Of a stretch of 62,294 nt of DNA, positions 1 through 62,294 are shown one piece after another. The first letter of the stretch is position 1. Each line of letters starts with the position of its first letter. A program made the translations under genes and the position numbers. Origin of the DNA: an uncultured Flavobacteriales bacterium (GTDB lineage Bacteria; Bacteroidota; Bacteroidia; CAIKAF01); assembly GCA_903837495.1 (NCBI GenBank), contig CAILUT010000046.1:1-62294 (forward strand), given 5' to 3'. The notes beneath the pieces are model-generated. The model was not told where the DNA came from and did no database searches. It worked only from the letters and a program-made list of their open reading frames with translations.

Positions 1-292
1 ACCATTCGTGCATTCGTGGCTAAAAACATAGACACAAAAAGCATAGCCCCATACATACCTGCCTGGGTGGCTACAGCCGCAGCCACAACCATTCGTGCAT
101 TCGTGGCTAAAAACCTAGACACAAAAAGCATAGCCCCATACATTCCTGCCTGGGTGGCTACAGCCACTGCCGCAACCATTCGTGCATTCGTGGCTAAAAA
201 CATAGACACAAAAAGCATAGCCCCATTTTCGTGCAAGGGTGGCGACCAACATACCCACAACCATTCGTCCATTCGTGGCTAAAAACATAGAC
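1..292. repeat. 87-bp tandem repeat array, about 3.4 units
   Basis: Units start at 1, 88, 175 and 260, so the period is 87, 87 and 85 bp. Each opens with ACCATTCGTGCATTCGTGGC followed by a run of A residues. The first two full units are nearly identical, the third diverges in its second half and the fourth is cut short. The open frames through it are low-complexity and do not look like a protein. The same GCCACGAATGCAC word recurs in inverted form at 47333 and 47429. The array begins at the window edge, so more units may lie to the left. From 293 to 530 I see no recognisable gene, only a run of eight C residues near 395-402. Confidence 0.85.
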
Positions 293-530
293 GCGGATAG
301 CTCCTGACTTCCGCCTTTGTTCATAAGCCAGAGTTCCGCTTCCAAAACCCTGCAAAAAGAATTTATAAGGATTGCTTTTAGGCCGGCCAATCCACCCCCC
401 CCGAACGCCTTTCAGCTTGGGTTTTGCCGCCGGCAGACCCAGAAAATTTTTCGGATTGAACTCCCCTTGCTGTAAACGCCGCAAACCATGGAACTGGCCG
501 GCAAAATCTTTGCAAAGAGCTTAAAAACAA

Positions 531-554
531 AAAAGCCGGCTTGCGCCGGCTTTT
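531..554 (-). terminator. Rho-independent terminator of the HU gene
   Basis: A perfect 10-bp stem AAAAGCCGGC / GCCGGCTTTT encloses a TTGC loop. Read leftward it is followed by a T-rich tract (the complement of the A run at 520-533). It lies 21 bp past the HU stop codon in the direction of HU transcription. Confidence 0.85.
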
Positions 555-575
555 CTGAAAGACGTAAGTCTAGGC

Positions 576-848
576 TTATTTCAAAGAACCGGACAACTCA
601 GCACCCGCTTTGAATTTTACCACCTTTTTAGCATCGATTTGGATTTTCTGCTTGGTTTTGGGGTTCAAACCAGTCCGAGCAGCGCGCTCTGAAATGCTCC
701 AAGAACCGAAACCTACCAACGCTACACGGTCACCGCCGCGAAGGGCTCCTGAGGTAGCATCGATAAACGCATCCAATGCTTTTTTGCTGTCAGCTTTAGA
801 CAGTCCTGAGCCACTTGACATGGCCTCAATCAATTCTGCTTTGTTCAT
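576..848 (-). CDS. HU family DNA-binding protein
   Basis: The 90-residue product is the usual length for HU/IHF, the small dimeric nucleoid protein that bends DNA without strict sequence specificity. It opens with MNKAELIEAM, the helical dimerisation half, and carries the family signature around residues 45-65 (GFGSWSISERAARTGLNPKT), followed by basic KKVVKFKAG in the DNA-gripping arm region. It is transcribed alone, with its own promoter (890-919) and terminator (531-554). The start is the only ATG that gives a full-length HU. Whether it is HU or IHF-like in function cannot be told from sequence. Confidence 0.96.
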   Translation of the reverse strand: MNKAELIEAMSSGSGLSKADSKKALDAFIDATSGALRGGDRVALVGFGSWSISERAARTGLNPKTKQKIQIDAKKVVKFKAGAELSGSLK

Positions 849-889
849 TTTGAAATGATTTAAAGAGTTAATAGTGAGAATAATTAAAA

Positions 890-919
890 CAAATTTATAG
901 GCAGACGCGACTTTTGCAA
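890..919 (-). promoter_or_regulatory. Bacteroidota-type promoter for the HU gene
   Basis: Read on the minus strand, TTG (917-919) is followed after 19 bp by TAAATTTG (890-897). This matches the Bacteroidota primary sigma-factor pattern TTG-N(17-23)-TAnnTTTG and leaves a 5' leader of about 35 bp before the HU start codon at 848. Confidence 0.7.
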
Positions 920-1066
920 GTAAACCCCCTGAAAAATCAAGCGTTTTGTTAATAAAATAGGGTTTTTGTTAATAACTGTGGGCATAAAACGGGCTCTGAG
1001 CCTTTAAAGAGCATGGATTTGAGCTAAATTTTGAAATTTTGACAAGGGATTATAGATTGAAATTTA

Positions 1067-1209
1067 GGGCGGCTGCCGGGCTTTCCGGGCTACTCCGCGG
1101 TTGCCGAAAGTCTGGCCCAGCTGGTTTGCGGGGGCTCCTAAGGTCGCCTCCGCACCTAGCGGGCCAGGCTTCGGCACCCTTGCGGGGTAGCTCCGTCAAT
1201 CCCTGCCGC
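1067..1209 (-). repeat. Long-hairpin element, copy 1
   Basis: This GC-rich intergenic element is nearly identical to copy 5 at 40245-40387 once reverse-complemented. The strand given is that on which it starts with GCGGCAGGGATTGA. Its two ends are complementary (GCGGC... / ...GCCGC), inner segments pair in register, and the apex carries GGCGACCTTAGGAGCC. It lies between fmt and the HU gene, in the same orientation as both. No credible protein is encoded. Confidence 0.85.
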
Positions 1210-1254
1210 GGGGCCCATCAAAATATACAATGGTTTAAAATTACTGCATCGGAC

Positions 1255-1281
1255 GGGGGGGCGGGGGGGGCGGGGGCGGGG
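1255..1281 (+). other. Four-tract G-run, G-quadruplex-forming motif
   Basis: Four G tracts of 7, 8, 5 and 4 bases are separated by single C residues. Short one-base loops are the arrangement expected to give a very stable intramolecular parallel quadruplex. It sits between hairpin copy 1 and the GC-rich repeat block. Homopolymer length should be treated with caution in an assembly. Confidence 0.75.
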
Positions 1282-1734
1282 AGCGGCATTCCTCGTTGGG
1301 GTATTACGCGTCGAGGGGCGAGGGGCGTCGCGGCGAGGGGCGTTGAGGCGAGGGGCTACACCCCTCGCTAGGGTATTACGCCCCTTCAGGGCTGGACGCC
1401 TCGTTGGGATATTACGCATCGAGGGGCGAGGGGCGTCGAGGCGAGGGGCGTCGAGAGTCGAGGGGCGTCGAGAGTCGAGGGGCGTCGAGAGTCGAGGGGC
1501 TACACCCCTCGCTAGGGTATTACGCCCCTTCAGGGCTGGACGCCTCGTTGGGATATTACGCATCGAGGGGCGAGGGGCGTCGGGTTGCGTCGGGTTACGT
1601 CGAGGAGCGGCATTCCTCATTGGGGTATTACGCGTCGAGGGGCGGCATTCCTCGCTAGGGTATTACGCCCCTTCAGGGCTGGGATGCTCGCTGGGGCATT
1701 TCGCGTCGAGGGATGGGGGTTTGAAGCGAGGGGC
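1282..1734. repeat. Degenerate GC-rich repeat block
   Basis: The block is built from overlapping versions of three words: TCGAGGGGCG, CCTCGCTAGGGTATTACG and CCCCTTCAGGGCTGG. A unit of about 90 bp starting at 1349 recurs almost exactly at 1493, 144 bp later, separated by several GCGTCGAGAGTCGAGG short repeats. A third, diverged part runs from 1607. The block ends exactly at the fmt stop codon. The long open frames across it on both strands are repeat translations, not genes. Confidence 0.8.
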
Positions 1735-2676
1735 TCAGCCCAAGGGTAGCCAACCCTTCACCGGCTGCCTAAGGCCACGCAAAAAGGCCGAGGCATCCAT
1801 AAGGCCTTTTCCGGCGGGTTGCAGGCGCAGAATTTCCAATTCACCGTCAATAAATGCCACTTTAAGGCCTTGTTGCCCTGTTTCCTTTGGCCGCCGAGCC
1901 TCCTTCACTTTGATTTCAATCCGTTCGCCCGATTCCAATACGAGGGCCAAAGCAGCGCCCGGAATGGGATCGAAGGCTCGGACATAGCGTTCGGCTTGTT
2001 GAACACGCATTTCTGGATGCAAAAAAGCATGTTGGCGTTGAATTTTGGGAGCCGGCAACAGGGTTTCATTCGTACCCAATTCCTGGGGTATTGGGACTAG
2101 CGTGTTCGCCGCAAGCCCATTCAAGGTGTTGTGCAAGAGGCCCGGAGCTGCCTGCATCAATTTTTCATACAAACTGCCCCCGGTTTCGTCGGCGGCTATG
2201 GGCAAAGAAAGCTGTTCAAGAATGTCGCCGGTATCAATTTCATGTTTGAGTCGAAAGGTGGTAAGGCCCGTTTCCTTGAGGCCATGCGCAATGGCCCATT
2301 GAATAGGTGCAGCGCCTCTAAGCTGAGGCAGCAACGAAGCATGAACGTTTAAGGTGCCCATGGCTGGCATATTCCAAACCGCTTCGGGCAGCATTCGAAA
2401 GGCCACCACCACAAACAAATCGGCCTGCAGGCTTTTAAGCTGGTCTAAGAACTCCGGATTTTTTAGCCGTTCGGGTTGCAGCAAAGGTATTTTTTGTTCG
2501 CGGGCATAGGTAGCAACGGGCGAACTGCTCAACTGCTTGCCGCGGCCGGCGGGCTTGTCGGGCGCAGACACCACCGCTAGCAGTTCGGTTTCTTTTTGAA
2601 GCAGGTGCAAACAGGGCAATGCGAATTCCGGGCTTCCCATGAACACGACTTTCAGGCGAGTTGGTATATCAGACAT
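1735..2676 (-). CDS. fmt: Methionyl-tRNA formyltransferase
   Basis: The 313-residue enzyme formylates initiator Met-tRNA using 10-formyl-tetrahydrofolate. The N-terminal Rossmann part starts VVFMGSPEFALPC, followed by PAGRGKQL. The catalytic stretch HASLLPQLRGAAPIQ contains the formyl-transferase Asn/His region, and ETGLTTFRLKHEIDTGDIL follows. The C-terminal tRNA-binding domain ends in VKGWLPLG. The start at 2676 (MSDIPTRLKVVF) is preferred because the open frame upstream of it runs through a palindromic repeat. The stop codon abuts the GC-rich repeat block. No def gene is adjacent in this window. Confidence 0.96.
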   Translation of the reverse strand: MSDIPTRLKVVFMGSPEFALPCLHLLQKETELLAVVSAPDKPAGRGKQLSSSPVATYAREQKIPLLQPERLKNPEFLDQLKSLQADLFVVVAFRMLPEAVWNMPAMGTLNVHASLLPQLRGAAPIQWAIAHGLKETGLTTFRLKHEIDTGDILEQLSLPIAADETGGSLYEKLMQAAPGLLHNTLNGLAANTLVPIPQELGTNETLLPAPKIQRQHAFLHPEMRVQQAERYVRAFDPIPGAALALVLESGERIEIKVKEARRPKETGQQGLKVAFIDGELEILRLQPAGKGLMDASAFLRGLRQPVKGWLPLG

Positions 2677-2696
2677 AGGGCAAAGGTAAGAAACCG

Positions 2697-2839
2697 TAGA
2701 GACGCAAAATTTTGCGTCTCTAGGTGAACGCCCATGACAAACGCCCACGAAAACGGCGAAAAGGAGACGCAAAATATTGCGTCTCTACGTGAACGCCCAC
2801 GAAAACGGCGAAAGGGAGACGCAAAATTTTGCGTCTCTA
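2697..2839. repeat. Three copies of a GACGCAAAATTTTGCGTC palindrome
   Basis: Near-perfect palindromes lie at 2697-2722, 2763-2786 and 2815-2839. Each consists of TAGAGACGCAAAA and its inverse, or the same with GGAGACGC at the left end. They are separated by a shared spacer containing GAACGCCCACGAAAACGGCG, so the set reads as a short tandem array. The ridA stop codon (2837-2839) lies inside the last palindrome. Such palindromes could fold as bidirectional hairpins between fmt and ridA. Confidence 0.85.
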
Positions 2840-3298
2840 CTTACGGCCCACCATTACCGAAATTTCAACCCTTGCTCCCCTGGGAAGCTGGGCTACGGCC
2901 ACCGTTTCGCGGGCGGGAAATGCGGTATTGAATCGGCGGGCATACGCTTCATTCACGGCCACAAAATCGGCCATGTCGATTAAAAAAATGCTGGTTTTTA
3001 GGATGTCGCTCCAGTCGGCACCCGCAGCCCTTAGCAAGGCATCAATGTTGTTCAACACCTGCTCTACCTCGACCGCTAAACTTTGGTTTTTCAGCTCCCC
3101 CGTTTCGGGATCCAAGGCAATTTGCCCGGAAAAAAACCAGAGGTTTCCAAATCCAATTCCCTGGCTGTACGGGCCAATGGCCTGCGGCGCTGCCGCTGTT
3201 TGTAGAACTTGCTTTTCCATAAATTCGCTGTTGTTTTGCGCCTGAATCAATCCGCTCACCGATAAACCCAGGAAAATTAATGTCCGTAATTGATGCAT
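2837..3298 (-). CDS. RidA/YjgF family protein, possible 2-aminomuconate deaminase, with signal peptide
   Basis: This is a RidA-fold enamine/imine deaminase. The family core runs from EKQVLQTAAAPQAIGPYSQG to the C-terminal PRGARVEISVMV, which contains the conserved Arg and Glu of deaminating members. From the ATG at 3298 the product is 153 residues and begins MHQLRTLIFLGLSVSGLIQAQ, which looks like a Sec signal peptide. A start at 3220 would give a 127-residue cytosolic protein, the usual family size. The 3298 start overlaps the upstream aldehyde dehydrogenase by 22 bp. Because that neighbour is of the aminomuconate semialdehyde type, a role in 2-aminomuconate deamination is plausible, but the signal peptide would argue against it. 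The long open frame upstream of 3298 is a shadow of the dehydrogenase gene. Confidence 0.85.
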   Translation of the reverse strand: MHQLRTLIFLGLSVSGLIQAQNNSEFMEKQVLQTAAAPQAIGPYSQGIGFGNLWFFSGQIALDPETGELKNQSLAVEVEQVLNNIDALLRAAGADWSDILKTSIFLIDMADFVAVNEAYARRFNTAFPARETVAVAQLPRGARVEISVMVGRK

Positions 3299-4719
3299 AC
3301 ATTTTTGGCTTCGGTGAAGAAACGCAAGGCCTCCCAGCCCCCTTCGCGGCCTACTCCGCTTTGCTTCATGCCCCCAAACGGCGTTCGTAAATCGCGGAGC
3401 ATCCAGCAATTTACCCATACAATGCCGGTGTGCAAGGCTTCGCCAAGGCGGTGCGCTCGCCCCAAATCGCGGGTCCAAACCTGGGCGGCAAGCCCATAGC
3501 TGCTGTCGTTGGCCAGGGCAATGGCCTGGGCCTCGTCGCGAAAGGACTGCAGGGTTACCAGCGGACCAAACACTTCTTCCCGATTCAGCCTGCACTGCGG
3601 CCCCAAGCCTTCAAAAACCATGGGCCGCATAAAATAGCCGTTTTGATTGGCTGCGGGCAATTCCAAGGGCTCGTTTCCGCAGAGCATTTTACCGCCTTCC
3701 TCTAAAGCCAATTGAGCATAGGCTTTTACCTTTTTCAAATGCTCTTTCGACACCAAAGCCCCCATGAATGAGTCGGCCGATTCGGGTGGGCCCACCGTTA
3801 GGGCCTTTACCTTTTCAACAAAGGCATTGCGAAAGCGTTCGTACAAACCTTCTTGAATCAAAATTCGGCTTCCACACAGGCAAATTTCGCCTTGGTTGGT
3901 GAAGGAGGAGCGCACTGCACTTTGCAGGGCAGCTTCAAAATCGGCATCGTCAAACACCAGATTGGGGTTTTTTCCGCCCAGTTCTAAGCTTAATTTTTTA
4001 AACATAGGCGCTGCAAGGCCGGCTATAGAACGCCCGGTAGCGGTACCGCCGGTGAACGAAATGGCAGGAACATCCCTGTGCTCCACCAAGGGGCTTCCGA
4101 CCTCAGGCCCGGTACCATGAACAATGTTTAAAACTCCGGCAGGCAAACCTGCCTCGTGGGCGATTTGCCCCAACCTAAAAGCAGTAAATGGAGTTATTTC
4201 AGAGGGTTTCGCCACCACCGTATTTCCGGCCGCCAAGGCCGGCGCAATTTTCCAGGTAAACAAATACAGCGGCAGATTCCAAGGCGAAATGCAGCCCACG
4301 ACTCCCAGGGGTTTGCGTAAGGTAAAGTTTAATACCCCCTCGTTCATGGGATGGGCCTCAGACTGCTGGTGTTGAATGGCCGTGGCAAAAAATTCCAGGT
4401 TTTTAGCTGCCCGGGGGATGTCCACTTTTCGGGTGAGCCAAAGGGGTTTTCCGCTGTCGCGGGATTCTTCAATTGCCAACTCCTCCATTTGATTTCGAAT
4501 GGCTTTAGCCATGCGCAGCAAAGGTTCGGCACGCTGTTCGGTGCTGAGCGCGGACCAGGCGGGGAAGGCGAGTTTTGCCGAAGCAACGGCGGCATCCACA
4601 TCGGCCTGAGTCCCCAAAGGCAATTTGGCATAGACCATGCCGGTTGCAGGCTCAATCACATCCATGAAGCGGTCTGATTTGACCTGCTTTCCGTTAATAT
4701 AGTGGGTAATTTCCTTCAT
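3277..4719 (-). CDS. NAD-dependent aldehyde dehydrogenase, 2-aminomuconic semialdehyde type
   Basis: The 480-residue protein is a full-length ALDH. The N-terminal THYINGKQV opens the NAD-binding domain. GVVGCISPWNLPLYLFTWK and FTGGTATG form the cofactor site, LELGGKNPN holds the general-base Glu, and NQGEICLCGSRI holds the catalytic Cys. The overall pattern resembles ALDH8A1 / 2-aminomuconic (or 2-hydroxymuconic) semialdehyde dehydrogenases. That assignment is strengthened by ridA directly downstream and by the ACMSD gene elsewhere in this window. It would oxidise 2-aminomuconate semialdehyde to 2-aminomuconate in tryptophan catabolism. The start at 4719 (MKEITHYING) is preferred over 4752. 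Confidence 0.9.
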   Translation of the reverse strand: MKEITHYINGKQVKSDRFMDVIEPATGMVYAKLPLGTQADVDAAVASAKLAFPAWSALSTEQRAEPLLRMAKAIRNQMEELAIEESRDSGKPLWLTRKVDIPRAAKNLEFFATAIQHQQSEAHPMNEGVLNFTLRKPLGVVGCISPWNLPLYLFTWKIAPALAAGNTVVAKPSEITPFTAFRLGQIAHEAGLPAGVLNIVHGTGPEVGSPLVEHRDVPAISFTGGTATGRSIAGLAAPMFKKLSLELGGKNPNLVFDDADFEAALQSAVRSSFTNQGEICLCGSRILIQEGLYERFRNAFVEKVKALTVGPPESADSFMGALVSKEHLKKVKAYAQLALEEGGKMLCGNEPLELPAANQNGYFMRPMVFEGLGPQCRLNREEVFGPLVTLQSFRDEAQAIALANDSSYGLAAQVWTRDLGRAHRLGEALHTGIVWVNCWMLRDLRTPFGGMKQSGVGREGGWEALRFFTEAKNVCINYGH

Positions 4720-4868
4720 AAGCAGTGGCGAAAGGTATTGAATATGCGGCATAGTGAAAAGGGGGCGGGTGATTTTTTGTTGGAATGATTTTGGGCTGGG
4801 AGCTTTGAGGGGCCGTGGTGGGTGTTCTGGGAAAGGGCCCTGGGAGAGGGTATAAAAGAAACACTTTT

Positions 4869-4897
4869 ACATCCGAACCGAATCGCCGGTTGGATGT
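4869..4897 (+). terminator. Hairpin followed by T-run in a long gene-free stretch
   Basis: ACATCC-g-AACCG (4869-4880) pairs with CGGTTGGATGT (4887-4897), leaving a 6-base loop and one bulged G. CGTTTTT follows on the plus strand, which gives it terminator form, yet no rightward gene lies to its left. The rest of 4720-5251 shows no credible gene, tRNA or repeat. Confidence 0.35.
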
Positions 4898-5251
4898 CGT
4901 TTTTACTAAATCTTAAATTGAGAGCAATTCAATTAAAAACTGCCGTACTCCCCCCACATGTAAAGGGCTGATCTGCCGCACCAACCCAGTCTCATACCCG
5001 AGATTCCCGCCTTCCCATTTATCAAAGTTGCCTTTGAAAAAACAAGAAAGCATTTCTGAGACTCCCCAGAAGAACAAACTTCACATCATAAAGTTACCCT
5101 AAGTGTTCCTCGCCACCCCTATACGTGACGAAGCGATAAAGAACGTTTCACCAGTGAGCTACGAAGATACCAAGCTTAATTTTGTGTGTCAAGGGCAAAC
5201 GGCGTTTTTTTTGAAAATTCTTTTGTAATCCGTTTTATCATGGAGGCCTTT

Positions 5252-5391
5252 GCGGCAGGGATTGAACAAGGTAGCCCGCAAAGCGAAAGGGCCTGGGGCG
5301 CGAGGCGCGGAGGCGACTTTAGGAGCCCACGCAAGCCCGCTGCCCCAGTCCCTTTTGCTGAGGACTACCTGTGAAAGCCCGGCTGCCGCCC
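5252..5391 (+). repeat. Long-hairpin element, copy 2
   Basis: It starts GCGGCAGGGATTGAA and ends GGCTGCCGCC. Paired segments include GCGGCAG/CTGCCGC, AGGTAG/CTACCT and an extended AGCGAAAGGGCCTGGGGC / GCCCCAGTCCCTTTTGCT stem. The apex is GGCGACTTTAGGAGCC. The sequence differs from copies 1 and 5 at many stem positions but preserves pairing. It is antisense to both neighbouring genes. Confidence 0.85.
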
Positions 5392-5423
5392 TAAAAAATC
5401 AACGTAGTATTGCTGGCTGAGAC

Positions 5424-5921
5424 CTAATTGTCCTTGAACATTACTGGAGCGCGCCAAGCCCGATACAATGTGAGGACTGGGAAAATAAACCAGGCTGCAT
5501 TGGCCAAGAAAACCCGAGGCAGTTCGGGCGAGGCATGGGGGCCAGTAACTTCTTCAAACAAGATGATGCTAACATTGGTAATTAGCATAGAGGCCCAAAC
5601 GATGGCTCCAAAGCGAATCCAGTTTTTCCCTTTCCAAAAGGCATACAGGGCAAAGGCATAAAAAGGGCCAAAAAACAACACATCAATCCAAATGGTGGCT
5701 TGCCACCAGGGCGGGCGGGCAATCAACAAAGGGTCAAAATTAAAACCGTACCAATGGATTAGGTCAACCATAAAGGGGGGCGGCCAAAAGGGGTATTCCG
5801 ACACACCGGGCTGCCTTACTGTAAGTTGCTCTAGGTCAATCATGTAAACAACCACCAGGAGGTTTACCAAATAAAAAACCCACAGAACGAGGTCCAGTGG
5901 GCGTTTATGCAAAGGCTTCAT
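5424..5921 (-). CDS. EXPERA-domain (emopamil-binding-like) membrane protein
   Basis: The 165-residue protein has four predicted membrane spans: LVLWVFYLVNLLVVVYMI, a segment near IDVLFFGPFYAFALYAF, one at GAIVWASMLITNVSIILF, and FLANAAWFIFPVLTLY. The motif FYAFALYAFWKGKNWIRFGAI and the acidic/aromatic residues in the first and last spans fit the EXPERA domain, known in TMEM97 and sterol isomerase-like proteins. The bacterial role is unknown; lipid or sterol-like ligand binding is only an inference. It sits at the downstream end of the leftward operon, 9 bp after the zinc-ribbon gene. Confidence 0.75.
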   Translation of the reverse strand: MKPLHKRPLDLVLWVFYLVNLLVVVYMIDLEQLTVRQPGVSEYPFWPPPFMVDLIHWYGFNFDPLLIARPPWWQATIWIDVLFFGPFYAFALYAFWKGKNWIRFGAIVWASMLITNVSIILFEEVTGPHASPELPRVFLANAAWFIFPVLTLYRAWRAPVMFKDN

Positions 5922-5930
5922 AGGTTTAAA

Positions 5931-6722
5931 CTAGCCTAACTTCTCAAGTTCTTCGAAGGCCAGCTCGGCATCTACAATAATTCGGCCGCAATGCTCGCAC
6001 TGATTGATTCGTTTGCGCAAAGCGATATTCAGAATGTGTTGAGGAGGCAAGGTATTAAAGCAGCCCCCGCAGGAATCGCGGCTGATGCTCACCACAGCAA
6101 GGCCATTCACCGAATTGGCACGGATTCGCTTGTAGGCGTTCAAATAGCGGTCTTCGATTTGCGATTCAAAGGCCTGTGATTTTTCCAACAGGGATTCTTC
6201 GTCTTTTTGGGTTTCGGCCACGATGGCGTCCAATTCTTCTCTTTTGATGTCTAAATTGGATTGGCGTTCGGCTCGTTTTAGTTCGAAAGCCGATAATTCT
6301 TCTTTTAAAATCTCGATTCGGGCACCAAATTCCCGGATGCGTTTTTCAGCCAATTGGATTTCCAGAGACTGGTATTCAATTTCTTTTGATAGGGAGTCGA
6401 ATTCCCGGTTGTTGCGCACATTGGCCTGTTGCTGTTCGTACTTGGAAATAAGCATGGCCGATTCCTTCATCAGGTTTTTCTTTGCCGACACTTCCGATTC
6501 CATGGCCAGGATTTCCTCGCTTTTTCGTGAAAGCTGCGTATTGAGTCCCTCTACCTCGTCTTCCAAATCGTTCACCTCCAAGGGCAATTCTCCACGAAGG
6601 GTCCGAATCTGGTCGATTTTAGAGTCCATGATTTGCAGGTCGAACAGAGCTCGTAGTTTTTCATCTACGCTCATTTCCGACAAAGATTTTTGTGATTTAG
6701 CGCTTGCCGCAGTTTTGGCCAT
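5931..6722 (-). CDS. Coiled-coil protein with C-terminal C4 zinc ribbon
   Basis: The 263-residue protein is a long heptad-rich coiled coil (about residues 20-190, with many EELESEV-like heptads) followed by a four-cysteine zinc ribbon. The Cys pairs are CGGC near residue 218 and CEHC near residue 243. The ring between them is basic (LRKRINQ), which suggests nucleic acid or ribosome contact. This family is regularly found next to nif3, as here, where the genes are separated by one base. The exact function is not established. The tandem arrangement with nif3 argues for co-expression. Confidence 0.88.
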   Translation of the reverse strand: MAKTAASAKSQKSLSEMSVDEKLRALFDLQIMDSKIDQIRTLRGELPLEVNDLEDEVEGLNTQLSRKSEEILAMESEVSAKKNLMKESAMLISKYEQQQANVRNNREFDSLSKEIEYQSLEIQLAEKRIREFGARIEILKEELSAFELKRAERQSNLDIKREELDAIVAETQKDEESLLEKSQAFESQIEDRYLNAYKRIRANSVNGLAVVSISRDSCGGCFNTLPPQHILNIALRKRINQCEHCGRIIVDAELAFEELEKLG

Positions 6723-6723
6723 A

Positions 6724-7827
6724 TCAGTAATAATTTACAGGATTGGTATTTACCTGTGATATAAGGGTGGCAAAGTTAGGAAATTTTTCTTTTAGAAGTG
6801 CCGATATGTGTTCCGGCAAATGATGTTCGGTTTCATAGTGCCCTGGATCTACTACCATAATTTTCCCATGGGCATCAAAATACTCGTGGTATTTAAAGTC
6901 GGCCGTAACAAGCACATCGGCACCGGCCTGAATGGCATCGGGCAATAAAAACCCGCCGGCCCCGCCACAAATGGCCACTTTTTCAATGCTGGATTTAATT
7001 GGAGGGGTGTATTTTAATGCGGTTGCGGGCAGGCGTTTTTTCAATAAATCCAGAAATTCTTGAACCGGCAAGGCCTTGGGCAAAAACCCAATCCAGCCGC
7101 TGCCTATACATTGATGTTCATTTTCAAGGGAAAGCAGATCATAGGCCATTTCTTCATACGGGTGGGCCAGTCGTGCCGATTGCAATACCGCATTTACCCT
7201 CCAATTTTCAACCAAAACCTCTACCCTATTTTCCTCAACAAAGCTTCGAGTTCCAAGCTTTCCAATCCGGGGCTCGGCTCCTTCGATGGGCTTAAAGCTT
7301 CCCAGCCCTTGGGTTAGAAAAGAGCAGTCGGCGTAATTCCCAATGCGGCCGGCTCCTGCGGCAAACAATGCCGCTTCAAGGGCCGTGGTGTTCTCTTTGG
7401 GAACAAAGATGCTCAACTTGCACAACTGCCCCTTCATGGGCCTCAAAATATGCCCGCGTTCCAATCCCAAGCGTTGTGCCAAGGACTGATTTACGCCTTT
7501 GTACAAGACATTGTCTAAATTGGTGTGAATGGCATACAGCGAAATTCCTGCCTGAATAGCCATGATCACCGCCTGCTCGGTGTAGTGTTGGCCTGTAAGC
7601 CGTTTTAGGCCTTTAAAAACGATGGGGTGATGCGAAATAATTAGGTCGCAGCCTTCTTGCCGAGCCTCCTCAACCACCTCGGGCGTACAGTCTAAACTCA
7701 GCAATGCCCTGCTGAAATCGTCGTTCAGTTTTACAATCCAGCCGCTGTTGTCGTATCCCTCTTGAAGGGAAGTCGGGGCAAGCTCTTCCAAAAATCCAAT
7801 CAACTGTTTCTGTGCTAAAACCTGCAT
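6724..7827 (-). CDS. Nif3-like dinuclear metal-centre protein
   Basis: This Nif3/YbgI-family protein has 367 residues, which is the long form containing a central inserted domain (about residues 125-230). Predicted metal ligands are in LIISHHPIVFKGL, IHTNLDNV and the C-terminal DPGHYETEHH. The family forms hexameric rings with a di-metal site and is sometimes labelled GTP cyclohydrolase I type 2, but the in vivo substrate is unproven. It is translationally close to the zinc-ribbon gene downstream and to an unknown gene upstream (3 bp gap). Confidence 0.93.
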   Translation of the reverse strand: MQVLAQKQLIGFLEELAPTSLQEGYDNSGWIVKLNDDFSRALLSLDCTPEVVEEARQEGCDLIISHHPIVFKGLKRLTGQHYTEQAVIMAIQAGISLYAIHTNLDNVLYKGVNQSLAQRLGLERGHILRPMKGQLCKLSIFVPKENTTALEAALFAAGAGRIGNYADCSFLTQGLGSFKPIEGAEPRIGKLGTRSFVEENRVEVLVENWRVNAVLQSARLAHPYEEMAYDLLSLENEHQCIGSGWIGFLPKALPVQEFLDLLKKRLPATALKYTPPIKSSIEKVAICGGAGGFLLPDAIQAGADVLVTADFKYHEYFDAHGKIMVVDPGHYETEHHLPEHISALLKEKFPNFATLISQVNTNPVNYY

Positions 7828-7830
7828 AGG

Positions 7831-8469
7831 TTACTTTTTCAAAAGGGTCTTAATCTCGGCATTTGAATATTCCAACAAAAGGGCCAAGCGCAAACGGGCA
7901 TGGGGCTGTAGGCATTTCCAATGGGCGGGCTGTTCTTTCAGGTAAAGGCTTGTTTCTTTGTCTGGAAAATCAATCTTAGCCAAGCATTGGCATATTTTTT
8001 TGGGCTTGCCCGTAGCTAAAGCCTGCGGCCATTGTTTTTTCCAAGCGTTCTGATTTTCGGCCAGCAATTGGGCTGCCGGAGCTGGGGGCAGCAGGAACTG
8101 GGGCGACCGATATTGCACAAATGTCCATTTTTCTCCGCGTTTGCCTCCCAACCAATGGGCCGGCAATTCCAGGGTGTCTTTAAGCAATTGCCATTCCCAA
8201 TCGGCCTCCCGAATGTGGGAACCTTTCCATTTCCATCGGTGGTTTTTCCAAATTGGAGCGGGCAAAATCAAATCGGGAAGCTGTTTAACCCTGTCGGCTT
8301 CTGGAACCACGGTCCATGTACCTTGATGCACTTCGGCACGGCCATCGCCTAAAAATTCAAGCTCTACATTCCCTTCAATCTGCTTCCAGGATCCCATGGC
8401 CAAATCAGCGAAATACCTATCGGGGCTGGGCGAAAACAAAACCAAACCAAGCCAAAGCACCGACAGCAT
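7831..8469 (-). CDS. Hypothetical protein, exported or membrane-anchored
   Basis: I do not recognise this 212-residue family. It opens with a short hydrophobic stretch (MLSVLWLGLVLFSPSP) that could be a signal or anchor. It then has a tryptophan-rich beta-like section (GSWKQIEGNVELEFLGDG, KNHRWKWKG) resembling lipocalin-like small beta domains, and an alpha-helical C-terminal half. Its start overlaps the stop of the upstream gene as TAATG, so translation is probably coupled. It lies inside a housekeeping-like operon, which suggests vertical inheritance. Confidence 0.65.
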   Translation of the reverse strand: MLSVLWLGLVLFSPSPDRYFADLAMGSWKQIEGNVELEFLGDGRAEVHQGTWTVVPEADRVKQLPDLILPAPIWKNHRWKWKGSHIREADWEWQLLKDTLELPAHWLGGKRGEKWTFVQYRSPQFLLPPAPAAQLLAENQNAWKKQWPQALATGKPKKICQCLAKIDFPDKETSLYLKEQPAHWKCLQPHARLRLALLLEYSNAEIKTLLKK

Positions 8470-9014
8470 TAGGCACTGACTTTAAAGGTTTCTAGATAGG
8501 CTTTCCAATTCCACAAAAACAGACCAACAATTTCGGTCAGTTCTTTCATTACCTTCGGATTGGGCGCATTGAGTTTTTGAAAATGTTCTGTTTGGTACTC
8601 GTTGAGTTCATACTTTTGAAAAATGGCCATGGCCATGCTGTGCACCAAATTTTTCTGGGTTTTATTGAGATTTCGCAGGAACTCCATATAATCCACCAAA
8701 ATAACATCGGCGGTATCGGGATCGGCTCCCAGAGAGGCGGTTATTTGGGGAATTAAAACCTGCTTAATGGCATCGGATTCTTCTGGACTAAAGTAGGTTT
8801 CTATGTTGAGCAAATTGCCTGCAAATACGATGTACCTAAACCACAGGTTTGAATCGGCCTCAATATGGGGCGACTTGGCGAATTCCATTTCTTCGTTCAA
8901 CAAATCGGCAATTATAGGAAAGCCTTCGGCGGTGGCTTCTTGAATCAATTGCACATAATCGGGAGCAATTTCCGCGATGGTTTTTTTCTTTTTACCGAAG
9001 AGTTTTGAAAACAT
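8469..9014 (-). CDS. Hypothetical helical protein
   Basis: The 181-residue product is not one I recognise. After a basic N-terminus (MFSKLFGKKKKT) it is acidic and predicted helical throughout, with no membrane span or signal peptide. Segments such as IPQITASLGADPDTADVI and VHSMAMAIFQKYELNEYQ look like amphipathic helices. It is coupled to the downstream gene by a one-base TAATG overlap and lies 23 bp after lhgO, so it belongs to the same leftward operon. No catalytic motif is visible. Confidence 0.65.
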   Translation of the reverse strand: MFSKLFGKKKKTIAEIAPDYVQLIQEATAEGFPIIADLLNEEMEFAKSPHIEADSNLWFRYIVFAGNLLNIETYFSPEESDAIKQVLIPQITASLGADPDTADVILVDYMEFLRNLNKTQKNLVHSMAMAIFQKYELNEYQTEHFQKLNAPNPKVMKELTEIVGLFLWNWKAYLETFKVSA

Positions 9015-9037
9015 AGCTAGGTTAAATAAAGTTGTTT

Positions 9038-10255
9038 TTAAGATAGTGTAAACCGTTCACTGGCCATGTCGCGAATCTGACTGCCAATTGCTAGGGCGGC
9101 CGTTGCGGCGGGCGAGGGGGCGTTCAGCACATGAATGCTGTTGTGCCCATAATCCAACACAAAATCGTCCAGCATTTCTCCGTCGGGGCCTAAGGCCATG
9201 GCGCGCACTCCGGCCCTACCGGGGGCCAAATCTTCCATGCTCAGGTCAGGAATTAGGCGCTGCAAGGTTTTTAAAAACCGGCGTTTGCTAAAGGCTCTGC
9301 GGTATTCATCCAGACCAAACCGCCAGTGCTTGGCAAACAGGTTCCAGGTTCCAGCATAGCTTAAGGCATCGGCGGTATCGGCTAGGTTAAAGTCGGTTTT
9401 TCCGTAGCCTTCTCGCTTAAAGGTGAATACGGCATTGGGACCGCACTCCACTCCACCTAAGGCCATTCTGGTAAAGTGTACGCCTAAAAAGGGAAATGCG
9501 GGATTGGGTACCGGATAAATCAGGTGCTTAACTTTATGGGCGCCTTGGGGCGAAAGTTCGTAGTAATCGCCCCGAAAACCTGCGATGCGCATGTCGGGGT
9601 TCAGGCCGTCTTTTTTAGCCAGCCTGTCGGACTGCAGCCCGGCGCAAAACACAGTAAAGCGAGCGGTAAATTGCCCTTTGTTGGTATGTAAATGCTGAAC
9701 ACTTCCTTCGTGGGTAATTCCCAGCAGCTCTGTGTTCAAAGATATGCGGGATTCAGGTTGGATTTTTCCAACCAAATCTGCCATGGTTTCGGTTGCTCCG
9801 CGAAAGTCGATGATTCCTGTACACCCTACACGAACTGCTGCAAGGCCTCGGCAATATGGCTCAATGTCCTGAATTTCGTTGGGGCCAATTTTTGAAAGGC
9901 CCTCAATTCCATTTTCAAGTCCACGCTGATAAATGTCCTCCAGCCGCGGCACTTCCTCTGCATCGGTAGCCACTATAATTTTTCCACAAACATCATGGGC
10001 AATCTTATGTTCACGAGCAAATTCAACCAATTCTCGCCGCCCTTGAACGCAGTTTGTGGCTTTCAAAGACCCTGGTTTGTAGTAAATTCCAGAATGAATT
10101 ACCCCCGAATTGTTTCCGGTTTGGTGGTCGGCCAAAGCCGGCATTTTTTCCAGCAACAACAGTTTTAAGGAAGGAAAAGCCTGTTGCAAGCGATAGGCCG
10201 TAGCCGCACCTACAATTCCACCCCCTACAACAGCTACATCAAAGGTAGATTCCAT
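9038..10255 (-). CDS. lhgO: L-2-hydroxyglutarate oxidase
   Basis: The 405-residue FAD-dependent oxidoreductase belongs to the DAO family. The N-terminal dinucleotide fold has VAVVGGGIVGAATAYRL. NNSGVIHSGIYYKPGSLKA is highly characteristic of LhgO/L2HGDH, as are FRGDYYEL and the C-terminal GRAGVRAMALGPDG. It oxidises L-2-hydroxyglutarate to 2-oxoglutarate, clearing a toxic side product of central metabolism or lysine breakdown and passing electrons to the membrane. It is the expected length and has an ATG start. Neighbours do not suggest a dedicated pathway. Confidence 0.94.
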   Translation of the reverse strand: MESTFDVAVVGGGIVGAATAYRLQQAFPSLKLLLLEKMPALADHQTGNNSGVIHSGIYYKPGSLKATNCVQGRRELVEFAREHKIAHDVCGKIIVATDAEEVPRLEDIYQRGLENGIEGLSKIGPNEIQDIEPYCRGLAAVRVGCTGIIDFRGATETMADLVGKIQPESRISLNTELLGITHEGSVQHLHTNKGQFTARFTVFCAGLQSDRLAKKDGLNPDMRIAGFRGDYYELSPQGAHKVKHLIYPVPNPAFPFLGVHFTRMALGGVECGPNAVFTFKREGYGKTDFNLADTADALSYAGTWNLFAKHWRFGLDEYRRAFSKRRFLKTLQRLIPDLSMEDLAPGRAGVRAMALGPDGEMLDDFVLDYGHNSIHVLNAPSPAATAALAIGSQIRDMASERFTLS

Positions 10256-10309
10256 GTTTCAAAAGTACAATTTCTGTGGCTCTTAGCCTATTTCTTGTAG
10301 GCGGCCCAT

Positions 10310-11272
10310 TTAGTGTTCCCGGCCCAACAAATAGGATGCAAATTCCTGAAAAAACTGAGTTTTGCCTGTACCTTGGGGCAGCCCCGCAAGGGAATCCAAG
10401 GCATTTTTTTTGTGGTGCAAAGCCAATTCCATAGAACGGGCAGGCAAATCCAATTCCCGAAACAAATCCAAACTTCGTTTGACCCGTTCGGCATCTGCCA
10501 GGGCATCAAATTCGGCCAAACGTTCGCCGGCTTGCTGCTGCGCCTGAATCCAAAGCCAGGTTTTTTTTCGAGCCAATACGTCTCCGCCTGCTTGCTTTCC
10601 GGTTTGCTTTGCATCTCCAAAAGCGTCTAGCCAGTCGTCTTTAATTTGAAAGGCAATGCCCAGCTGTTCCCCAAAGCGGTACAAGGGTTCTGCCTGCTGG
10701 GTTGACCACCCGGCACACAAGGCTCCTGCCTCTAAAGCAAATCCCAATAAAACCGCTGTTTTTAGCCGAATCATTTCAATGTACTCTTTGGGCGAAACCC
10801 GGCTTCGTTGTTCAAAATCCATGTCCATTTGCTGCCCATCGCACACTTCGGCGGCGGTTTGATTAAAGCGGTTCAGCAGATTGGGCAGGGCCGATTCAGG
10901 ACTTTTTGACAAAAACATGTATGCCTGCACCAGCATTCGGTCTCCACACAACACCCCTGCCGCCAGGCCATTTCGCTCATGAAGGGTAGGTTGGCCACGC
11001 CGCAGCGGAGCCTTATCCATAATGTCGTCGTGGACCAGTGAAAAATTATGAAACCACTCAATGGCCAGTGCCGCTCCCATGGCCTGATTCAAAGGGGCGC
11101 CACATTGTTCGGCTGCTGCCAAGCAAACAACCGGCCTAAGCCGCTTTCCGCCTAAGTTCATAAAATAATCAATGGGTTCGTACAAGCCCGATGGCTGTAA
11201 GCTAGCCAGGTTGTGCGCATGCAAGGCCTCTTCAAAAGGCAGCCGCCAGCGGTCAAATTTCAATTCTGCCAT
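10310..11272 (-). CDS. Polyprenyl (geranylgeranyl/farnesyl) diphosphate synthase
   Basis: This trans-isoprenyl diphosphate synthase has 320 residues. It has GGKRLRP for IPP binding, the first Asp-rich motif as DDIMDKAPLRRG with the short two-residue spacing (DDxxD), GDRML, and the second motif as FQIKDDWLDAFGD. It condenses IPP with allylic diphosphates to make precursors for menaquinone, undecaprenol or carotenoids; chain length cannot be fixed by eye. The gene lies 54 bp upstream of lhgO and 41 bp downstream of the S46 peptidase gene on the same strand. Confidence 0.93.
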   Translation of the reverse strand: MAELKFDRWRLPFEEALHAHNLASLQPSGLYEPIDYFMNLGGKRLRPVVCLAAAEQCGAPLNQAMGAALAIEWFHNFSLVHDDIMDKAPLRRGQPTLHERNGLAAGVLCGDRMLVQAYMFLSKSPESALPNLLNRFNQTAAEVCDGQQMDMDFEQRSRVSPKEYIEMIRLKTAVLLGFALEAGALCAGWSTQQAEPLYRFGEQLGIAFQIKDDWLDAFGDAKQTGKQAGGDVLARKKTWLWIQAQQQAGERLAEFDALADAERVKRSLDLFRELDLPARSMELALHHKKNALDSLAGLPQGTGKTQFFQEFASYLLGREH

Positions 11273-11313
11273 ATTTTACAAACTGCTTCCCGCCAAAAAT
11301 GTTTGGTTGCTGC

Positions 11314-13443
11314 TTATTGTATTCGTAGTTCGGCAATCAACCGTTGGGCCCCGCCCAACCGCTCTATACAGAAAAGCACATATCGAATGTCAACCGAAAT
11401 GGTACGCTTGTACCTGGGATCGAAGACCAAATCGCCAGCCATCCCTTCCCAGTTTCCGTCAAAGGCAATGCCTATTAGGCGGCCTTTCCCATCTATCACG
11501 GGACTCCCCGAATTGCCACCGGTAATGTCGTTGTTCGACAAGAAATTTACGGGTAGGTTTCCGTTTACGTCGGCATACCGCCCAAAATCTTTGGCCTTGA
11601 GCAATTTCACCAATGCTTTGGGCAAATCGAACTCTAGGTCGCCCGGTTTGTATTTTTCAAGCAGACCCAAATGGTCGGTACTTACTTCGTAGGCTATAGC
11701 GTCTTGGGTTTTATACCCTTCAATTTGCCCATAGGTTAGGCGCAAGGTGCTGTTGGCGTCTGGATACCATACGCGTTCTGGCTGGTAGGCCATTTGTGCC
11801 TTCATCCAAGTTTTCATTGCTTCGCTTTCTTCGGCGCGGAAGGCTTCGGCTCTTGCACGGGTTTCGGCCATGCGCTCTTGGTAGGCCCTGGCCAACTGAA
11901 CGCCGGGATCTTTATCGGCGGCCTTGGCACTGGGTGCAGCTAAAAAAGCGGCCCATTTATCTGGATTGGCCAAAAAGGATTCGGCATATAGATAATCGGC
12001 AAGAGCCATATAGGGTTGCTCTGGGTTTTTGCGAAGGATTTTTTGTACTGATTTGCTGCTCAACCAGGCTGGCCAAGCCTCTTCGGGCAGCGCAGCCGTA
12101 TAGGCTTGAATTAAAACGGCAAGCACCTTTTTGTAGGTTGGGGCGGTTGTTTCGTCAAACACAACGGCTTCTTTCAGCTTTGCAGCAGCGGCCTGTATTT
12201 TTGCCGCATCTTTTTCTTTCAGCGCCAACATTAAGGGATTCAACGCGGCTCCACGTTGAACAATTGGATTTATACCAAACCCAATCCGCAAATAAGCCTC
12301 TAAGGTTAGGGTTGCAGAAGCCTTTTGATTCAAGGCCTTTAGCTTGCCAAGGACTTCGTCGTAGGCCTGATACGAGCTGTTTTTTGCCCAGTTCTGAAAC
12401 TTAAGTTCTTCGTCGGCACGTTGCTTCCAAATGGAACTGTCTTTCATGGCCGTGATTACGCCCAAATAGTATTTTTCGGAATTGGCAAATCGAGCTTGGG
12501 TTGAAGCTAAAGCTAATTTTATGGTGATGCTGCTGCCCATGTCATTTTCCATTATACGCAGCATTTTGCCAAACATGGTATTTAGAACGGGATATTCATT
12601 TTCAACCTTTTGTTTTAGGGTTGACAGGGGCAAATAGCGGGAAGTGCGTGCCGGAAAACCCATAACCATGCTAAAATCGCCCGGCTTTACTCCATCCAGC
12701 GAAATAGGAAGGTAGTTTTTGGGGGAATACGGGGCGTTGTCGGGGCTGTATGCCGCCGGTTCGTTGTTGGAATTGGCATAAATGCGGAAAACCGAAAAAT
12801 CGCCGGTTTGCCTTGGCCACATCCAGTTGTCGGTATCGCCGCCGAATTTACCCACCGAGGCAGGCGGGGTACCTACAAAACGGACGTCGGTAAAGGTTTG
12901 ATATACCCACAACAAATACTGATTCCCATAATATACGGGGGTGATTTTAGCCGTAAACTTGCCGCTTGCTTCAATTTCTTCAATCAAACGCTTTTGAGCT
13001 TCTTCGGGATTGGGCGAATAGGTAATGCGCGTAGTAACGTCTTCCATACGCACCAAAAAGGTTACAAAAAGTCCTTTTACGGGCAATTCGTCTTTGAACG
13101 TTGGAGCCCAGTAACCCGAATCCAGATAATTTTTCTCCGGGCTTGAAAGCCCTGCAATGGCATCGTAACCGCAGTGGTGGTTGGTAAAAACCAAGCCTTG
13201 AGAAGAAACGACCTCGCCGGTACAAAACCCGCCAAAATGAACAATGGCATCTTTTAAGCTGCCGCGGTTTAGGTTGTAAATGTCATCGGCCGACAAGGTG
13301 CAGCCTAGTTTTTCCATGTTCTGAATGTATCGTTTTACGTCGGCAGGAAGCCACATGCCTTCGTTGGCCAAGGCGGGCTTGGCAAAGGAAATCAGAAGGA
13401 TTAGCAGCAGCGCGCTAAAACGGGAAATGGCAAATCGATGCAT
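11314..13443 (-). CDS. S46 family dipeptidyl-peptidase (DPP7/DPP11)
   Basis: The 709-residue protein has a signal peptide (MHRFAISRFSALLLILLISF...ALA) and the S46 catalytic triad regions: FTNHHCGYDAIAG near residue 90, GGDTDNWMWPRQTGDFS for Asp, and ITGGNSGSPVID for Ser. These periplasmic serine exopeptidases release dipeptides from oligopeptides and feed asaccharolytic growth. The S1 specificity stretch reads NWEGMAGD with Gly rather than Arg, which favours a hydrophobic-preferring DPP7 type over Asp/Glu-specific DPP11; this is inference from memory of the family. The length and the start right before the signal peptide are normal. Confidence 0.93.
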   Translation of the reverse strand: MHRFAISRFSALLLILLISFAKPALANEGMWLPADVKRYIQNMEKLGCTLSADDIYNLNRGSLKDAIVHFGGFCTGEVVSSQGLVFTNHHCGYDAIAGLSSPEKNYLDSGYWAPTFKDELPVKGLFVTFLVRMEDVTTRITYSPNPEEAQKRLIEEIEASGKFTAKITPVYYGNQYLLWVYQTFTDVRFVGTPPASVGKFGGDTDNWMWPRQTGDFSVFRIYANSNNEPAAYSPDNAPYSPKNYLPISLDGVKPGDFSMVMGFPARTSRYLPLSTLKQKVENEYPVLNTMFGKMLRIMENDMGSSITIKLALASTQARFANSEKYYLGVITAMKDSSIWKQRADEELKFQNWAKNSSYQAYDEVLGKLKALNQKASATLTLEAYLRIGFGINPIVQRGAALNPLMLALKEKDAAKIQAAAAKLKEAVVFDETTAPTYKKVLAVLIQAYTAALPEEAWPAWLSSKSVQKILRKNPEQPYMALADYLYAESFLANPDKWAAFLAAPSAKAADKDPGVQLARAYQERMAETRARAEAFRAEESEAMKTWMKAQMAYQPERVWYPDANSTLRLTYGQIEGYKTQDAIAYEVSTDHLGLLEKYKPGDLEFDLPKALVKLLKAKDFGRYADVNGNLPVNFLSNNDITGGNSGSPVIDGKGRLIGIAFDGNWEGMAGDLVFDPRYKRTISVDIRYVLFCIERLGGAQRLIAELRIQ

Positions 13444-13528
13444 GGTGTTGAATTTGAGGACTAAGATTAAGCGAGCAGATTCAGCCCAAATTTAGGGCCG
13501 AAAGTTCGTTCAACCAAAAAGAATTGCA

Positions 13529-15022
13529 TTAATAGGTGAATCGGATTAGGCCATTGCCTGATCGAAGGCCGTTTGACATAGTGGCATTCGTTACCCCACC
13601 GGTATAACCGGAGCCACCGCCGCCGTGGCCGTCTTCGCCCGAACCGCCACCTCCATACCAACCTCCACCGCCCGATCCAGAATGACCTGAAGGGTGATTT
13701 CCTGCAGCTCCTCCTTGTCCAAAGGTGCCTGGCTGTCCCGGGTAACCTGCTACGCCTGCAACGCCGCCCGCATTTTGAGAACCCCCACCCCCACTTTGAG
13801 CCCCGCCGTGATTGCCCCCATTTCCATTGGATCCGCCCCCGTGTCCTGCTATTCCAACACAGCCCGACCATTCCGCTCCGCCTCCGCCTCCGGCCACAAT
13901 GATGCGATTGTTAAGGGTTTGCCCATTTATGCGAACATCGCTTCCCCCACCCCCTGCGGCACAAGTTGTGGTGAAATTACAACTGCTTCCGCCTCCATTC
14001 CAACCGGGGGTATTGCCAGAACCGCCCGCTCCTCCCACATAGATGTACAATGTTTGACCTGAACTAACGGCTAAATTCCCCTTTGCATACCCGCCTAAAC
14101 CCCCCAATATACAGCCTGAATTATTCGTGGCAGTGCCCCCTTGACCGCCCCAACATTCAATTTGAAGCGAACAAATCCCTGCCGGAACTGTCCACGATTG
14201 AACGTTGCCACTGTAATTAAAATCCACCGCTGTATTTCCAAGGGGCAGGCAATTGACCACGGTTAGGTTTTGCTGCAAACTATCTACGCATCCATTGGCA
14301 TCTGTAATGCGATGAAAAACCGAAACGACGCCCGACTGCGACCAAGTAACCGAAGGACTAGGAGAGGTAGAGGTTGCGGGGCTTCCGTTTTGAAAGGTCC
14401 AAAAATGGGTGCCGGATTGTGTCGAAGGCACCATGGTAGTAGCTAAATTTATCGATGCCGTTGTAGGGTTAAAGCCCGGATTGGGCAAAGCGGGCGAAAG
14501 CAGAACAGGGAATGGCAAAGAGGACCCACATGCATTATCGGCAGTTACCCACAGCGTATCGGCAAACGAATTTAAAACAGAAACGTACAAAGTGCTTCCA
14601 CCTTGCCCCGAGTCAATTTGTAGGCCTTGAGGCGCCTGCCAGGAATAAGAGCTTGCCCCCGACACAGCAGCGACAACAATTCCATGGCCGGAAGTTCCTG
14701 GACAAAATCCGGAGGGAACTTGCACCTGCGTTGGGGCTGTAGGAGCCGAATTGCAATCGCAAGCCAAATATTTCCAGCCCGAAGGCGTTTTCCCTTCAAA
14801 ACATTTAGAATCGGTGTTGAAAATGATAAGGCCTTCCGCCGGATTGGATATGGCATTTCGTTGATTGGTGGTCAACCTTGTAGGCAAAAAACCTTTGGTT
14901 GTGTCGGCCAACTCTAAAATTGCAGATGAATCTGGCAGGCCAGCCTGATTTGATATCAAAACCCCTTGAGCCTGAGTAAGCCCATAAAAAGCGGCAAACA
15001 AATAAACAAGGAAGCGATTCAT
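13529..15022 (-). CDS. Secreted protein with ALK-like glycine-rich domain
   Basis: The 497-residue product has a signal peptide (MNRFLVYLFAAFYGLTQAQ). A tail-fibre-like opening common in Bacteroidota follows (DSSAILELADTTKGFLPTRL then NQRNAISNPAEGLIIFNTD), then two Ig/PKD-like stretches. The last 210 residues are strongly Gly-rich, with runs such as AGGGGSDVRING, VAGGGGGAEWSG and GGGGWYGGGGSGEDG. This matches the glycine-rich domain type known from ALK/LTK receptors and many bacterial surface proteins, which may pack as polyglycine-II helices. The protein ends in IRFTY without a clear T9SS sorting domain. ATG at 15022 is chosen because it opens the signal peptide. Confidence 0.8.
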   Translation of the reverse strand: MNRFLVYLFAAFYGLTQAQGVLISNQAGLPDSSAILELADTTKGFLPTRLTTNQRNAISNPAEGLIIFNTDSKCFEGKTPSGWKYLACDCNSAPTAPTQVQVPSGFCPGTSGHGIVVAAVSGASSYSWQAPQGLQIDSGQGGSTLYVSVLNSFADTLWVTADNACGSSLPFPVLLSPALPNPGFNPTTASINLATTMVPSTQSGTHFWTFQNGSPATSTSPSPSVTWSQSGVVSVFHRITDANGCVDSLQQNLTVVNCLPLGNTAVDFNYSGNVQSWTVPAGICSLQIECWGGQGGTATNNSGCILGGLGGYAKGNLAVSSGQTLYIYVGGAGGSGNTPGWNGGGSSCNFTTTCAAGGGGSDVRINGQTLNNRIIVAGGGGGAEWSGCVGIAGHGGGSNGNGGNHGGAQSGGGGSQNAGGVAGVAGYPGQPGTFGQGGAAGNHPSGHSGSGGGGWYGGGGSGEDGHGGGGSGYTGGVTNATMSNGLRSGNGLIRFTY

Positions 15023-15263
15023 AGTTACAGGGTTCTTTGGTTCGTATTTCAAAGATAATCGGATTTTAATGTTGCGGTTAAAATTCAAGGAAGTCCGAAA
15101 GGCGGCCGGAATAAAAGCATGAAATCAAAGAAGAGCGCCGCCGTTCAATGGACATGGAAACCACCAACCCACTTTAATTGAAAACCGGGTGTTTTTAAAA
15201 CCGTTTTTATGCATTCCAGGGTTGTTTTAATGTCCATAGCCCTCAAAATTCGCAACGGCAAGC

Positions 15264-15271
15264 TATCTTTG
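15264..15271 (+). promoter_or_regulatory. -7 box of the purS promoter
   Basis: TATCTTTG exactly matches the Bacteroidota -7 consensus TAnnTTTG and lies 14 bp before the purS ATG, predicting a very short leader. No clear TTG -33 element was found at the expected distance. Confidence 0.5.
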
Positions 15272-15285
15272 TACAAACTAAAGCC

Positions 15286-15540
15286 ATGGCTCAATATGTC
15301 ATTCATGTAACGGTTATGCCGCTGGAAGAATTGCTAGACCCGCAGGGAAAAGCCGTAGAGCGTGGCTTGCAAGCCTTGGGCTTAGATTCGGCAACATCGG
15401 TTAGGGTGGGAAAGCAAATCCGGTTTGAAGTGCAAGCCGAATCGGACTCAGAGGCAGAAGCCATGGCAGAACAGGCCTGCAAGGCCCTATTGGCCAATGC
15501 CGTTATGGAATATTATTCGTTTCGAGTAGAGGCGAACTAA
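15286..15540 (+). CDS. purS: Phosphoribosylformylglycinamidine synthase subunit PurS
   Basis: The 84-residue protein has the PurS pattern: VIHVTVMPLEELLDPQGKAVERGLQALG, then VRVGKQIRFEV and the C-terminal MEYYSFRVE. PurS dimers bridge PurQ (glutaminase) and small PurL in the fourth step of purine synthesis. It is a lone gene here; purQ and purL are not in the window. It converges with the HIT gene and their last 4 bp overlap. A good -7 box precedes it. Confidence 0.92.
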   Translation: MAQYVIHVTVMPLEELLDPQGKAVERGLQALGLDSATSVRVGKQIRFEVQAESDSEAEAMAEQACKALLANAVMEYYSFRVEAN

Positions 15541-15935
15541 AAAAAAGCCGATTCCCGCAATTTGGCCGCAAGTTGGGCAAGCTGCTCCGGATCGGCCCGT
15601 TCCGCCGAGCGGTGCAAATTCATGTCGTCCATGGTATTGGCAGGAATTAAATGGATGTGCACATGAGGCACTTCAAAGCCAGCAATAGCCCAACCAATCC
15701 GTTTTGAAGGCAGTTCTCGATGCAACATGGAACCTACCCTGTGGGCAAATTCCGACAAACGAGCAAAATGGGCTGAATCCATGTCCTGAACATGGTTTAT
15801 TTCCTGCTTAGGAAACACCAAGGTGTGCCCGGTATTTCGGGGAAAAACATCTAGAATCGCTAAGAATTCGGTGTCTTCTGCAACCACATGACAGGGTATT
15901 TCTCCCTGAATCATGCGGGTAAACAAACTGCTCAT
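15537..15935 (-). CDS. HIT family nucleotide-binding protein
   Basis: This histidine-triad protein has 132 residues, starting SSLFTRMIQGEIPCHVVAED and carrying HTLVFPKQEINHV and the triad VPHVHIHLIP near residue 92. HIT proteins hydrolyse nucleoside phosphoramidates or dinucleotides; the physiological substrate here is unknown. Its start overlaps the greA stop by 4 bp (ATGA), so the two are a translationally coupled pair, a linkage often seen in Bacteroidota. Confidence 0.94.
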   Translation of the reverse strand: MSSLFTRMIQGEIPCHVVAEDTEFLAILDVFPRNTGHTLVFPKQEINHVQDMDSAHFARLSEFAHRVGSMLHRELPSKRIGWAIAGFEVPHVHIHLIPANTMDDMNLHRSAERADPEQLAQLAAKLRESAFF

Positions 15936-16402
15936 TCCGCGTTTATAGAAATAACCTTGAATTGAATTAAACCCCCTGGTGCTGTGATTTGGGCGATGTC
16001 GCCCACAGATTTTCCTAGCAATCCCTTCCCAATGGGTGAATCCACCGAAATTTTACCGGCCTTAAGGTCGGCTTCGCGTTCAGAAACAATCTGATAGGTC
16101 ATTTCTTGGTTGTTCTTCAGGTTTTGAATTTTAACCCGGGCCAGCAAATAGACCTTGGTGTTGTCCATTTGACCTTCTTCGATGATCCGAGCTTTGTCAA
16201 CCGTTTGCTGCAGTTTAGAAATCCGCAACTCAAGCATGCCTTGGGCTTCGCGGGCCGCATCATATTCGGCATTTTCAGACAGGTCGCCTTTGTCTCGTGC
16301 TTCGGCAATTTGGGCCGATATCTTAGGACGCTCCTTCACCAGGTCTTCCAATTCCGTTTTGAGCTTATGATAGCCCTCTTTTGTTAAATACGTATATGCC
16401 AT
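15932..16402 (-). CDS. greA: Transcription elongation factor GreA
   Basis: The 156-residue protein has the GreA architecture. The N-terminal coiled coil carries the signature EARDKGDLSENAEYDAARE around residues 34-52, whose acidic tip enters the RNA polymerase secondary channel and stimulates transcript cleavage. The C-terminal domain holds VDSPIGKGLLGKSVGD. It forms a two-gene operon with the HIT gene. A strong terminator between it and the upstream PorV-like gene shows it is transcribed from its own promoter. Confidence 0.97.
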   Translation of the reverse strand: MAYTYLTKEGYHKLKTELEDLVKERPKISAQIAEARDKGDLSENAEYDAAREAQGMLELRISKLQQTVDKARIIEEGQMDNTKVYLLARVKIQNLKNNQEMTYQIVSEREADLKAGKISVDSPIGKGLLGKSVGDIAQITAPGGLIQFKVISINAE

Positions 16403-16421
16403 AACAATTGCATTAAAAGCA

Positions 16422-16449
16422 AAACAGAAAGCCCGGAGGCTTTCTGTTT
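16422..16449 (-). terminator. Rho-independent terminator of the TonB/PorV operon
   Basis: A 12-bp stem AAACAGAAAGCC / GGCTTTCTGTTT encloses a 4-base CGGA loop. On the minus strand it is followed by TTGCTTTTA. It lies 25 bp past the stop of the PorV-like gene and before greA. Confidence 0.85.
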
Positions 16450-16474
16450 AAGCGAAAATAGGAAAAAGTAGAGA

Positions 16475-17593
16475 TTAAAGCAAGATGTGGACTCCGAAGG
16501 TGTGCACCCCGCTAAAATTGTAAGTGGCCCGGAAAGAATAATCCACACCTATTTTGGTGCGGCCTTCTTTTTTGAGGGGACTTTCGAACGAGAAGCCAGC
16601 GGAAGGGCCTGTAAAAGCATTCAACAAATCGGCTTGCACCCCATCGCGCTCTCCAAAAATTCCGCTTTCAAAAGAATATCCGCCACGCAACTGCAACATA
16701 GAGTTAAAGTCGTATTCCAATCCCAACAAGAACTGGTCTTTGGTAAAGCTGTTGGTGGTAAAGTTAAAGGCGGTGGTTAATTTGTGCTTTTTTGCCATAT
16801 ACTGAACATAGGCGAGGCCGATGTTCATTAATGCAGGCATTTCGAATTCAGCGGAACGCTGTTGCTGAGAAACGGGTGCACCGAAAATGGGGCTTTCGTT
16901 TTTCACCGTCAAACCATCGCCGGTGGCAATCATTCGGGGCCCAATGTTCTTCAGGTTAATTCCAAAGTGCAGATTGTCTTCGCCAAAACCGGGCGCCGTT
17001 TTCTTTTTATTGCCGATGCTTGTTTTGTAAATAATACCGGCATCAATGGCAAAACCCGCGGCCGAAACGTTGGCAATAGCCTGGTTAATCAGCCTGACCG
17101 TTACCCCTCCATGAATGGATTTTGAGAAGGATTTCGCGTACGAAATGCCTAAATTCAGGTTGTTCACACTGTACACCGAACCTGTGCCCTCAGGCTGTTC
17201 GGTAGTGGTTTCCTGAATGTCGCCCGACCCTAGGCTGGTAACAGAAATACCCAAGACTCCTCGATTTTTTCCCAAATTTTGGGCAAAACCAAAGGCACTG
17301 ATACCAATGTCTGACCCAGCCAACCAACGGGTATGGGTGAACAGCAATTCTGTGCGGTCCGTAAATGCCAAACCCGCTACATTCATGAATTCCGACTCTA
17401 AACCTCGGCCAATGGCGGTGCTAGAATTGGCCCAACCGGAACTGCGTGCCCAAGGGTTAATCAACAAATCGGTGCTGCCTGCACTGCCTGCGCGGTCTTC
17501 GTTTCCGGCTTGCAGAGATAGGCAAGAAAAAGCAAGAGCCAGCGCGGCTAGGCTTCTCACCTTGTGGGTTTTAGTAAAAAATGAGTTCATCAT
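16475..17593 (-). CDS. PorV/PorQ family outer-membrane beta-barrel protein
   Basis: The 372-residue protein has a signal peptide followed by AGSAGSTDLLINPWARSSGWA, the hallmark N-terminus of the PorV/PorQ (UPF0164) barrels. About fourteen alternating beta-strand segments follow, ending in aromatic/hydrophobic VHTFGVHILL as expected for Bam-inserted barrels. PorV is the T9SS shuttle that takes cargo from the translocon to the attachment complex. Paralogues like this one, linked to a TonB receptor and a giant sorting-domain protein, may serve a dedicated cargo. It is the last gene of that operon, 16 bp after the giant gene. Confidence 0.85.
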   Translation of the reverse strand: MMNSFFTKTHKVRSLAALALAFSCLSLQAGNEDRAGSAGSTDLLINPWARSSGWANSSTAIGRGLESEFMNVAGLAFTDRTELLFTHTRWLAGSDIGISAFGFAQNLGKNRGVLGISVTSLGSGDIQETTTEQPEGTGSVYSVNNLNLGISYAKSFSKSIHGGVTVRLINQAIANVSAAGFAIDAGIIYKTSIGNKKKTAPGFGEDNLHFGINLKNIGPRMIATGDGLTVKNESPIFGAPVSQQQRSAEFEMPALMNIGLAYVQYMAKKHKLTTAFNFTTNSFTKDQFLLGLEYDFNSMLQLRGGYSFESGIFGERDGVQADLLNAFTGPSAGFSFESPLKKEGRTKIGVDYSFRATYNFSGVHTFGVHILL

Positions 17594-17609
17594 ACTTCAG
17601 TTCTAATCG

Positions 17610-20600
17610 TCAGAAGGAATCCAAGTCTATTGGGCGCATCACCCCGTACCATTTCACAATGCGTTCTCCAATGCCTGGAGCTTTAATGTGAAACAGATAC
17701 AAGCCACTAGCTACGGGAATATTGGCATAATTCTTCATGTCCCAGTCGAGTGAGGTTATGGAGCTGGTTCCTTTTTCCAGCCTCCGCACCAAGGTGCCAT
17801 TCAATGCATAAATCGTTACCGTACAGTTGTCGGGTAGGTTCACCACTTTCACCCGGCTATCTACTTGACTGGTTTCGTAGTTGCTGGCGGCATAGTATGG
17901 ATTGGGGACCACCTGAATCAAATCGAGCGCAGCACGGGCTGCTGGATTGTCGCCAATGGTCGGAGTCAACTTGTCCATTGAGAAGTTGTACATCGGACGG
18001 TTGTTGTTCGATGGATTGGCCACGGTGTGAACACCGCTAAGTCCAGTTTGATAGCGTTTGGTTACCCGTAGGCTTAAGCGAATGTCGCTGCTCAACCAAT
18101 TGGTGCCTTTGGCATGGTAGGGAATACCTGCCCATGCACAGCTTCTCCACAAATTACGCTGAATGCTTGATGGCATTACGCTGCGTGGTTTTCCTGTGTT
18201 GTCCAAAAAATACCCTTTCATGGTTTCCCCAGCATCGTAGCCCGGCATGGATGCAAAAGGTTGTTCCAGCGGATTGGCCCCAAACACATACACATAATGT
18301 TTGCCCGCGGCAAGAAAATCCCCGAAATTTGAAATTACACCTTCTAAGGTTGTAAAATCTACAACAGAAGGGTTAAACAACATATCACGCCCATTGTTGC
18401 CGGACAGGTAGGAGTCCTCGCCAAAGGCCAGATTCAACCGTTGACCTGTTTCAACATCAATGGCATACCCTGGGAACCAAGAGTATCCCCACTCCGAAAT
18501 GTAATTCGCATCGCTTGGATTGCTGCTGCTTCCTGCACCGGGAATAGCAAACTTTCCGTCCTTGTCAACGGAAGGACTGTGGCGGAGCGAAAGTTTTTCG
18601 GGGCCTGTCGGCAAACTTGGATGTTTGTAGGCCAAAGCCGAGAAATCTTGGGTTTCAATAACAGGACAGCGGGTCCACTTTGAACGGTCGTTGGTCAACA
18701 CCAAATCAACCGAAGGAAGGATGTTTGGCATTTTGGCCGCCGTAATTACACGCCCTTCAATGCTTACAATGGCACCAGAAGCAAGCTGATGCGCTGGCAA
18801 TTGGTTTTGGTCTTCATCTTGATAGATGCTGGCCGAGCTTGTAAGCATGTAGGGTACAATACCTCCACCACCAAAGAAAGAGATATTGCGCTCAAACGAA
18901 GCCTCAGGATCCATCCAAAGCAATTCAGTGTTGCCACCCACAACCAACTCTATAAAGTTTGAGTTCCATTGAGGATCCTGTTCAGAATCGGTCGTGCCTG
19001 ACCTAATCCAGTTTCCTGCATTGCCGGTATTTTGGTCTCCAAAGAAACCCAGCCAATTGTTGCCGGGCTTGGAATTGGTAGAGGTGGCCGAAATGAATCC
19101 GTTTTCAATTTCGCGGCGATCAAACAAAATGCCATTAAGCACCGTGTAGGCAGGGCCGGGATTGGTAACCTGATTTAAGGTGATCGAGAAACCAAGGAAT
19201 GGATCCAAACCGGGTATGTCTCTACGGTCATACATTATTTGCTCATACGGAGTTGACATATCTTTTTCAGACAAAGCCACCGTATCTCCAAAAGGACTTC
19301 CGGGTTCAAGCAATACCCAGCGGGCATTGGGATTGATGGTTCCATCGGCTCCTGAATTTGCATCAATAACCCGAAGTTGATAATTGCCGCCCCTAACCTT
19401 TAGAGGATCTATAACTTTCACATTTACAGGCCCCATTCCGTAATCGTACACCAAGGTGTCGGCCCGGTGGTCGGGTGAATTAAGAATCTTTGTCTCTGTT
19501 TCAGAAGTTAACATTAGGTTGTTGCCTCCGTTTCCTCGGCCTTCTACCCGAACAATTTGAGGCCCAGAACCGTACAAGGCATTCAGAACCGTACCATTTA
19601 ACTCAGGAACAGGAATATGGGGAATGGCTGTAGTTACTTTAATGTTTCTGCGGCCTAAGAAAAACGGCTCCTTTTGACCATCCAATTGCAATGGATCATT
19701 GGGGTCGTAATTCCTATAATTGTTGTATCCGTAAGCCAAGGTCATGTAGTAGTATTTCTTGTGGTTCACCAACCGCTTATCGCCCAAAGCGAACTGATCG
19801 TCTTTTACGTTGAACGAGTGAACAATCCCTTCGTTGCTGCCGTTTACTTTGACCTTGGGAACGGAAAATCCGAGCTCTTCATCGAATTCAAAGTTTACAA
19901 TTCGACCAATTGGATTTCCGTTGGCATCAAAATCGCGCATGTCGCATTGAGCAACCAAACGAGCTTTGGTGTTTCCGTCATCGCCAAAAATATCTGAAGC
20001 AGTTACCGTGGCGTCTTTCAATTGGTAAATCATATACCCTTGAAAACGAATCATCCGGTCGTTGAACACAGAATCTATCTTATTGCCCAAATTAATGGTT
20101 GTAATTACAGGAAAACTAGGATTGGTATTGAACCCATACTGAGTTCCAACCACGTTCCCGCTTCCATCAAACAATTGGATGGTGGTGTCGGCATTCGAAC
20201 CATTGATGGGAGTAGAGTTAAAAACAAATAGGGTATCTCCATTGTCGATAATCAAACGAGACCAAGCCGGAGAAAAAACAGTGGTATCCTTTGTAATTGG
20301 AGTCGTTTTCAATTCAAACTCAGGAATAAAATAATTCAATTCCTCGTATTCCTCTAAGTAGTTGTTGGAAATAGCTTTGTTGGTCAAGAAAAGAACCAGT
20401 TCCCGGTCAAGCTCTTGCACATTCAAATCAGGCGCATCTGGACCGTTTAATACTCGGAAGCAGTTTTCGAACAAAGACTGAGCCTTTTGATCGGCCGTCA
20501 ATACTTTGATAACAGACTCATAGGGGTCTCCAGTCGATGTTCTGGCCCAAACCACTCCGATGGTAATATCGTTTACCAAACCCGGCTTTAGGGTAAAAGG

Positions 20601-22133
20601 ACCTGCAGATTGCATAAAACGACGGTCGCCCGGCGTGTTCGGAGCAGCTCCCGTATTTTGCTCCCGCCAGTCAAATCCAGGGTCTATCCCTTTGGTTCCC
20701 CAATTAAAGGGGTCTGAATCGCCAGGAAACATAAAATCAGAAATGATGTTGGTCGAACCATTTCCGGGTGTGGGGTAACCATCCCCACCATACACCATCC
20801 GGGTATTGTCCAACCAAAATCCACGCAAATAATTGTAATAGTTGGGGGCAGTGCTGGGGTCGCGCGTTGGGCCTGTGCCCGGATTGTTGTAATACACATA
20901 GCGACGCATCCCAAAGCGCTCATTGTCGGCAATGGTATCGTTAAACCCAAGACCATTGATTCCAAAGGCACTGCTCGCACGCGTAGTATCGGTAAGATTT
21001 GATATGTCTAACGGATTAAACACCTCAGCCACACCATTCGAATCCAAATAAGGGCCCTCAAAGAAATCCACACCTATCGCAGGCGGATTGCTGCCATATC
21101 CAAGCTGGCCTGAAAAGTTTTCATCAAAGGCATCTCCGTTGTACATAAATCCGAAACCCCGCTCTACATCACAACCCGTATAGTCGTCAATCGCTCCACC
21201 AATGTCCGAATCAATATTGATTCCAAAATAGCAGGAAGATAAGGTTGTTGTACCGCGGTTGATTAACTCGTAGTTGTAAAAGGTCATGTTGTTGATCTCG
21301 TCGTTCGTGTTGAAACCAAAACCTTGTGCCCGGATTTCCATGCCAATCGGATCGCCTTGAGATTCGCCGTGGATGTTTCCTTTGTCGTTGAATACCCACC
21401 ATAGGGTAAAGTCACCGTATAAAAAAGCAGAACGGTCGGAAGAGCAATCTACATTGTTGTCAAGGTCATAGAAAGGATAGTCGCAATCTTCGTACCGATA
21501 CACTCCGTCGCCGTTGGCATCGTAAAACGGAGCCAAAAGCGATTGCATGTTTAGGTGTTGACCATCGGCTTGAACAATCGGATTTCCAGGCCACTTCATA
21601 ATCACCTCGGGAACTTGGTATCCCTCGCAGCTTGGATCGTCGGGATCAATGCAGTTGCACAAACGGAATTGTTCAACCTGCGAGCGAGAAATAGCCCACA
21701 ATTGGTCGTACAAATCGCAGGTTTCATCATCAATTTCAGCAGTTCCAAGTACATCTAGGGGGCCGGTATAATAGTCAACACCGCCGGAACGATAACGCTG
21801 AGCTGCAACCCGAAGCGTTTGAGTATTGGCATCGCGACCACCAATAATCAGCGTACCTACATACATTGAGTGGCGACCAGATCCTTTGGGGATTTCATAT
21901 CGGGCATTTTGAACCAAATCCCACCACATATCTCCGCCCGAATGAATCAAAGCACGAACGTTGTTTACATTTAACTCGGCCGAGGACGAAGGCGGCAAAC
22001 AATCGGCTGCCAATTTCTTGTCAGGACCTACAGACGCTTTGCCGCCCGATTCGCCAACAACCTTATAGGCATAGGCGGGAACCGTTAAAGATACCGACAA
22101 CAGAAAAACAAAAATAGACCGGACCTTATTCAT
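17610..22133 (-). CDS. Giant surface protein with T9SS-like C-terminal domain
   Basis: The 1507-residue protein starts with a signal peptide (MNKVRSIFVFLLSVSLTVPAYA). The body is rich in Asp/Asn/Gly and aromatic residues, with calcium-loop-like stretches (YDANGDGVYRYEDCD, DLDNNVDCSSD). Near the C-terminus VVPNPYYAAS, VTIYALNGTLVRRLEK and VASGLYLFHIKAPG reproduce the type A sorting-domain pattern. It does not end in the usual basic strand but continues to VMRPIDLDSF. It sits between the TonB-dependent receptor (44 bp) and the PorV-like gene (16 bp), so the three are one transcript. The start at 22133 rather than 22181 is chosen for the signal peptide. Function unknown. Confidence 0.8.
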   Translation of the reverse strand: MNKVRSIFVFLLSVSLTVPAYAYKVVGESGGKASVGPDKKLAADCLPPSSSAELNVNNVRALIHSGGDMWWDLVQNARYEIPKGSGRHSMYVGTLIIGGRDANTQTLRVAAQRYRSGGVDYYTGPLDVLGTAEIDDETCDLYDQLWAISRSQVEQFRLCNCIDPDDPSCEGYQVPEVIMKWPGNPIVQADGQHLNMQSLLAPFYDANGDGVYRYEDCDYPFYDLDNNVDCSSDRSAFLYGDFTLWWVFNDKGNIHGESQGDPIGMEIRAQGFGFNTNDEINNMTFYNYELINRGTTTLSSCYFGINIDSDIGGAIDDYTGCDVERGFGFMYNGDAFDENFSGQLGYGSNPPAIGVDFFEGPYLDSNGVAEVFNPLDISNLTDTTRASSAFGINGLGFNDTIADNERFGMRRYVYYNNPGTGPTRDPSTAPNYYNYLRGFWLDNTRMVYGGDGYPTPGNGSTNIISDFMFPGDSDPFNWGTKGIDPGFDWREQNTGAAPNTPGDRRFMQSAGPFTLKPGLVNDITIGVVWARTSTGDPYESVIKVLTADQKAQSLFENCFRVLNGPDAPDLNVQELDRELVLFLTNKAISNNYLEEYEELNYFIPEFELKTTPITKDTTVFSPAWSRLIIDNGDTLFVFNSTPINGSNADTTIQLFDGSGNVVGTQYGFNTNPSFPVITTINLGNKIDSVFNDRMIRFQGYMIYQLKDATVTASDIFGDDGNTKARLVAQCDMRDFDANGNPIGRIVNFEFDEELGFSVPKVKVNGSNEGIVHSFNVKDDQFALGDKRLVNHKKYYYMTLAYGYNNYRNYDPNDPLQLDGQKEPFFLGRRNIKVTTAIPHIPVPELNGTVLNALYGSGPQIVRVEGRGNGGNNLMLTSETETKILNSPDHRADTLVYDYGMGPVNVKVIDPLKVRGGNYQLRVIDANSGADGTINPNARWVLLEPGSPFGDTVALSEKDMSTPYEQIMYDRRDIPGLDPFLGFSITLNQVTNPGPAYTVLNGILFDRREIENGFISATSTNSKPGNNWLGFFGDQNTGNAGNWIRSGTTDSEQDPQWNSNFIELVVGGNTELLWMDPEASFERNISFFGGGGIVPYMLTSSASIYQDEDQNQLPAHQLASGAIVSIEGRVITAAKMPNILPSVDLVLTNDRSKWTRCPVIETQDFSALAYKHPSLPTGPEKLSLRHSPSVDKDGKFAIPGAGSSSNPSDANYISEWGYSWFPGYAIDVETGQRLNLAFGEDSYLSGNNGRDMLFNPSVVDFTTLEGVISNFGDFLAAGKHYVYVFGANPLEQPFASMPGYDAGETMKGYFLDNTGKPRSVMPSSIQRNLWRSCAWAGIPYHAKGTNWLSSDIRLSLRVTKRYQTGLSGVHTVANPSNNNRPMYNFSMDKLTPTIGDNPAARAALDLIQVVPNPYYAASNYETSQVDSRVKVVNLPDNCTVTIYALNGTLVRRLEKGTSSITSLDWDMKNYANIPVASGLYLFHIKAPGIGERIVKWYGVMRPIDLDSF

Positions 22134-22177
22134 AAGAATGGGGTTTAACGAAGTATATTTCAACATAATGGAATCAA

Positions 22178-25100
22178 TCAAAAGTTCAAAATGGCGCCAA
22201 TACGCATGCGGCGTGGAAGGCTAAAATTGCGGGGGTCGTTCACCCTTAAATTGTACATGTCGCGGAATGCAACCGGGTCAATTTGACCGTTAATAAACGG
22301 TTGAAACTGCGGTGCAGTCAAATACCCGTCGTCGTCGGCATTGCCCGTGGCGGCATACACTCCAATCGTGTTTTGAATGTCAAATACATTCAACACCTGC
22401 AAATAAATGTTCAAGGTGGATTTTTTGCGGCTGTCGTTGTCTTTGCCGTCTTTCTTTTTACCCCAGAATATATTGATGTCTTTGTCAACCATCAAATCAA
22501 CACCAAATTCCCAAGGCAGACGGTTTCCATTGATGGAACCTTCTAAAGATGCCTGCCCACCGCCAGAGAGCAATTGGGTGCCGGTAACGTTAGACTGACC
22601 ACTGTAGGGAACTCCAGACCCTCCACGCAAGGTGGCACTGGCTCCAAAATTTTGAAGCAAAAACTTTAACGATTGAGGGCCATTGTATTTGTTCGGCCCC
22701 TTTTCTTCGCCGCCAAAACGGTAAATCAAGAAGGCGGTAAACAAGTGCCTTCTGTCGTAAGTGGTAGGTACGGTAGTCCGCAGGTTTGGTTGCCCTGAGT
22801 TCACCAAGTTTAATGCAGAGGTGTTGTCGGAACCCGTTCCATCGGCAAACTGCAAAGTATAGGTCGCCGTTAATTTTAGATTTCCTGTACGACGCAATTC
22901 GTACTCAAAGGTTACCCCTTTAACTGTTCCAAAGTCGATGTTGTCCCAACCTCCATAAGTACGCGGATACGCTTCATTTACCCGAACCAAGGCAATCATG
23001 TCGCGCAATTCCCGGTAAAAGGTTGAAATTTTAAGCGCACTAGAAGGAGTTAACAACTGACGGAAGCCAAGAGAGAAGTCTGTGGTACGCTCAGGACGCA
23101 GGTTCGGATTATTGAAGAAGGTTCCACCTGAATTATAAGAGGCATTGTCCCAGAAAAAATAATCGAGCGGATTGAGACGTACTGCCCCAGACGGACGTTG
23201 GGTTAGCACGTCATAATACGCTGTAAAGCCAACTTTATCTGAAATGGGGAAACTGAACGAAACCCGTGGCATGATATTGATTTGTGGATCGTAATCGCGG
23301 AAGGCTCCCGATGGAGTAAATCCAGGACTTTGTATGTCGTCGGCGGCGTCCACCAAGAAGGGTTGAACCCGACCGGAAGCGGTGCGCAACAAGGCAGGGT
23401 CATTGATGACCTCGCCAGACGCATTGTACCAAACGTTGTCGTTCCTATAGCCCAAAATGGCCGTAGGGTTTTGACGGTCGTTCACATACACCACATAATT
23501 GGTTCCGATGTTTCCAGGGTGGTTAACGCTGTTGCCGTTCAGCTCAATAACCTCGGCGGCACTCCGCGTCCGGTACAATGAAAATCGATCGGCAAGCACC
23601 GATTGGTTGGCATCAAAACGGTCAACCCGAACCCCGACATTAAAAATGATGTCTTTAAATGAAAACTTATCTGAAATGTAGCCGGCCAAATAAATGGGTT
23701 GGAATGACCCAATGGGCCGGGTCGCGTTTCCGTATTGATCCTTCGCAGTAAAGAAATCGTCAAACGTTACATTTTGAGTAGTTCTATTGCCGTACACATC
23801 GTATCCCCAATACGTAACCAAATTGTTCCCTTGATTCAACAACTCATCCGCACTAAACATATTCAGACGGAAGGTAGAAGGGTCTAATTCATCCACGTCT
23901 ATGGTTTCAAGTCCATCGGAATTCAAACCCAATTGCTGACGCAAATTCCAATCGAAAAAGGCTTGACCTACACCAAATTTATACCCGGTTTCGGCCGTGC
24001 GCTGTTCGTTTTCACGGTACAAGGCGGGATAGTTGATGGTGTCTTTAAACACCCCGGTTACCGGGTCGTAAACTGGAGCCGGTGCCGCAGTATCAATAAC
24101 CCCTAGGTGCTGATTGGCCAATTGCCAGCCCAAACGCCACAATCCAACAGGAGCCAAACTATAAAAATTGTCGTTCCGTTGTTCAAACTCAAAGCCCAAC
24201 TGGAAGTCATGATTCCCGATGGTTGCAGACCCTTGGCCTACCACGCGGAATTGATTGTTGTCGGAGGTGCTAAACCCATTGAATTGGGTGCCAGGGTGAG
24301 ACCAAAGGTTGTAAATGCTCCGCGGCGATTGGCCATTCAGCAAGGCTCCACCCTGTTGAATGTTGGGCAAATTGTCGTAAACCCCAAACGAATTATCAAA
24401 TAAGGTGTAGTATTGACTGGTAATGGCCGATGAAGTTGGGTTTAAGACTCCAGGTTGGTAGGTAACCAAGGTATCTGCAAATCCGCCAAACAAATACCCC
24501 GACATGTTGGTTTTGGGGTCTAACCCATAAGAAGGATATACCGGAGCTCGGAAGGTTTCAAAGCGACCAACGTGTCCATAATTAAAGAAATTGTCTTTGT
24601 GCATGGCATCTTGCGAAGTGCTTTCTCCACGCAGGTAATCCACTTGCAATGAAACCAAGGCGTTGCGCAGCCCTTTGTTTGATGAATCGTTGGGATTGGC
24701 AAACCGGTGGGTAATCCGACCCCAGGCATTCCAAGTAAAATCGGTGGATTCCCCGTTGCTTTCCCAGTTGAATAGAGAAGACGTGTAGGTGCCGCCATCG
24801 CGACCTCCACGGGCCTGTGACAAGTTCACAAAACCCCCGGCGGTAATAATGGTACGCTCAGAAGCAAGGATATCAAATTTACCTTGCATGTTTATGGACG
24901 AACTGGCTACATTTTGACGTGCACGAATGGTCTCGAAATCTTGACGGCGTAAAAACTCGGCGTTAAGCAAAGCTCCCGTTCCGGTTTCCGACAAGCGAAT
25001 GGGGTTCTGCTGAATGCTTTGAAGCACATCGGGCTTTACCCTCCATATATTTCCAGCTACTGGCGAAGGATCCCCGCTGTAACCCCCTTCTACCGTTCCT

Positions 25101-25927
25101 AAAAACCCAACAACAGGCACTTTAACTCCTTCCCGGTTTTTCCTTTTAATAAGTGGCCCCCCAACAGCACCGCTGAACAAATGGTTTTGATAGTTGTCTA
25201 AAAATTGAGAGGTACGCCCCTCAACCGTGCCAAACCACTTATTGGAAATTCCTCGGGTGGTCAACAATATGATGCCGCCGGTAGCGTCGCCAAAAGCTGC
25301 AGGAACACCCCCCAATATAACTTGGGTTTCTTCTACCGCTTGCTGCGGTAGGTTGGCAGAACCTCCACGAATCTTAACCCCATCAATGAAAATCGTAGCA
25401 CCCGAACGGGCTCCACGAATGTTTCCGATTTCCCCGTCTCGGCTAAAAACCCCACCAACCGTGGTTACTGCCGACAAAGGACTGCGGCCTGGAAGCTTCA
25501 GGATGTCTTCGCGGCGTATCGTCGTCCGCACCATGGTTTCATCTCGCTTAATCAACGGAACGGTTTCTTCTACAAAATCGTAGCCTTCTACTACTATGGC
25601 TTCAGAGCGCAACTGAGCATCAATAAAGGTGATGTTGCCTCCCGATTCTACGGTAATCCCTTTGGTTAGTTTGTTGAAACCGATGGCCGAGAAAACCAAT
25701 TGGTACTTTCCGGCAGGTACCGCCTTCATCCAGTACGTGCCATTCATGTCGGTTGAGGAACCACGGACTTGTACGCCATCCTTCGTGAGCACCACGTTCG
25801 CAAAAGGCAAGGGCTCACCCTTGTCGTCTTTTACAACACCCTTTAATTCCCCAGTTGAACCCTGGGCAAAAATGGTTCCTTGCATCGAAACCACAAACAG
25901 TATCAGCGGAAGTAATTTTTTAATCAT
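22178..25927 (-). CDS. TonB-dependent receptor with carboxypeptidase-regulatory-like N-domain
   Basis: The 1249-residue protein has a signal peptide (MIKKLLPLILFVVSMQGTIFAQ) and a CarboxypepD-reg-like domain (about residues 25-105: STGELKGVVKDDKGEPLPFANV). The plug domain follows (about 120-240, with GNIRGARSGATIFIDGVKIRGG and GVPAAFGDATGGIILLTTRG), then a large barrel ending ...MRIGAILNF. Such receptors import large substrates or take part in surface export complexes. No SusD partner is present; instead it heads an operon with a giant surface protein and a PorV-like barrel. A TAAATTTA box at 25963 might be its -7 element. Confidence 0.92.
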   Translation of the reverse strand: MIKKLLPLILFVVSMQGTIFAQGSTGELKGVVKDDKGEPLPFANVVLTKDGVQVRGSSTDMNGTYWMKAVPAGKYQLVFSAIGFNKLTKGITVESGGNITFIDAQLRSEAIVVEGYDFVEETVPLIKRDETMVRTTIRREDILKLPGRSPLSAVTTVGGVFSRDGEIGNIRGARSGATIFIDGVKIRGGSANLPQQAVEETQVILGGVPAAFGDATGGIILLTTRGISNKWFGTVEGRTSQFLDNYQNHLFSGAVGGPLIKRKNREGVKVPVVGFLGTVEGGYSGDPSPVAGNIWRVKPDVLQSIQQNPIRLSETGTGALLNAEFLRRQDFETIRARQNVASSSINMQGKFDILASERTIITAGGFVNLSQARGGRDGGTYTSSLFNWESNGESTDFTWNAWGRITHRFANPNDSSNKGLRNALVSLQVDYLRGESTSQDAMHKDNFFNYGHVGRFETFRAPVYPSYGLDPKTNMSGYLFGGFADTLVTYQPGVLNPTSSAITSQYYTLFDNSFGVYDNLPNIQQGGALLNGQSPRSIYNLWSHPGTQFNGFSTSDNNQFRVVGQGSATIGNHDFQLGFEFEQRNDNFYSLAPVGLWRLGWQLANQHLGVIDTAAPAPVYDPVTGVFKDTINYPALYRENEQRTAETGYKFGVGQAFFDWNLRQQLGLNSDGLETIDVDELDPSTFRLNMFSADELLNQGNNLVTYWGYDVYGNRTTQNVTFDDFFTAKDQYGNATRPIGSFQPIYLAGYISDKFSFKDIIFNVGVRVDRFDANQSVLADRFSLYRTRSAAEVIELNGNSVNHPGNIGTNYVVYVNDRQNPTAILGYRNDNVWYNASGEVINDPALLRTASGRVQPFLVDAADDIQSPGFTPSGAFRDYDPQINIMPRVSFSFPISDKVGFTAYYDVLTQRPSGAVRLNPLDYFFWDNASYNSGGTFFNNPNLRPERTTDFSLGFRQLLTPSSALKISTFYRELRDMIALVRVNEAYPRTYGGWDNIDFGTVKGVTFEYELRRTGNLKLTATYTLQFADGTGSDNTSALNLVNSGQPNLRTTVPTTYDRRHLFTAFLIYRFGGEEKGPNKYNGPQSLKFLLQNFGASATLRGGSGVPYSGQSNVTGTQLLSGGGQASLEGSINGNRLPWEFGVDLMVDKDINIFWGKKKDGKDNDSRKKSTLNIYLQVLNVFDIQNTIGVYAATGNADDDGYLTAPQFQPFINGQIDPVAFRDMYNLRVNDPRNFSLPRRMRIGAILNF

Positions 25928-26043
25928 ATTCCTTTTTCCTATAAGGCGGGCATAACCCTTCCTAAATTTAGTGTGGGTAAAAGTAGATATTTAAGGGCTT
26001 TTAACAATAGCTTCATGCCTGAATCATGAAATTTTTATCGAAA

Positions 26044-26463
26044 TCAGTATTCCGGCCTATTCATAATGGCCTGATATATAACAGCATCACGCCCATTAAA
26101 GCCTTTAAATTTTTGCCTTAAATTCTGTTCTTTGGCCACGGGCATTTGCTTCGGAACCTTGGTTTTGCTCAACGTGGATTTCGCCTCAGACACATAGTTG
26201 ATCGACTTCTTTTGGTTGGACTGACCCTCGCCGTCCGACCCCAATAAACCTTTTTCCTGAGGCGAAGACGGCAAGATCGATGGCCTACTTTCTGACCTAG
26301 AAATTAAGGTCTTAGGCGCTCCTGTCTTGGGTTCAGACATTGACTTAGGGACTTGCACCACCGGGGGCACTTTGTTTTTCGATGCTTTCTTCGAGGCGGT
26401 ATAGGCCCGAAACAGCCAATAAGCAACCACCCCGATCAGCCCTATCCATTGTTGAATTTCCAT
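26044..26463 (-). CDS. Hypothetical single-span membrane protein
   Basis: The 139-residue product has one N-terminal membrane helix (QQWIGLIGVVAYWLFRAY). A long low-complexity basic/Ser-Pro linker follows, then a short C-terminal patch GRDAVIYQAIMNRPEY. The same kind of ending (an AVIY..ILNRP-like tail) recurs in small Bacteroidota membrane proteins, but I know of no assigned role. It lies 65 bp downstream of the ruvC stop on the same strand and upstream of the TonB operon. Confidence 0.7.
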   Translation of the reverse strand: MEIQQWIGLIGVVAYWLFRAYTASKKASKNKVPPVVQVPKSMSEPKTGAPKTLISRSESRPSILPSSPQEKGLLGSDGEGQSNQKKSINYVSEAKSTLSKTKVPKQMPVAKEQNLRQKFKGFNGRDAVIYQAIMNRPEY

Positions 26464-26528
26464 GCTTATCTATATTATGGCAGAAAGGTACTTCCTTCTA
26501 TTCAAAGGTGCAGCCAAGCTGTTGCAAT

Positions 26529-27119
26529 TTAACATTTCCGTTCTGGATTTTGCTGCAAGAACTGAACCCAACCCTTTCCCTTTTTACTCCCGCCCATACT
26601 TTTATTCGCGGCCCGTTTAGGCATTCCGATGGGCCCTGAATGGCGAAAGGAATGGCAAACAGCCACCCCCAACGCATCGGTAGCATCTTCGGTCAAACCC
26701 GTCGGCAACTCGCCCATCAAATGCATCAGCATGGCCGCCAGCTGCTCTTTCGCCGCTCCGCCTCGCCCCGTAATGGCTTGCTTTACCTCTCTAGGTGCAT
26801 ATTCAAAAACAGGAAGGGAACACGATAAGGCTGCCGCAATAACTACCCCTTGTGCTCGGCCCAGCTTCAGCATAGATTGGACGTTTTTCCCGAAAAAAGG
26901 GGCTTCTATGGCCAATTCTTCTGGAGCATGTGTTTTTATCAACTCCAATATAAACCGGTGGATGTCGAGCAGCCGCTCAAAATGCGTGCGGCCCTTATCG
27001 AGCTTCAACTGCCCCATCTCAACAAGCTTAGGGGTCTCCTTGCCTTGGGACTCAATAATAGCAAATCCCATCACTGTGGTGCCAGGATCAATACCAAGAA
27101 TGCGTTGAATATTGGACAA
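26529..27119 (-). CDS. ruvC: Crossover junction endodeoxyribonuclease RuvC
   Basis: The RNase H-fold Holliday-junction resolvase shows RILGIDPGTTVMGFAI at the N-terminus (first catalytic Asp), LAIEAPFFGKNVQSMLKLGRAQGV (Glu), and the C-terminal ATDALGVAVCH with the final Asp pair. It nicks four-way junctions presented by RuvAB. No ATG is available; a TTG at 27119 gives 196 residues and the usual short lead-in, while a further TTG at 27164 would overlap the divergent gene. The C-terminal tail is longer than usual and basic (KRAANKSMGGSKKGKG). Confidence 0.93.
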   Translation of the reverse strand: MSNIQRILGIDPGTTVMGFAIIESQGKETPKLVEMGQLKLDKGRTHFERLLDIHRFILELIKTHAPEELAIEAPFFGKNVQSMLKLGRAQGVVIAAALSCSLPVFEYAPREVKQAITGRGGAAKEQLAAMLMHLMGELPTGLTEDATDALGVAVCHSFRHSGPIGMPKRAANKSMGGSKKGKGWVQFLQQNPERKC

Positions 27120-27141
27120 GCCTGAAGGTTTGGTTACTTTT

Positions 27142-28089
27142 ATGCGGTTGAACGCTTCCCACAAATATACCGCTCCAAACGGGCTTTTCCTATTAAAAGG
27201 AATCCTAGCGCTTGGTTCGCTCGGTTATTTGGCCTTTATGATAACCACATTCCCCTATGCCAATTGGCCGAAGGTTCAGTGGAGTTATATGGCCTTATTG
27301 CTGCTCCTTGCCCCTGCAAATTGGTCCTTAGAAATTCTTAAATGGCGCAGCTTGTCCCCAGCTTCGATTCCCCTGCCCTTTCAAGTTTGGGTTAAGGTCT
27401 TTTTAGCGGGTATGGCTGCCGCGCTTTTTTCGCCCAACCGGACGGGCGAGTCGATTGGGCGCATTTTAAGCCTGCCCCCCCAACTCCGATGGCCGTTGGG
27501 AACCTCGGCCCTATTGGGAAGCCTAGCCCAGCTTTGCGTTACGTTGATTGGTGGCGTTTTGGCCTGGGAATACTGGGTGCCCAATTCGGTTTTTCCAGCC
27601 TATTTGATGCCCTTTCGCTGGGCAATCCGCTTAATCGGTCTTTGCTTGCTGCTGTTTTTTTTGTTCCGCATTCCCATGGCCTTGCGCAGGTTTTACCGCT
27701 ATGCACCTAAAGCACTAAAAAGCCAACTTAAGCACGCCTCAAAAGGCATTCGCCAAAAAAACTGGCTTCAAGGGCTTGGTTGGGCTTTTGCCCGATACTT
27801 GGTTTTCTTACTTCAGTGGTGGATTGGCCTGCAGGCTTTGGGAATTGGGCTGCCGTTTACGGTGGTGCTGCCCGCTGTCGCTTTTATTTTCTTTGGAAAT
27901 GCCTTGCTGCCCTCGTTTGCCTTTACCGAGTTGGCCTCTAGGGGGTCTTTGTCGGTCTTGTTTTTGGGCAACTTAGGAATCGCCCCCGGTCTTGCACTGC
28001 TGGTTTCCTCTGTTTTGTGGGTCGTTAATTTGGCCTTGCCCGCCGTGCCGGGTTTTTTCTTTTTACTCAAAAAGACGCCCAAAAAATGA
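27142..28089 (+). CDS. Lysylphosphatidylglycerol synthase TM-like / flippase-like membrane protein
   Basis: The 315-residue polytopic protein resembles the UPF0104/LPG-synthase transmembrane family. It has about eight hydrophobic spans, FLAGMAAALFSPNRTGESIGRI near residue 95, and RYLVFLLQWWIGLQALG near 225, followed by AVAFIFFGNALLPSFAFTELASRGS. Known relatives move or modify lipids or polyisoprenyl-linked sugars. The start at 27142 (MRLNASHKY) is favoured over 27112, which would run into ruvC. Its stop overlaps the GT2 start by 4 bp, which suggests a shared envelope-lipid or glycan task. Confidence 0.8.
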   Translation: MRLNASHKYTAPNGLFLLKGILALGSLGYLAFMITTFPYANWPKVQWSYMALLLLLAPANWSLEILKWRSLSPASIPLPFQVWVKVFLAGMAAALFSPNRTGESIGRILSLPPQLRWPLGTSALLGSLAQLCVTLIGGVLAWEYWVPNSVFPAYLMPFRWAIRLIGLCLLLFFLFRIPMALRRFYRYAPKALKSQLKHASKGIRQKNWLQGLGWAFARYLVFLLQWWIGLQALGIGLPFTVVLPAVAFIFFGNALLPSFAFTELASRGSLSVLFLGNLGIAPGLALLVSSVLWVVNLALPAVPGFFFLLKKTPKK

Positions 28090-29135
28090 CGCCTGTCGCC
28101 GCCTTGCTCTCCCTCTGGATTTGCTGGCTAACGCTGCTAAATTGGGGGCATTTTCGCTTAAAAAAACGTTGGAAAAAACAGATGCAATTTCATCTAACCC
28201 AACCCTTTCCAACAATTTCATGGCTAATCCCCTTTCGCAACGAGGTCAGCAACGTGCGCCGATTTATCGCCAATTTAAACCCGAATCGCCACCCTTTCTT
28301 TGTGTGGATAAACGACAGCTCCGCCGATTCAGGCCCCATCGAAATTGCCCAAACCAAGGCCGTGTTGATTCAAAATACGGGAATTGGAAAAAAAGAAGCC
28401 CTGATTGCAGGGTGGCAACACTCCGTTTCTGAATGGAACATTCATACCGATGCCGATGTGGAATGGACTGAAAAAAGCATGGCTCATTGGGAGGACGCCT
28501 TAAGCCGGGTTTCAGATCAAACCATTTTGGTGGCGGGACTGCCTACTTTGGAGGGGAATACATTCGATGCCGAGGATTTTCGAGCAAATCTGTTTGCCGC
28601 TTCCGGCATGGCCGGCTGGGGACTGCCTTTTTTGTGCAGCGGTGCAGCCCTAGCGGTTCGATCCAATAGGCTCTCAAAACCCCTGCGCCCTTGGCTGGGA
28701 CCCAGCAGCTCAGGCGACGATGTTTTCTTGCTGCACAATGTGGTTGCACACTTTGGCTCTTCGGCCGTAGTAACCCTGCCCTGTCCTGAACTCAAGGTCA
28801 AAGGGGCTGTAAACCTGGCCAAAGCAATTCAACAACGCATGCGCTGGGCAGGCAAATCTATTTTGTTCCGAAATCCAGCCGCCATTTCGGTGTCGCTTTT
28901 CATTTACTCCTTTCATGCCGCTGGACTCGTTTTTTTGTGTTTGCCGGGCAACCCATCTCAAAAACTGATTCTGGTCGGTGCAAAGGCCTTGGCCGACGCC
29001 CTGCTCTCAGGCGGAAAAACAAACCGCATTCTACATCGGCTTGTCCTTTCAATGGCCTATTGGTTGTACATCCCCCTGCTCCCTGCTTTGGCTTGGATAA
29101 GCATGCCCCTGCGCGAGGCTAAGAAAGTTTGGTAA
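28086..29135 (+). CDS. Family 2 glycosyltransferase, membrane-bound
   Basis: The 349-residue protein has an N-terminal membrane helix, then a GT-A domain opening PFPTISWLIPFRNEVSN. The metal/nucleotide motif is IHTDADVEW, the acceptor-side Asp pair is SSGDDVFLL, and the QxxRW-like signature is QQRMRWAGK. C-terminal hydrophobic segments follow, as in cellulose-synthase-like processive GT2 enzymes. The donor and acceptor are unknown. It overlaps the flippase-like gene by 4 bp and precedes the ABC permease by about 20 bp. Confidence 0.87.
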   Translation: MTPVAALLSLWICWLTLLNWGHFRLKKRWKKQMQFHLTQPFPTISWLIPFRNEVSNVRRFIANLNPNRHPFFVWINDSSADSGPIEIAQTKAVLIQNTGIGKKEALIAGWQHSVSEWNIHTDADVEWTEKSMAHWEDALSRVSDQTILVAGLPTLEGNTFDAEDFRANLFAASGMAGWGLPFLCSGAALAVRSNRLSKPLRPWLGPSSSGDDVFLLHNVVAHFGSSAVVTLPCPELKVKGAVNLAKAIQQRMRWAGKSILFRNPAAISVSLFIYSFHAAGLVFLCLPGNPSQKLILVGAKALADALLSGGKTNRILHRLVLSMAYWLYIPLLPALAWISMPLREAKKVW

Positions 29136-29155
29136 CTTGCACCCCCGATGCATCT

Positions 29156-30196
29156 ATGAACTCGCCCTCCCGCTTTTCATTTAAAAATTGGCTGCAAAAA
29201 CCCGCCGGGGTTGTTGCAGGTTGCTACCTGGCATTGCTGAGTTTAATGGCCCTGTTTTCGCCCTGGCTCGGCAACGATGGCAGCCCAAATGCCAACCGAC
29301 AATGCCTGCCTTGCCGCTTGGCGGCCCCAGGCCAAGAAATACAATTCGCCGTTCTGCTGCGCAACAGCCCAAATCAAGGGAATGTGTTTATAGGATACCC
29401 CGACCCAGGGCCTTCCATCCCTTTTCATGAAAAAACCGAACTCCGCGGAGGCACCTTGTTTCGATTTAACGGGTATTCCGGCCCAAGCAGCCAATGGGTA
29501 GCCGCAGATGAACAGTACCAAGTGCTAAGCCGTAGGTTTGTTTTGGGGGCCGACCCTTTGGGCCGTGACCTTTGGAGCAGACTTTTAATGGGTGGCCGTA
29601 TTTCCTTGGGCATAGGTTGGCTGTCGGTCATGGTGGCCTTGATTATTGGAATTGCTTTGGGTGCCCTTGCTGGCTTTATTGGAGGCAAAATCGATGCGGT
29701 ATTGAGCTTTATCATTAACCTAACTTGGTCGGTGCCTACCCTCTTGCTGGTGATGACCTTAACCATTGCCTTGGGAAAAGGCTGGCTGCCCACCTTTTTG
29801 GCCGTAGGCTTATCCACTTGGGTCGAAATAGCAAGGGTTACCCGTGCCGAGATTATGGGCTTGAAAAAGCGGGATTTCGCCTTGGCAGGCACCGTTCTGG
29901 GTTTGCCCGCTTGGCGCTTAATCTGGCACCATATATTGCCCGGAATCCGAGGCCCTTTGCTCGTTGTAGCAGCAGCAAATTTTGCCGGCGCTGTCTTGAT
30001 CGAAAGCGGGCTCAGTTTCTTGGGCTTGGGTGTTCAGCCCCCAGCACCCACCTGGGGAAATATGATGGAGAGCCACCGGCATTTTTTAATTTCGGGCCAT
30101 CTTCATCTTATTCTAGTGCCCGGTTTGGCAATTCTATCGGTGGTTTTGGCCTTTATTGTGTTGGGCGACAGCTTGAAAAACCTCCGCAGGCTTTAA
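29156..30196 (+). CDS. ABC transporter permease, DppC/OppC type
   Basis: The 346-residue inner-membrane permease has a first span (VVAGCYLALLSLMALFSPWLG) and a periplasmic stretch of about 95 residues (with CLPC). Then comes the standard BPD_transp_1 core, introduced by VLGADPLGRDLWSRLLMGGRISL. The EAA loop that docks the ATPase reads AGTVLGLPAWRLIWHHILPG. It resembles the second permease of dipeptide/oligopeptide importers, but no ATPase, binding protein or partner permease is nearby. The start at 29156 (MNSPSRFSF) is preferred to 29129, which lies inside the GT2 end. Confidence 0.88.
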   Translation: MNSPSRFSFKNWLQKPAGVVAGCYLALLSLMALFSPWLGNDGSPNANRQCLPCRLAAPGQEIQFAVLLRNSPNQGNVFIGYPDPGPSIPFHEKTELRGGTLFRFNGYSGPSSQWVAADEQYQVLSRRFVLGADPLGRDLWSRLLMGGRISLGIGWLSVMVALIIGIALGALAGFIGGKIDAVLSFIINLTWSVPTLLLVMTLTIALGKGWLPTFLAVGLSTWVEIARVTRAEIMGLKKRDFALAGTVLGLPAWRLIWHHILPGIRGPLLVVAAANFAGAVLIESGLSFLGLGVQPPAPTWGNMMESHRHFLISGHLHLILVPGLAILSVVLAFIVLGDSLKNLRRL

Positions 30197-30262
30197 TTCA
30201 TTTTCATTGGGGGCAACTTCCCTCCCCTCTAAACGCATGGCTTCACGTGCCATTTTGTTTTG

Positions 30263-30406
30263 GGGGCGGCAGCCGGGCTTTCACCGGGAGTCCGCGGTTG
30301 CCGGTTGTCGGGCCCAGCGGGCTTGCGGGGGCTCCTAAAGTCGCCTCCGCGCCACGCGGGCCCGCCACCGCCACCCTTGCGGGCTCCCCGGTTCAATCCC
30401 TGCCGC
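30263..30406 (-). repeat. Long-hairpin element, copy 3
   Basis: Oriented from GCGGCAGGGATTGAACC to GGCTGCCGCCCC on the minus strand. The outer stem is the same as copies 2 and 5. Next, CCGGGGAGCCCGC faces GCGGACTCCCGG, and CGGGCCC faces GGGCCCG, where copy 5 has CTGGCCC and GGGCCAG: paired substitutions that keep the helix. The apex is GGCGACTTTAGGAGCC. It follows the ABC permease stop by 66 bp, in antisense orientation. Confidence 0.85.
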
Positions 30407-30497
30407 GAACCTACCAACGCCACAAGTCCCAAAAATCAACCCTCGGCATACCACCCTCTCCCCTTTGGCGTTCTATATACAACCAATCCCCACCGCC

Positions 30498-30611
30498 ATG
30501 AAATCCCTAATCGCCGCTTTGCTCCTCGCTGCACTCTTTTGTTTCGGTTGCGCTAGCTCCTATAAATGCAACGGCCAACGGGCCATCCAAACTCCCATGG
30601 GAAGAATGTGA
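30498..30611 (+). CDS. Tiny lipoprotein, 37 residues
   Basis: A short frame begins with ATG at 30498: a basic N-terminus (MKS), a hydrophobic core (LIAALLLAALFCFG) and a lipobox Cys at residue 18 followed by ASSYKCNGQRAIQTPMGRM and stop. The mature part would be only 20 residues, attached to a membrane lipid. The hydrophobic-lipobox layout is hard to get by chance, but no homology could be tested. It stands alone after hairpin copy 3. Confidence 0.55.
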   Translation: MKSLIAALLLAALFCFGCASSYKCNGQRAIQTPMGRM

Positions 30612-30817
30612 TGCGAAATCAGAAGGATTCGGGAAATACACCTGAATCCAACCGAACAGCAGCCCCATTTTTTAGCATTGAAGCCCGCAGCCCAAAAACC
30701 ATGCTGCCGATTCGTGCTCCCTGGGGGAACCGCCCCCAATGCAAAGCTTCGAACAACTGTGCCCTTTTTCCGTTCGCTAAACGGTTAAAACGCGAAGCCG
30801 CTTGTAGAAATCTTCGC

Positions 30818-30928
30818 TTAGCCCTGCCAACTTTTGGTCCAGCAACTGGTGCGTATTACACAATATCTTAATATCTCACAACGCTGCTTGGCCGCCGTTT
30901 CAGTCCAGACTATTTTCCTTTTAGCCCT
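30818..30928 (-). pseudogene. Broken RelE/ParE-type toxin gene
   Basis: Overlapping the antitoxin end in another frame, the minus strand reads AKRKIVWTETAAKQRCEIL, the characteristic N-terminus of ParE/RelE-superfamily toxins. The frame then runs on as RYCVIRTSCWTKSWQG and stops at 30818 after some 36 codons, less than half of a toxin. The codon where the start should be (30926-30928) is AGG, one base from ATG. No continuation of the toxin is visible further left, so it looks both start-less and truncated. Confidence 0.65.
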
Positions 30929-31152
30929 TCCAGGTCATTTTTGTCTAAAACATTTTGAGATATTGTTCGACCATTTTGAATGTCAGCTTCACTCATTTCG
31001 AGCATCAACTTTTGCTCTTTAGTCAATTTGATTTTTTCATTTTCAACTGCACTATTATCAACCAAACGAAGCAAAGCCATCAAATAATCTTTATCTGATA
31101 TTGCAAGCAGTTTGTCAATAATTCCATTTCTAATTACATCAACTTGAGCCAT
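30910..31152 (-). CDS. Orphan antitoxin-like protein
   Basis: The 80-residue acidic/basic helical protein (MAQVDVIRNGIIDKLLAIS, then LTKEQKLMLEMSEADIQNG, ending NVLDKNDLEGLKGK) resembles small antitoxins that precede ParE/RelE toxins in Bacteroidota. The central LTKEQ-x-LxMSEADI segment is the usual toxin-binding stretch. Directly downstream is a broken toxin fragment, so this antitoxin is probably without a partner. It lies in a stretch visibly richer in A+T than the genes around it, which suggests transfer. Confidence 0.7.
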   Translation of the reverse strand: MAQVDVIRNGIIDKLLAISDKDYLMALLRLVDNSAVENEKIKLTKEQKLMLEMSEADIQNGRTISQNVLDKNDLEGLKGK

Positions 31153-31780
31153 TTCTTTTTAATGTTACTAAGGTAATATTTCGGACTAGTTTTTTCAAAT
31201 GCCCCCTAACGATTTTCAGCTACCCGAAGGGCGGGACTTTTACCACAAACCTTGATGTGAAAAACGAATGTTTGTTTAACCACAAAACTGTCTTTGGAAC
31301 ACGAATTGAAAATCAGCGAAGCTAAACCCCGCTTTTTGGGTAGGTGCTGCTATAGCCACTGGCTCTTGTCCTCCGTCCTTTCAAACCATTGTCAGTATTG
31401 AGTTTTATTGTCATTGAGTCTCGGCTGTGCGTTGTGTTTTTATTTTTTAAAGCGTTGCAGAAAAAAAATTGATATTCTCTTTTGGGTCGGTGTGGTGGAA
31501 GCTCTTTTGTAATTTTTGGTCTGTGCCTTGGCTTCCCGCAAGGGCGGGATAGGTCGTGCGAATTGCAAATGTGCTTACACCTGTGTGATGATTGTCAACT
31601 TCGGGATTTTCCAATGAAATAAACAAGCCGCTATTAGTCAGGTAGTTATGTTGCCCTTTAGCTGTCTTTTGATTTTGTAAACAATTAAGGTTTACGTCCA
31701 AAACGGATAATTACTGAAAAGACCTTCAGCAAGGGCCTTCGGCAAAAATCCGCAGAAAGGGAATGCGCTTCAAAAACCGC
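31153..31780. other. Gene-poor AT-rich stretch, probable island remnant
   Basis: About 630 bp without a gene I can support. Base composition differs from the flanks, with many A/T runs. Short self-complementary stretches occur, such as CCCGAAGGGCGGG near 31223 and CCCGCAAGGGCGGG near 31536. An 84-codon frame at 31447-31701 on the minus strand has no recognisable features. Together with the broken toxin it may be what is left of a mobile island. Confidence 0.4.
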
Positions 31781-32575
31781 TCAAATAAACTTGAAAAAGA
31801 GCAGCACAAAAGAACCCAAACCGGCCACCCCAAATACCAAAAGCCGGTAATCCATTTTATAAAAAGCGGAGTTTTTATACACCGACGGCGGCGCCGCAAC
31901 AATACCGAAACTTAAGGCTATGGCATTGGCCAAAGTACCCAAAGCGGTGAAACCCGCCCACCAAAAAAACAAGTGGTCTTTGTTGCGCCCACCCAAATAA
32001 TACGCAACAATGGCCAAAATTAAAAAGGGTACAACCTGATACCGAAACGCAAAACGGGCCTTGCCCACATGGGTCTGCAACGACGATGCACTGTTGCTCA
32101 ACTGCAACACCTCTTTGCCCAACATTATTCCAGCCAACATAGACATTAAAAAACCCAGCCCTAAAAACACCACCGAAAATTTGGGCCCAACCCCCAACAA
32201 GTTCAACAAATCAGAAACATCTCTGCCCCTGTTCCATGCACTGCCCAAAAAAGCACCCGGCCAACTCCAAGCCAAAACCCGAAAATAAATCAGAACCGGA
32301 CGCAATGCGTGGTTGGTTTGCCGAACATCCTTGCCCAAAAGCCCCATCAGCAAATCCAAGACAGGCAAACCCATTAGGGCCAATAAAAAGTACAAAAAGG
32401 CGTTTGTACGCGTCCACTGTGCCTCGTTTGCCGTTGAAATAAGAACAGTCCCCCAACCAAAGCTGGGCGTTAATTTCAAAAAATCCAGAAACAAATACGA
32501 ACAGGCCGACCAAATCCAGGAGCCGATGGCAAAGGTCAATAAAACCGATAAAAAAGCATTGATACGGGCGTTCAT
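31781..32575 (-). CDS. Hypothetical polytopic membrane protein
   Basis: The 264-residue protein has about six membrane spans (INAFLSVLLTFAIGSWIW, NAFLYFLLALMGLPVLDLLM, FSVVFLGLGFLMSMLAGIMLG, VVPFLILAIVAYYLGG, FFWWAGFTALGTLANAIALSFG, and a C-terminal one). I do not recognise the family. The layout suggests a Yip1-like or transporter-like integral protein, but no motif fixes a role. The start at 32575 (MNARINAFL) is preferred to 32653, whose extension is basic and lies outside the first helix. It is divergent from the nucleotidyltransferase gene. Confidence 0.65.
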   Translation of the reverse strand: MNARINAFLSVLLTFAIGSWIWSACSYLFLDFLKLTPSFGWGTVLISTANEAQWTRTNAFLYFLLALMGLPVLDLLMGLLGKDVRQTNHALRPVLIYFRVLAWSWPGAFLGSAWNRGRDVSDLLNLLGVGPKFSVVFLGLGFLMSMLAGIMLGKEVLQLSNSASSLQTHVGKARFAFRYQVVPFLILAIVAYYLGGRNKDHLFFWWAGFTALGTLANAIALSFGIVAAPPSVYKNSAFYKMDYRLLVFGVAGLGSFVLLFFKFI

Positions 32576-32694
32576 TCTGTTCTTGCGAAAAGCAAATATA
32601 CTAAAACTAAAAAAACTGCTTTGTTGACGTACAGGCAAGCCCCTTTCCCTCAATTTATTAAATTTGTATTTTATTGAATCAGTAACACGCTTAA

Positions 32695-33702
32695 ATGAAC
32701 ATTATAATTCCAATGGCCGGCATGGGCAAACGCATGCGGCCGCATACCCTTACCATTCCCAAACCCCTAATTCCCATTGCCGGAAAACCCATTGTTCAAC
32801 GGCTGGTTGAAGACATTGCCAGGGTATGCCCCGAAAGCATCAACAACATTGTTTTTGTTGCCGGACATTTTGGAGAAGAGGTTGAACAACGCCTGCTTGA
32901 AACCGCCGCTCAAGTAGGCGCCACCGGCCACATCCGTTACCAAGAAGAAGCACTAGGCACCGCACACGCCGTGTATTGCGGCCAAGAATTCCTAGATGGC
33001 CCTACCGTAATTGCCTTTGCCGACACCTTGTTTGCAGCCGATTTTAAAATGGACCTGCAGCAAGACGGCATTATTTGGGTAAAAGAAGTGGAAGACCCCT
33101 CGGCATTTGGAGTGGTTACCCTTGACGATCAAGGCTACATCAACGGCATGGTTGAAAAACCCAATACCTTTGTTTCAAACCTAGCCATTATTGGAATTTA
33201 CTTTGTGAAAAACGGGCGGGGACTAAAAACCCAAATCGAATTCCTGCTGAACAACGACCTAAAAACCAAAGGCGAATACCAACTCACCGATGCCTTAGAA
33301 AACATGCGCACGCAAGGAGCCCGTTGGGCAACCGGCGCCGTAACCGAATGGCTGGACTGCGGCAACAAAAACGCCACCGTGTACACCAACCAGCGCATGC
33401 TGGAACTCATTCAGCAACGCGAAACCTTGGTTTCTCCTCTTGCCCATATCATCGACTCGGTAATTATCCCCCCTTGCTACATTGCCGCTGGAGCAAAAAT
33501 TGAACATTCCGTTGTAGGCCCCCACGTATCCATCGGCGCCCACAGCCACATCAACCGTTCCGTTCTAAAAAACAGCATCGTTCAAGCCCATTCCCAAATT
33601 AGCCAATTGCTGCTCAGCAATTCGATGATAGGAAACCACACCCAGCTCAGCGGCAAGGCTGGAAATTACTCCCTGGGCGATTATTCCACCCATGAGGGCT
33701 AA
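32695..33702 (+). CDS. Sugar-phosphate nucleotidyltransferase with left-handed beta-helix
   Basis: The 335-residue protein starts MNIIIPMAGMGKRMRPHTL followed by IPKPLIPIAGKPI, the pyrophosphorylase nucleotide-binding loop and lysine. FADTLFAADF holds the metal-binding Asp, and EYQLTDAL and VTEWLDCGN follow. The last 80 residues contain hexapeptide-like repeats (VVGPHVSIGAHSHINRSVL). It makes an NDP-sugar from NTP and sugar-1-phosphate; glucose-1-phosphate or mannose-1-phosphate are likely, but not certain. It overlaps the TPR gene by 11 bp in a conserved Bacteroidota trio. Confidence 0.9.
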   Translation: MNIIIPMAGMGKRMRPHTLTIPKPLIPIAGKPIVQRLVEDIARVCPESINNIVFVAGHFGEEVEQRLLETAAQVGATGHIRYQEEALGTAHAVYCGQEFLDGPTVIAFADTLFAADFKMDLQQDGIIWVKEVEDPSAFGVVTLDDQGYINGMVEKPNTFVSNLAIIGIYFVKNGRGLKTQIEFLLNNDLKTKGEYQLTDALENMRTQGARWATGAVTEWLDCGNKNATVYTNQRMLELIQQRETLVSPLAHIIDSVIIPPCYIAAGAKIEHSVVGPHVSIGAHSHINRSVLKNSIVQAHSQISQLLLSNSMIGNHTQLSGKAGNYSLGDYSTHEG

Positions 33703-35383
33703 GGTTTTCGCAGCCCTTTGTTTCTGCTGCATCGCTTTTGGGGTGCAGGGCCAAGACACCGAAGCTCAGGTGGCGTTTAAACAGGCTTTTTACAACGCCA
33801 CCACCCAAAAAATGCTGCAAAACAACCGGCAAGCCCTGGATTTGTTCCTGGAACTCTGCACCAAATACCCCCAAGAAGCTGGTCCAGCCCACGAGGTTGC
33901 CCGGCTGCTTGGCGAAAAAAGCCCCGACCTAGCTCTGCCTTTTGCCCAAAAAGCCCTGACCCTGCAACCCCATGAACCCTGGTTCATGTATTCCTTAATC
34001 GATTTGCTGGAACGCACAAACCAGTATGCCTCGGCGGCCGATTTAAAAATGAAACTCTTTGAACAGAACCGCGATTTTGAACAAGCCCTTGAAGCCGCCG
34101 AAATCTGGATTGGACTGAACAACCAAAAAAAACTGAACCAATGGGTCAATCAATTTATTCAGCAACCTGAAACCCAGGCCGATGCCATACGAATGGAATT
34201 AAAACAATACCGCAAAATCAGTCAGCCCAAAAAATACCTGAAGGCGGTGGAAAAACTGCAGCGGCGATTTCCCGAAAACACCCTGGTAATTGGGTCGCTG
34301 GGCGAAGCCTATGAACTGGCAAAACAATGGAAACAAGCCGAATTCTGGTACCGCACTTTGGCAGCCCAACACCCCGAAGACAGCAAAGTGCATTTTGCCC
34401 TCGCTCAAGTTTTAGAAAAGCAAGGACTTTTCGATTCGGCCACAGCAGCTCTGAGGCAGGGGTTTCTTCAAGCCTTGGTTCCCGTTTCGTATAAAATAAA
34501 TGTGCTGCATTCGCTCATGGAAGCCGGAGCTCAGGCAGAACGATTCCGGAACCAAGCCCTAGAAATGGGGCAAATCTTAGAACGCTTGCACGGGGGCGAA
34601 CCTGCCACCTTTTCGACGCTGGGCGACCTGTATTTGCGCGAAGGACGCATTGACACCGCGGTGCTATGGTACCGCCGACACCTCGACGCGGCCCCCCCCA
34701 ACCAGCAGGTGTACCTTCAATTGCTGCGCTTGGAATTCTTTCAGCGCGAATGGAAACAAGCCCTTAAAACCGCCGAAAAAATGGCCGAATTGTTCCCCGC
34801 AAACCCCCAGGCTTACCTCTATTTTGGCCTGGCCCTAAATAAAAATGGGCAATACGAAACAGCCCTTGAACAACTGAAAATCGGCGAGGTGTACCTAACC
34901 GCCTCCGATGCCCGAAACCGCCTCTTGTTTTTTCGCGAAAAAGCCATTGCTTACGCTGAATTGAAGCAATACGAAAGGGCTCAGACCGAAATGACCCGAG
35001 GGCTGGATTTGGTTGGTTTTGATGCCGATTTGGCCCTGTTGAGCATCTACCTGAAATTTCAACAATCGGGAAGCCAAACCGAAATCGAAAAGGCTCTGAA
35101 CACCTTTGCAGTGAAAGAAGGCGAAACCCCCGCCCTGCGTTCCGCCCGTTGGCTCCTGCAAACCCACAACAGCAAAACCCCCGAATTAAAACAAGAGTTG
35201 ATTCAAGCCCTTAACAGCCTAGGCAACAGCGAAAGCATGGCCTTAGAATGGCTGGGCGATGCCCTGCTAATTCTGGGTGAACAACAAGCCGCCCGCAAGG
35301 CCTACCTGAAAGCCGTCGAATTTCAACCCTTGCTTATAGGGCATCTTCAAGATAAACTATCATCTTTGTCCGAAATTCCATGA
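33692..35383 (+). CDS. Exported TPR-repeat protein
   Basis: The 563-residue protein has a signal peptide (MRAKVFAALCFCCIAFGVQGQ) and then an all-helical solenoid. Multiple TPR-type 34-residue pairs are visible, for example GSLGEAYELAKQWKQAEFWY near 205 and LYFGLALNKNGQYETALEQL near 385. It is probably periplasmic. Its place between a nucleotidyltransferase and a DUF4292 lipoprotein recurs in Bacteroidota and suggests a role in envelope biogenesis, perhaps scaffolding glycan or lipoprotein export. It overlaps both neighbours (11 bp and 4 bp), so expression is coupled. Confidence 0.87.
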   Translation: MRAKVFAALCFCCIAFGVQGQDTEAQVAFKQAFYNATTQKMLQNNRQALDLFLELCTKYPQEAGPAHEVARLLGEKSPDLALPFAQKALTLQPHEPWFMYSLIDLLERTNQYASAADLKMKLFEQNRDFEQALEAAEIWIGLNNQKKLNQWVNQFIQQPETQADAIRMELKQYRKISQPKKYLKAVEKLQRRFPENTLVIGSLGEAYELAKQWKQAEFWYRTLAAQHPEDSKVHFALAQVLEKQGLFDSATAALRQGFLQALVPVSYKINVLHSLMEAGAQAERFRNQALEMGQILERLHGGEPATFSTLGDLYLREGRIDTAVLWYRRHLDAAPPNQQVYLQLLRLEFFQREWKQALKTAEKMAELFPANPQAYLYFGLALNKNGQYETALEQLKIGEVYLTASDARNRLLFFREKAIAYAELKQYERAQTEMTRGLDLVGFDADLALLSIYLKFQQSGSQTEIEKALNTFAVKEGETPALRSARWLLQTHNSKTPELKQELIQALNSLGNSESMALEWLGDALLILGEQQAARKAYLKAVEFQPLLIGHLQDKLSSLSEIP

Positions 35384-36195
35384 GCATGCGCTGGGGCTTA
35401 TTTTTGTTGATGATGTTGGGCCTTGCTTGTGTTGCCCCTAAAGCCCGCAAACCTTTGCAGGAATTAAACCAAGCCAATTTGGCCCAGCAAAAGCAATTCG
35501 ATTCTCTGCTAAGCAACCGGCCCGAGTGGCAATGGCTGGAAGCCAAATTCAATGCCGACATTCGCGTAGGCGATGAACGCTTTTCGGCCAAAGGCAGGCT
35601 GCGCATGCGCAACGACAGCCTAATCTGGTTGTCCATCAAACCCGACATCGCCATCATCGAGGTTTTTCGCATCATCATTGTCAACGACACCGCCCAAGTG
35701 CTAGACCTGTTAAATAAAAAATACTATTGGGGTTCCGTGCGGCAGGCCACCGCTTGGCTGGGCCCCGAAAGCGGACTGTCTGAACTTCAAAACATCGTGT
35801 GGGGTTACCCCTTTTTGCTGCAACCGCGGGAGCGGTTTTCGGCCTTTCAGGCCGAGAAAGAAACGGTGCTGAGCACCTTTGGTCAGCCGGAAGAGCCAGA
35901 AAATACCGAGCTGAACGGGCAGCACTTGCGCTTTTTTGGACTCGGGCGGATCAGCGAAAGCCTCCTGATTCGTTCGGCCGAAAAGCAACGCATCCGCATG
36001 GAATTCACTGGCTATCACCCCATTGAAAAGCAGCTGTGGCCCGGCAAAATCAACATCTCGACCCGCGCCAACGGCAAAGACATCAGCATCAGTTTAGACA
36101 TGCAGCGCGTGCAACTGCAAGGCCCCTTCGATTTCCCCTTCACAATTCCCGACGCATATCCGCGCTTCAATTTAAGCGAATTCGGGGGCAATTAA
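35380..36195 (+). CDS. DUF4292 lipoprotein
   Basis: The 271-residue protein has a lipoprotein signal (MSMRWGLFLLMMLGLAC, Cys 17). The mature part is a curved beta-sheet type sequence with RMRNDSLIWLSIKPDIAIIEVFRI, typical of DUF4292, a family with the LolA/LolB-like fold. It may carry or receive lipoproteins or lipid. Its ATG overlaps the TPR stop (ATGA), so it is the third member of the trio. Hairpin copy 4 begins 10 bp after its stop codon. Confidence 0.87.
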   Translation: MSMRWGLFLLMMLGLACVAPKARKPLQELNQANLAQQKQFDSLLSNRPEWQWLEAKFNADIRVGDERFSAKGRLRMRNDSLIWLSIKPDIAIIEVFRIIIVNDTAQVLDLLNKKYYWGSVRQATAWLGPESGLSELQNIVWGYPFLLQPRERFSAFQAEKETVLSTFGQPEEPENTELNGQHLRFFGLGRISESLLIRSAEKQRIRMEFTGYHPIEKQLWPGKINISTRANGKDISISLDMQRVQLQGPFDFPFTIPDAYPRFNLSEFGGN

Positions 36196-36205
36196 ATTTT
36201 ATTTT

Positions 36206-36350
36206 GGGCGGCCTTTCCGGCTATCGCGGGTAGTACGCGTCCCAGCGGCCAGGGCAGCAGTGGGCCAGCAGTGGCTCCCAAGGTCGCCCTGCCGGCACAC
36301 GCTGCCCAAGGCCGCCGGTCCTGCGCGCTACCCCGCTCTATCCGGGCCGC
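36206..36350 (-). repeat. Long-hairpin element, copy 4 (most diverged)
   Basis: In minus-strand orientation it starts GCGGCCCGG and ends GGCCGCCC, so the outer helix is GCGGCC/GGCCGC in place of the GCGGCAG/CTGCCGC of copies 2, 3 and 5. GGGTAG/CTACCC is kept further in. The apex is GGGCGACCTTGGGAGCC. It lies between the convergent DUF4292 and helicase genes, in helicase orientation. Confidence 0.75.
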
Positions 36351-36406
36351 GGGCGGCATCGCTACGTTAACCAAACCCAAAGCAGCTCAGCAAGCTAAAT
36401 TCTCCC

Positions 36407-38641
36407 TTATTCGCCAGCTCCTGCCACAGCATTGGCCAACACTATGGTTTTGAGCGCTCGAACCACATGAAAATCGGGCTCGTCGCCCATGGCTTGCTTT
36501 AAGGCCGTTAAATCCAACTCTTTGTTTTGATGCGCAATGCTAAGCCAATTCCGCTGTTCGGGCGTTATAAACAAATCGGTCTCGGCCAATTTCCCCGCCA
36601 CCACCGCCTTGGCCAAATGGGTCCAAATGGTGGACTCTACAAAGCCCCGCTGTTCGGCAATCTGGGCAATACTTTTGCCCTCCAAATACAAATTCAAACT
36701 TTCCAACACGGTTTCGCCCTTTGGCTTGGAAGCCGGTTTTGAATTGCCCGCTGCCGCTCCCTGTGCACCTGCCCCTTGTGCAACCAAGGTTTTTCTCCAT
36801 TCTGGCTGCAAAATTTCCTTTAACCGCGCTTCATCAATGGGAGCTTGAGTCAACAGCGTTTCTACAATGCACCGGCACCGCTGCATGTTGCGTATTTGCG
36901 AAAACAAAACCTGATCCAACGATTCGGCCTCGTTCAGCACCTTTTTTATCTTTTTGGGCTGCTGTATGGCTCGATACAATTCGGAATTGGCTTTTATTAG
37001 CGGCGGCAAAAAATAGCTCTCGGCAGCTTGCAGCCGCTCCAATAAGGCTGTGCTAATGCCTTGTTTAGAAAGGGTTCGCAGCTGTTGCTGAAACCGTTCG
37101 GCCACCTCCTGCAAAGGAAATAAGGCTTCTAGCAAACTGCTGCCCAAGGAATAACCTTCGGTTATAGCGGCCTCTTCGGCAGCTTCGCGAAAATCCCGTA
37201 TTTCGCGGATGCAGCCCAACAACGAATACGAGCTCATGGCCAAACTCAGGGCATACTCGGCCGAAGCCTCTGAAAACAAGCCTTTCAAGGTCTCGGCATC
37301 CGGTCGCCCCTGCTCAAATTCAGTTAAGGTTTTGGGCACCTCTATTCCCCGTTCTGGAAAGGGCGACAACAGGATTAACCCCTGCAATCCGGTTAAGCGC
37401 GACAAGGCTACATAACTTTGGCCAGAAGCAAAAATGTTGCTCACATCTAATATAGCCCGCTCAAAGGTCAAGCCTTGGCTTTTGTGGATGGTGATGGCCC
37501 AGGCCAGCCGCAGGGGAAATTGAGTGTAGCTTCCAATCACATCTTGACGGATGCTGCCTGAAGCATTGTCAACGCTGTAGCGTATGTTTTCCCAGGTATG
37601 GGCTTCGACCTCAAGCCTTAAGCCGTCTTCGGTTTTTACGTACACGCTTTTTTCTGACAAGGAATACACTTTTGCCAGTTTTCCGTTGTAGTAGCGCCCC
37701 TCGCCGCTGGTATCGTTTTTAATAAACATCACCTGAGCCCCTTCTTTCAGCACCAATTTGGGGTCGCAAGGATACATGCTTTCCGGAAATTCGCCCTTTA
37801 CAAAAGCGGGATATACGTAAGGCTCTTCGGGAATGGCACGAAGTTCCTGCTCGTTCATTCGGGCCGCCATCCAATTGTGGGTGGTCAGCGTGATGTAAGA
37901 TTCGGTGTAGTCGGGCGTGAAATTCGGATTGAAATGTTGGTTTAACCGGTCAATATCGGCCCGGGTAGGTTCGTTGTAGCGGAGCCGGTTTAAGAGGGCC
38001 ACAAAATCGGGGTCGGTTTGCCGGTAAATTTTGGTCAGTTCAATGTGCACCGGTGGTTCGTCGCGCAAGGCATGGGCCTGAAAAAAATACAATCCATCGG
38101 GGTAATAGGCCCTCAATACTTCCCATTCTTCGTCTTTAATGACCGGAGGCAGCTGCATTAAATCGCCAATAAACAAGACCTGCATGCCACCAAAGGGCTG
38201 CCGGCTTTTCCGAACCCAACGCAAAACTTGGTCAATGGCATCCAAGGTGTCGGCACGCAACATACTCACCTCATCAATCACCAACAAATCGGCACTGCGT
38301 ATGGCTTTTCGTTTCACAGCCGATAGGCGGATTCGGCGAGTTAGGGTGGATTGGGTTTCAAAAGCCAAAGAACCCATCACCACCATGTCGCGTTGAGCAG
38401 GTATAAATCCCGTTAGGGGCAGCTGAAACTGGGAATGCAAGGTAACTCCGCCGGCGTTCAATGCCGCAATGCCCGTGGGTGCTGCAACCAGCAAAGGCTT
38501 GGGCGGATTGGCTTTGATGCGGTGTAAGAAGGTTGTTTTTCCCGTTCCTGCTTTGCCCGTCAAAAACACATGCCGGCCGGTTTGATTTAAAAAATATTCG
38601 GCAATCCTAGCTGGATCTTCCGCTCCTGTAATCATTGACAT
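36407..38641 (-). CDS. Pif1-like SF1 helicase with C-terminal RecQ-type HTH
   Basis: The 744-residue protein carries the SF1B motor: Walker A VFLTGKAGTGKTTFLH near residue 30, motif Ia VAAPTGIAALNAGGVTLHS, Walker B DLLVIDEVSMLRAD, motif III GGMQVLFIGDLMQLPPV, and motifs V/VI in AITIHKSQGLTFERAILD and YVALSRLTGL. After a helical linker the C-terminus has a helix-turn-helix module (EGKSIAQIAEQRGFVESTIWTHLAKAV) of the type found in Bacteroidota RecQ/Pif1 proteins. It probably unwinds structured DNA 5'-3', including G-quadruplexes by family analogy. Confidence 0.9.
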   Translation of the reverse strand: MSMITGAEDPARIAEYFLNQTGRHVFLTGKAGTGKTTFLHRIKANPPKPLLVAAPTGIAALNAGGVTLHSQFQLPLTGFIPAQRDMVVMGSLAFETQSTLTRRIRLSAVKRKAIRSADLLVIDEVSMLRADTLDAIDQVLRWVRKSRQPFGGMQVLFIGDLMQLPPVIKDEEWEVLRAYYPDGLYFFQAHALRDEPPVHIELTKIYRQTDPDFVALLNRLRYNEPTRADIDRLNQHFNPNFTPDYTESYITLTTHNWMAARMNEQELRAIPEEPYVYPAFVKGEFPESMYPCDPKLVLKEGAQVMFIKNDTSGEGRYYNGKLAKVYSLSEKSVYVKTEDGLRLEVEAHTWENIRYSVDNASGSIRQDVIGSYTQFPLRLAWAITIHKSQGLTFERAILDVSNIFASGQSYVALSRLTGLQGLILLSPFPERGIEVPKTLTEFEQGRPDAETLKGLFSEASAEYALSLAMSSYSLLGCIREIRDFREAAEEAAITEGYSLGSSLLEALFPLQEVAERFQQQLRTLSKQGISTALLERLQAAESYFLPPLIKANSELYRAIQQPKKIKKVLNEAESLDQVLFSQIRNMQRCRCIVETLLTQAPIDEARLKEILQPEWRKTLVAQGAGAQGAAAGNSKPASKPKGETVLESLNLYLEGKSIAQIAEQRGFVESTIWTHLAKAVVAGKLAETDLFITPEQRNWLSIAHQNKELDLTALKQAMGDEPDFHVVRALKTIVLANAVAGAGE

Positions 38642-38726
38642 ACTAAAAATAAGGTGTTGCTTTTACCCCGCTTTTCAAAGATAGCCATTTCACAGGGGAT
38701 ATGTCAAGGGAAACCCCCATATTTAT

Positions 38727-39176
38727 TTAGGGCTGTCCAAAATGCAAGGGCGCTTTCCAGCCTTGCAATTGAATAACCAAGGGCTGCCCGTTGTTCAAGG
38801 TTGAAATTTCAAACCGGTACTGTTGGCGCACTTCAGCCCGGCAAGGGTCTTCTCCCCTACCCAACAACCTCAACGGCACTTGGGGCGGCATGGATTTCAT
38901 CATGGAACCGTTCCAAATTAAATCGACCGAAACGCTGCCGCAGCCGCCACTGCGGCGCACATCTACCACCAAACAGCGCCCATCTAGGTAGGCGGTATCG
39001 ATGTTCAATGCAAATCCAGGCATAGAAAACAGCGCGTTGTCCATAATCCAGCCGCCTCCGCAAGCTGGCTTGCGGCCGGTTTGATGCGGAGCTTCGGCGC
39101 TGTAAGCCGGGCTGCCCGACTTGCACCCCAACATCAAAAAAAATGAGCAAACAGAAACAAGGCGTAGCAACATCAT
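38727..39176 (-). CDS. Small hypothetical lipoprotein
   Basis: The 149-residue protein begins MMLLRLVSVCSFFLMLGCKSG, a good lipoprotein signal with Cys 18. The mature domain is beta-rich with a conserved-looking pair of disulfide-type cysteines (PACGGGW, GGCGSVSVDL) and a C-terminal YRFEISTLNNGQPLVIQL. I do not recognise the family. Its ATG overlaps the ACMSD stop (ATGA), so it is co-translated with that enzyme although a functional link is not obvious. ATG 39173 is an equally possible start one codon later. Confidence 0.65.
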   Translation of the reverse strand: MMLLRLVSVCSFFLMLGCKSGSPAYSAEAPHQTGRKPACGGGWIMDNALFSMPGFALNIDTAYLDGRCLVVDVRRSGGCGSVSVDLIWNGSMMKSMPPQVPLRLLGRGEDPCRAEVRQQYRFEISTLNNGQPLVIQLQGWKAPLHFGQP

Positions 39177-40186
39177 AAGGCAAAAGAATCGGCGGAAAGG
39201 TTTAACCAATTTAGGGCGGAGCCATGGTAAAGAAGGGCCTTTTCCTTTTCGCTCAAGGGCATGGACTCCAAATACGCTCCAATTTCTAAGTCGCCCAAAG
39301 GAAAGGGGTAATCGGAACCCAGCATCATTTTTTCGGGACCTATTTTATCTAGAATGTACCGCGTCAGTTCGGCATCGTGGGTTATGGAATCGACCCAAAA
39401 GCGGCCAAACGAATCGCGGGGATTGATGGGATTGTCAATGGCCACTAAGTCGGGCCGGCAATGAAAACCGTGTTCAAGCCGGCCAATGGTGGGAATAAAA
39501 CTTCCACCGGCATGGGCAAAACAGACCCGCAAACCGGGCAAGCGTTCAAACATGCCGCTAAACACCATGCTGCTGGCAGCTCGGGCGGTTTCGGCGGGCA
39601 TTCCAACCAGCCAAGGCAGCCAATATTTTGACATGTGTTCTTGGCCCATCATGTTCCATGGGTGCACCAGTACGGCCATGCCCAAATCGGCACAGGCCTC
39701 AAAAATGGGAAACAGGCGGTCGTCGCCCAGGTTTATGTCGTTGATGTTGGACCCAATTTGAATGCCCGGAAGGCCGAGTTCTTCTTTTAATCTACGCAAC
39801 TCCTGAATCGCCAAGTTGGCATCTTGCATGGGCAGGGTTCCAAGCCCCACATAGTGCTTGGGATATTGGCTTTGAATTTGAGCCAAATGGTCGTTCAAAA
39901 AGGAGGCAACCCGCAATGTATCGTTGGGTTTGGCCCAATAGCTAAACATAACGGGGACGGTGCAAACCACCTGAACCTGAGTATGGAACTGGGCATATTC
40001 GTTTATGCGCAGTTCTGGATTCCAGCAATTTTCTTGAATTTCTCGGAAAAAGGTTTCCCCCTTCATCATTCGTGCGGCGCCCTTTTTGTGGTGGTGCAGG
40101 CGAATAAAGCCTCCATAGCCGAACTCGGCCGAAAAATCGGGAATATGCTCCGGCAACAAGTGGGTATGCATGTCGATTTTCAGCAT
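39173..40186 (-). CDS. 2-amino-3-carboxymuconate-6-semialdehyde decarboxylase
   Basis: The 337-residue protein is very close to the ACMSD family in length and sequence. MLKIDMHTHLLP provides the metal-binding His 7 and His 9, and YGGFIRLHHHKKGAARMM, ENCWNPELRI and VPVMFSYWAKPNDTL follow. VHPWNM, KYWLPWLVGMPAETA, VCFAHAGGSFIPTIGR and LGSDYPFPLGDLE supply the remaining ligands. It decarboxylates ACMS to 2-aminomuconate semialdehyde in the kynurenine pathway, diverting flux from quinolinate. The dehydrogenase at 3277-4719 would take the next step. The start at 40186 follows the family N-terminus. Confidence 0.93.
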   Translation of the reverse strand: MLKIDMHTHLLPEHIPDFSAEFGYGGFIRLHHHKKGAARMMKGETFFREIQENCWNPELRINEYAQFHTQVQVVCTVPVMFSYWAKPNDTLRVASFLNDHLAQIQSQYPKHYVGLGTLPMQDANLAIQELRRLKEELGLPGIQIGSNINDINLGDDRLFPIFEACADLGMAVLVHPWNMMGQEHMSKYWLPWLVGMPAETARAASSMVFSGMFERLPGLRVCFAHAGGSFIPTIGRLEHGFHCRPDLVAIDNPINPRDSFGRFWVDSITHDAELTRYILDKIGPEKMMLGSDYPFPLGDLEIGAYLESMPLSEKEKALLYHGSALNWLNLSADSFAL

Positions 40187-40244
40187 GGCCAAAGGTAAGA
40201 AAATTGGGCAGTTTGTTGGCGGCGCTTCAAACAACTGCGCCTCT

Positions 40245-40387
40245 GCGGCAGGGATTGACTGAGCTACCCCGCAAGGGTGCCGAAGCCTGGCCCGCTAGGT
40301 GCGGAGGCGACCTTAGGAGCCCCCGCAAACCAGCTGGGCCAGACTTTCGGCAGCCGCGGAGTAGCCAGGAAAGCGCGGCTGCCGCCC
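40245..40387 (+). repeat. Long-hairpin element, copy 5
   Basis: The whole 143-bp element pairs with itself. GCGGCAG pairs with CTGCCGC; GCTACcCCGC with GCGGaGTAGC; TGCCGAAG and CTGGCCC with CTTTCGGCA and GGGCCAG; GCTaGGT with ACCAGC; GCGGaGGC with GCCcCCGC. The apical loop sequence is GACCTTAGGA. It is nearly identical to copy 1. It ends 31 bp before the start codon of the exported amidohydrolase and has the same orientation. Confidence 0.88.
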
Positions 40388-40418
40388 AAAACGAAAAAGC
40401 TTTATTTATCTTTACCGC

Positions 40419-43340
40419 ATGCGGACTTCTCTCTTTATTCCATTGCTTGTGGCCTCGCTTAGGCTCGTTGCCCAGCAACCCGCCATTGGGCCTCATTCGG
40501 CCAATCGAATTTGGATTCAGGGCGCGACGGTGCATACAGCGCCCGGAAGCACCCTGTTAAATGCGTCTGTTTTGGTGGTTGACGGCTTGATTGCCTACGT
40601 TGGAACGGCGCCCAAAGACACCCTAAAATGCCTGAAAATTGAGGGCAAAAACCGGCATGTATATGCTTCGTTTGTTCATGCTCATTTTACTGCGGGCATG
40701 GACTTGGAGAAATCGGGATATGCGCCGGGGCCCCGCCCCCAATCGGAAAAAGAAGCCTTGCAATTTTGGCCCAACGATGCCGTTCATGCCGAACGCTGGT
40801 CGGGCAGCCATTGGGCGCCCAAAAGCCAAGACCTAAAGGCCTGGTGGAAAGCCGGTTTTGGATATGCCATACCTGTTTTAGACGACGGACTGATTCAAGG
40901 TCGCTTCCCTGCCATGAGCCTAGGCGGGCCAAGGTGGGTGGCAGAGCCCCTTTTGTACGAGGCCGCTCTGGGATTTTCGTTCGACAAAGGAGAATCCAAG
41001 CAAGATTATCCAAGTTCTTTGCCCGGAGCGGCGGCAGTGCTGCGGCAGTTTCTGGTAGATGCCCGCTACGCCGAAACCCATCCGGAATACCTGCGCCACC
41101 GCCGTTCGCTGGACCCCTACCTTGCGGCAAAAAACCGCCCCCATTTTATGCAAAGCCCTTCGGCCTGGGACATTCCTTTGTGGAAACAGCTTTTTCCCGA
41201 CCGAAACCTGGTTTTTGTGGATTATGGCGAAGCCCATTTGCTTGAAAACGCCGATTTAACCCAAGGCGACCGGCTTTTATTTCGCTGCGAAATGCCTTCG
41301 GTGCCCGAGGTGCGCGACCCCCTTGTGCTGGCCCGAACCAACATCATGGAACTGAAGCAATGGGAACAACGCTATGCCATACCTGCCTTGCTTGTGGCCC
41401 GTGGAATTCAACTGGCTTTGAATCCCGGAGAAAAAGCCGAGGAATTTGAAAAAACCTGCCGCGCATTTTTGCAGCATGGATTGAGCGAGGCCGAATTGCT
41501 CTCGGCCCTGACCACCCAACCCGCTGCCTGGTTGGGGCTCGACAAAAAAATAGGGAAAATAGAAGCAGGATACCGGGCGGGCTTACTTATTGCAGGCAAC
41601 CCACTTGGGCATGAGGACGGACTTCAAACCGAAGGAATCATTCTGGAAGGAGAATACCTGCCTTTGATTCAATCTGTAGAACGCCGAACCCTGAATTTTA
41701 TGCCCAGCGATTCAGGTCTTGACTCCTTGGCTTTTGTGTACACAGAAAAAGGGGGGAAAGCCCAGATTGTGGTGGCCGGCAAAACCTTAAATCCAGAGCA
41801 AGAAGCCGGGGGAAGTTTGATTTTTGAATGGCCCAAAAGCGCAAATCGACTGTATTTCCCAAAATGGCAGGCAACACATTCCAGTGCAAAGCCAAAGGTA
41901 GAACTGAAATTTATGGATACCCTAGGTGGCATTCAAAGCATCGCCTACCGGGTTGAAGCCCTGCAAGAGGAACCCGAACAGGAAACAGAAATCCAAGAAA
42001 AAATCAGCGAAATATCGACAGAAATATACCGCCCCTTTCATGCCTTTGGCTATTCGGGCAGAGACCAACCACAGCAAAAAGACATGGTGATTCGGTCGGC
42101 CCTGGTTTGGACAGGGCAAGCTGCCGGAGTTACGGAAACCGATGTGTATGTAAAAAAGGGCAAGATCGCCGGAATAGGGAAAGACCTAGCCGTGCCCAAG
42201 GGGACGGCAGAAATAAATGGAAAAGGCAAGCACCTAACTGCGGGCATCATTGATGAGCACTCCCACATTGCCTTGCGCAATGGGGTGAACGAATCGGGCT
42301 CGGCCATTTCGGCCGAGGTGCGCATGAAAGACGGATTAAATCCAGACGATCCCGCCATTTACAGGCAACTGGCCTCGGGCGTTACGGCCGCCCAATTGCT
42401 GCACGGTTCGGCCAACCCCATTGGGGGGCAATCGGCTTTAATTCGAATGAAATGGGGAGCCCCTGCATCCAGCATGCTGATGCCCGAAGCCCCCGCATTC
42501 AACAAATTTGCCCTGGGCGAAAATGTCAAACAATCAAATTGGGGAGAACGGTTTACCATCCGGTACCCACAAACCCGATTGGGCGTACAAGCCTTTATTC
42601 GAGAGCAGTTTTTGAAAGCCAAAAATCCAGAATCAGGCCCCCCATCGTTGCGCTATGAAATTTTAAACGAGATTCTGGCCGGAAAACGCAACATCACTTG
42701 CCACTCGTACGTAAGCAGCGAAATCTTGATGCTGATGCAGCTAGCCGACTCCATGGGTTTTAAAATAAGAACCTTTACCCATGTGTTGGAAGGCTATAAA
42801 GTAGCCAAAGAAATGGCCGCCCACGGAGCGGCCGGTTCCACCTTTTCCGATTGGTGGGCATACAAAGCCGAGGTGAACGATGCCATCCCCTACAATGCAG
42901 CAATTATGCACAAGGCCGGCATTCTGACGGCCTTAAATTCGGACGACGAAGCCATGGGAACCCGCCTGAACTTGGAAGCCGCAAAAATGGTGAGGTATGG
43001 CAACATATCGGAAGCAGAAGCTTGGAACATGGTTACCCTAAATCCAGCAAAAATGCTGGGCATCGATAAAAAAGTAGGAAGCATAGAAATCGGGAAAGAG
43101 GCCGACTTGGTTTTGTGGAACGGACACCCCATGATGGCGGCTTCGGTGCCGGAGTTTACTTGGATTGAAGGCTTTGACTACTATTCCCAAGAACGCCACA
43201 ACCGCATGCTGCAACGCAACGAGGCCGAAGCCAAACGGCTTCTCCCTGTGCTGATAAAAGCCATTTCAGAGGGAGAAAAACCAGAGGAACGGCCCTACAA
43301 ATCCTTTAACCCTTACCATTGTGAAGACCTTAATCCTTAG
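40419..43340 (+). CDS. Exported tandem amidohydrolase
   Basis: The 973-residue protein has a signal peptide (MRTSLFIPLLVASLRLVA) and two amidohydrolase halves. The C-terminal half (from about 560) has a full metal site: GIIDEHSHIAL, NITCHSYVSSEI, TFTHVLEGYKVA and LNSDDEAM, then GSIEIGKEADLVLWNGHP. It resembles imidazolonepropionase-like cyclic amidases or prolidases. The N-terminal half keeps the scaffold (GKIEAGYRAGLLIAGNPLG) but only a partial HxH (FVHAHF), so it may be inactive. Substrate unknown. It overlaps the next amidohydrolase gene by 20 bp. Confidence 0.88.
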   Translation: MRTSLFIPLLVASLRLVAQQPAIGPHSANRIWIQGATVHTAPGSTLLNASVLVVDGLIAYVGTAPKDTLKCLKIEGKNRHVYASFVHAHFTAGMDLEKSGYAPGPRPQSEKEALQFWPNDAVHAERWSGSHWAPKSQDLKAWWKAGFGYAIPVLDDGLIQGRFPAMSLGGPRWVAEPLLYEAALGFSFDKGESKQDYPSSLPGAAAVLRQFLVDARYAETHPEYLRHRRSLDPYLAAKNRPHFMQSPSAWDIPLWKQLFPDRNLVFVDYGEAHLLENADLTQGDRLLFRCEMPSVPEVRDPLVLARTNIMELKQWEQRYAIPALLVARGIQLALNPGEKAEEFEKTCRAFLQHGLSEAELLSALTTQPAAWLGLDKKIGKIEAGYRAGLLIAGNPLGHEDGLQTEGIILEGEYLPLIQSVERRTLNFMPSDSGLDSLAFVYTEKGGKAQIVVAGKTLNPEQEAGGSLIFEWPKSANRLYFPKWQATHSSAKPKVELKFMDTLGGIQSIAYRVEALQEEPEQETEIQEKISEISTEIYRPFHAFGYSGRDQPQQKDMVIRSALVWTGQAAGVTETDVYVKKGKIAGIGKDLAVPKGTAEINGKGKHLTAGIIDEHSHIALRNGVNESGSAISAEVRMKDGLNPDDPAIYRQLASGVTAAQLLHGSANPIGGQSALIRMKWGAPASSMLMPEAPAFNKFALGENVKQSNWGERFTIRYPQTRLGVQAFIREQFLKAKNPESGPPSLRYEILNEILAGKRNITCHSYVSSEILMLMQLADSMGFKIRTFTHVLEGYKVAKEMAAHGAAGSTFSDWWAYKAEVNDAIPYNAAIMHKAGILTALNSDDEAMGTRLNLEAAKMVRYGNISEAEAWNMVTLNPAKMLGIDKKVGSIEIGKEADLVLWNGHPMMAASVPEFTWIEGFDYYSQERHNRMLQRNEAEAKRLLPVLIKAISEGEKPEERPYKSFNPYHCEDLNP

Positions 43341-44517
43341 CCTACTTTTTACGGCCTCGGCCTTGGCTCAAGGGAGCTTTGCCATTAAAAATGCAACCCT
43401 GCACTTGGGCAATGGGCAGGTAATTCAGCAAGGCTTGTTGCATGTGCATCAAGGCAAAATAGCTGCCGTTGTTGACCAAAATTCAGGGGGGCCCTACGCC
43501 CTTTCGCCCGATGTTCCCCTCATAGATGGGAATGGCTGGAATCTATATCCGGGTTTCATTTTAATGAACACCATTGTAGGTTTAACCGAAATTGATGCCG
43601 TTCGGGCCACCTTAGATTTTGATGAAGTAGGGAATTTTAGCCCCGAAGTAGAGGGGCACATTGCCTTTAATGCCGCCTCTTCCATTTTACCCACCTTACG
43701 GCAGAACGGGGTGCTGTTTGCCGAGGTGAGCCCTAGGTATGGAATGCTGGCCGGAAGCTCGTCGCTGCTGCGGTTGGACGGAAAACCCTGGACAGAATCC
43801 CTTATAAAGGCACACACCGGAATGCACATGCATTGGCCTAGGGCCGGCAAAGAATATGCAGCCGCTGCGGCCCAACTGCAAGCCTTGTTGAGCCAGGCCG
43901 CGGCCGGACGCGAAGGGCAGCAATTCAACGCCTTGCGGCGCCTAATTCAAGGCGAAGAAAAAACAATGTTGCATGTGCGATCAGCCTCAGATTGGCAAAA
44001 TGCAATGGACTTTTTTAGGCCCTGGCCCAAGGTGAAAATAGTGGTGCTGGAATGCCGAGATTGCGAAGCCTTAACCAATGACTTAGTCCGAGAAAAACAA
44101 GCCTTGGTGGCAAGCCGAATTTGGGAACTGCCTCCGTTTTACCATGCCCAACCCCAACAGCGTTGGCTGGACTTTCAAAAAATGAGCCAAGCCGGGCTAT
44201 TAATGGCCCTAGACTACGAAGGAGATATGGAAGCCATGGGAGGACGAAACCTAGGTTTTATGGCAGGCACCCTTAAACGCGTTGGATTTGAAGAGAAAGA
44301 CATTTTACCCTTTATCACCCTTAACCCCGCCCGCATCCTTGGATTAGACCAGCACATTGGCAGCCTTGAAGTGGGCAAAGAAGCCAGTTTTTTTGCATGC
44401 CAAGGTAGCCCACTCGAAGCCCTGAATTTCAATATGATTAAACTATGGTCGCAGGGAATTGAAATCCCATTAAAAGGCCGACAGGAAACCCTGAAAGATG
44501 AATTTGACCGAAAATAA
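43321..44517 (+). CDS. Exported amidohydrolase-like protein lacking the HxH motif
   Basis: The 398-residue protein starts with GTG at 43321, has a signal peptide (MKTLILSLLFTASALAQ) and the amidohydrolase small domain (FAIKNATLHLGNGQVIQQG). Where active members have PGFID-HxH it reads PGFILMNTIVGLTEID, so the first two metal ligands are absent. The C-terminal FITLNPARILGLDQHIGSLEVGKEA is well kept. It is likely a non-catalytic partner of, or chemically different from, the upstream enzyme, with which it overlaps by 20 bp; it also overlaps cysQ by 20 bp. Confidence 0.85.
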   Translation: MKTLILSLLFTASALAQGSFAIKNATLHLGNGQVIQQGLLHVHQGKIAAVVDQNSGGPYALSPDVPLIDGNGWNLYPGFILMNTIVGLTEIDAVRATLDFDEVGNFSPEVEGHIAFNAASSILPTLRQNGVLFAEVSPRYGMLAGSSSLLRLDGKPWTESLIKAHTGMHMHWPRAGKEYAAAAAQLQALLSQAAAGREGQQFNALRRLIQGEEKTMLHVRSASDWQNAMDFFRPWPKVKIVVLECRDCEALTNDLVREKQALVASRIWELPPFYHAQPQQRWLDFQKMSQAGLLMALDYEGDMEAMGGRNLGFMAGTLKRVGFEEKDILPFITLNPARILGLDQHIGSLEVGKEASFFACQGSPLEALNFNMIKLWSQGIEIPLKGRQETLKDEFDRK

Positions 44518-45298
44518 CATCCAGGCTCTGTTGACCTTGGGCCGAAATGTGGCCAACCGAGTGTTGGAGATTTACCTTCAAGAATTTGATGTGCAATTCA
44601 AAGCCGACGACAGCCCAGTAACCCTGGCCGATCAAGAAGCCGACAAAATGTTTCACGAAGGACTTCAAAGGTTTGGACTGCCGGTGGTTTCGGAGGAACA
44701 AGCTTTTAATCCGAACCAAGATTTTTCTCGGTGTTGGGTGGTTGATCCCATTGATGGAACCAAAGAATTTGTGGCTAAAAATGGAATGTTCACCTTAAAC
44801 GTGGCATTGATTGACAATGGAATGCCCATTTTAGGTTTGCTTATTGCCCCCGCTTACCAAGGCGAAGAAGCAGGAGCCTGGCTGGGCGGCCCCGATTTCG
44901 GTTTATGGCATTGGTCCATGAACGAAGATTGGGTTTGGGAGCCCGAAAAAGTCCAAGTTCTACCCAAAGCATCCATCCACAGCCCTAGCTTGGTGGGCAG
45001 CCGGTCTGATTTCAGAGAAAACCTAGAAAATTGGGAACAAGAATTGGCCAAGGGGAAACCCTTGCACCTTTTAAAGGTGGGCAGCAGCTTAAAATTCACC
45101 TTTGTAGCGAGCGGAAAAGCAGATTTTTACCCCAGAAGCCACCACTTAGCGGCCTGGGACATTGCGGCAGGACACGCGTTGGTCTTGGGGGCAGGAGGAC
45201 AGATGCTGGACCTCGAAAGCCGAAAGCCGATTCGGTACGACCTACCCAACATTGCCATGCCCGGGTTTTTAGCCTTAGCATCTACTGCCTTAGATTGA
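44498..45298 (+). CDS. cysQ: 3'(2'),5'-bisphosphate nucleotidase CysQ
   Basis: The 266-residue inositol-monophosphatase-fold enzyme has DDSPVTLADQEADKM, the metal motif VVDPIDGTKEF, and the C-terminal HHLAAWDIAAGHALVLGAGG. It hydrolyses 3'-phosphoadenosine 5'-phosphate to AMP and phosphate, a by-product of sulfate activation or sulfotransferases. Its start lies within the end of the amidohydrolase gene, so it is at least transcriptionally joined to that pair. No sulfate assimilation genes are nearby, so the link is probably only positional. Confidence 0.92.
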   Translation: MNLTENNIQALLTLGRNVANRVLEIYLQEFDVQFKADDSPVTLADQEADKMFHEGLQRFGLPVVSEEQAFNPNQDFSRCWVVDPIDGTKEFVAKNGMFTLNVALIDNGMPILGLLIAPAYQGEEAGAWLGGPDFGLWHWSMNEDWVWEPEKVQVLPKASIHSPSLVGSRSDFRENLENWEQELAKGKPLHLLKVGSSLKFTFVASGKADFYPRSHHLAAWDIAAGHALVLGAGGQMLDLESRKPIRYDLPNIAMPGFLALASTALD

Positions 45299-45304
45299 AA
45301 ATCG

Positions 45305-45312
45305 TACATTTG
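45305..45312 (+). promoter_or_regulatory. -7 box before the PKD/T9SS protein
   Basis: TACATTTG fits TAnnTTTG and begins 7 bp after the cysQ stop, 18 bp before ATG 45331. No TTG element was found at a fitting distance. Confidence 0.4.
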
Positions 45313-45330
45313 AATACAAGCATGCATACC

Positions 45331-47229
45331 ATGAAAAACCTGTACCTCATACTTTTTATGGCCATTGGTCTTGGTTTCAAGGCTCAAGCTCAATGTCCAG
45401 GCTGCGTTCCAAATACGGCTTTGTGCCAAGGCAGCAACGGTCCTTGCCCGAATTACATGGATACGGCCACCTCTGGCCAAGCCTACGAAGACACCCTGAC
45501 TTTTTTTCTGCCCAAGCAAGTAGATGCTACCGTTCAATCGGGCGGGTTGTTCAGCTGGGTGGACTTTCTTAAGTTCGAAATCCTGAGCATCAGCGGCTTG
45601 CCTTTTGGCATCAGTTGGGAATGCAGCCCCGCAAACTGCACCTATTTCCCCAGCCAGTTTCCGAACGGCACCTTTGCCTGCATTCGGTTTTGTGGAACGC
45701 CTTTGGCCGCTCCCGGAACCTACACCTTGACCATCGACACCAAAGGCACGGTTCAAACCCCTTTTGGTGCCCAGGCCGGAAACGAAATATTCACCATCGA
45801 CCTAGAAGTTCTGCCGCCAATGGGGGGCAACAGCGGTTTTAGCTTTTCGCCCTCCACAGGTTGCGCTCCTTTAACCGTTCAATTTACCAACCAAAACCCC
45901 TCGAACGGATATCAGCCAGGCCCACAAAACCTGGGCTATCAATACAGCTGGGACTTTGGAAACGGCTTAAGCAGCACCGCCGAGAATCCAGCTCCGATTG
46001 TGTATGGCATGGGAGGGAACTACCTGATTAGCTACCAGGCTGTTATTGATACATTGCCGTTCTTTTTGCAGTCGCTTACGGTAAATACCGTGAATTGCAC
46101 CGACATTCCCTTTTTTGGGGATCATCCAGACTTGTACCTAAGGGTGTTGGATGCGGGTGGAAATCTGCTGCTAACCACCAACAACAACCAAGTGAATTTT
46201 CCCCCTGGCAGTTCACCGCATACATGGAACATCAATCTGCCCGTTGCAAATGGCCCCTTAGCCGTGGAAATTATGGATGCAGACGGAGGATTGTACGGCA
46301 ACGACGACAACTGCTACAACGATCAAACCGGCGGGTATATTATTCCCCTAACTACCCCGCAGGCCAACCAATACAACGTCCCTGTGGTTCAAAGCTTTAA
46401 CCAAAATGGCTTGTCGTTTTCGTACACCATGCAAAAAACAGCTTTTGTGCTCACAAGTTCAGACACCCTTACGGTCAATGCCACACCTCCATTTAGTTTG
46501 CTTTCGGTGTCGCCTGGCACCACTGCCTGTCAGCGCGATTCGGTTCGTTTGGAAGTATATCCAGGCTTTGCGTATGAATGGTACCAAGACGACACCCTGT
46601 TGGTAAGTACTTCGGGCTCGTATTATTATGCTTTGACAGCAGGCAATTACAAGGTGAAAATTATTGACCCCAACACGGGTTGCTTTACTTGGAGCGGCGA
46701 CACCAACCTGATTTTTCAGCCCAGCACCCCTCCTGGATTTCCGAACGTAGGCATATCGTTGAACAACGGAGTTTTAAGTTCAAACCTGAGTGGTACTTGG
46801 ACCTATCAATGGATTTTCTGGAACGGAAGCAGCTGGAATCCCATTGCACCTCCCTTGGGCAGTGTTGCCAATTTAACCCCAAGCCAAAGCGGGAATTATG
46901 CCTTAATCGCCACCAATTCATTTGGTTGCGGCGACACCTCAAATGTGATCGTGTTTGGCGATGCCGGCATGGATTCTTGGCTGCAAACCAACATCGTTTT
47001 ATACCCCAACCCCGCAAGCCGCGAAATCTACATCCGCTGGCCTGGGGGACTTAGTGGGCAATGGAAACTGAGCTTGCATGACCTTTCTGGACGCAGCGTT
47101 CAAGCGTGGACAGAACAGGTGGAAAGCGGTCAAGAAAGCCGCATTGGCATTTCCTTGCCTGCCGGCACCTATATGCTGCGCGGGAACGGCTCGGCAGGGC
47201 ATTGGATCCGGCGCGTGGTGGTGAAATAA
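45331..47229 (+). CDS. Secreted PKD-domain protein with T9SS type A sorting domain
   Basis: The 632-residue protein has a signal peptide (MKNLYLILFMAIGLGFKAQAQ). Its Cys-rich N-terminal region (CPGCVPNTALCQGSNGPCP) resembles Ig-like adhesin starts. A PKD domain follows near residue 180 (PLTVQFTNQNPSN, YQYSWDFGNGLSST), then further Ig-like stretches. The C-terminal sorting domain is clear: TNIVLYPNPASREIYIRWP, LSLHDLSGRSVQAW, LPAGTYMLRG and basic WIRRVVVK. It is predicted to reach the surface through T9SS. ATG 45322 is an alternative start three codons upstream. Confidence 0.9.
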   Translation: MKNLYLILFMAIGLGFKAQAQCPGCVPNTALCQGSNGPCPNYMDTATSGQAYEDTLTFFLPKQVDATVQSGGLFSWVDFLKFEILSISGLPFGISWECSPANCTYFPSQFPNGTFACIRFCGTPLAAPGTYTLTIDTKGTVQTPFGAQAGNEIFTIDLEVLPPMGGNSGFSFSPSTGCAPLTVQFTNQNPSNGYQPGPQNLGYQYSWDFGNGLSSTAENPAPIVYGMGGNYLISYQAVIDTLPFFLQSLTVNTVNCTDIPFFGDHPDLYLRVLDAGGNLLLTTNNNQVNFPPGSSPHTWNINLPVANGPLAVEIMDADGGLYGNDDNCYNDQTGGYIIPLTTPQANQYNVPVVQSFNQNGLSFSYTMQKTAFVLTSSDTLTVNATPPFSLLSVSPGTTACQRDSVRLEVYPGFAYEWYQDDTLLVSTSGSYYYALTAGNYKVKIIDPNTGCFTWSGDTNLIFQPSTPPGFPNVGISLNNGVLSSNLSGTWTYQWIFWNGSSWNPIAPPLGSVANLTPSQSGNYALIATNSFGCGDTSNVIVFGDAGMDSWLQTNIVLYPNPASREIYIRWPGGLSGQWKLSLHDLSGRSVQAWTEQVESGQESRIGISLPAGTYMLRGNGSAGHWIRRVVVK

Positions 47230-47262
47230 CGGTCGTTTCCTGGCCGTTTGGCATCTGGATTT

Positions 47263-47520
47263 GTAGGGACAGCCCCATGTATCTGCCCTTTGGTGGCAAA
47301 TTCCAATGGTCTAAATTAGCCTTGGGGAATTCAGCCACGAATGCACGAATGGTTGCGGATGCGGGGCGAGCAACCTGGTCCTGGATAAATTAGGCAATTA
47401 AACCTTGGGAGGAGGGGAGGGGGAATTTAGCCACGAATGCACAATCGTTTTTGATTTCGAGGCTAAATTGTCCGCGACTAGATTGACAGCCGCCCATGTG
47501 TCTGCCCTTTCGTGGCTATT
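47263..47520. repeat. Dispersed repeat cluster related to the window-start array
   Basis: Two copies of AGCCACGAATGCAC (47333, 47429) and an inverted TTTCGTGGCTATT (47508) recall the 87-bp array at 1-292. Two copies of a GACAGCC..CATGTRTCTGCCCTTT word (47268, 47484) accompany them. The 308-bp gap between the flanking genes contains nothing else that I recognise. Confidence 0.65.
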
Positions 47521-47537
47521 CAAATATTGAATCCACA

Positions 47538-48290
47538 TTAATCCAACACCAGCTGCATGCCGGTAATGATTCCAATGGCTAAAATCAACAGCAAGGAAAT
47601 GCGCCTGAATTTGGATTGGGGTATGTACACCAAAATTCGCTTGCCCACATACGAACCAACAAACCCAACCACAAACAAAAATGGAATGTACTTTAAATCG
47701 TGCCGGTGTATAAATCCGTTGTGATAGTACACCACGGTGCGCGAAAAATCAATCATCAAGTCAATCACCGCCGAAGTGGCAATAAAGGCACTTTTTTCTA
47801 AATTAAATGCGGCCATCGTTAGCCCTCGAATTGCTCCCCCCGTGCCCAACAAACCCGCTGAAAATCCAGACAGAGCTCCCCCAATCATCGCGTTTTTTGT
47901 GTGGGCCTGAATCATAAAACGCTGCTTCAGCAAAAAAAACAAACTAAAACCCAACAAAAAAACAACCAAAACCGCCTCCAAATAAAGGCTGTTGACCCAT
48001 TTTGACAAAAAACCACCCAACACCACAAAAACCACCGATGGAATACCCATCGACCATATAAGGCGCTTATCTAAGCCCTGCTTAAATAATACCATTTTAC
48101 TTAGGTTGCTCGACAAATGAAAAACAGCGGCTATGCCCAACACCGACTGAAAATCAAAATAAAAATTTCCCAAGGGCACAAAAAAAACGGAAGAACCAAA
48201 TCCCCCAATGGTTCCAAGAACTTCAGCAACCAAAGCCAATAAAATAAACACCAGATTCACTCCCCACATAATGGCCTTGAAATTAATCAA
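47538..48290 (-). CDS. Sulfite exporter TauE/SafE family protein
   Basis: The 250-residue polytopic protein has about eight spans in two halves. The first half carries AEVLGTIGGFGSSVFFVPLG and the second AMIGGALSGFSAGLLGTGGAIRGLTMAAF, the paired Gly-rich motif of the TauE/SafE family. The members move sulfite, sulfoacetate or related organosulfur anions, but the substrate here is not evident. It stands alone on the minus strand between two T9SS cargo genes. Confidence 0.88.
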   Translation of the reverse strand: MINFKAIMWGVNLVFILLALVAEVLGTIGGFGSSVFFVPLGNFYFDFQSVLGIAAVFHLSSNLSKMVLFKQGLDKRLIWSMGIPSVVFVVLGGFLSKWVNSLYLEAVLVVFLLGFSLFFLLKQRFMIQAHTKNAMIGGALSGFSAGLLGTGGAIRGLTMAAFNLEKSAFIATSAVIDLMIDFSRTVVYYHNGFIHRHDLKYIPFLFVVGFVGSYVGKRILVYIPQSKFRRISLLLILAIGIITGMQLVLD

Positions 48291-48351
48291 TTATTCTGCT
48301 AAAATAACTCAGCGATTCCCGCCGAACATGCATCAAAATCAGAAATTCCTG

Positions 48352-48359
48352 TATATTTG
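48352..48359 (+). promoter_or_regulatory. -7 box before the DOMON/T9SS protein
   Basis: TATATTTG matches TAnnTTTG exactly and lies 17 bp before the ATG at 48377. No TTG at the usual distance was seen. Confidence 0.5.
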
Positions 48360-48376
48360 AGAAAACAAACACCCGC

Positions 48377-49168
48377 ATGAAACCACTTTTCCTCTCCCTA
48401 TCTGCCATCTTACTCAGCGCCTCATTGACCTCGGCCCAAACCAAAACCATTGCCTACCAAGAACTTCCCGATGCCATGGGAAATGCCACCGGCTCTGGTA
48501 TGTTTTTCGGTGCTACCATGGACTCCGACACCATCACGATAACCTTCGGCGGTATTTTTGACCGTTGGTTGGCATTGGGCTTTGGCACCTCTATGAGCCA
48601 AACCGATGTTTTAATGTTTTCGGAAGGGAAATCTGGAGCCAGCCATGCCCAAGATTGGTTTGATTACTACAACAGCAGCGGAAGCATTGCGGGTGTAAAC
48701 AAAGACGCCTCTCAAGATTGGATCATAATTTCAAGCAATATACTGGGTGGGGTACGGGCTGTAACGGCAAAACGTGCTCTAAATACCGGCGACAACAACG
48801 ATGCTGTCCTTTCATTCAACGATGCCACCCTTCGCCTGGTTTGGGCAAAAGGTGGCTCGCCCTCGTACACGATTAACAACCACGGCCCTTCAAACCGGGC
48901 CTTTGGCATAAATCTTCCTTGGCAATCTACCACCGGCCTTGAAGATGCAAAAGCCGGAATTTCTTGGTCACAACAAAACCGACATTTCGACATTCAAATA
49001 ACAAATGCCACCGGCTTTGAAGTAGAAGCAACCGACATGCAAGGCAAACAAGTTTTTTCGGGCAAAAATGTGGCTTCCTTTGACCTATTGGATGCCCGCC
49101 CAGGAGTCTATGTGCTGAGCATCTCAGCCAACGGAAAAACCAGTACCTCCAAAATACTCCTGCAATAA
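48377..49168 (+). CDS. Secreted DOMON-like protein with T9SS sorting domain
   Basis: The 263-residue protein has a signal peptide (MKPLFLSLSAILLSASLTSAQ) and a domain of about 160 residues with DSDTITITFGGIFDRWLALGFG, DVLMFSEG and LRLVWAKGGSPSYTINNHG. This pattern fits DOMON domains, which bind heme or sugars in extracellular redox proteins. The C-terminal 70 residues are a type A sorting domain (ITNATGFEVEATDMQGKQVF, LLDARPGVYVLSISANG, SKILLQ). It has its own promoter and ends at a terminator-like hairpin. Confidence 0.82.
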   Translation: MKPLFLSLSAILLSASLTSAQTKTIAYQELPDAMGNATGSGMFFGATMDSDTITITFGGIFDRWLALGFGTSMSQTDVLMFSEGKSGASHAQDWFDYYNSSGSIAGVNKDASQDWIIISSNILGGVRAVTAKRALNTGDNNDAVLSFNDATLRLVWAKGGSPSYTINNHGPSNRAFGINLPWQSTTGLEDAKAGISWSQQNRHFDIQITNATGFEVEATDMQGKQVFSGKNVASFDLLDARPGVYVLSISANGKTSTSKILLQ

Positions 49169-49176
49169 AAACGCGA

Positions 49177-49713
49177 TTGAACAAAAGGGCCGTTAAGGCC
49201 CTTTTTTTTTCTTTCATGCTGCTCAGTACCCTTCCCTCTGCAGCCCAATCTCCCTTTTTTGATTATTGCCGAGAAGGAAACCTGAAACAGGCTAAATCCC
49301 ATTTGAAAAAACACCCCCAAGTCCTAAACCAAACCACCGAATCTGGATTTTCTCCCCTTATATTGGCCGTGTACCGCGGGCAAGATTCCTTGGCCCTTTG
49401 GCTCATCAAGCAAGGCGCCGACCTAAATTACCAAAGCCCAGAAGGAACAGCCCTTATGGCCGCAGTGTATTCCCGACGAACGAGTTTAACCGAAATACTT
49501 TTTTCCGCCGGAGCCAATCCCAATTTGACAAATTCCTTGGGAATAACCGCCTTAATGCTGGCCGCACAAACCGAACAAGCCAATGCAATAGCAACGCTAC
49601 TAAACATGGGCGCCGATCCAAACCAAGCCAATAAGGCCGGAAAAACCGCGGCCGATTTTGCCCGAATTTCCAACTGCCTAGATTGCTTAAAGCTCCTAAC
49701 AAAAATCGAATAA
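49177..49713 (+). CDS. Exported ankyrin-repeat protein
   Basis: From the TTG at 49177 the 178-residue product starts with a credible signal peptide (MNKRAVKALFFSFMLLSTLPSAAQ). An ATG at 49216 would remove its basic and most hydrophobic part. At least four ankyrin repeats follow: GFSPLILAVYRGQDSLALWL, EGTALMAAVYSRRTSLTEIL, GITALMLAAQTEQANAIATL and GKTAADFARISNCLDCLKLL. They mediate protein binding, presumably in the periplasm. The first 10 codons coincide with a hairpin followed by a run of T residues, so transcription from the DOMON gene may be attenuated here. Confidence 0.82.
   Translation: MNKRAVKALFFSFMLLSTLPSAAQSPFFDYCREGNLKQAKSHLKKHPQVLNQTTESGFSPLILAVYRGQDSLALWLIKQGADLNYQSPEGTALMAAVYSRRTSLTEILFSAGANPNLTNSLGITALMLAAQTEQANAIATLLNMGADPNQANKAGKTAADFARISNCLDCLKLLTKIE
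49183..49211 (+). terminator. Terminator-like hairpin overlapping the ankyrin start region
   Basis: AAAAGGGCC pairs with GGCCCTTTT around a GTTAA loop, followed by more T residues (total T run 10 or so). It is 14 bp past the DOMON stop codon, the expected place for its terminator, yet lies within the signal-peptide codons of the next gene. Confidence 0.8.
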
Positions 49714-49875
49714 AGCCCTTGGCTCAAAACCACCTAAGGACCGCCCCCCCCCGTTTCCTTTGCCCAAAACAAAGACCCGGCTTCCATGTGGGCGACTCAA
49801 CCACCAACCTTAAATTGAATTAAAACCGCCAAATAGAATTCGGCTTCTGCCATTTTTCTGCCACCTTTACAAACC

Positions 49876-50562
49876 ATGCCATCGGTGTTTTCGTTTCTGC
49901 TTTTTATGCACATCGCCTGTGGAGCTGCTGCGCTCTTCACAGGTCTTATTCTGCTGTTTCTAATCAAAGGAAACCGCCTACACCGCCAATTGGGGCGCCT
50001 ATTTTCTGCCAGCTTGCTCAGCTGCGGGGGCCTGGCCCTGATTATGTCCACCATCCACCCCAATCTTTTTCTTGCCCTGGTTGGTCTTTTTACCCTTTAC
50101 ATGGTGGGCATGGGGCATCGGTATGCCCGAAGAAAAAAAGCTGCACCCAAGGTGCTCGACCTAAGCATCGCTTTGGGCATTGCATGGACAGGAATTGTGT
50201 TGGCCTTTCTCGCTGTCCGTTTGTTCATCAAGGGAAATCAAATGGGATGGGTGCTTGCGGCCTTTGGGGGCTTAGCACTCATGTATGCCGTTCAGGACTG
50301 CAAAGCCCTATTCCTAAGCCCTTTGCCCAACTCAAAGCGCATTCAATTGCACCTGCAACGCATGCTGGGAGCCCTAATCGCTTCCATTTCGGCTTTCTTG
50401 TTGATCAACTACCACTGGTTTCCTGAAGAACTACCTGCGCCCATATTGTGGCTTTTTCCCACCTTTGTACTCACTCCAATCCTTGTTTTTTGGAGCCGAA
50501 GGGTAGAACGCGGTCATGGCCCCGCACAAACCCAGAACCACGAAAAGGCCAACGAAGTATGA
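49876..50562 (+). CDS. DUF2306-like integral membrane protein
   Basis: The 228-residue protein has about seven hydrophobic spans. It opens FLLFMHIACGAAALFTGLILL and then has KGNRLHRQLGRLFSASLL, the HI..G..AL..G / G..-HR-x-G-R pattern seen in DUF2306-type membrane proteins. Conserved His residues within spans (MHIAC, STIHPN, LQRM) could bind heme, but that is speculation. Its stop overlaps the next start (ATGA). Upstream, 49714-49875 holds a nine-C run and no gene. Confidence 0.65.
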   Translation: MPSVFSFLLFMHIACGAAALFTGLILLFLIKGNRLHRQLGRLFSASLLSCGGLALIMSTIHPNLFLALVGLFTLYMVGMGHRYARRKKAAPKVLDLSIALGIAWTGIVLAFLAVRLFIKGNQMGWVLAAFGGLALMYAVQDCKALFLSPLPNSKRIQLHLQRMLGALIASISAFLLINYHWFPEELPAPILWLFPTFVLTPILVFWSRRVERGHGPAQTQNHEKANEV

Positions 50563-51707
50563 ACCTACGCCCCGCTATTCTTGCTGTTTTTTTCCCCCTG
50601 TTTGCATTTGCTCAAACTTGGGAAGCACTTTCAATGGAAAGCCCCGAACCCATTCAATCGGTGTTTTCCCTGGGCAACGACAGCCTGTTTGCAGTGTCGG
50701 GCAACACCAACTTGGCCCGCATTTTCCGAAGCTTCGATGCCGGCCAAACCTGGTCTGAAACCCTACGTTCCGACCTAGGCCTTCAATACGCCATGGGCAA
50801 AACGCCGCAAGGAGCACTGCTGACCTGCGGATTTGAAGGAAAAGGCCTGCGCAGCACCGACAACGGCAACACCTGGTCCCCCATTTCGTTTGGCCGTACC
50901 GATTGGATTATGGATTGGACTGCCCTGCCCAACGGACGACTGCTGGCTGTGGGCTTGAATGGGCGTTGCTTTTTTTCTGACGACGACGGGCTAACTTGGC
51001 AAAGCCCTTTGCCCCTTACCAACGCTTGGCTGCTGGCCATAGAAATCGACGTTCAAGGAACAGCATGGGCTGTGGGCGGCGGGGGCATTATTCTAAAAAC
51101 CACCGACGGAGCCAATTGGGAAATTGTAGTGCAAGATTCCCCCAACACCCTAACCGACCTGATTCAAGGCAACGGCACCGAATTGCTGGCCTGTGGATTC
51201 AATGGTGAATTGCTTTCATCCCTCGATTCTGGAACCACCTGGCAAGTGCTTCGAACCGGTCCCGAAGAGTGGAACGCTATGCTGTTTCGGCAAGGCCAAT
51301 ACTGGCTGTTGGGAAACGGAGGCATGAAATCGGCCACCGACAGCCTTATGCTGCCCCTTCCTTACACCTTCAGCTCGTTAACATCGGGACACCTGCTGCC
51401 CAACGGTCACATTTTGGCCGGCGCTAAGAATGGACGCATTTTTATTTGCCAATTCCCCATTCAATCGCTGCACAATCCAACCTCTGCCGTTCAGCTCTAC
51501 CCCAACCCCTGCCAAGGTGCATTTCGTTTGCAAAATGCCAATGCTGGAATATGGCACCTAAACGACAGCCAAGGACAGCGATTGGCTTCTTTTTCTATTG
51601 AAAATTACATTGAAGATTTAACCCTTCCCTTGGGCATTCCTCCTGGAGCGTATTGGCTGCAACACCAAGCCAGCGGGCAGAGTAAATTCCTAATGGTAGT
51701 ACAATAA
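50559..51707 (+). CDS. Ycf48/BNR-like beta-propeller with T9SS sorting domain
   Basis: The 382-residue protein has a signal peptide (MNLRPAILAVFFPLFAFAQ). About six propeller blades follow with BNR/Asp-box-like turns (STDNGNTWSPI, SDDDGLTWQS, TTDGANWEI, SSLDSGTTWQVL), as in Ycf48-like photosystem assembly factors and sialidases. The last 75 residues are a type A sorting domain (AVQLYPNPCQGAFRLQNAN, LTLPLGIPPGAYWLQH, KFLMVVQ). It is likely a surface-displayed binding propeller. It is coupled to the DUF2306-like gene by ATGA. Confidence 0.88.
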   Translation: MNLRPAILAVFFPLFAFAQTWEALSMESPEPIQSVFSLGNDSLFAVSGNTNLARIFRSFDAGQTWSETLRSDLGLQYAMGKTPQGALLTCGFEGKGLRSTDNGNTWSPISFGRTDWIMDWTALPNGRLLAVGLNGRCFFSDDDGLTWQSPLPLTNAWLLAIEIDVQGTAWAVGGGGIILKTTDGANWEIVVQDSPNTLTDLIQGNGTELLACGFNGELLSSLDSGTTWQVLRTGPEEWNAMLFRQGQYWLLGNGGMKSATDSLMLPLPYTFSSLTSGHLLPNGHILAGAKNGRIFICQFPIQSLHNPTSAVQLYPNPCQGAFRLQNANAGIWHLNDSQGQRLASFSIENYIEDLTLPLGIPPGAYWLQHQASGQSKFLMVVQ

Positions 51708-51713
51708 CTCAAA

Positions 51714-52097
51714 ATGAAACGCCCTATGGACATCAGCACCCTTTTTATCTTGCTGGGCATTGGCTTGCTGGCCGGGGCCCTGAGCGGTTTGGTTGGCATA
51801 GGTGGGGGCATCGTTATGGTTCCCGCCTTGGTGATGCTGCTTGGCCTATCCCAACATCAAGCCCAAGGCACCAGCTTGGCCACCTTGCTCATTCCCATCG
51901 GATTGCTGTTTTCCGTGATCAATTACCACAAAACAGGCAATGTAAACATTGCCTATGCTGCCATCATCGCCCTTGCCTTTATTGGTGGAAGCTATTTTGG
52001 ATCTTCCTTGGCCCTGAAATTAGATCAGGTTTGGCTAAAACGCATTTTCGGACTGCTGTTGGCCGCCGTTTCCATCAAATACCTTTTGGGCAAATGA
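51714..52097 (+). CDS. Half-length TauE/SafE family permease
   Basis: The 127-residue protein contains a single TauE/SafE repeat: LLAGALSGLVGIGGGIVMVPALVMLLG, then HQAQGTSLATLLIPIGLLF and a last span. It has four helices, half of a normal transporter, so it would need to dimerise. Half-length versions of this family are known in many bacteria, so this is not evidence of truncation. It starts 6 bp after the Ycf48-like stop and overlaps the M20 gene by 4 bp. Confidence 0.88.
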   Translation: MKRPMDISTLFILLGIGLLAGALSGLVGIGGGIVMVPALVMLLGLSQHQAQGTSLATLLIPIGLLFSVINYHKTGNVNIAYAAIIALAFIGGSYFGSSLALKLDQVWLKRIFGLLLAAVSIKYLLGK

Positions 52098-53275
52098 GTC
52101 CTGCAGATTTTTTAAGCCTTGCCCGAACCTTGCTCCCCAAAGTAAAGGCCCTGCGCGAAGCGATGCATGCCGAACCGGAATTGTCGTTTCAAGAAGAAAA
52201 AACCCATGCCAAGGTATTGGCATTTTTGCCTGAAGACTGGCAAATACAAACAACAGACAGGCACTTCGGAATTGTGGCCCGAAAAAGCATGAAAACCCCC
52301 GGCAACCGAGTCGGCATTCGAGCCGAACTGGACGCCCTTCCTATGGACGAAAAAACCGGAGCCCCCTACGCCTCAAAAATTCCCGGCCGCATGCATGCCT
52401 GTGGGCACGATGTGCACACCGCTTGCCTGATTGGCGCGCTGCACATCATAAGCAACCAAGCTGAAAACTGGGCCGGCGAAGTTGTGGCGGTTTTTCAACC
52501 CGCGGAAGAGCAGCTGCCCGGCGGAGGAAAAATGATGCTGGAACAAGGGCTTTTTGCGGAAGACAAGCCCGATGTATTGCTGGGCATGCACGTTTTTCCT
52601 GAAATGCAGGTGGGATCCTTGGGATTCCGCCCAGGGCCGTACATGGCGTCCACCGATGAACTTTGGATTCACATTCAAGGACGGGGCGGACATGCCGCCC
52701 TGATGCGGCAATCGGAAAACGCCCTTGCCGCAGCTGCCGCTTTGGTCAGCCAAATCTATGCCTTGGGCACGGAACTAAGCCAGCCCAACGAACCCGTAGT
52801 GGCCTCGATTGGCTGGATTCAAGGACTGGGCAGCACCAACGTCATTCCCGATTCTACCCAGCTCCGCGGCACCCTGCGCTGCCTAACACCCGAACGGCGC
52901 AGCAAAGCCCACGAACAACTGCAAGCCTTGGCAAACCGGCTGGATTCCCAGTTTGGAACCAAAACCACCCTTGACATCCGTGCCGGATATCCGCCCTTGG
53001 TAAATTCCGAGGATTGGACGCTTTGGGCAAAAGCAAAAGCGGCAGAACTGCTGGGCGCGGAACACAGCCGCGATCTACCCATTCGAATGACCGCCGATGA
53101 TTTTGCTTGGTATGCGCCCGTAGCCCCTTTGGTGTATTTTCGCCTGGGAACGGCCTCGGCTTCTGGAGCCAATGCCTATTCTGTGCACGATGCCCGTTTT
53201 GATATCGACGAGGATGCCCTGGTTATTGGAACCGCCACCTTGGCTTGGCTTGCCTATTCGGCAGGACGCAGGTAA
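52094..53275 (+). CDS. M20 family amidohydrolase (N-acyl amino acid hydrolase type)
   Basis: The 393-residue metallo-hydrolase starts MSPADFLSLARTLLPK. It has MHAEPELSFQE near the N-terminus and the di-metal ligands in MHACGHDVHTACLIGAL, FQPAEEQLPGGGKMML and GMHVFPEMQVG. The dimerisation lid has IQGRGGHAALM, and the C-terminus carries SVHDARFDIDEDAL. It cleaves N-acyl amino acids or peptidyl amides such as hippurate; exact substrate unknown. No signal peptide is seen, so it is cytosolic. The start forms an ATGA overlap with the TauE gene, which rules out the upstream frame start at 52031. Confidence 0.92.
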   Translation: MSPADFLSLARTLLPKVKALREAMHAEPELSFQEEKTHAKVLAFLPEDWQIQTTDRHFGIVARKSMKTPGNRVGIRAELDALPMDEKTGAPYASKIPGRMHACGHDVHTACLIGALHIISNQAENWAGEVVAVFQPAEEQLPGGGKMMLEQGLFAEDKPDVLLGMHVFPEMQVGSLGFRPGPYMASTDELWIHIQGRGGHAALMRQSENALAAAAALVSQIYALGTELSQPNEPVVASIGWIQGLGSTNVIPDSTQLRGTLRCLTPERRSKAHEQLQALANRLDSQFGTKTTLDIRAGYPPLVNSEDWTLWAKAKAAELLGAEHSRDLPIRMTADDFAWYAPVAPLVYFRLGTASASGANAYSVHDARFDIDEDALVIGTATLAWLAYSAGRR

Positions 53276-53350
53276 AATCCGTTTAACTTCAAAGCATTTA
53301 CCTATCCGCTTTTTCCCAAATCAATTGAACTAAGCCAAGAAAATGTGGCC

Positions 53351-54058
53351 TCAACCCAGGTTGTGAAACACCCCCGTCACATCCTCGTCTTCCTCAAAAC
53401 GCTCAATCAATTTCCCTATCTCTTCCTGCTGCTCTGCATTCAACTCCGTTAAGGTTACCGGTATGCGCTCGGTCGAAGCATTCAGCACCGCAATCCCTTT
53501 CGCCTCAAGCCCTTGCTGCATGGCCCCAAAATCCTCAAATGCCGTATATACATATATCATGTCCTCGTCCAACACCACATCTTCCGCCCCACAATCAATC
53601 AATTCCAGCTCCAAATCCTCCGGATTGATCCCTTCGGCCGACAACTTAAACACGCCTTTTCGCTGGAACAGAAAATCCAAACTGCCGCTGGTGCCTAAGT
53701 TTCCACCGGCCCGATTAAAATACAAACGCACGTTTGCCACCGTCCGAGTCGGATTGTCGGTGGCCGTTTCAACCACAATGGCTATGCCATGTGGCCCATA
53801 CCCTTCATAAACAACTTCTTGAAAGTCAGCATCTTGCTTGCTCGATGCGCGGTGAATGGCGGCTTCAATCCGATCCTTAGGCATGTTGTCGCCTTTGGCA
53901 TTCTGCACCACCGTACGCAGCCGTGTATTGCTGCTCAAATCAACTCCCCCGGCCTTTACCGCCATCGAAATTTCCTTCCCATACTTGGTGAACATCTTGG
54001 AAATCTTTGCGTTGCGTCCAAAAATCTTGTGTTTGCGTTTTTCAAAACTGCGGCCCAT
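53351..54058 (-). CDS. YebC/PmpR family regulator or translation factor
   Basis: The 235-residue protein starts MGRSFEKRKHKIFGRNAKISK, followed by KYGKEISMAVKAGG. The conserved middle has NMPKDRIEAAIHRAS and VVYEGYGPHGIAIVVE. The C-terminal domain begins GNLGTSGSLDFLF. YebC proteins act as transcriptional regulators and, in recent work, as ribosome-associated factors for proline-rich stretches. The family N-terminus fixes the start at 54058; the open frame continuing to 54334 runs through hairpin copy 6 and is not coding. The copy lies 40 bp upstream in the same orientation. Confidence 0.93.
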   Translation of the reverse strand: MGRSFEKRKHKIFGRNAKISKMFTKYGKEISMAVKAGGVDLSSNTRLRTVVQNAKGDNMPKDRIEAAIHRASSKQDADFQEVVYEGYGPHGIAIVVETATDNPTRTVANVRLYFNRAGGNLGTSGSLDFLFQRKGVFKLSAEGINPEDLELELIDCGAEDVVLDEDMIYVYTAFEDFGAMQQGLEAKGIAVLNASTERIPVTLTELNAEQQEEIGKLIERFEEDEDVTGVFHNLG

Positions 54059-54097
54059 GGTGTCGGTATTTTCTGCCTCAAAAATAGGGTTTTTTTT

Positions 54098-54241
54098 GGG
54101 GCGGCTATTCGGGCTGTCGCCTGTACCTCTCCTTCCCAGCCCAGCCGGCCCTATGCGCTTGCTGTGGCTCCCCCTGGTCGCCCCAGCAAACGCAGGTCCG
54201 GCGGGCCGGGTGCGGGTCGGTGCCGGCTCCATCCCGGCCGC
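54098..54241 (-). repeat. Long-hairpin element, copy 6
   Basis: On the minus strand it runs from GCGGCCGGGATGG to AGCCGCCC. The outer GCGGC/GCCGC helix is kept. The innermost stem GCGTTTGCTG / CAGCAAGCGC is perfectly paired with one G-T wobble but has a wholly different sequence from the other copies. The apex is GGGCGACCAGGGGGAGCC. It lies between divergent yebC and ffh, 40 bp upstream of yebC in the same orientation. Confidence 0.75.
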
Positions 54242-54339
54242 AGGCCAACTCTTTCCTACAAGCAAATCCCAGCCCATTTTATGCCGAAAAACCGCTTGAA
54301 TTGACTCCATAAACCCTCCCAACCTTGGCATCATTTTGG

Positions 54340-54347
54340 TATCTTTG
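54340..54347 (+). promoter_or_regulatory. -7 box of the ffh promoter
   Basis: TATCTTTG matches TAnnTTTG exactly and lies 18 bp before the ffh ATG. The nearest upstream TTG (54325-54327) is too close to serve as a normal -33 element. Confidence 0.5.
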
Positions 54348-54365
54348 CCTTAAAGCCCAAATTAC

Positions 54366-55703
54366 ATGTTTGAAAATTTATCGGAAAGGTTAGAGTCGGC
54401 CATAAAATCCATCAAAGGCCAGGGTAAAATTACAGAAATCAACATCGCCGAATCCCTTAAAGAGGTTCGCCGTGCCTTGCTAGACGCCGACGTAAACTAT
54501 AAGGTCGCCAAGGATTTTACCGATAAGGTTAAAGAAAAAGCCCTAGGCCGCCAAGTCCTTACCGCCGTTTCGCCCGGACAACTGATGGTGAAAATTGTGC
54601 ACGAAGAACTGGTAGAACTTATGGGCGGCCAACAAGCCGACATCAAACTCAAAAGCTCCCCCGCCGTAATTCTCATGGCCGGCCTTCAAGGTTCCGGAAA
54701 AACCACCTTTACCGCCAAACTAGGCCAATACATTAAAAACAAAAAAGGCCACAAGGTCATGCTCGTGGCCGCCGACGTGTACCGCCCCGCCGCCGTGGAC
54801 CAGCTCCACGTGTTGGGCGAACAAATCGGCATTCCCGTTTTCAGCGACAAATCCAGCACCGACCCCGTCGATATTGCCCGCCGGGCCGTTCGAGAAGCCC
54901 GCGAAAAAGGATTTTCGGCCGTCTTGGTCGATACCGCAGGCCGACTCGCCGTTGACCAAGCCATGATGCAAGAAATTGCCGCCCTAAAATCCGCCCTTTC
55001 TCCCGACGAAATTCTGTTCGTGGTCGATGCCATGACCGGGCAAGACGCCGTTAATACCGCCAAAGCTTTTAACGACCGATTGGATTTCGACGGCGTGGTA
55101 CTCACCAAACTCGACGGAGATACCCGCGGTGGAGCCGCCCTGACCATCCGCTCCGTAGTCAACAAACCCATTAAATTCGTAGGCACCGGCGAAAAACTCG
55201 ACGCCCTCGATGCCTTCTACCCCGAACGCATGGCCGATCGAATCCTGGGCATGGGCGACATCGTTTCGCTCGTGGAACGCGCCCAAGAACAATTCGACGA
55301 AAAACAAGCCGAAAAACTCCGACAAAAAATCCAGAAAAATCAATTCGATTTCAACGATTTCCTCGCTCAAATTCAGCAAATCAAAAAAATGGGCAACCTG
55401 AAAGATTTGATGGGCATGATTCCCGGAGTCGGAAAAATGATGAAAGACATCGACATCGACGACGATGCCTTTAAAGGCGTTGAAGCCATTATTCATTCTA
55501 TGACTCCCCAAGAACGCGCCGAACCCGCCCTGCTAAACGGCCGCCGAAAAGAACGCGTCGCCAAAGGCAGCGGAACTTCCATTCAAGACGTCAACAAACT
55601 CATGAAGCAGTTTGATGATATGCGCAAAATGATGAAACTCATGGGCAACAAACAAAACATGGAGAAACTCATGCAAAACATGCCGAAAATGGGTCCCCGA
55701 TGA
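54366..55703 (+). CDS. ffh: Signal recognition particle GTPase Ffh
   Basis: The 445-residue protein has the N domain ([33 protein letters not shown]). The GTPase domain has P-loop [14 protein letters not shown] near residue 107, [22 protein letters not shown] and GTGEKLDAL. The Met-rich M domain begins after about residue 300 ([21 protein letters not shown] ... [14 protein letters not shown]). It binds signal peptides at the ribosome with 4.5S RNA and delivers them to FtsY. It is the first gene of a rightward operon with folD and the PorE-like gene. Confidence 0.97.
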
Positions 55704-56566
55704 GCCATTCTCCCCTGATTCTAGACGGAAACAAGCTGGCGGCCGAAATTCGCTCTGAACTGCGCGAAAAAGTTAAGCAAACCGGAAAAAGCCCTTGCCT
55801 GGCCGCCATTCTTGTCGGCAACGACGGCGGCAGCGAAAGCTATGTGGCCCACAAAATGAACGATTGCGCCGAGGTGGGTTTCCAATCCCGCCTAATTCGC
55901 TTCCCCGATTCCGTAAGCAGCCAGGAATTGCTGCAGGCCATCAACAACCTAAACACCGACCCCAATGTCGATGGATTTATTGTTCAACTTCCGCTGCCCC
56001 CCAGCATCTCAAACCAATCCGTAATTCAAGCCATCGCTCCCCAAAAAGACGTCGATGGCTTTCATCCCGAAAACATCGGCAAATTAAGCCTGGGACTCCC
56101 TGGCTTTGTGGCCGCTACACCCTGGGGAATTATGGAATTGCTGCGGCGGTACCAAATACCATTGAGCGGGAAACACGCCGTGGTGGTAGGCCGAAGCAAC
56201 ATTGTAGGAAGCCCCCTTTCGGTGTTGATGTCGCGCCCCGGAGCCGATGCCACCGTTACCCTTACCCACTCTAAAACCCGAAACCTGAAAGAACTCTGCC
56301 AACAAGCCGACATCGTTGTGGCGGCCTTAGGAATACCCGGATTTTTAACCGCCGATATGGTTTCGGAAGGAGCAGTGGTTATTGACGTTGGCACCACCAG
56401 AGTCCCCGACCCAAGCCACCCCAGAGGCTGGCGGCTTAAAGGCGATGTGGATTTTGAATCGGTAGCACCCAAGTGCTCGGCCATTACCCCAGTTCCCGGC
56501 GGAGTCGGCCCAATGACCCGCATCGGTTTGCTTATGAACACCTGGCGCGCTTTTGAAACAAAATGA
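55700..56566 (+). CDS. folD: Bifunctional methylenetetrahydrofolate dehydrogenase/cyclohydrolase FolD
   Basis: The 288-residue protein has [15 protein letters not shown] with the catalytic Lys, then [27 protein letters not shown], the NADP site [16 protein letters not shown], and the C-terminal [18 protein letters not shown]. It interconverts 5,10-methylene-, methenyl- and 10-formyl-tetrahydrofolate, supplying formyl groups for purines and fMet-tRNA (compare fmt and purS in this window). It overlaps ffh and the next gene by 4 bp each. Confidence 0.97.
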
Positions 56567-58164
56567 ATCCCATGAAACGTTTTTCCTTTTTCTTCCTTCT
56601 ATTTAGCCTTGGCCTTCAAGCCCAAACCCGTTGGCAACCCAGCCAACTCATTAAATGGTCTTCCGCCAACGAAAACTACCGAAATACGTACTTCAAAGCA
56701 GCCTACGACGGCTACATCGACCTGCTTTCGGAAATCAAAGACAAGCCCGAAATTTACCTGGCCGCCGGAAAATCAGCCTACCAAATCCGTTTGTTCTCTG
56801 AAGCCTCTTTCCTGTTTTCACGAGCCCGGCAGGTAAGCACCAAACCCCTGCCCGAACTAGACCTGTGGGAAGGTAAAACCTGGTTCGGAGAAGGCCAATT
56901 GGACTCCGCCATTGCCTTGCTAAATCGAGCCCAACCTCAACTGAAAGGCGAAGACCAAGACGACGCCAAACTGTGGTTGTCGTACGCCAAAAATGCCCGC
57001 CGCGAAAAAGCCAAACCCCAAGCCGTTGGCATTCGCCCCATTGATGTTCTAAATACCGACGGGGTAGAAAGCTCTGTGTTTCTAAGCCTTGACGAAAATA
57101 CCCTGTTTTTTACCAGCGCCCGCCAAGAAAATACGGGAAAAGACATGGACGAGGAAAACGGGATTTATTTTCAAGACATTTGGACAAGCCGGCGCGATAG
57201 CCTTTCTAAAACATGGACAGAACCCCAGCCCCTGCTCGGAAATGTGAACACCCCCCAACACGATGCCTGCTTAGGCCTTTCCCCTCAAGGCGATATGCTC
57301 TTTGTCTATAAAAGCGAAAAAGGAGGCGATATTTTTTACTCCCGCTGCGACAAAAAAGGCAATTGGAGAGAACCAAAACCCATGGGCGGCGACATCAATA
57401 CCAGCTATTTTGAATCCTCCGCCTGCCTTTCGGCCGACGCTAAAACCATGTACCTGATCAGCGAACGTGAAAAACGTGGCGCCAAAGGCAACGGAGACAT
57501 TTGGATGCTGAAAAAAGAAAAACGCACCGAATACGGCAGCGCCACAAATCTGGGAACCCCAGTAAATACTTTGTACGACGAAAATTCCGTCTCGATTCAC
57601 CCCGACGGAAAAACCCTGTTCTTTAGCTCAAACCGCCCCGAAAGCATGGGCGGATACGACATCTTTGTTACCCGCCGCGAAGGAAACTCCTGGCTGCCTC
57701 CTCAAAACTTAGGATATCCCATCAACACCGAAGGCGACGAGGTGTACTTTAGCCTATCGGTGGACGGAAATACCGGCTGGGTAAGCAGCCGCCGAAAAGA
57801 AAGCCTGGGCGAAAGCTACGACATTTACGAAATCGACCTGAGCAACTACGTGCTGCCCTTAGACAGGAACAGCGCAGCCAAAAGGCCTACCGTTTGCCTG
57901 CTGCAAGGCAAAATCCTCGACAAATCAAACGCCATGGCCATTGAAACCGAACTGCGCCTAACCGATGCCAATGGCAAATTGATTCAAACCATTGAAACCG
58001 CTGAAAACGGAGAATTTCGCGTCAGCATTCCCGGCGACCAGTCCTTTACCTTGCAAGCCGCCCCCAAAGGATACCGACCTCAATCCGAACCCGTTCTCAT
58101 TAAATCGGTAGCGGGCAAAACCCAGTCCCTAACCAAGGTGTTTTTAATGGCCCCACAACCCTAA
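56563..58164 (+). CDS. PorE-like TPR/PD40/CRD protein without OmpA domain
   Basis: The 533-residue exported protein has a signal peptide ([18 protein letters not shown] from the second Met) and a short TPR-like helical part (about 25-150). A PD40/TolB-like propeller follows (about 165-440) with repeats such as [54 protein letters not shown]. The carboxypeptidase-regulatory-like domain spans about 455-533 ([21 protein letters not shown]). This order matches the T9SS component PorE, except that the final peptidoglycan-binding OmpA domain is missing. Its role may therefore differ, for example as cargo adaptor or surface propeller. Confidence 0.85.
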
Positions 58165-58167
58165 ACC

Positions 58168-59061
58168 GTGCAACTGTTGCAACACCGAACTTTGGGCGAG
58201 CACAGCCAACCGGTGTACGCCCTTTGCCGTGGAGTGGGCCCATATTTGTTTTTTACCGGTGGCGGAGACCGAATTGCAGCGGCTTGGACCACAGAGGCAG
58301 AGCCAAAAGCCTTCGCCTACACCACCTCGAGCATTTACAGCCTGTTTGCCGACCCAAAATCCATGCTGCTGTGGATTGGACAAATGAACGGAGAAGTGCT
58401 TTGCCTGCGCATCAGCGACGGACAAATGCTGCACCGTTACGAACCTGGACGCGGCAGCATCTTTGACCTAAAAGCCCTAGACGAACACCGAATTGGTGCT
58501 TTGAGCCGCGACGGCTTTTTTGCCCAATTCGACCGACAAACCGGCACTTGGTTGCAGGGAATCGCCTTGCCCGTTCAATCCGCTCGAAGCTGGCTGCCCT
58601 TTTCGGACAAGGAAATTCTACTGGCCGGAGACCCCGCTGGCTTGCTTCACTGCCGATTCGATGTGGAAGAAGCCCTGGCCGAACGGCATTCCATCAGCGA
58701 ATGGCCCCTATTCTCTATGGCCCGCCACCCCGATGGCGGCTGGGTGTTTGGAGGAAAAGACGCCTGCATATACCGGTGCAACCAGCGCATGCACGAAATA
58801 CAGCCCCGAATTGAAGCCCACAATTACGCCATTTATGGGCTTGCCTTTTCGCCCAATGCGGCCTTCCTGGCCAGCTGCAGCCGCGACAAAACCCTGAAAA
58901 TTTGGTCGGCTGATGATCTGTCTTTCCAACTTAGGCTAGGGAAACCTACCCTGAAATCCGCGCATGCGCATTCCGTAAATGCCTTGTTGTGGATAACCGA
59001 CCAAGAACTCATTAGCGTCAGCGACGACCGAACCGTGCGGAGTTGGGAAATCGAAATTTAG
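58168..59061 (+). CDS. WD40-repeat protein
   Basis: The 297-residue protein begins with GTG at 58168 (MQLLQHRTLGEHSQPVYALCR), three bases after the PorE-like stop. It consists of about six to seven WD40-like blades. The last ones are clearest: NYAIYGLAFSPNAAFLASCSRDKTLKIWSADD and HAHSVNALLWITDQELISVSDDRTVRSWEIE. No signal peptide is seen, so it is a cytosolic interaction platform. The partner is unknown. Its stop overlaps the convergent fur-family gene by 4 bp. Confidence 0.88.
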   Translation: MQLLQHRTLGEHSQPVYALCRGVGPYLFFTGGGDRIAAAWTTEAEPKAFAYTTSSIYSLFADPKSMLLWIGQMNGEVLCLRISDGQMLHRYEPGRGSIFDLKALDEHRIGALSRDGFFAQFDRQTGTWLQGIALPVQSARSWLPFSDKEILLAGDPAGLLHCRFDVEEALAERHSISEWPLFSMARHPDGGWVFGGKDACIYRCNQRMHEIQPRIEAHNYAIYGLAFSPNAAFLASCSRDKTLKIWSADDLSFQLRLGKPTLKSAHAHSVNALLWITDQELISVSDDRTVRSWEIEI

Positions 59062-59480
59062 GCTGTGGCGCAACGCTGGCAAGTGCCACTAAACACCAAT
59101 TGCACCTCGTTTGTTTGATACCCTTCGGGCAGTTCAATGCGCGGCAATTCAATTTCTTGAAGGCAAGTTAAATGCCCACAGTCCTTGCACGAAAAATGCG
59201 CATGGGTATGAAAATGCGCGTGGTGAAGGCCACAGGCCGTTTCGCAGAGGGCAAAGCGAATAACCCCGTCCAATCCAACCACCTTGTGCACCAAACCAGC
59301 GTCCTCGAACGATTTTAGGGTACGGTACAGCGTGGCCCGATCGCCCACGGCCGACAAATCGCGTTCCAAATCGGTTAATGCCAAGGCCCGTTCGTGGGTT
59401 TTAAGGTACTCGAAAATGCGTTCCCGAGCGGGGGTAGAGCGCAAACCGCCCATGGGCTTTTGGGTTTCTGCCTTGCCCAT
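59058..59480 (-). CDS. Fur-family metalloregulator
   Basis: The 140-residue protein has the winged helix of the family (TPARERIFEYLKTHERALALTDLER, then GDRATLYRTLKSFEDAGLVHKV). The metal-binding dimerisation domain follows with an unusual His-rich stretch CGLHHAHFHTHAHFSCKDCGH and two structural CxxC pairs (CKDC, CQRC). It probably senses iron or zinc and represses uptake genes. It is encoded directly after FTR1 with a one-base overlap, so it likely controls its own operon. Whether it is Fur or Zur cannot be decided. Confidence 0.9.
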   Translation of the reverse strand: MGKAETQKPMGGLRSTPARERIFEYLKTHERALALTDLERDLSAVGDRATLYRTLKSFEDAGLVHKVVGLDGVIRFALCETACGLHHAHFHTHAHFSCKDCGHLTCLQEIELPRIELPEGYQTNEVQLVFSGTCQRCATA

Positions 59481-60355
59481 TATGCCGATTTTTTAGGACG
59501 CAGCCGGTACCACAAAAAGCCGCCCGTCAACAAATACCCCAGCCAAAGCAACAGTTCCAACAAATCCGGGTCGCCGTTGTAGCCAAACAGGGCTTTCAAC
59601 AAGCCGCCTACCGTTCCTTTGTCGTGAAGGGCATGCTTGCTTCCGTCGGGCAAATCGGCGGGATTGATGTTCCATACTTTTTCTTGAATGGCTGGAAGCC
59701 AGCCCGCCTCAATCAGCTCATGGGTTCCATAGGCCACCATGCCCGCGGCCATGAACAACAAAATACCGGTGGTAACATTAAAAAACAAAGCGAAATTCAA
59801 CCGAATAAGGCCATTAAAAAGCGCAAAACTCAGGGCAGCGGCAAAAGCCAACCCCAACAAACCTCCGCCCAAACCGGCCCACCAGTTTCCGCCTTCTTCC
59901 ACCGGCCCCATAAACAGCAGCACCGTTTCTAAGCCTTCGCGAAGCACACTAAAAAACATAAGCAATCCCAAGCCCCAGCGGTTGTTTTGATCGGCTAAGG
60001 TAGCTGCTTGGCTTTTTAATTCCGCGGTGTTTCCTTGAAACCGAATCATCCATAAAATCATGCCTCCCAACAACAGAGCCGTAACATACATGGCAAGGCC
60101 TTCAAACACCTTTTCGGCGGCACCTTCCATGGAAATTTTTAAGGCCCCCAACAGCAAGCCAATCAGCAAGCTTGCTGCCACGGCCAGCAATCCGCCCCAA
60201 TACAAAGCCGGCGCCTGACTGCCTCGTCCCGATTTCTTTAAAAAACCAAGCAGAATAAATAAAATGAGCAGGGCCTCAAAGCCCTCGCGAAACAGAATAA
60301 TAAAGCCTTTTGAAAAGGAGCCGGCCGAGGCCAAAAAGATGGATTGAAGCATCAT
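59480..60355 (-). CDS. FTR1 family iron permease
   Basis: The 291-residue membrane protein has about seven spans and the two ferric-iron REGxE motifs: FREGFEALLILFILLG near residue 23 and VLREGLETVLLFMGPVEEG in the middle. FTR1/EfeU permeases import ferric iron made by a coupled oxidase. Here the upstream gene encodes a CxxCH protein that may provide the redox step, and the downstream gene encodes a Fur-family regulator. Start and stop overlap both neighbours by 4 and 1 bp, so the three form one operon. Confidence 0.94.
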   Translation of the reverse strand: MMLQSIFLASAGSFSKGFIILFREGFEALLILFILLGFLKKSGRGSQAPALYWGGLLAVAASLLIGLLLGALKISMEGAAEKVFEGLAMYVTALLLGGMILWMIRFQGNTAELKSQAATLADQNNRWGLGLLMFFSVLREGLETVLLFMGPVEEGGNWWAGLGGGLLGLAFAAALSFALFNGLIRLNFALFFNVTTGILLFMAAGMVAYGTHELIEAGWLPAIQEKVWNINPADLPDGSKHALHDKGTVGGLLKALFGYNGDPDLLELLLWLGYLLTGGFLWYRLRPKKSA

Positions 60356-60855
60356 GGGTTAAAATCTTGGTTGTCCATTACGGGGGTGGTAGGAAGCACC
60401 ATTCGAAGGTAGGGATGCCCAGAGGAAAGATGGCAACCGTTGCAGTTTTGGATAAAATCGCTGTAAGCCAATTTGAATCCTGCCGGGTCTGTTTTTTCGA
60501 AGGTTTCCTCAAGTTTTTCAAGGGGAGCAAGGCCCCAGGCGCGGACCAGGTCATCGAGGCGCTGCCCGTTTTCTTCAATGGGGTGTTCGGCCAGTTCTTC
60601 CATGCTTTCTTCCAGTTCGTGCAGGTAAAAACCGGCCAAGGGTTTATTGCCCGCCATACCGGCGAAGTAAAGCTTGTTCACGTTCCATTGGAATCGCTGC
60701 ATCAAAACGGCCACCTCCAATTCTTCGGATTCCATTTCCGTTGAATCGGCTGCGGTAACGCCGGCTGAAACGGGAGCGGAGCTTCTAAAAAAAGCAAACA
60801 TCGAAAGGCCCAGGGCTAGGCAGGCTAGAATCAGGGCAAGGTTGTTTTTATTCAT
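60352..60855 (-). CDS. Exported helical protein with C-terminal CxxCH heme motif
   Basis: The 167-residue protein has an N-terminal membrane anchor or signal (NLALILACLALGLSMFAFF). A helical body rich in Glu and Met/His follows (LMQRFQWNVNKLYFAGMAG, FYLHELEESMEELAEH), then NCNGCHLSSGHPYLRMVLP at the end. CNGCH is a c-type heme attachment site, and the layout resembles cytochrome c-prime-like four-helix bundles. Because it is the first gene of the FTR1 operon, I infer a role in oxidising or presenting iron to the permease. No close family name came to mind. Confidence 0.8.
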   Translation of the reverse strand: MNKNNLALILACLALGLSMFAFFRSSAPVSAGVTAADSTEMESEELEVAVLMQRFQWNVNKLYFAGMAGNKPLAGFYLHELEESMEELAEHPIEENGQRLDDLVRAWGLAPLEKLEETFEKTDPAGFKLAYSDFIQNCNGCHLSSGHPYLRMVLPTTPVMDNQDFNP

Positions 60856-61215
60856 GCTGTGCGTCCAAAAACCAAATCAAAGATAGGCCAAAATGAGCAA
60901 ATCGAAGGAAGGGGGGCTAAGACGTTAAACGTTCAGGTAAAAAAGAAATTGAATGCATCAAAGCATTTATCCTATCGGACTTCGGAGATTTAAAATGAGT
61001 TGACAGGACGTTTAGGGATTCTTATGGCAATCTAAAGAAAATGCGCGTGTTTGCTACGTTTTGGGTGGTCCACCGTAAAATAAGTTCGGCGCTGACAAAC
61101 ATTAATTATTCGTAAGAGTGATTCTAGGGATTTGCAAATGTGAGCAACGATAAATCAAGGCTATATTAAAGATTTTGGAAGCAAAGAATTGTTTTGCGGT
61201 ATAAAGGGCGTATTT

Positions 61216-61239
61216 TTACCGCATATTTTGCGGCGGTAA
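61216..61239. promoter_or_regulatory. Inverted repeat directly before the Fic gene
   Basis: TTACCGC (61216-61222) and GCGGTAA (61233-61239) form a 7-bp inverted repeat spaced by 10 bp, ending 2 bp before the ATG at 61242. A further TTGCGGTAT lies at about 61194. This suits an operator for autoregulation. The rest of 60856-61215 is AT-rich and shows no gene. Confidence 0.45.
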
Positions 61240-61241
61240 TT

Positions 61242-62294
61242 ATGTACATACACGAAAGAGAAAATTGGACAAACTTTTTTTGGGATAACGACAAGCTATC
61301 TCCCACCTTGGCTTCTGTAAGGCATTTACAAGGCCGTTTATTGGGTCGGATGGAAAGTTTAGGTTTCGATTTTATAGAACGTGCCACTTTGGAATCGCTC
61401 ATATTAGATGTTGTAGATACATCAAGAATTGAAGGTGAATTTTTAAATCCCGAACTTGTTCGCTCGTCTATCGCCCGAAAATTAGGTATTGAAACTGCTG
61501 ATTTTTTAAAGACACCCCGAAACATTGAAGGAATTGTTGATGTCATTTTAGATGCTACACAAAATTTCGACATGCCACTCTCAGAATCACGTCTTTTAGG
61601 TTGGCATAACTCACTTTTTCAAACCGGATTTAGTGGTTATCAGCAAATAGATGTTGCCAAATATCGTTCAGGCGGCATGAAGGTAGTTTCTGGCAATTTT
61701 GGCAGGGAAAAAATACATTTTGAAGCACCATCAGCCAACAGAGTTCCACACGAAATGGAACAATTTTTAACTTGGTTGAATAGTGAAAAAAGGTTGGATT
61801 TAGTTCTGAAATCTATCATTGCTCACTTTTGGTTTGTTACAATTCACCCTTTTGATGATGGCAACGGAAGAATAGCGAGAGCGATTTTAGATATGTGGCT
61901 AGCAAAAAGCGATAATAGTAAAATTCGTTTTTACAGCCTATCAAACCAAATCTTCAAAGAGCATAAACACTATAACAACATTATTGAGGAAGCACAAAAG
62001 GGAACATCGGACATTACAAAATATGTAGAGTGGTTTCTTGGTTGTTTTGAAAGGGCTTTAATTTCAAGTGAACAAAATTTAGAAATCATTTTGGATAAAG
62101 CTCACTTTTGGGACAAGCACCAGCCAACTAATATAAACGAAAGACAACGACATATAATTAATTATATGTATGACAATTACGGTAAAGAATTGGGGTTTTT
62201 ACGAACCTCAACCTACGCGAAACTTGCCAAATGCTCAACAGATACAGCTTTGCGAGATTTGCAAGATTTAGTCTCAAAAGAAATGTTGAAAGCA
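61242..62294 (+). CDS. Fic family protein with DUF4172 (partial, runs off the window)
   Basis: The first 351 residues are present. The N-terminal DUF4172 region (YIHERENWTNFFWDNDKL, VRHLQGRLLGRMESLGF) is followed by the auto-inhibitory motif DTSRIEGE. The Fic core has the active site TIHPFDDGNGRIARAI, complete for AMP transfer. A C-terminal winged-helix-like part starts near residue 300 (NINERQRHIINYMYDN). Fic enzymes adenylylate target proteins; here the N-terminal S/TxxxEG-type motif is expected to keep it inactive until relieved. Base composition is visibly more AT-rich than the rest of the window, which suggests transfer. Confidence 0.92.
   Translation, partial: MYIHERENWTNFFWDNDKLSPTLASVRHLQGRLLGRMESLGFDFIERATLESLILDVVDTSRIEGEFLNPELVRSSIARKLGIETADFLKTPRNIEGIVDVILDATQNFDMPLSESRLLGWHNSLFQTGFSGYQQIDVAKYRSGGMKVVSGNFGREKIHFEAPSANRVPHEMEQFLTWLNSEKRLDLVLKSIIAHFWFVTIHPFDDGNGRIARAILDMWLAKSDNSKIRFYSLSNQIFKEHKHYNNIIEEAQKGTSDITKYVEWFLGCFERALISSEQNLEIILDKAHFWDKHQPTNINERQRHIINYMYDNYGKELGFLRTSTYAKLAKCSTDTALRDLQDLVSKEMLKA

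Follow-up and report, generated by a model that had tools for sequence, protein, structure and literature searches.

A conserved gene trio encoding a TonB-dependent receptor, a giant surface protein and a PorV-family barrel in Bacteroidota: a possible uptake complex built by type IX secretion

In a stretch of 62,294 nucleotides from an uncultured Flavobacteriales bacterium (the whole stretch is called the window here; host genome of 2.5 Mb in 67 contigs), three successive genes encode a TonB-dependent receptor, a giant surface protein and an outer-membrane barrel of the PorV/PorQ family. This trio recurs with the same gene order in several classes of the Bacteroidota. Its barrel belongs to a separate clade of the PorV family, and the giant ends in a C-terminal sorting domain (CTD) followed by a conserved tail. 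We propose, with a probability of about one half, that the trio is a counterpart of the SusCD system built by the type IX secretion system (T9SS), in which the giant would stay uncut on its own barrel and act together with the receptor in uptake.

Gene order and conservation of the trio

The three genes are located on the minus strand and are transcribed in the order receptor, giant, barrel (Table 1). The gaps, read from the sequence, are 44 bp between receptor and giant and 16 bp between giant and barrel. The reading frame of the giant spans 17610-22181 if begun at a TTG codon, and the ATG at 22133 gives the protein of 1507 residues. Directly after the barrel gene follows a hairpin (16449-16422) of 12 pairs with a T-rich tail, which has the most pairs among the 18 terminator-like sites found, a number close to the mean of 15.5 in shuffled sequence. 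The original prediction of three successive envelope genes with gaps of 16-44 bp and a strong terminator is thus borne out by the open reading frames, the sequence and the hairpin.

Table 1 Features of the trio and its downstream flank in the window
Feature	Position	Strand	Basis
TonB-dependent receptor, N-terminal CarboxypepD_reg and plug, 1249 aa, C-terminal F	22178..25927	-	
Giant surface protein, 1507 aa from ATG; signal-peptide-like N-terminus (by eye)	17610..22133	-	
Giant N-terminal domain, residues about 45-561, predicted beta-supersandwich	20451..22001	-	model
Giant CTD, seven-stranded Ig-like, residues about 1396-1499, nearest PorZ and PorU	17637..17948	-	
Giant conserved C-terminal tail RPIDLDSF, residues 1500-1507, beyond the last strand	17613..17636	-	
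Outer-membrane barrel of the PorV/PorQ family, 372 aa; forms a third clade next to PorV and PorQ	16475..17593	-	
Terminator-like hairpin 3' of the barrel gene	16422..16449	-	
greA; syntenic neighbour in Bacteroidia, not counted in the system	15932..16402	-	
Gene taken to be of the HIT family; syntenic neighbour, not counted in the system	15537..15935	-	

Further along the minus strand, a reading frame of 519 residues (13529-15088) combines an ALK/LTK-type glycine-rich domain (4e-26) with a PKD-like domain. On the plus strand of the window, two more type A sorting domains of the T9SS exceed the cut-off (46999-47226 and 48986-49165).

Of 20 loci of the giant that represent many families within the class Bacteroidia, 15 show receptor, giant and barrel in the same order and on the same strand, and the remaining five hold the giant without either partner. 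A scan of named genomes covered the best 80 of 589 relatives of the giant; 11 of these were without a flank, and 66 of the 69 flank-complete Bacteroidia loci hold all three genes with order and strand kept. The nearest named relatives of the giant in this set come from a Flavobacteriales and a Bacteroidetes metagenome-assembled genome (94-96% identity). After filters for coverage and 90% identity, 68 and 71 giants were kept. All three genes were also found with the same order and strand in 20 of 20 loci from Bacteroidota classes other than Bacteroidia; these were picked from the best matches and are therefore no random sample. Metagenome assemblies make up much of the collections, and loci were taken as best matches and not at random.

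At the level of whole genomes, the giant is present in 245 of 295 genomes of the class and a trio-type barrel (E value of 1e-60 or better) in 231. Giant and barrel occur together in 230 genomes, the giant only in 15, many of which are incomplete assemblies, the barrel only in one and neither in 49. Fisher p values for this co-occurrence are uncorrected for kinship. A lack of co-occurrence in other genomes would have refuted the original prediction, and these surveys find the families together. A chance neighbourhood is ruled out by the recurrent gene order together with the co-occurrence in genomes.

Downstream of the trio, greA and the HIT gene follow wherever the Bacteroidia sequence extends far enough (64 of 64 loci), and they are absent from this position in all 20 loci of other classes. 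This constant flank points to vertical inheritance at a single site in Bacteroidia and is uninformative on the substrate of the trio. Upstream, mostly on the opposite strand, a small lipoprotein-like gene with cysteines (for example 1147-1611 in locus L070) was detected by BLAST in 10 of 20 and 19 of 80 loci, 29 of 100 overall. Its product presumably resembles a Rieske-like lipoprotein.

Genomes of other classes may carry as many as 21 genes of the PorV family. This number of matches was found in one such genome (G345, loci L188 and L260-L269), where at least eight belong to full trios. The trios of this genome are mostly diverged, and their cargo proteins measure about 680 to 1270 residues, several being smaller than the giant.

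Sorting domain, tail and barrel

The C-terminus of the giant matches the FlgD_ig family (6.8e-5) and the PorZ model NF052228 (3.5e-6). The latter match covers the CTD only and reaches 25.7 bits against a cut-off of 260. The type A sorting domain model TIGR04183 gives 17.6-17.7 bits (E 0.0027) for the giant of the window, below its cut-off of 23, and matches 19 of 21 members of the giant family at E values up to 0.05. The family-model scan listed no type B CTD for the giant. A structural model of residues 690-1507 (mean pLDDT 86.5) has an Ig-like domain of seven strands at its end. The solved structures closest to this fold are the CTDs of PorZ (Z 10.5 over 90 residues, 2.5 Å, 26% identity) and PorU (Z 8.5 over 88 residues), followed by RemA (6.8), RemZ (6.7) and RgpB (6.6). 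The sorting-domain-like C-terminus seen in the original prediction is therefore real at the level of the predicted fold. In a sequence-level search against solved structures the giant gave weak matches, again to PorU (E 0.2) and PorZ (E 0.55). When a CTD profile of the family was run against the tested loci of the own genome, PorU was the top match besides the giant (15.3 bits, E 0.0022). PorZ scored 5.5 bits, or 8.0 bits when a shorter version of its reading frame was used, which is no better than some ordinary CTDs or stray reading frames, so that the profile test backs PorU and not PorZ. PorU and PorZ are described as proteins whose CTDs are kept and not cleaved, and which bind PorV and PorQ (PMC10202324, PMC5562754). 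The nearest solved folds are thus both of retaining proteins, in agreement with the predicted CTD of the kept kind (PMC10202324).

The giant ends with the sequence ...KWYGVMRPIDLDSF. The original prediction was that an acidic VMRPIDLDSF tail stands in place of the usual basic last strand. The extension is present, but in the model it comes after the last strand, which is formed by residues 1489-1497. Residues 1502-1507 have a pLDDT below 50 when the protein is modelled alone. Such low confidence fits a stretch that may fold on a partner, although low confidence alone is no proof of this. Of 72 complete C-termini from Bacteroidia, 66 end in F and 2 in Y; of 20 C-termini from other classes, 13 end in F, 3 in Y, 3 in L and 1 in I. 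The tail motif differs between classes and an aromatic or bulky last residue persists. A quirk of a single protein is ruled out by this conservation across the family.

A rival explanation is an ordinary T9SS cargo. PorU would cut the CTD and link the giant to LPS, the barrel would be a shuttle, and the receptor would be co-regulated but separate. The CTD fold and the similarity to TIGR04183 in 19 of 21 members fit this explanation, as does a genome that encodes a T9SS with PorU and PorZ. We nevertheless consider it unlikely. The CTD of the window stays under the TIGR04183 cut-off, its fold is nearer to the kept CTDs of PorZ and PorU, it carries a conserved extra tail, and the strict linkage with the receptor would be left unexplained.

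The barrel belongs to the PorV/PorQ family as defined by NF033709 (137 bits, cut-off 90), which is matched by 16 of 16 members of the barrel family at E values up to 0.001. It scores below the cut-offs of the equivalog models for PorV (NF033710, 68.8 against 250), PorQ (NF033711, 51.3 against 220) and PorV2 (NF052325, 33 against 325). A PorP model matches 3 of the 16 barrels weakly, the barrel of the window not being among them. Among solved structures, the best match of the barrel profile is the PorV of the SprA complex (E 2.1e-14). A tree was built from 76 PorV-family proteins, with SH-aLRT as the only support measure. In it, the 36 trio barrels form one clade (99), beside PorV (99), PorQ (100) and a further clade (100). 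The names PorV and PorQ were assigned in this tree by BLAST to the copies of the own genome; L223 and L239, both PorV entries, represent a single protein, and an entry labelled as fourth clade groups with PorQ. The own genome encodes one PorV, which adjoins PorU, one PorQ and one PorZ, and the trio barrel is an additional PorV-family protein. A third clade that co-occurs with the giant across genomes supports the predicted PorV-type partner dedicated to this cargo. The further clade was observed in Bacteroidia genomes (L252-L256, L258 and L259).

The pairs PorQ-PorZ and PorV-PorU of the T9SS attachment complex also consist of a PorV-family barrel and a surface protein with a CTD of the PorZ/PorU type. 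However, the trio barrel forms a clade of its own under the PorV and PorQ cut-offs, and the giant differs from PorZ and PorU by another N-terminal half, the extra conserved tail and the linked TonB receptor. Cargo proteins with type B CTD are likewise encoded directly before their own barrel, of the PorP/SprF type. For these cargo proteins a kept CTD has been proposed (PMC12618676, PMC9143113). In contrast to that system, the CTD of the giant is of the type A kind, the barrel belongs to the PorV family and a receptor gene is linked.

The own genome has a SprA match at 2300 bits and encodes PorV, PorU, PorQ and PorZ. The ordinary CTD model gives 73 matches in this genome, the giant not included. 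SprA was detected in 286 of 295 genomes of the class, in 243 of the 245 giant-bearing ones (the exceptions are G059, 95% complete, and G183, 56% complete) and in 32 of 32 tested giant-bearing genomes from other classes. Since SprA is nearly universal in the class, the co-occurrence fits dependence on the T9SS and is weak proof of it. The almost constant presence of SprA with the giant would also fit a part of the T9SS attachment machinery, a PorZ-like giant which binds LPS or capsule glycan and aids surface modification. The CTD closest to PorZ and PorU and the fold similar to glycan enzymes point in the same direction. Such a role is nevertheless very improbable. The giant is absent from 50 of the 295 genomes, 43 of which have SprA, so that the T9SS can do without it, and at least eight trios in one sampled genome would be odd for a core T9SS component.

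Receptor, N-terminal half and possible role in uptake

The receptor carries a CarboxypepD_reg domain (PF13620, 61.5 bits against a cut-off of 32.3). The plug domain is matched in 14 of 16 members of the receptor family at E values up to 0.01; the copy in the window reaches 22.7 bits, just under the cut-off of 23.9. A conserved stretch is located at the expected position of the TonB box. In the sequence-level search against solved structures the receptor found no match. In SusCD systems a TonB-dependent receptor with CarboxypepD_reg also adjoins a large surface protein, and the likeness extends to some paralogous trios that lie near glycoside hydrolase genes. SusCD differs from the trio by a SusD-family lipoprotein; the surface partner of the trio instead ends in a T9SS sorting domain and comes with a barrel of its own. 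Neither a SusD match (family models) nor a lipobox (by eye) was found in the giant.

The N-terminal half of the giant (residues 25-640) was modelled with a pLDDT of 84.2 and a pTM of 0.82. The best structural match is dextran dextrinase (Z 18.9 over 256 residues, 3.2 Å), and the model predicts a beta-supersandwich as in enzymes of the families GH15, GH65, GH94 and GH116. We take the matched domains to be the non-catalytic N-terminal domains of these enzymes. The shared fold, itself predicted, proves no function, and no catalytic activity is claimed for the giant. This half gave no sequence-level match to solved structures, and the family-model scan found no match outside the C-terminus.

The flanks of the diverged trios within the one genome (51 of 86 reading frames used; 25 of 73 Pfam families listed) contain GHL10 (3), GH16 (2), GH94 (1) and GH9 (1) domains and two sodium:solute symporters. 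Around the core trios of other classes (69 of 110 reading frames used), TPR, GWxTD, multihaem cytochrome and dehydrogenase domains were found and no glycoside hydrolase among the 25 of 102 families listed. A comparable arrangement is drawn for the alginate locus of Rhodothermus marinus, in which tonB, hypA and hypB are annotated as TonB receptor, T9SS type A sorting protein and PorV/PorQ family protein (PMC9530828). The annotated order is the same as in the trio, a likeness by annotation; hypA, within a polysaccharide locus, has about 727 aa compared with 1507 aa of the giant (PMC9530828). The three genes are not treated as one unit in the section on this locus (PMC9530828). A gene with a T9SS domain and a porV/Q gene are also mentioned around hmu clusters (PMC12106395). 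In the one open-access library searched, we found no paper that treats the three genes as one system. Together, the glycoside hydrolases near diverged trios and the order in the alginate locus make uptake the likeliest function.

The original prediction favoured a possible secretion or surface-assembly unit rather than nutrient import. In such a unit the receptor would place, energise or release the giant as surface layer, adhesin or envelope component. A single vertically kept locus next to greA in Bacteroidia is indeed more reminiscent of a core envelope function than of a variable nutrient locus, and the annotated neighbours of the trio in the window are not enzymes for one substrate. Nevertheless, this explanation seems somewhat unlikely to us, as the receptor has a plug and the conserved stretch at the TonB box position. 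The supersandwich fold, the paralogous trios near glycoside hydrolases and the order in the alginate locus (PMC9530828) likewise speak against an exclusion of nutrient import. The other part of the prediction, a cargo that would be retained by a dedicated PorV-type partner, gains support.

For the preferred uptake complex we infer the following steps. Receptor, giant and barrel would be exported by Sec, and the receptor and the small barrel would insert into the outer membrane. The giant would cross this membrane through the T9SS translocon (SprA/Sov) and would be picked up by the PorV-family barrel of the trio rather than by the general PorV. The uncut CTD and the aromatic tail would hold it there, as PorZ is held on PorQ, so that its large beta domains would sit over the TonB-dependent receptor. 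The ligand that the giant would then bind and the receptor would import is most likely a glycan or another organic nutrient. The giant would thereby take the role of SusD in SusCD, with a T9SS barrel and not a lipid as the anchor.

A broader reading, which we put forward tentatively, is that the third PorV-family clade and its tail-bearing giants, exempt from the sortase, represent an old branch of the T9SS that might build TonB uptake complexes throughout the phylum, the lid being fixed by a CTD tail and not by a lipid. Research on the T9SS has concentrated on PorV and on type A cargo whose CTD is cut. According to a proposal in a review, a CTD escapes cleavage when its cognate PorV-like barrel shields it, as for PorZ/PorQ and type B cargo (PMC10202324). 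With its own barrel clade and conserved tail, the giant-barrel pair opens a direct way to test this idea. The pair is present in most sampled genomes of the class as well as in other classes of the phylum. The trio ties secretion to TonB-dependent uptake in lineages that are mainly known from metagenomes.

Giants outside complete trios

Several giants have neither receptor nor barrel adjacent to them (L074, L076, L078, L079, L081, L126, L199, L202, L203, L205, L207 and L210, likewise the second giant of L085). One of the two partners is missing beside the giant in L111, L120 and L211. Solo giants and loci with one missing partner mean that the trio is not strictly obligate. The solo giants mostly have the same type of tail and, in the genomes checked, often share the genome with a trio. 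If the tail binds a barrel, they would need one from another locus. Were one barrel to serve both giants of a genome, a likeness restricted to the CTD would be expected. In ten pairs of a trio giant and a solo giant from one genome, no clear likeness of this kind emerged: the whole proteins are alike, and the similarity of the CTD exceeds the fit by more than one residual standard deviation in four. Two solo giants are adjoined by smaller proteins of 651-676 aa (L078, 4609-6639; L081, 4283-6238), which have an N-terminal region of the giant type and end in an apparently ordinary sorting domain.
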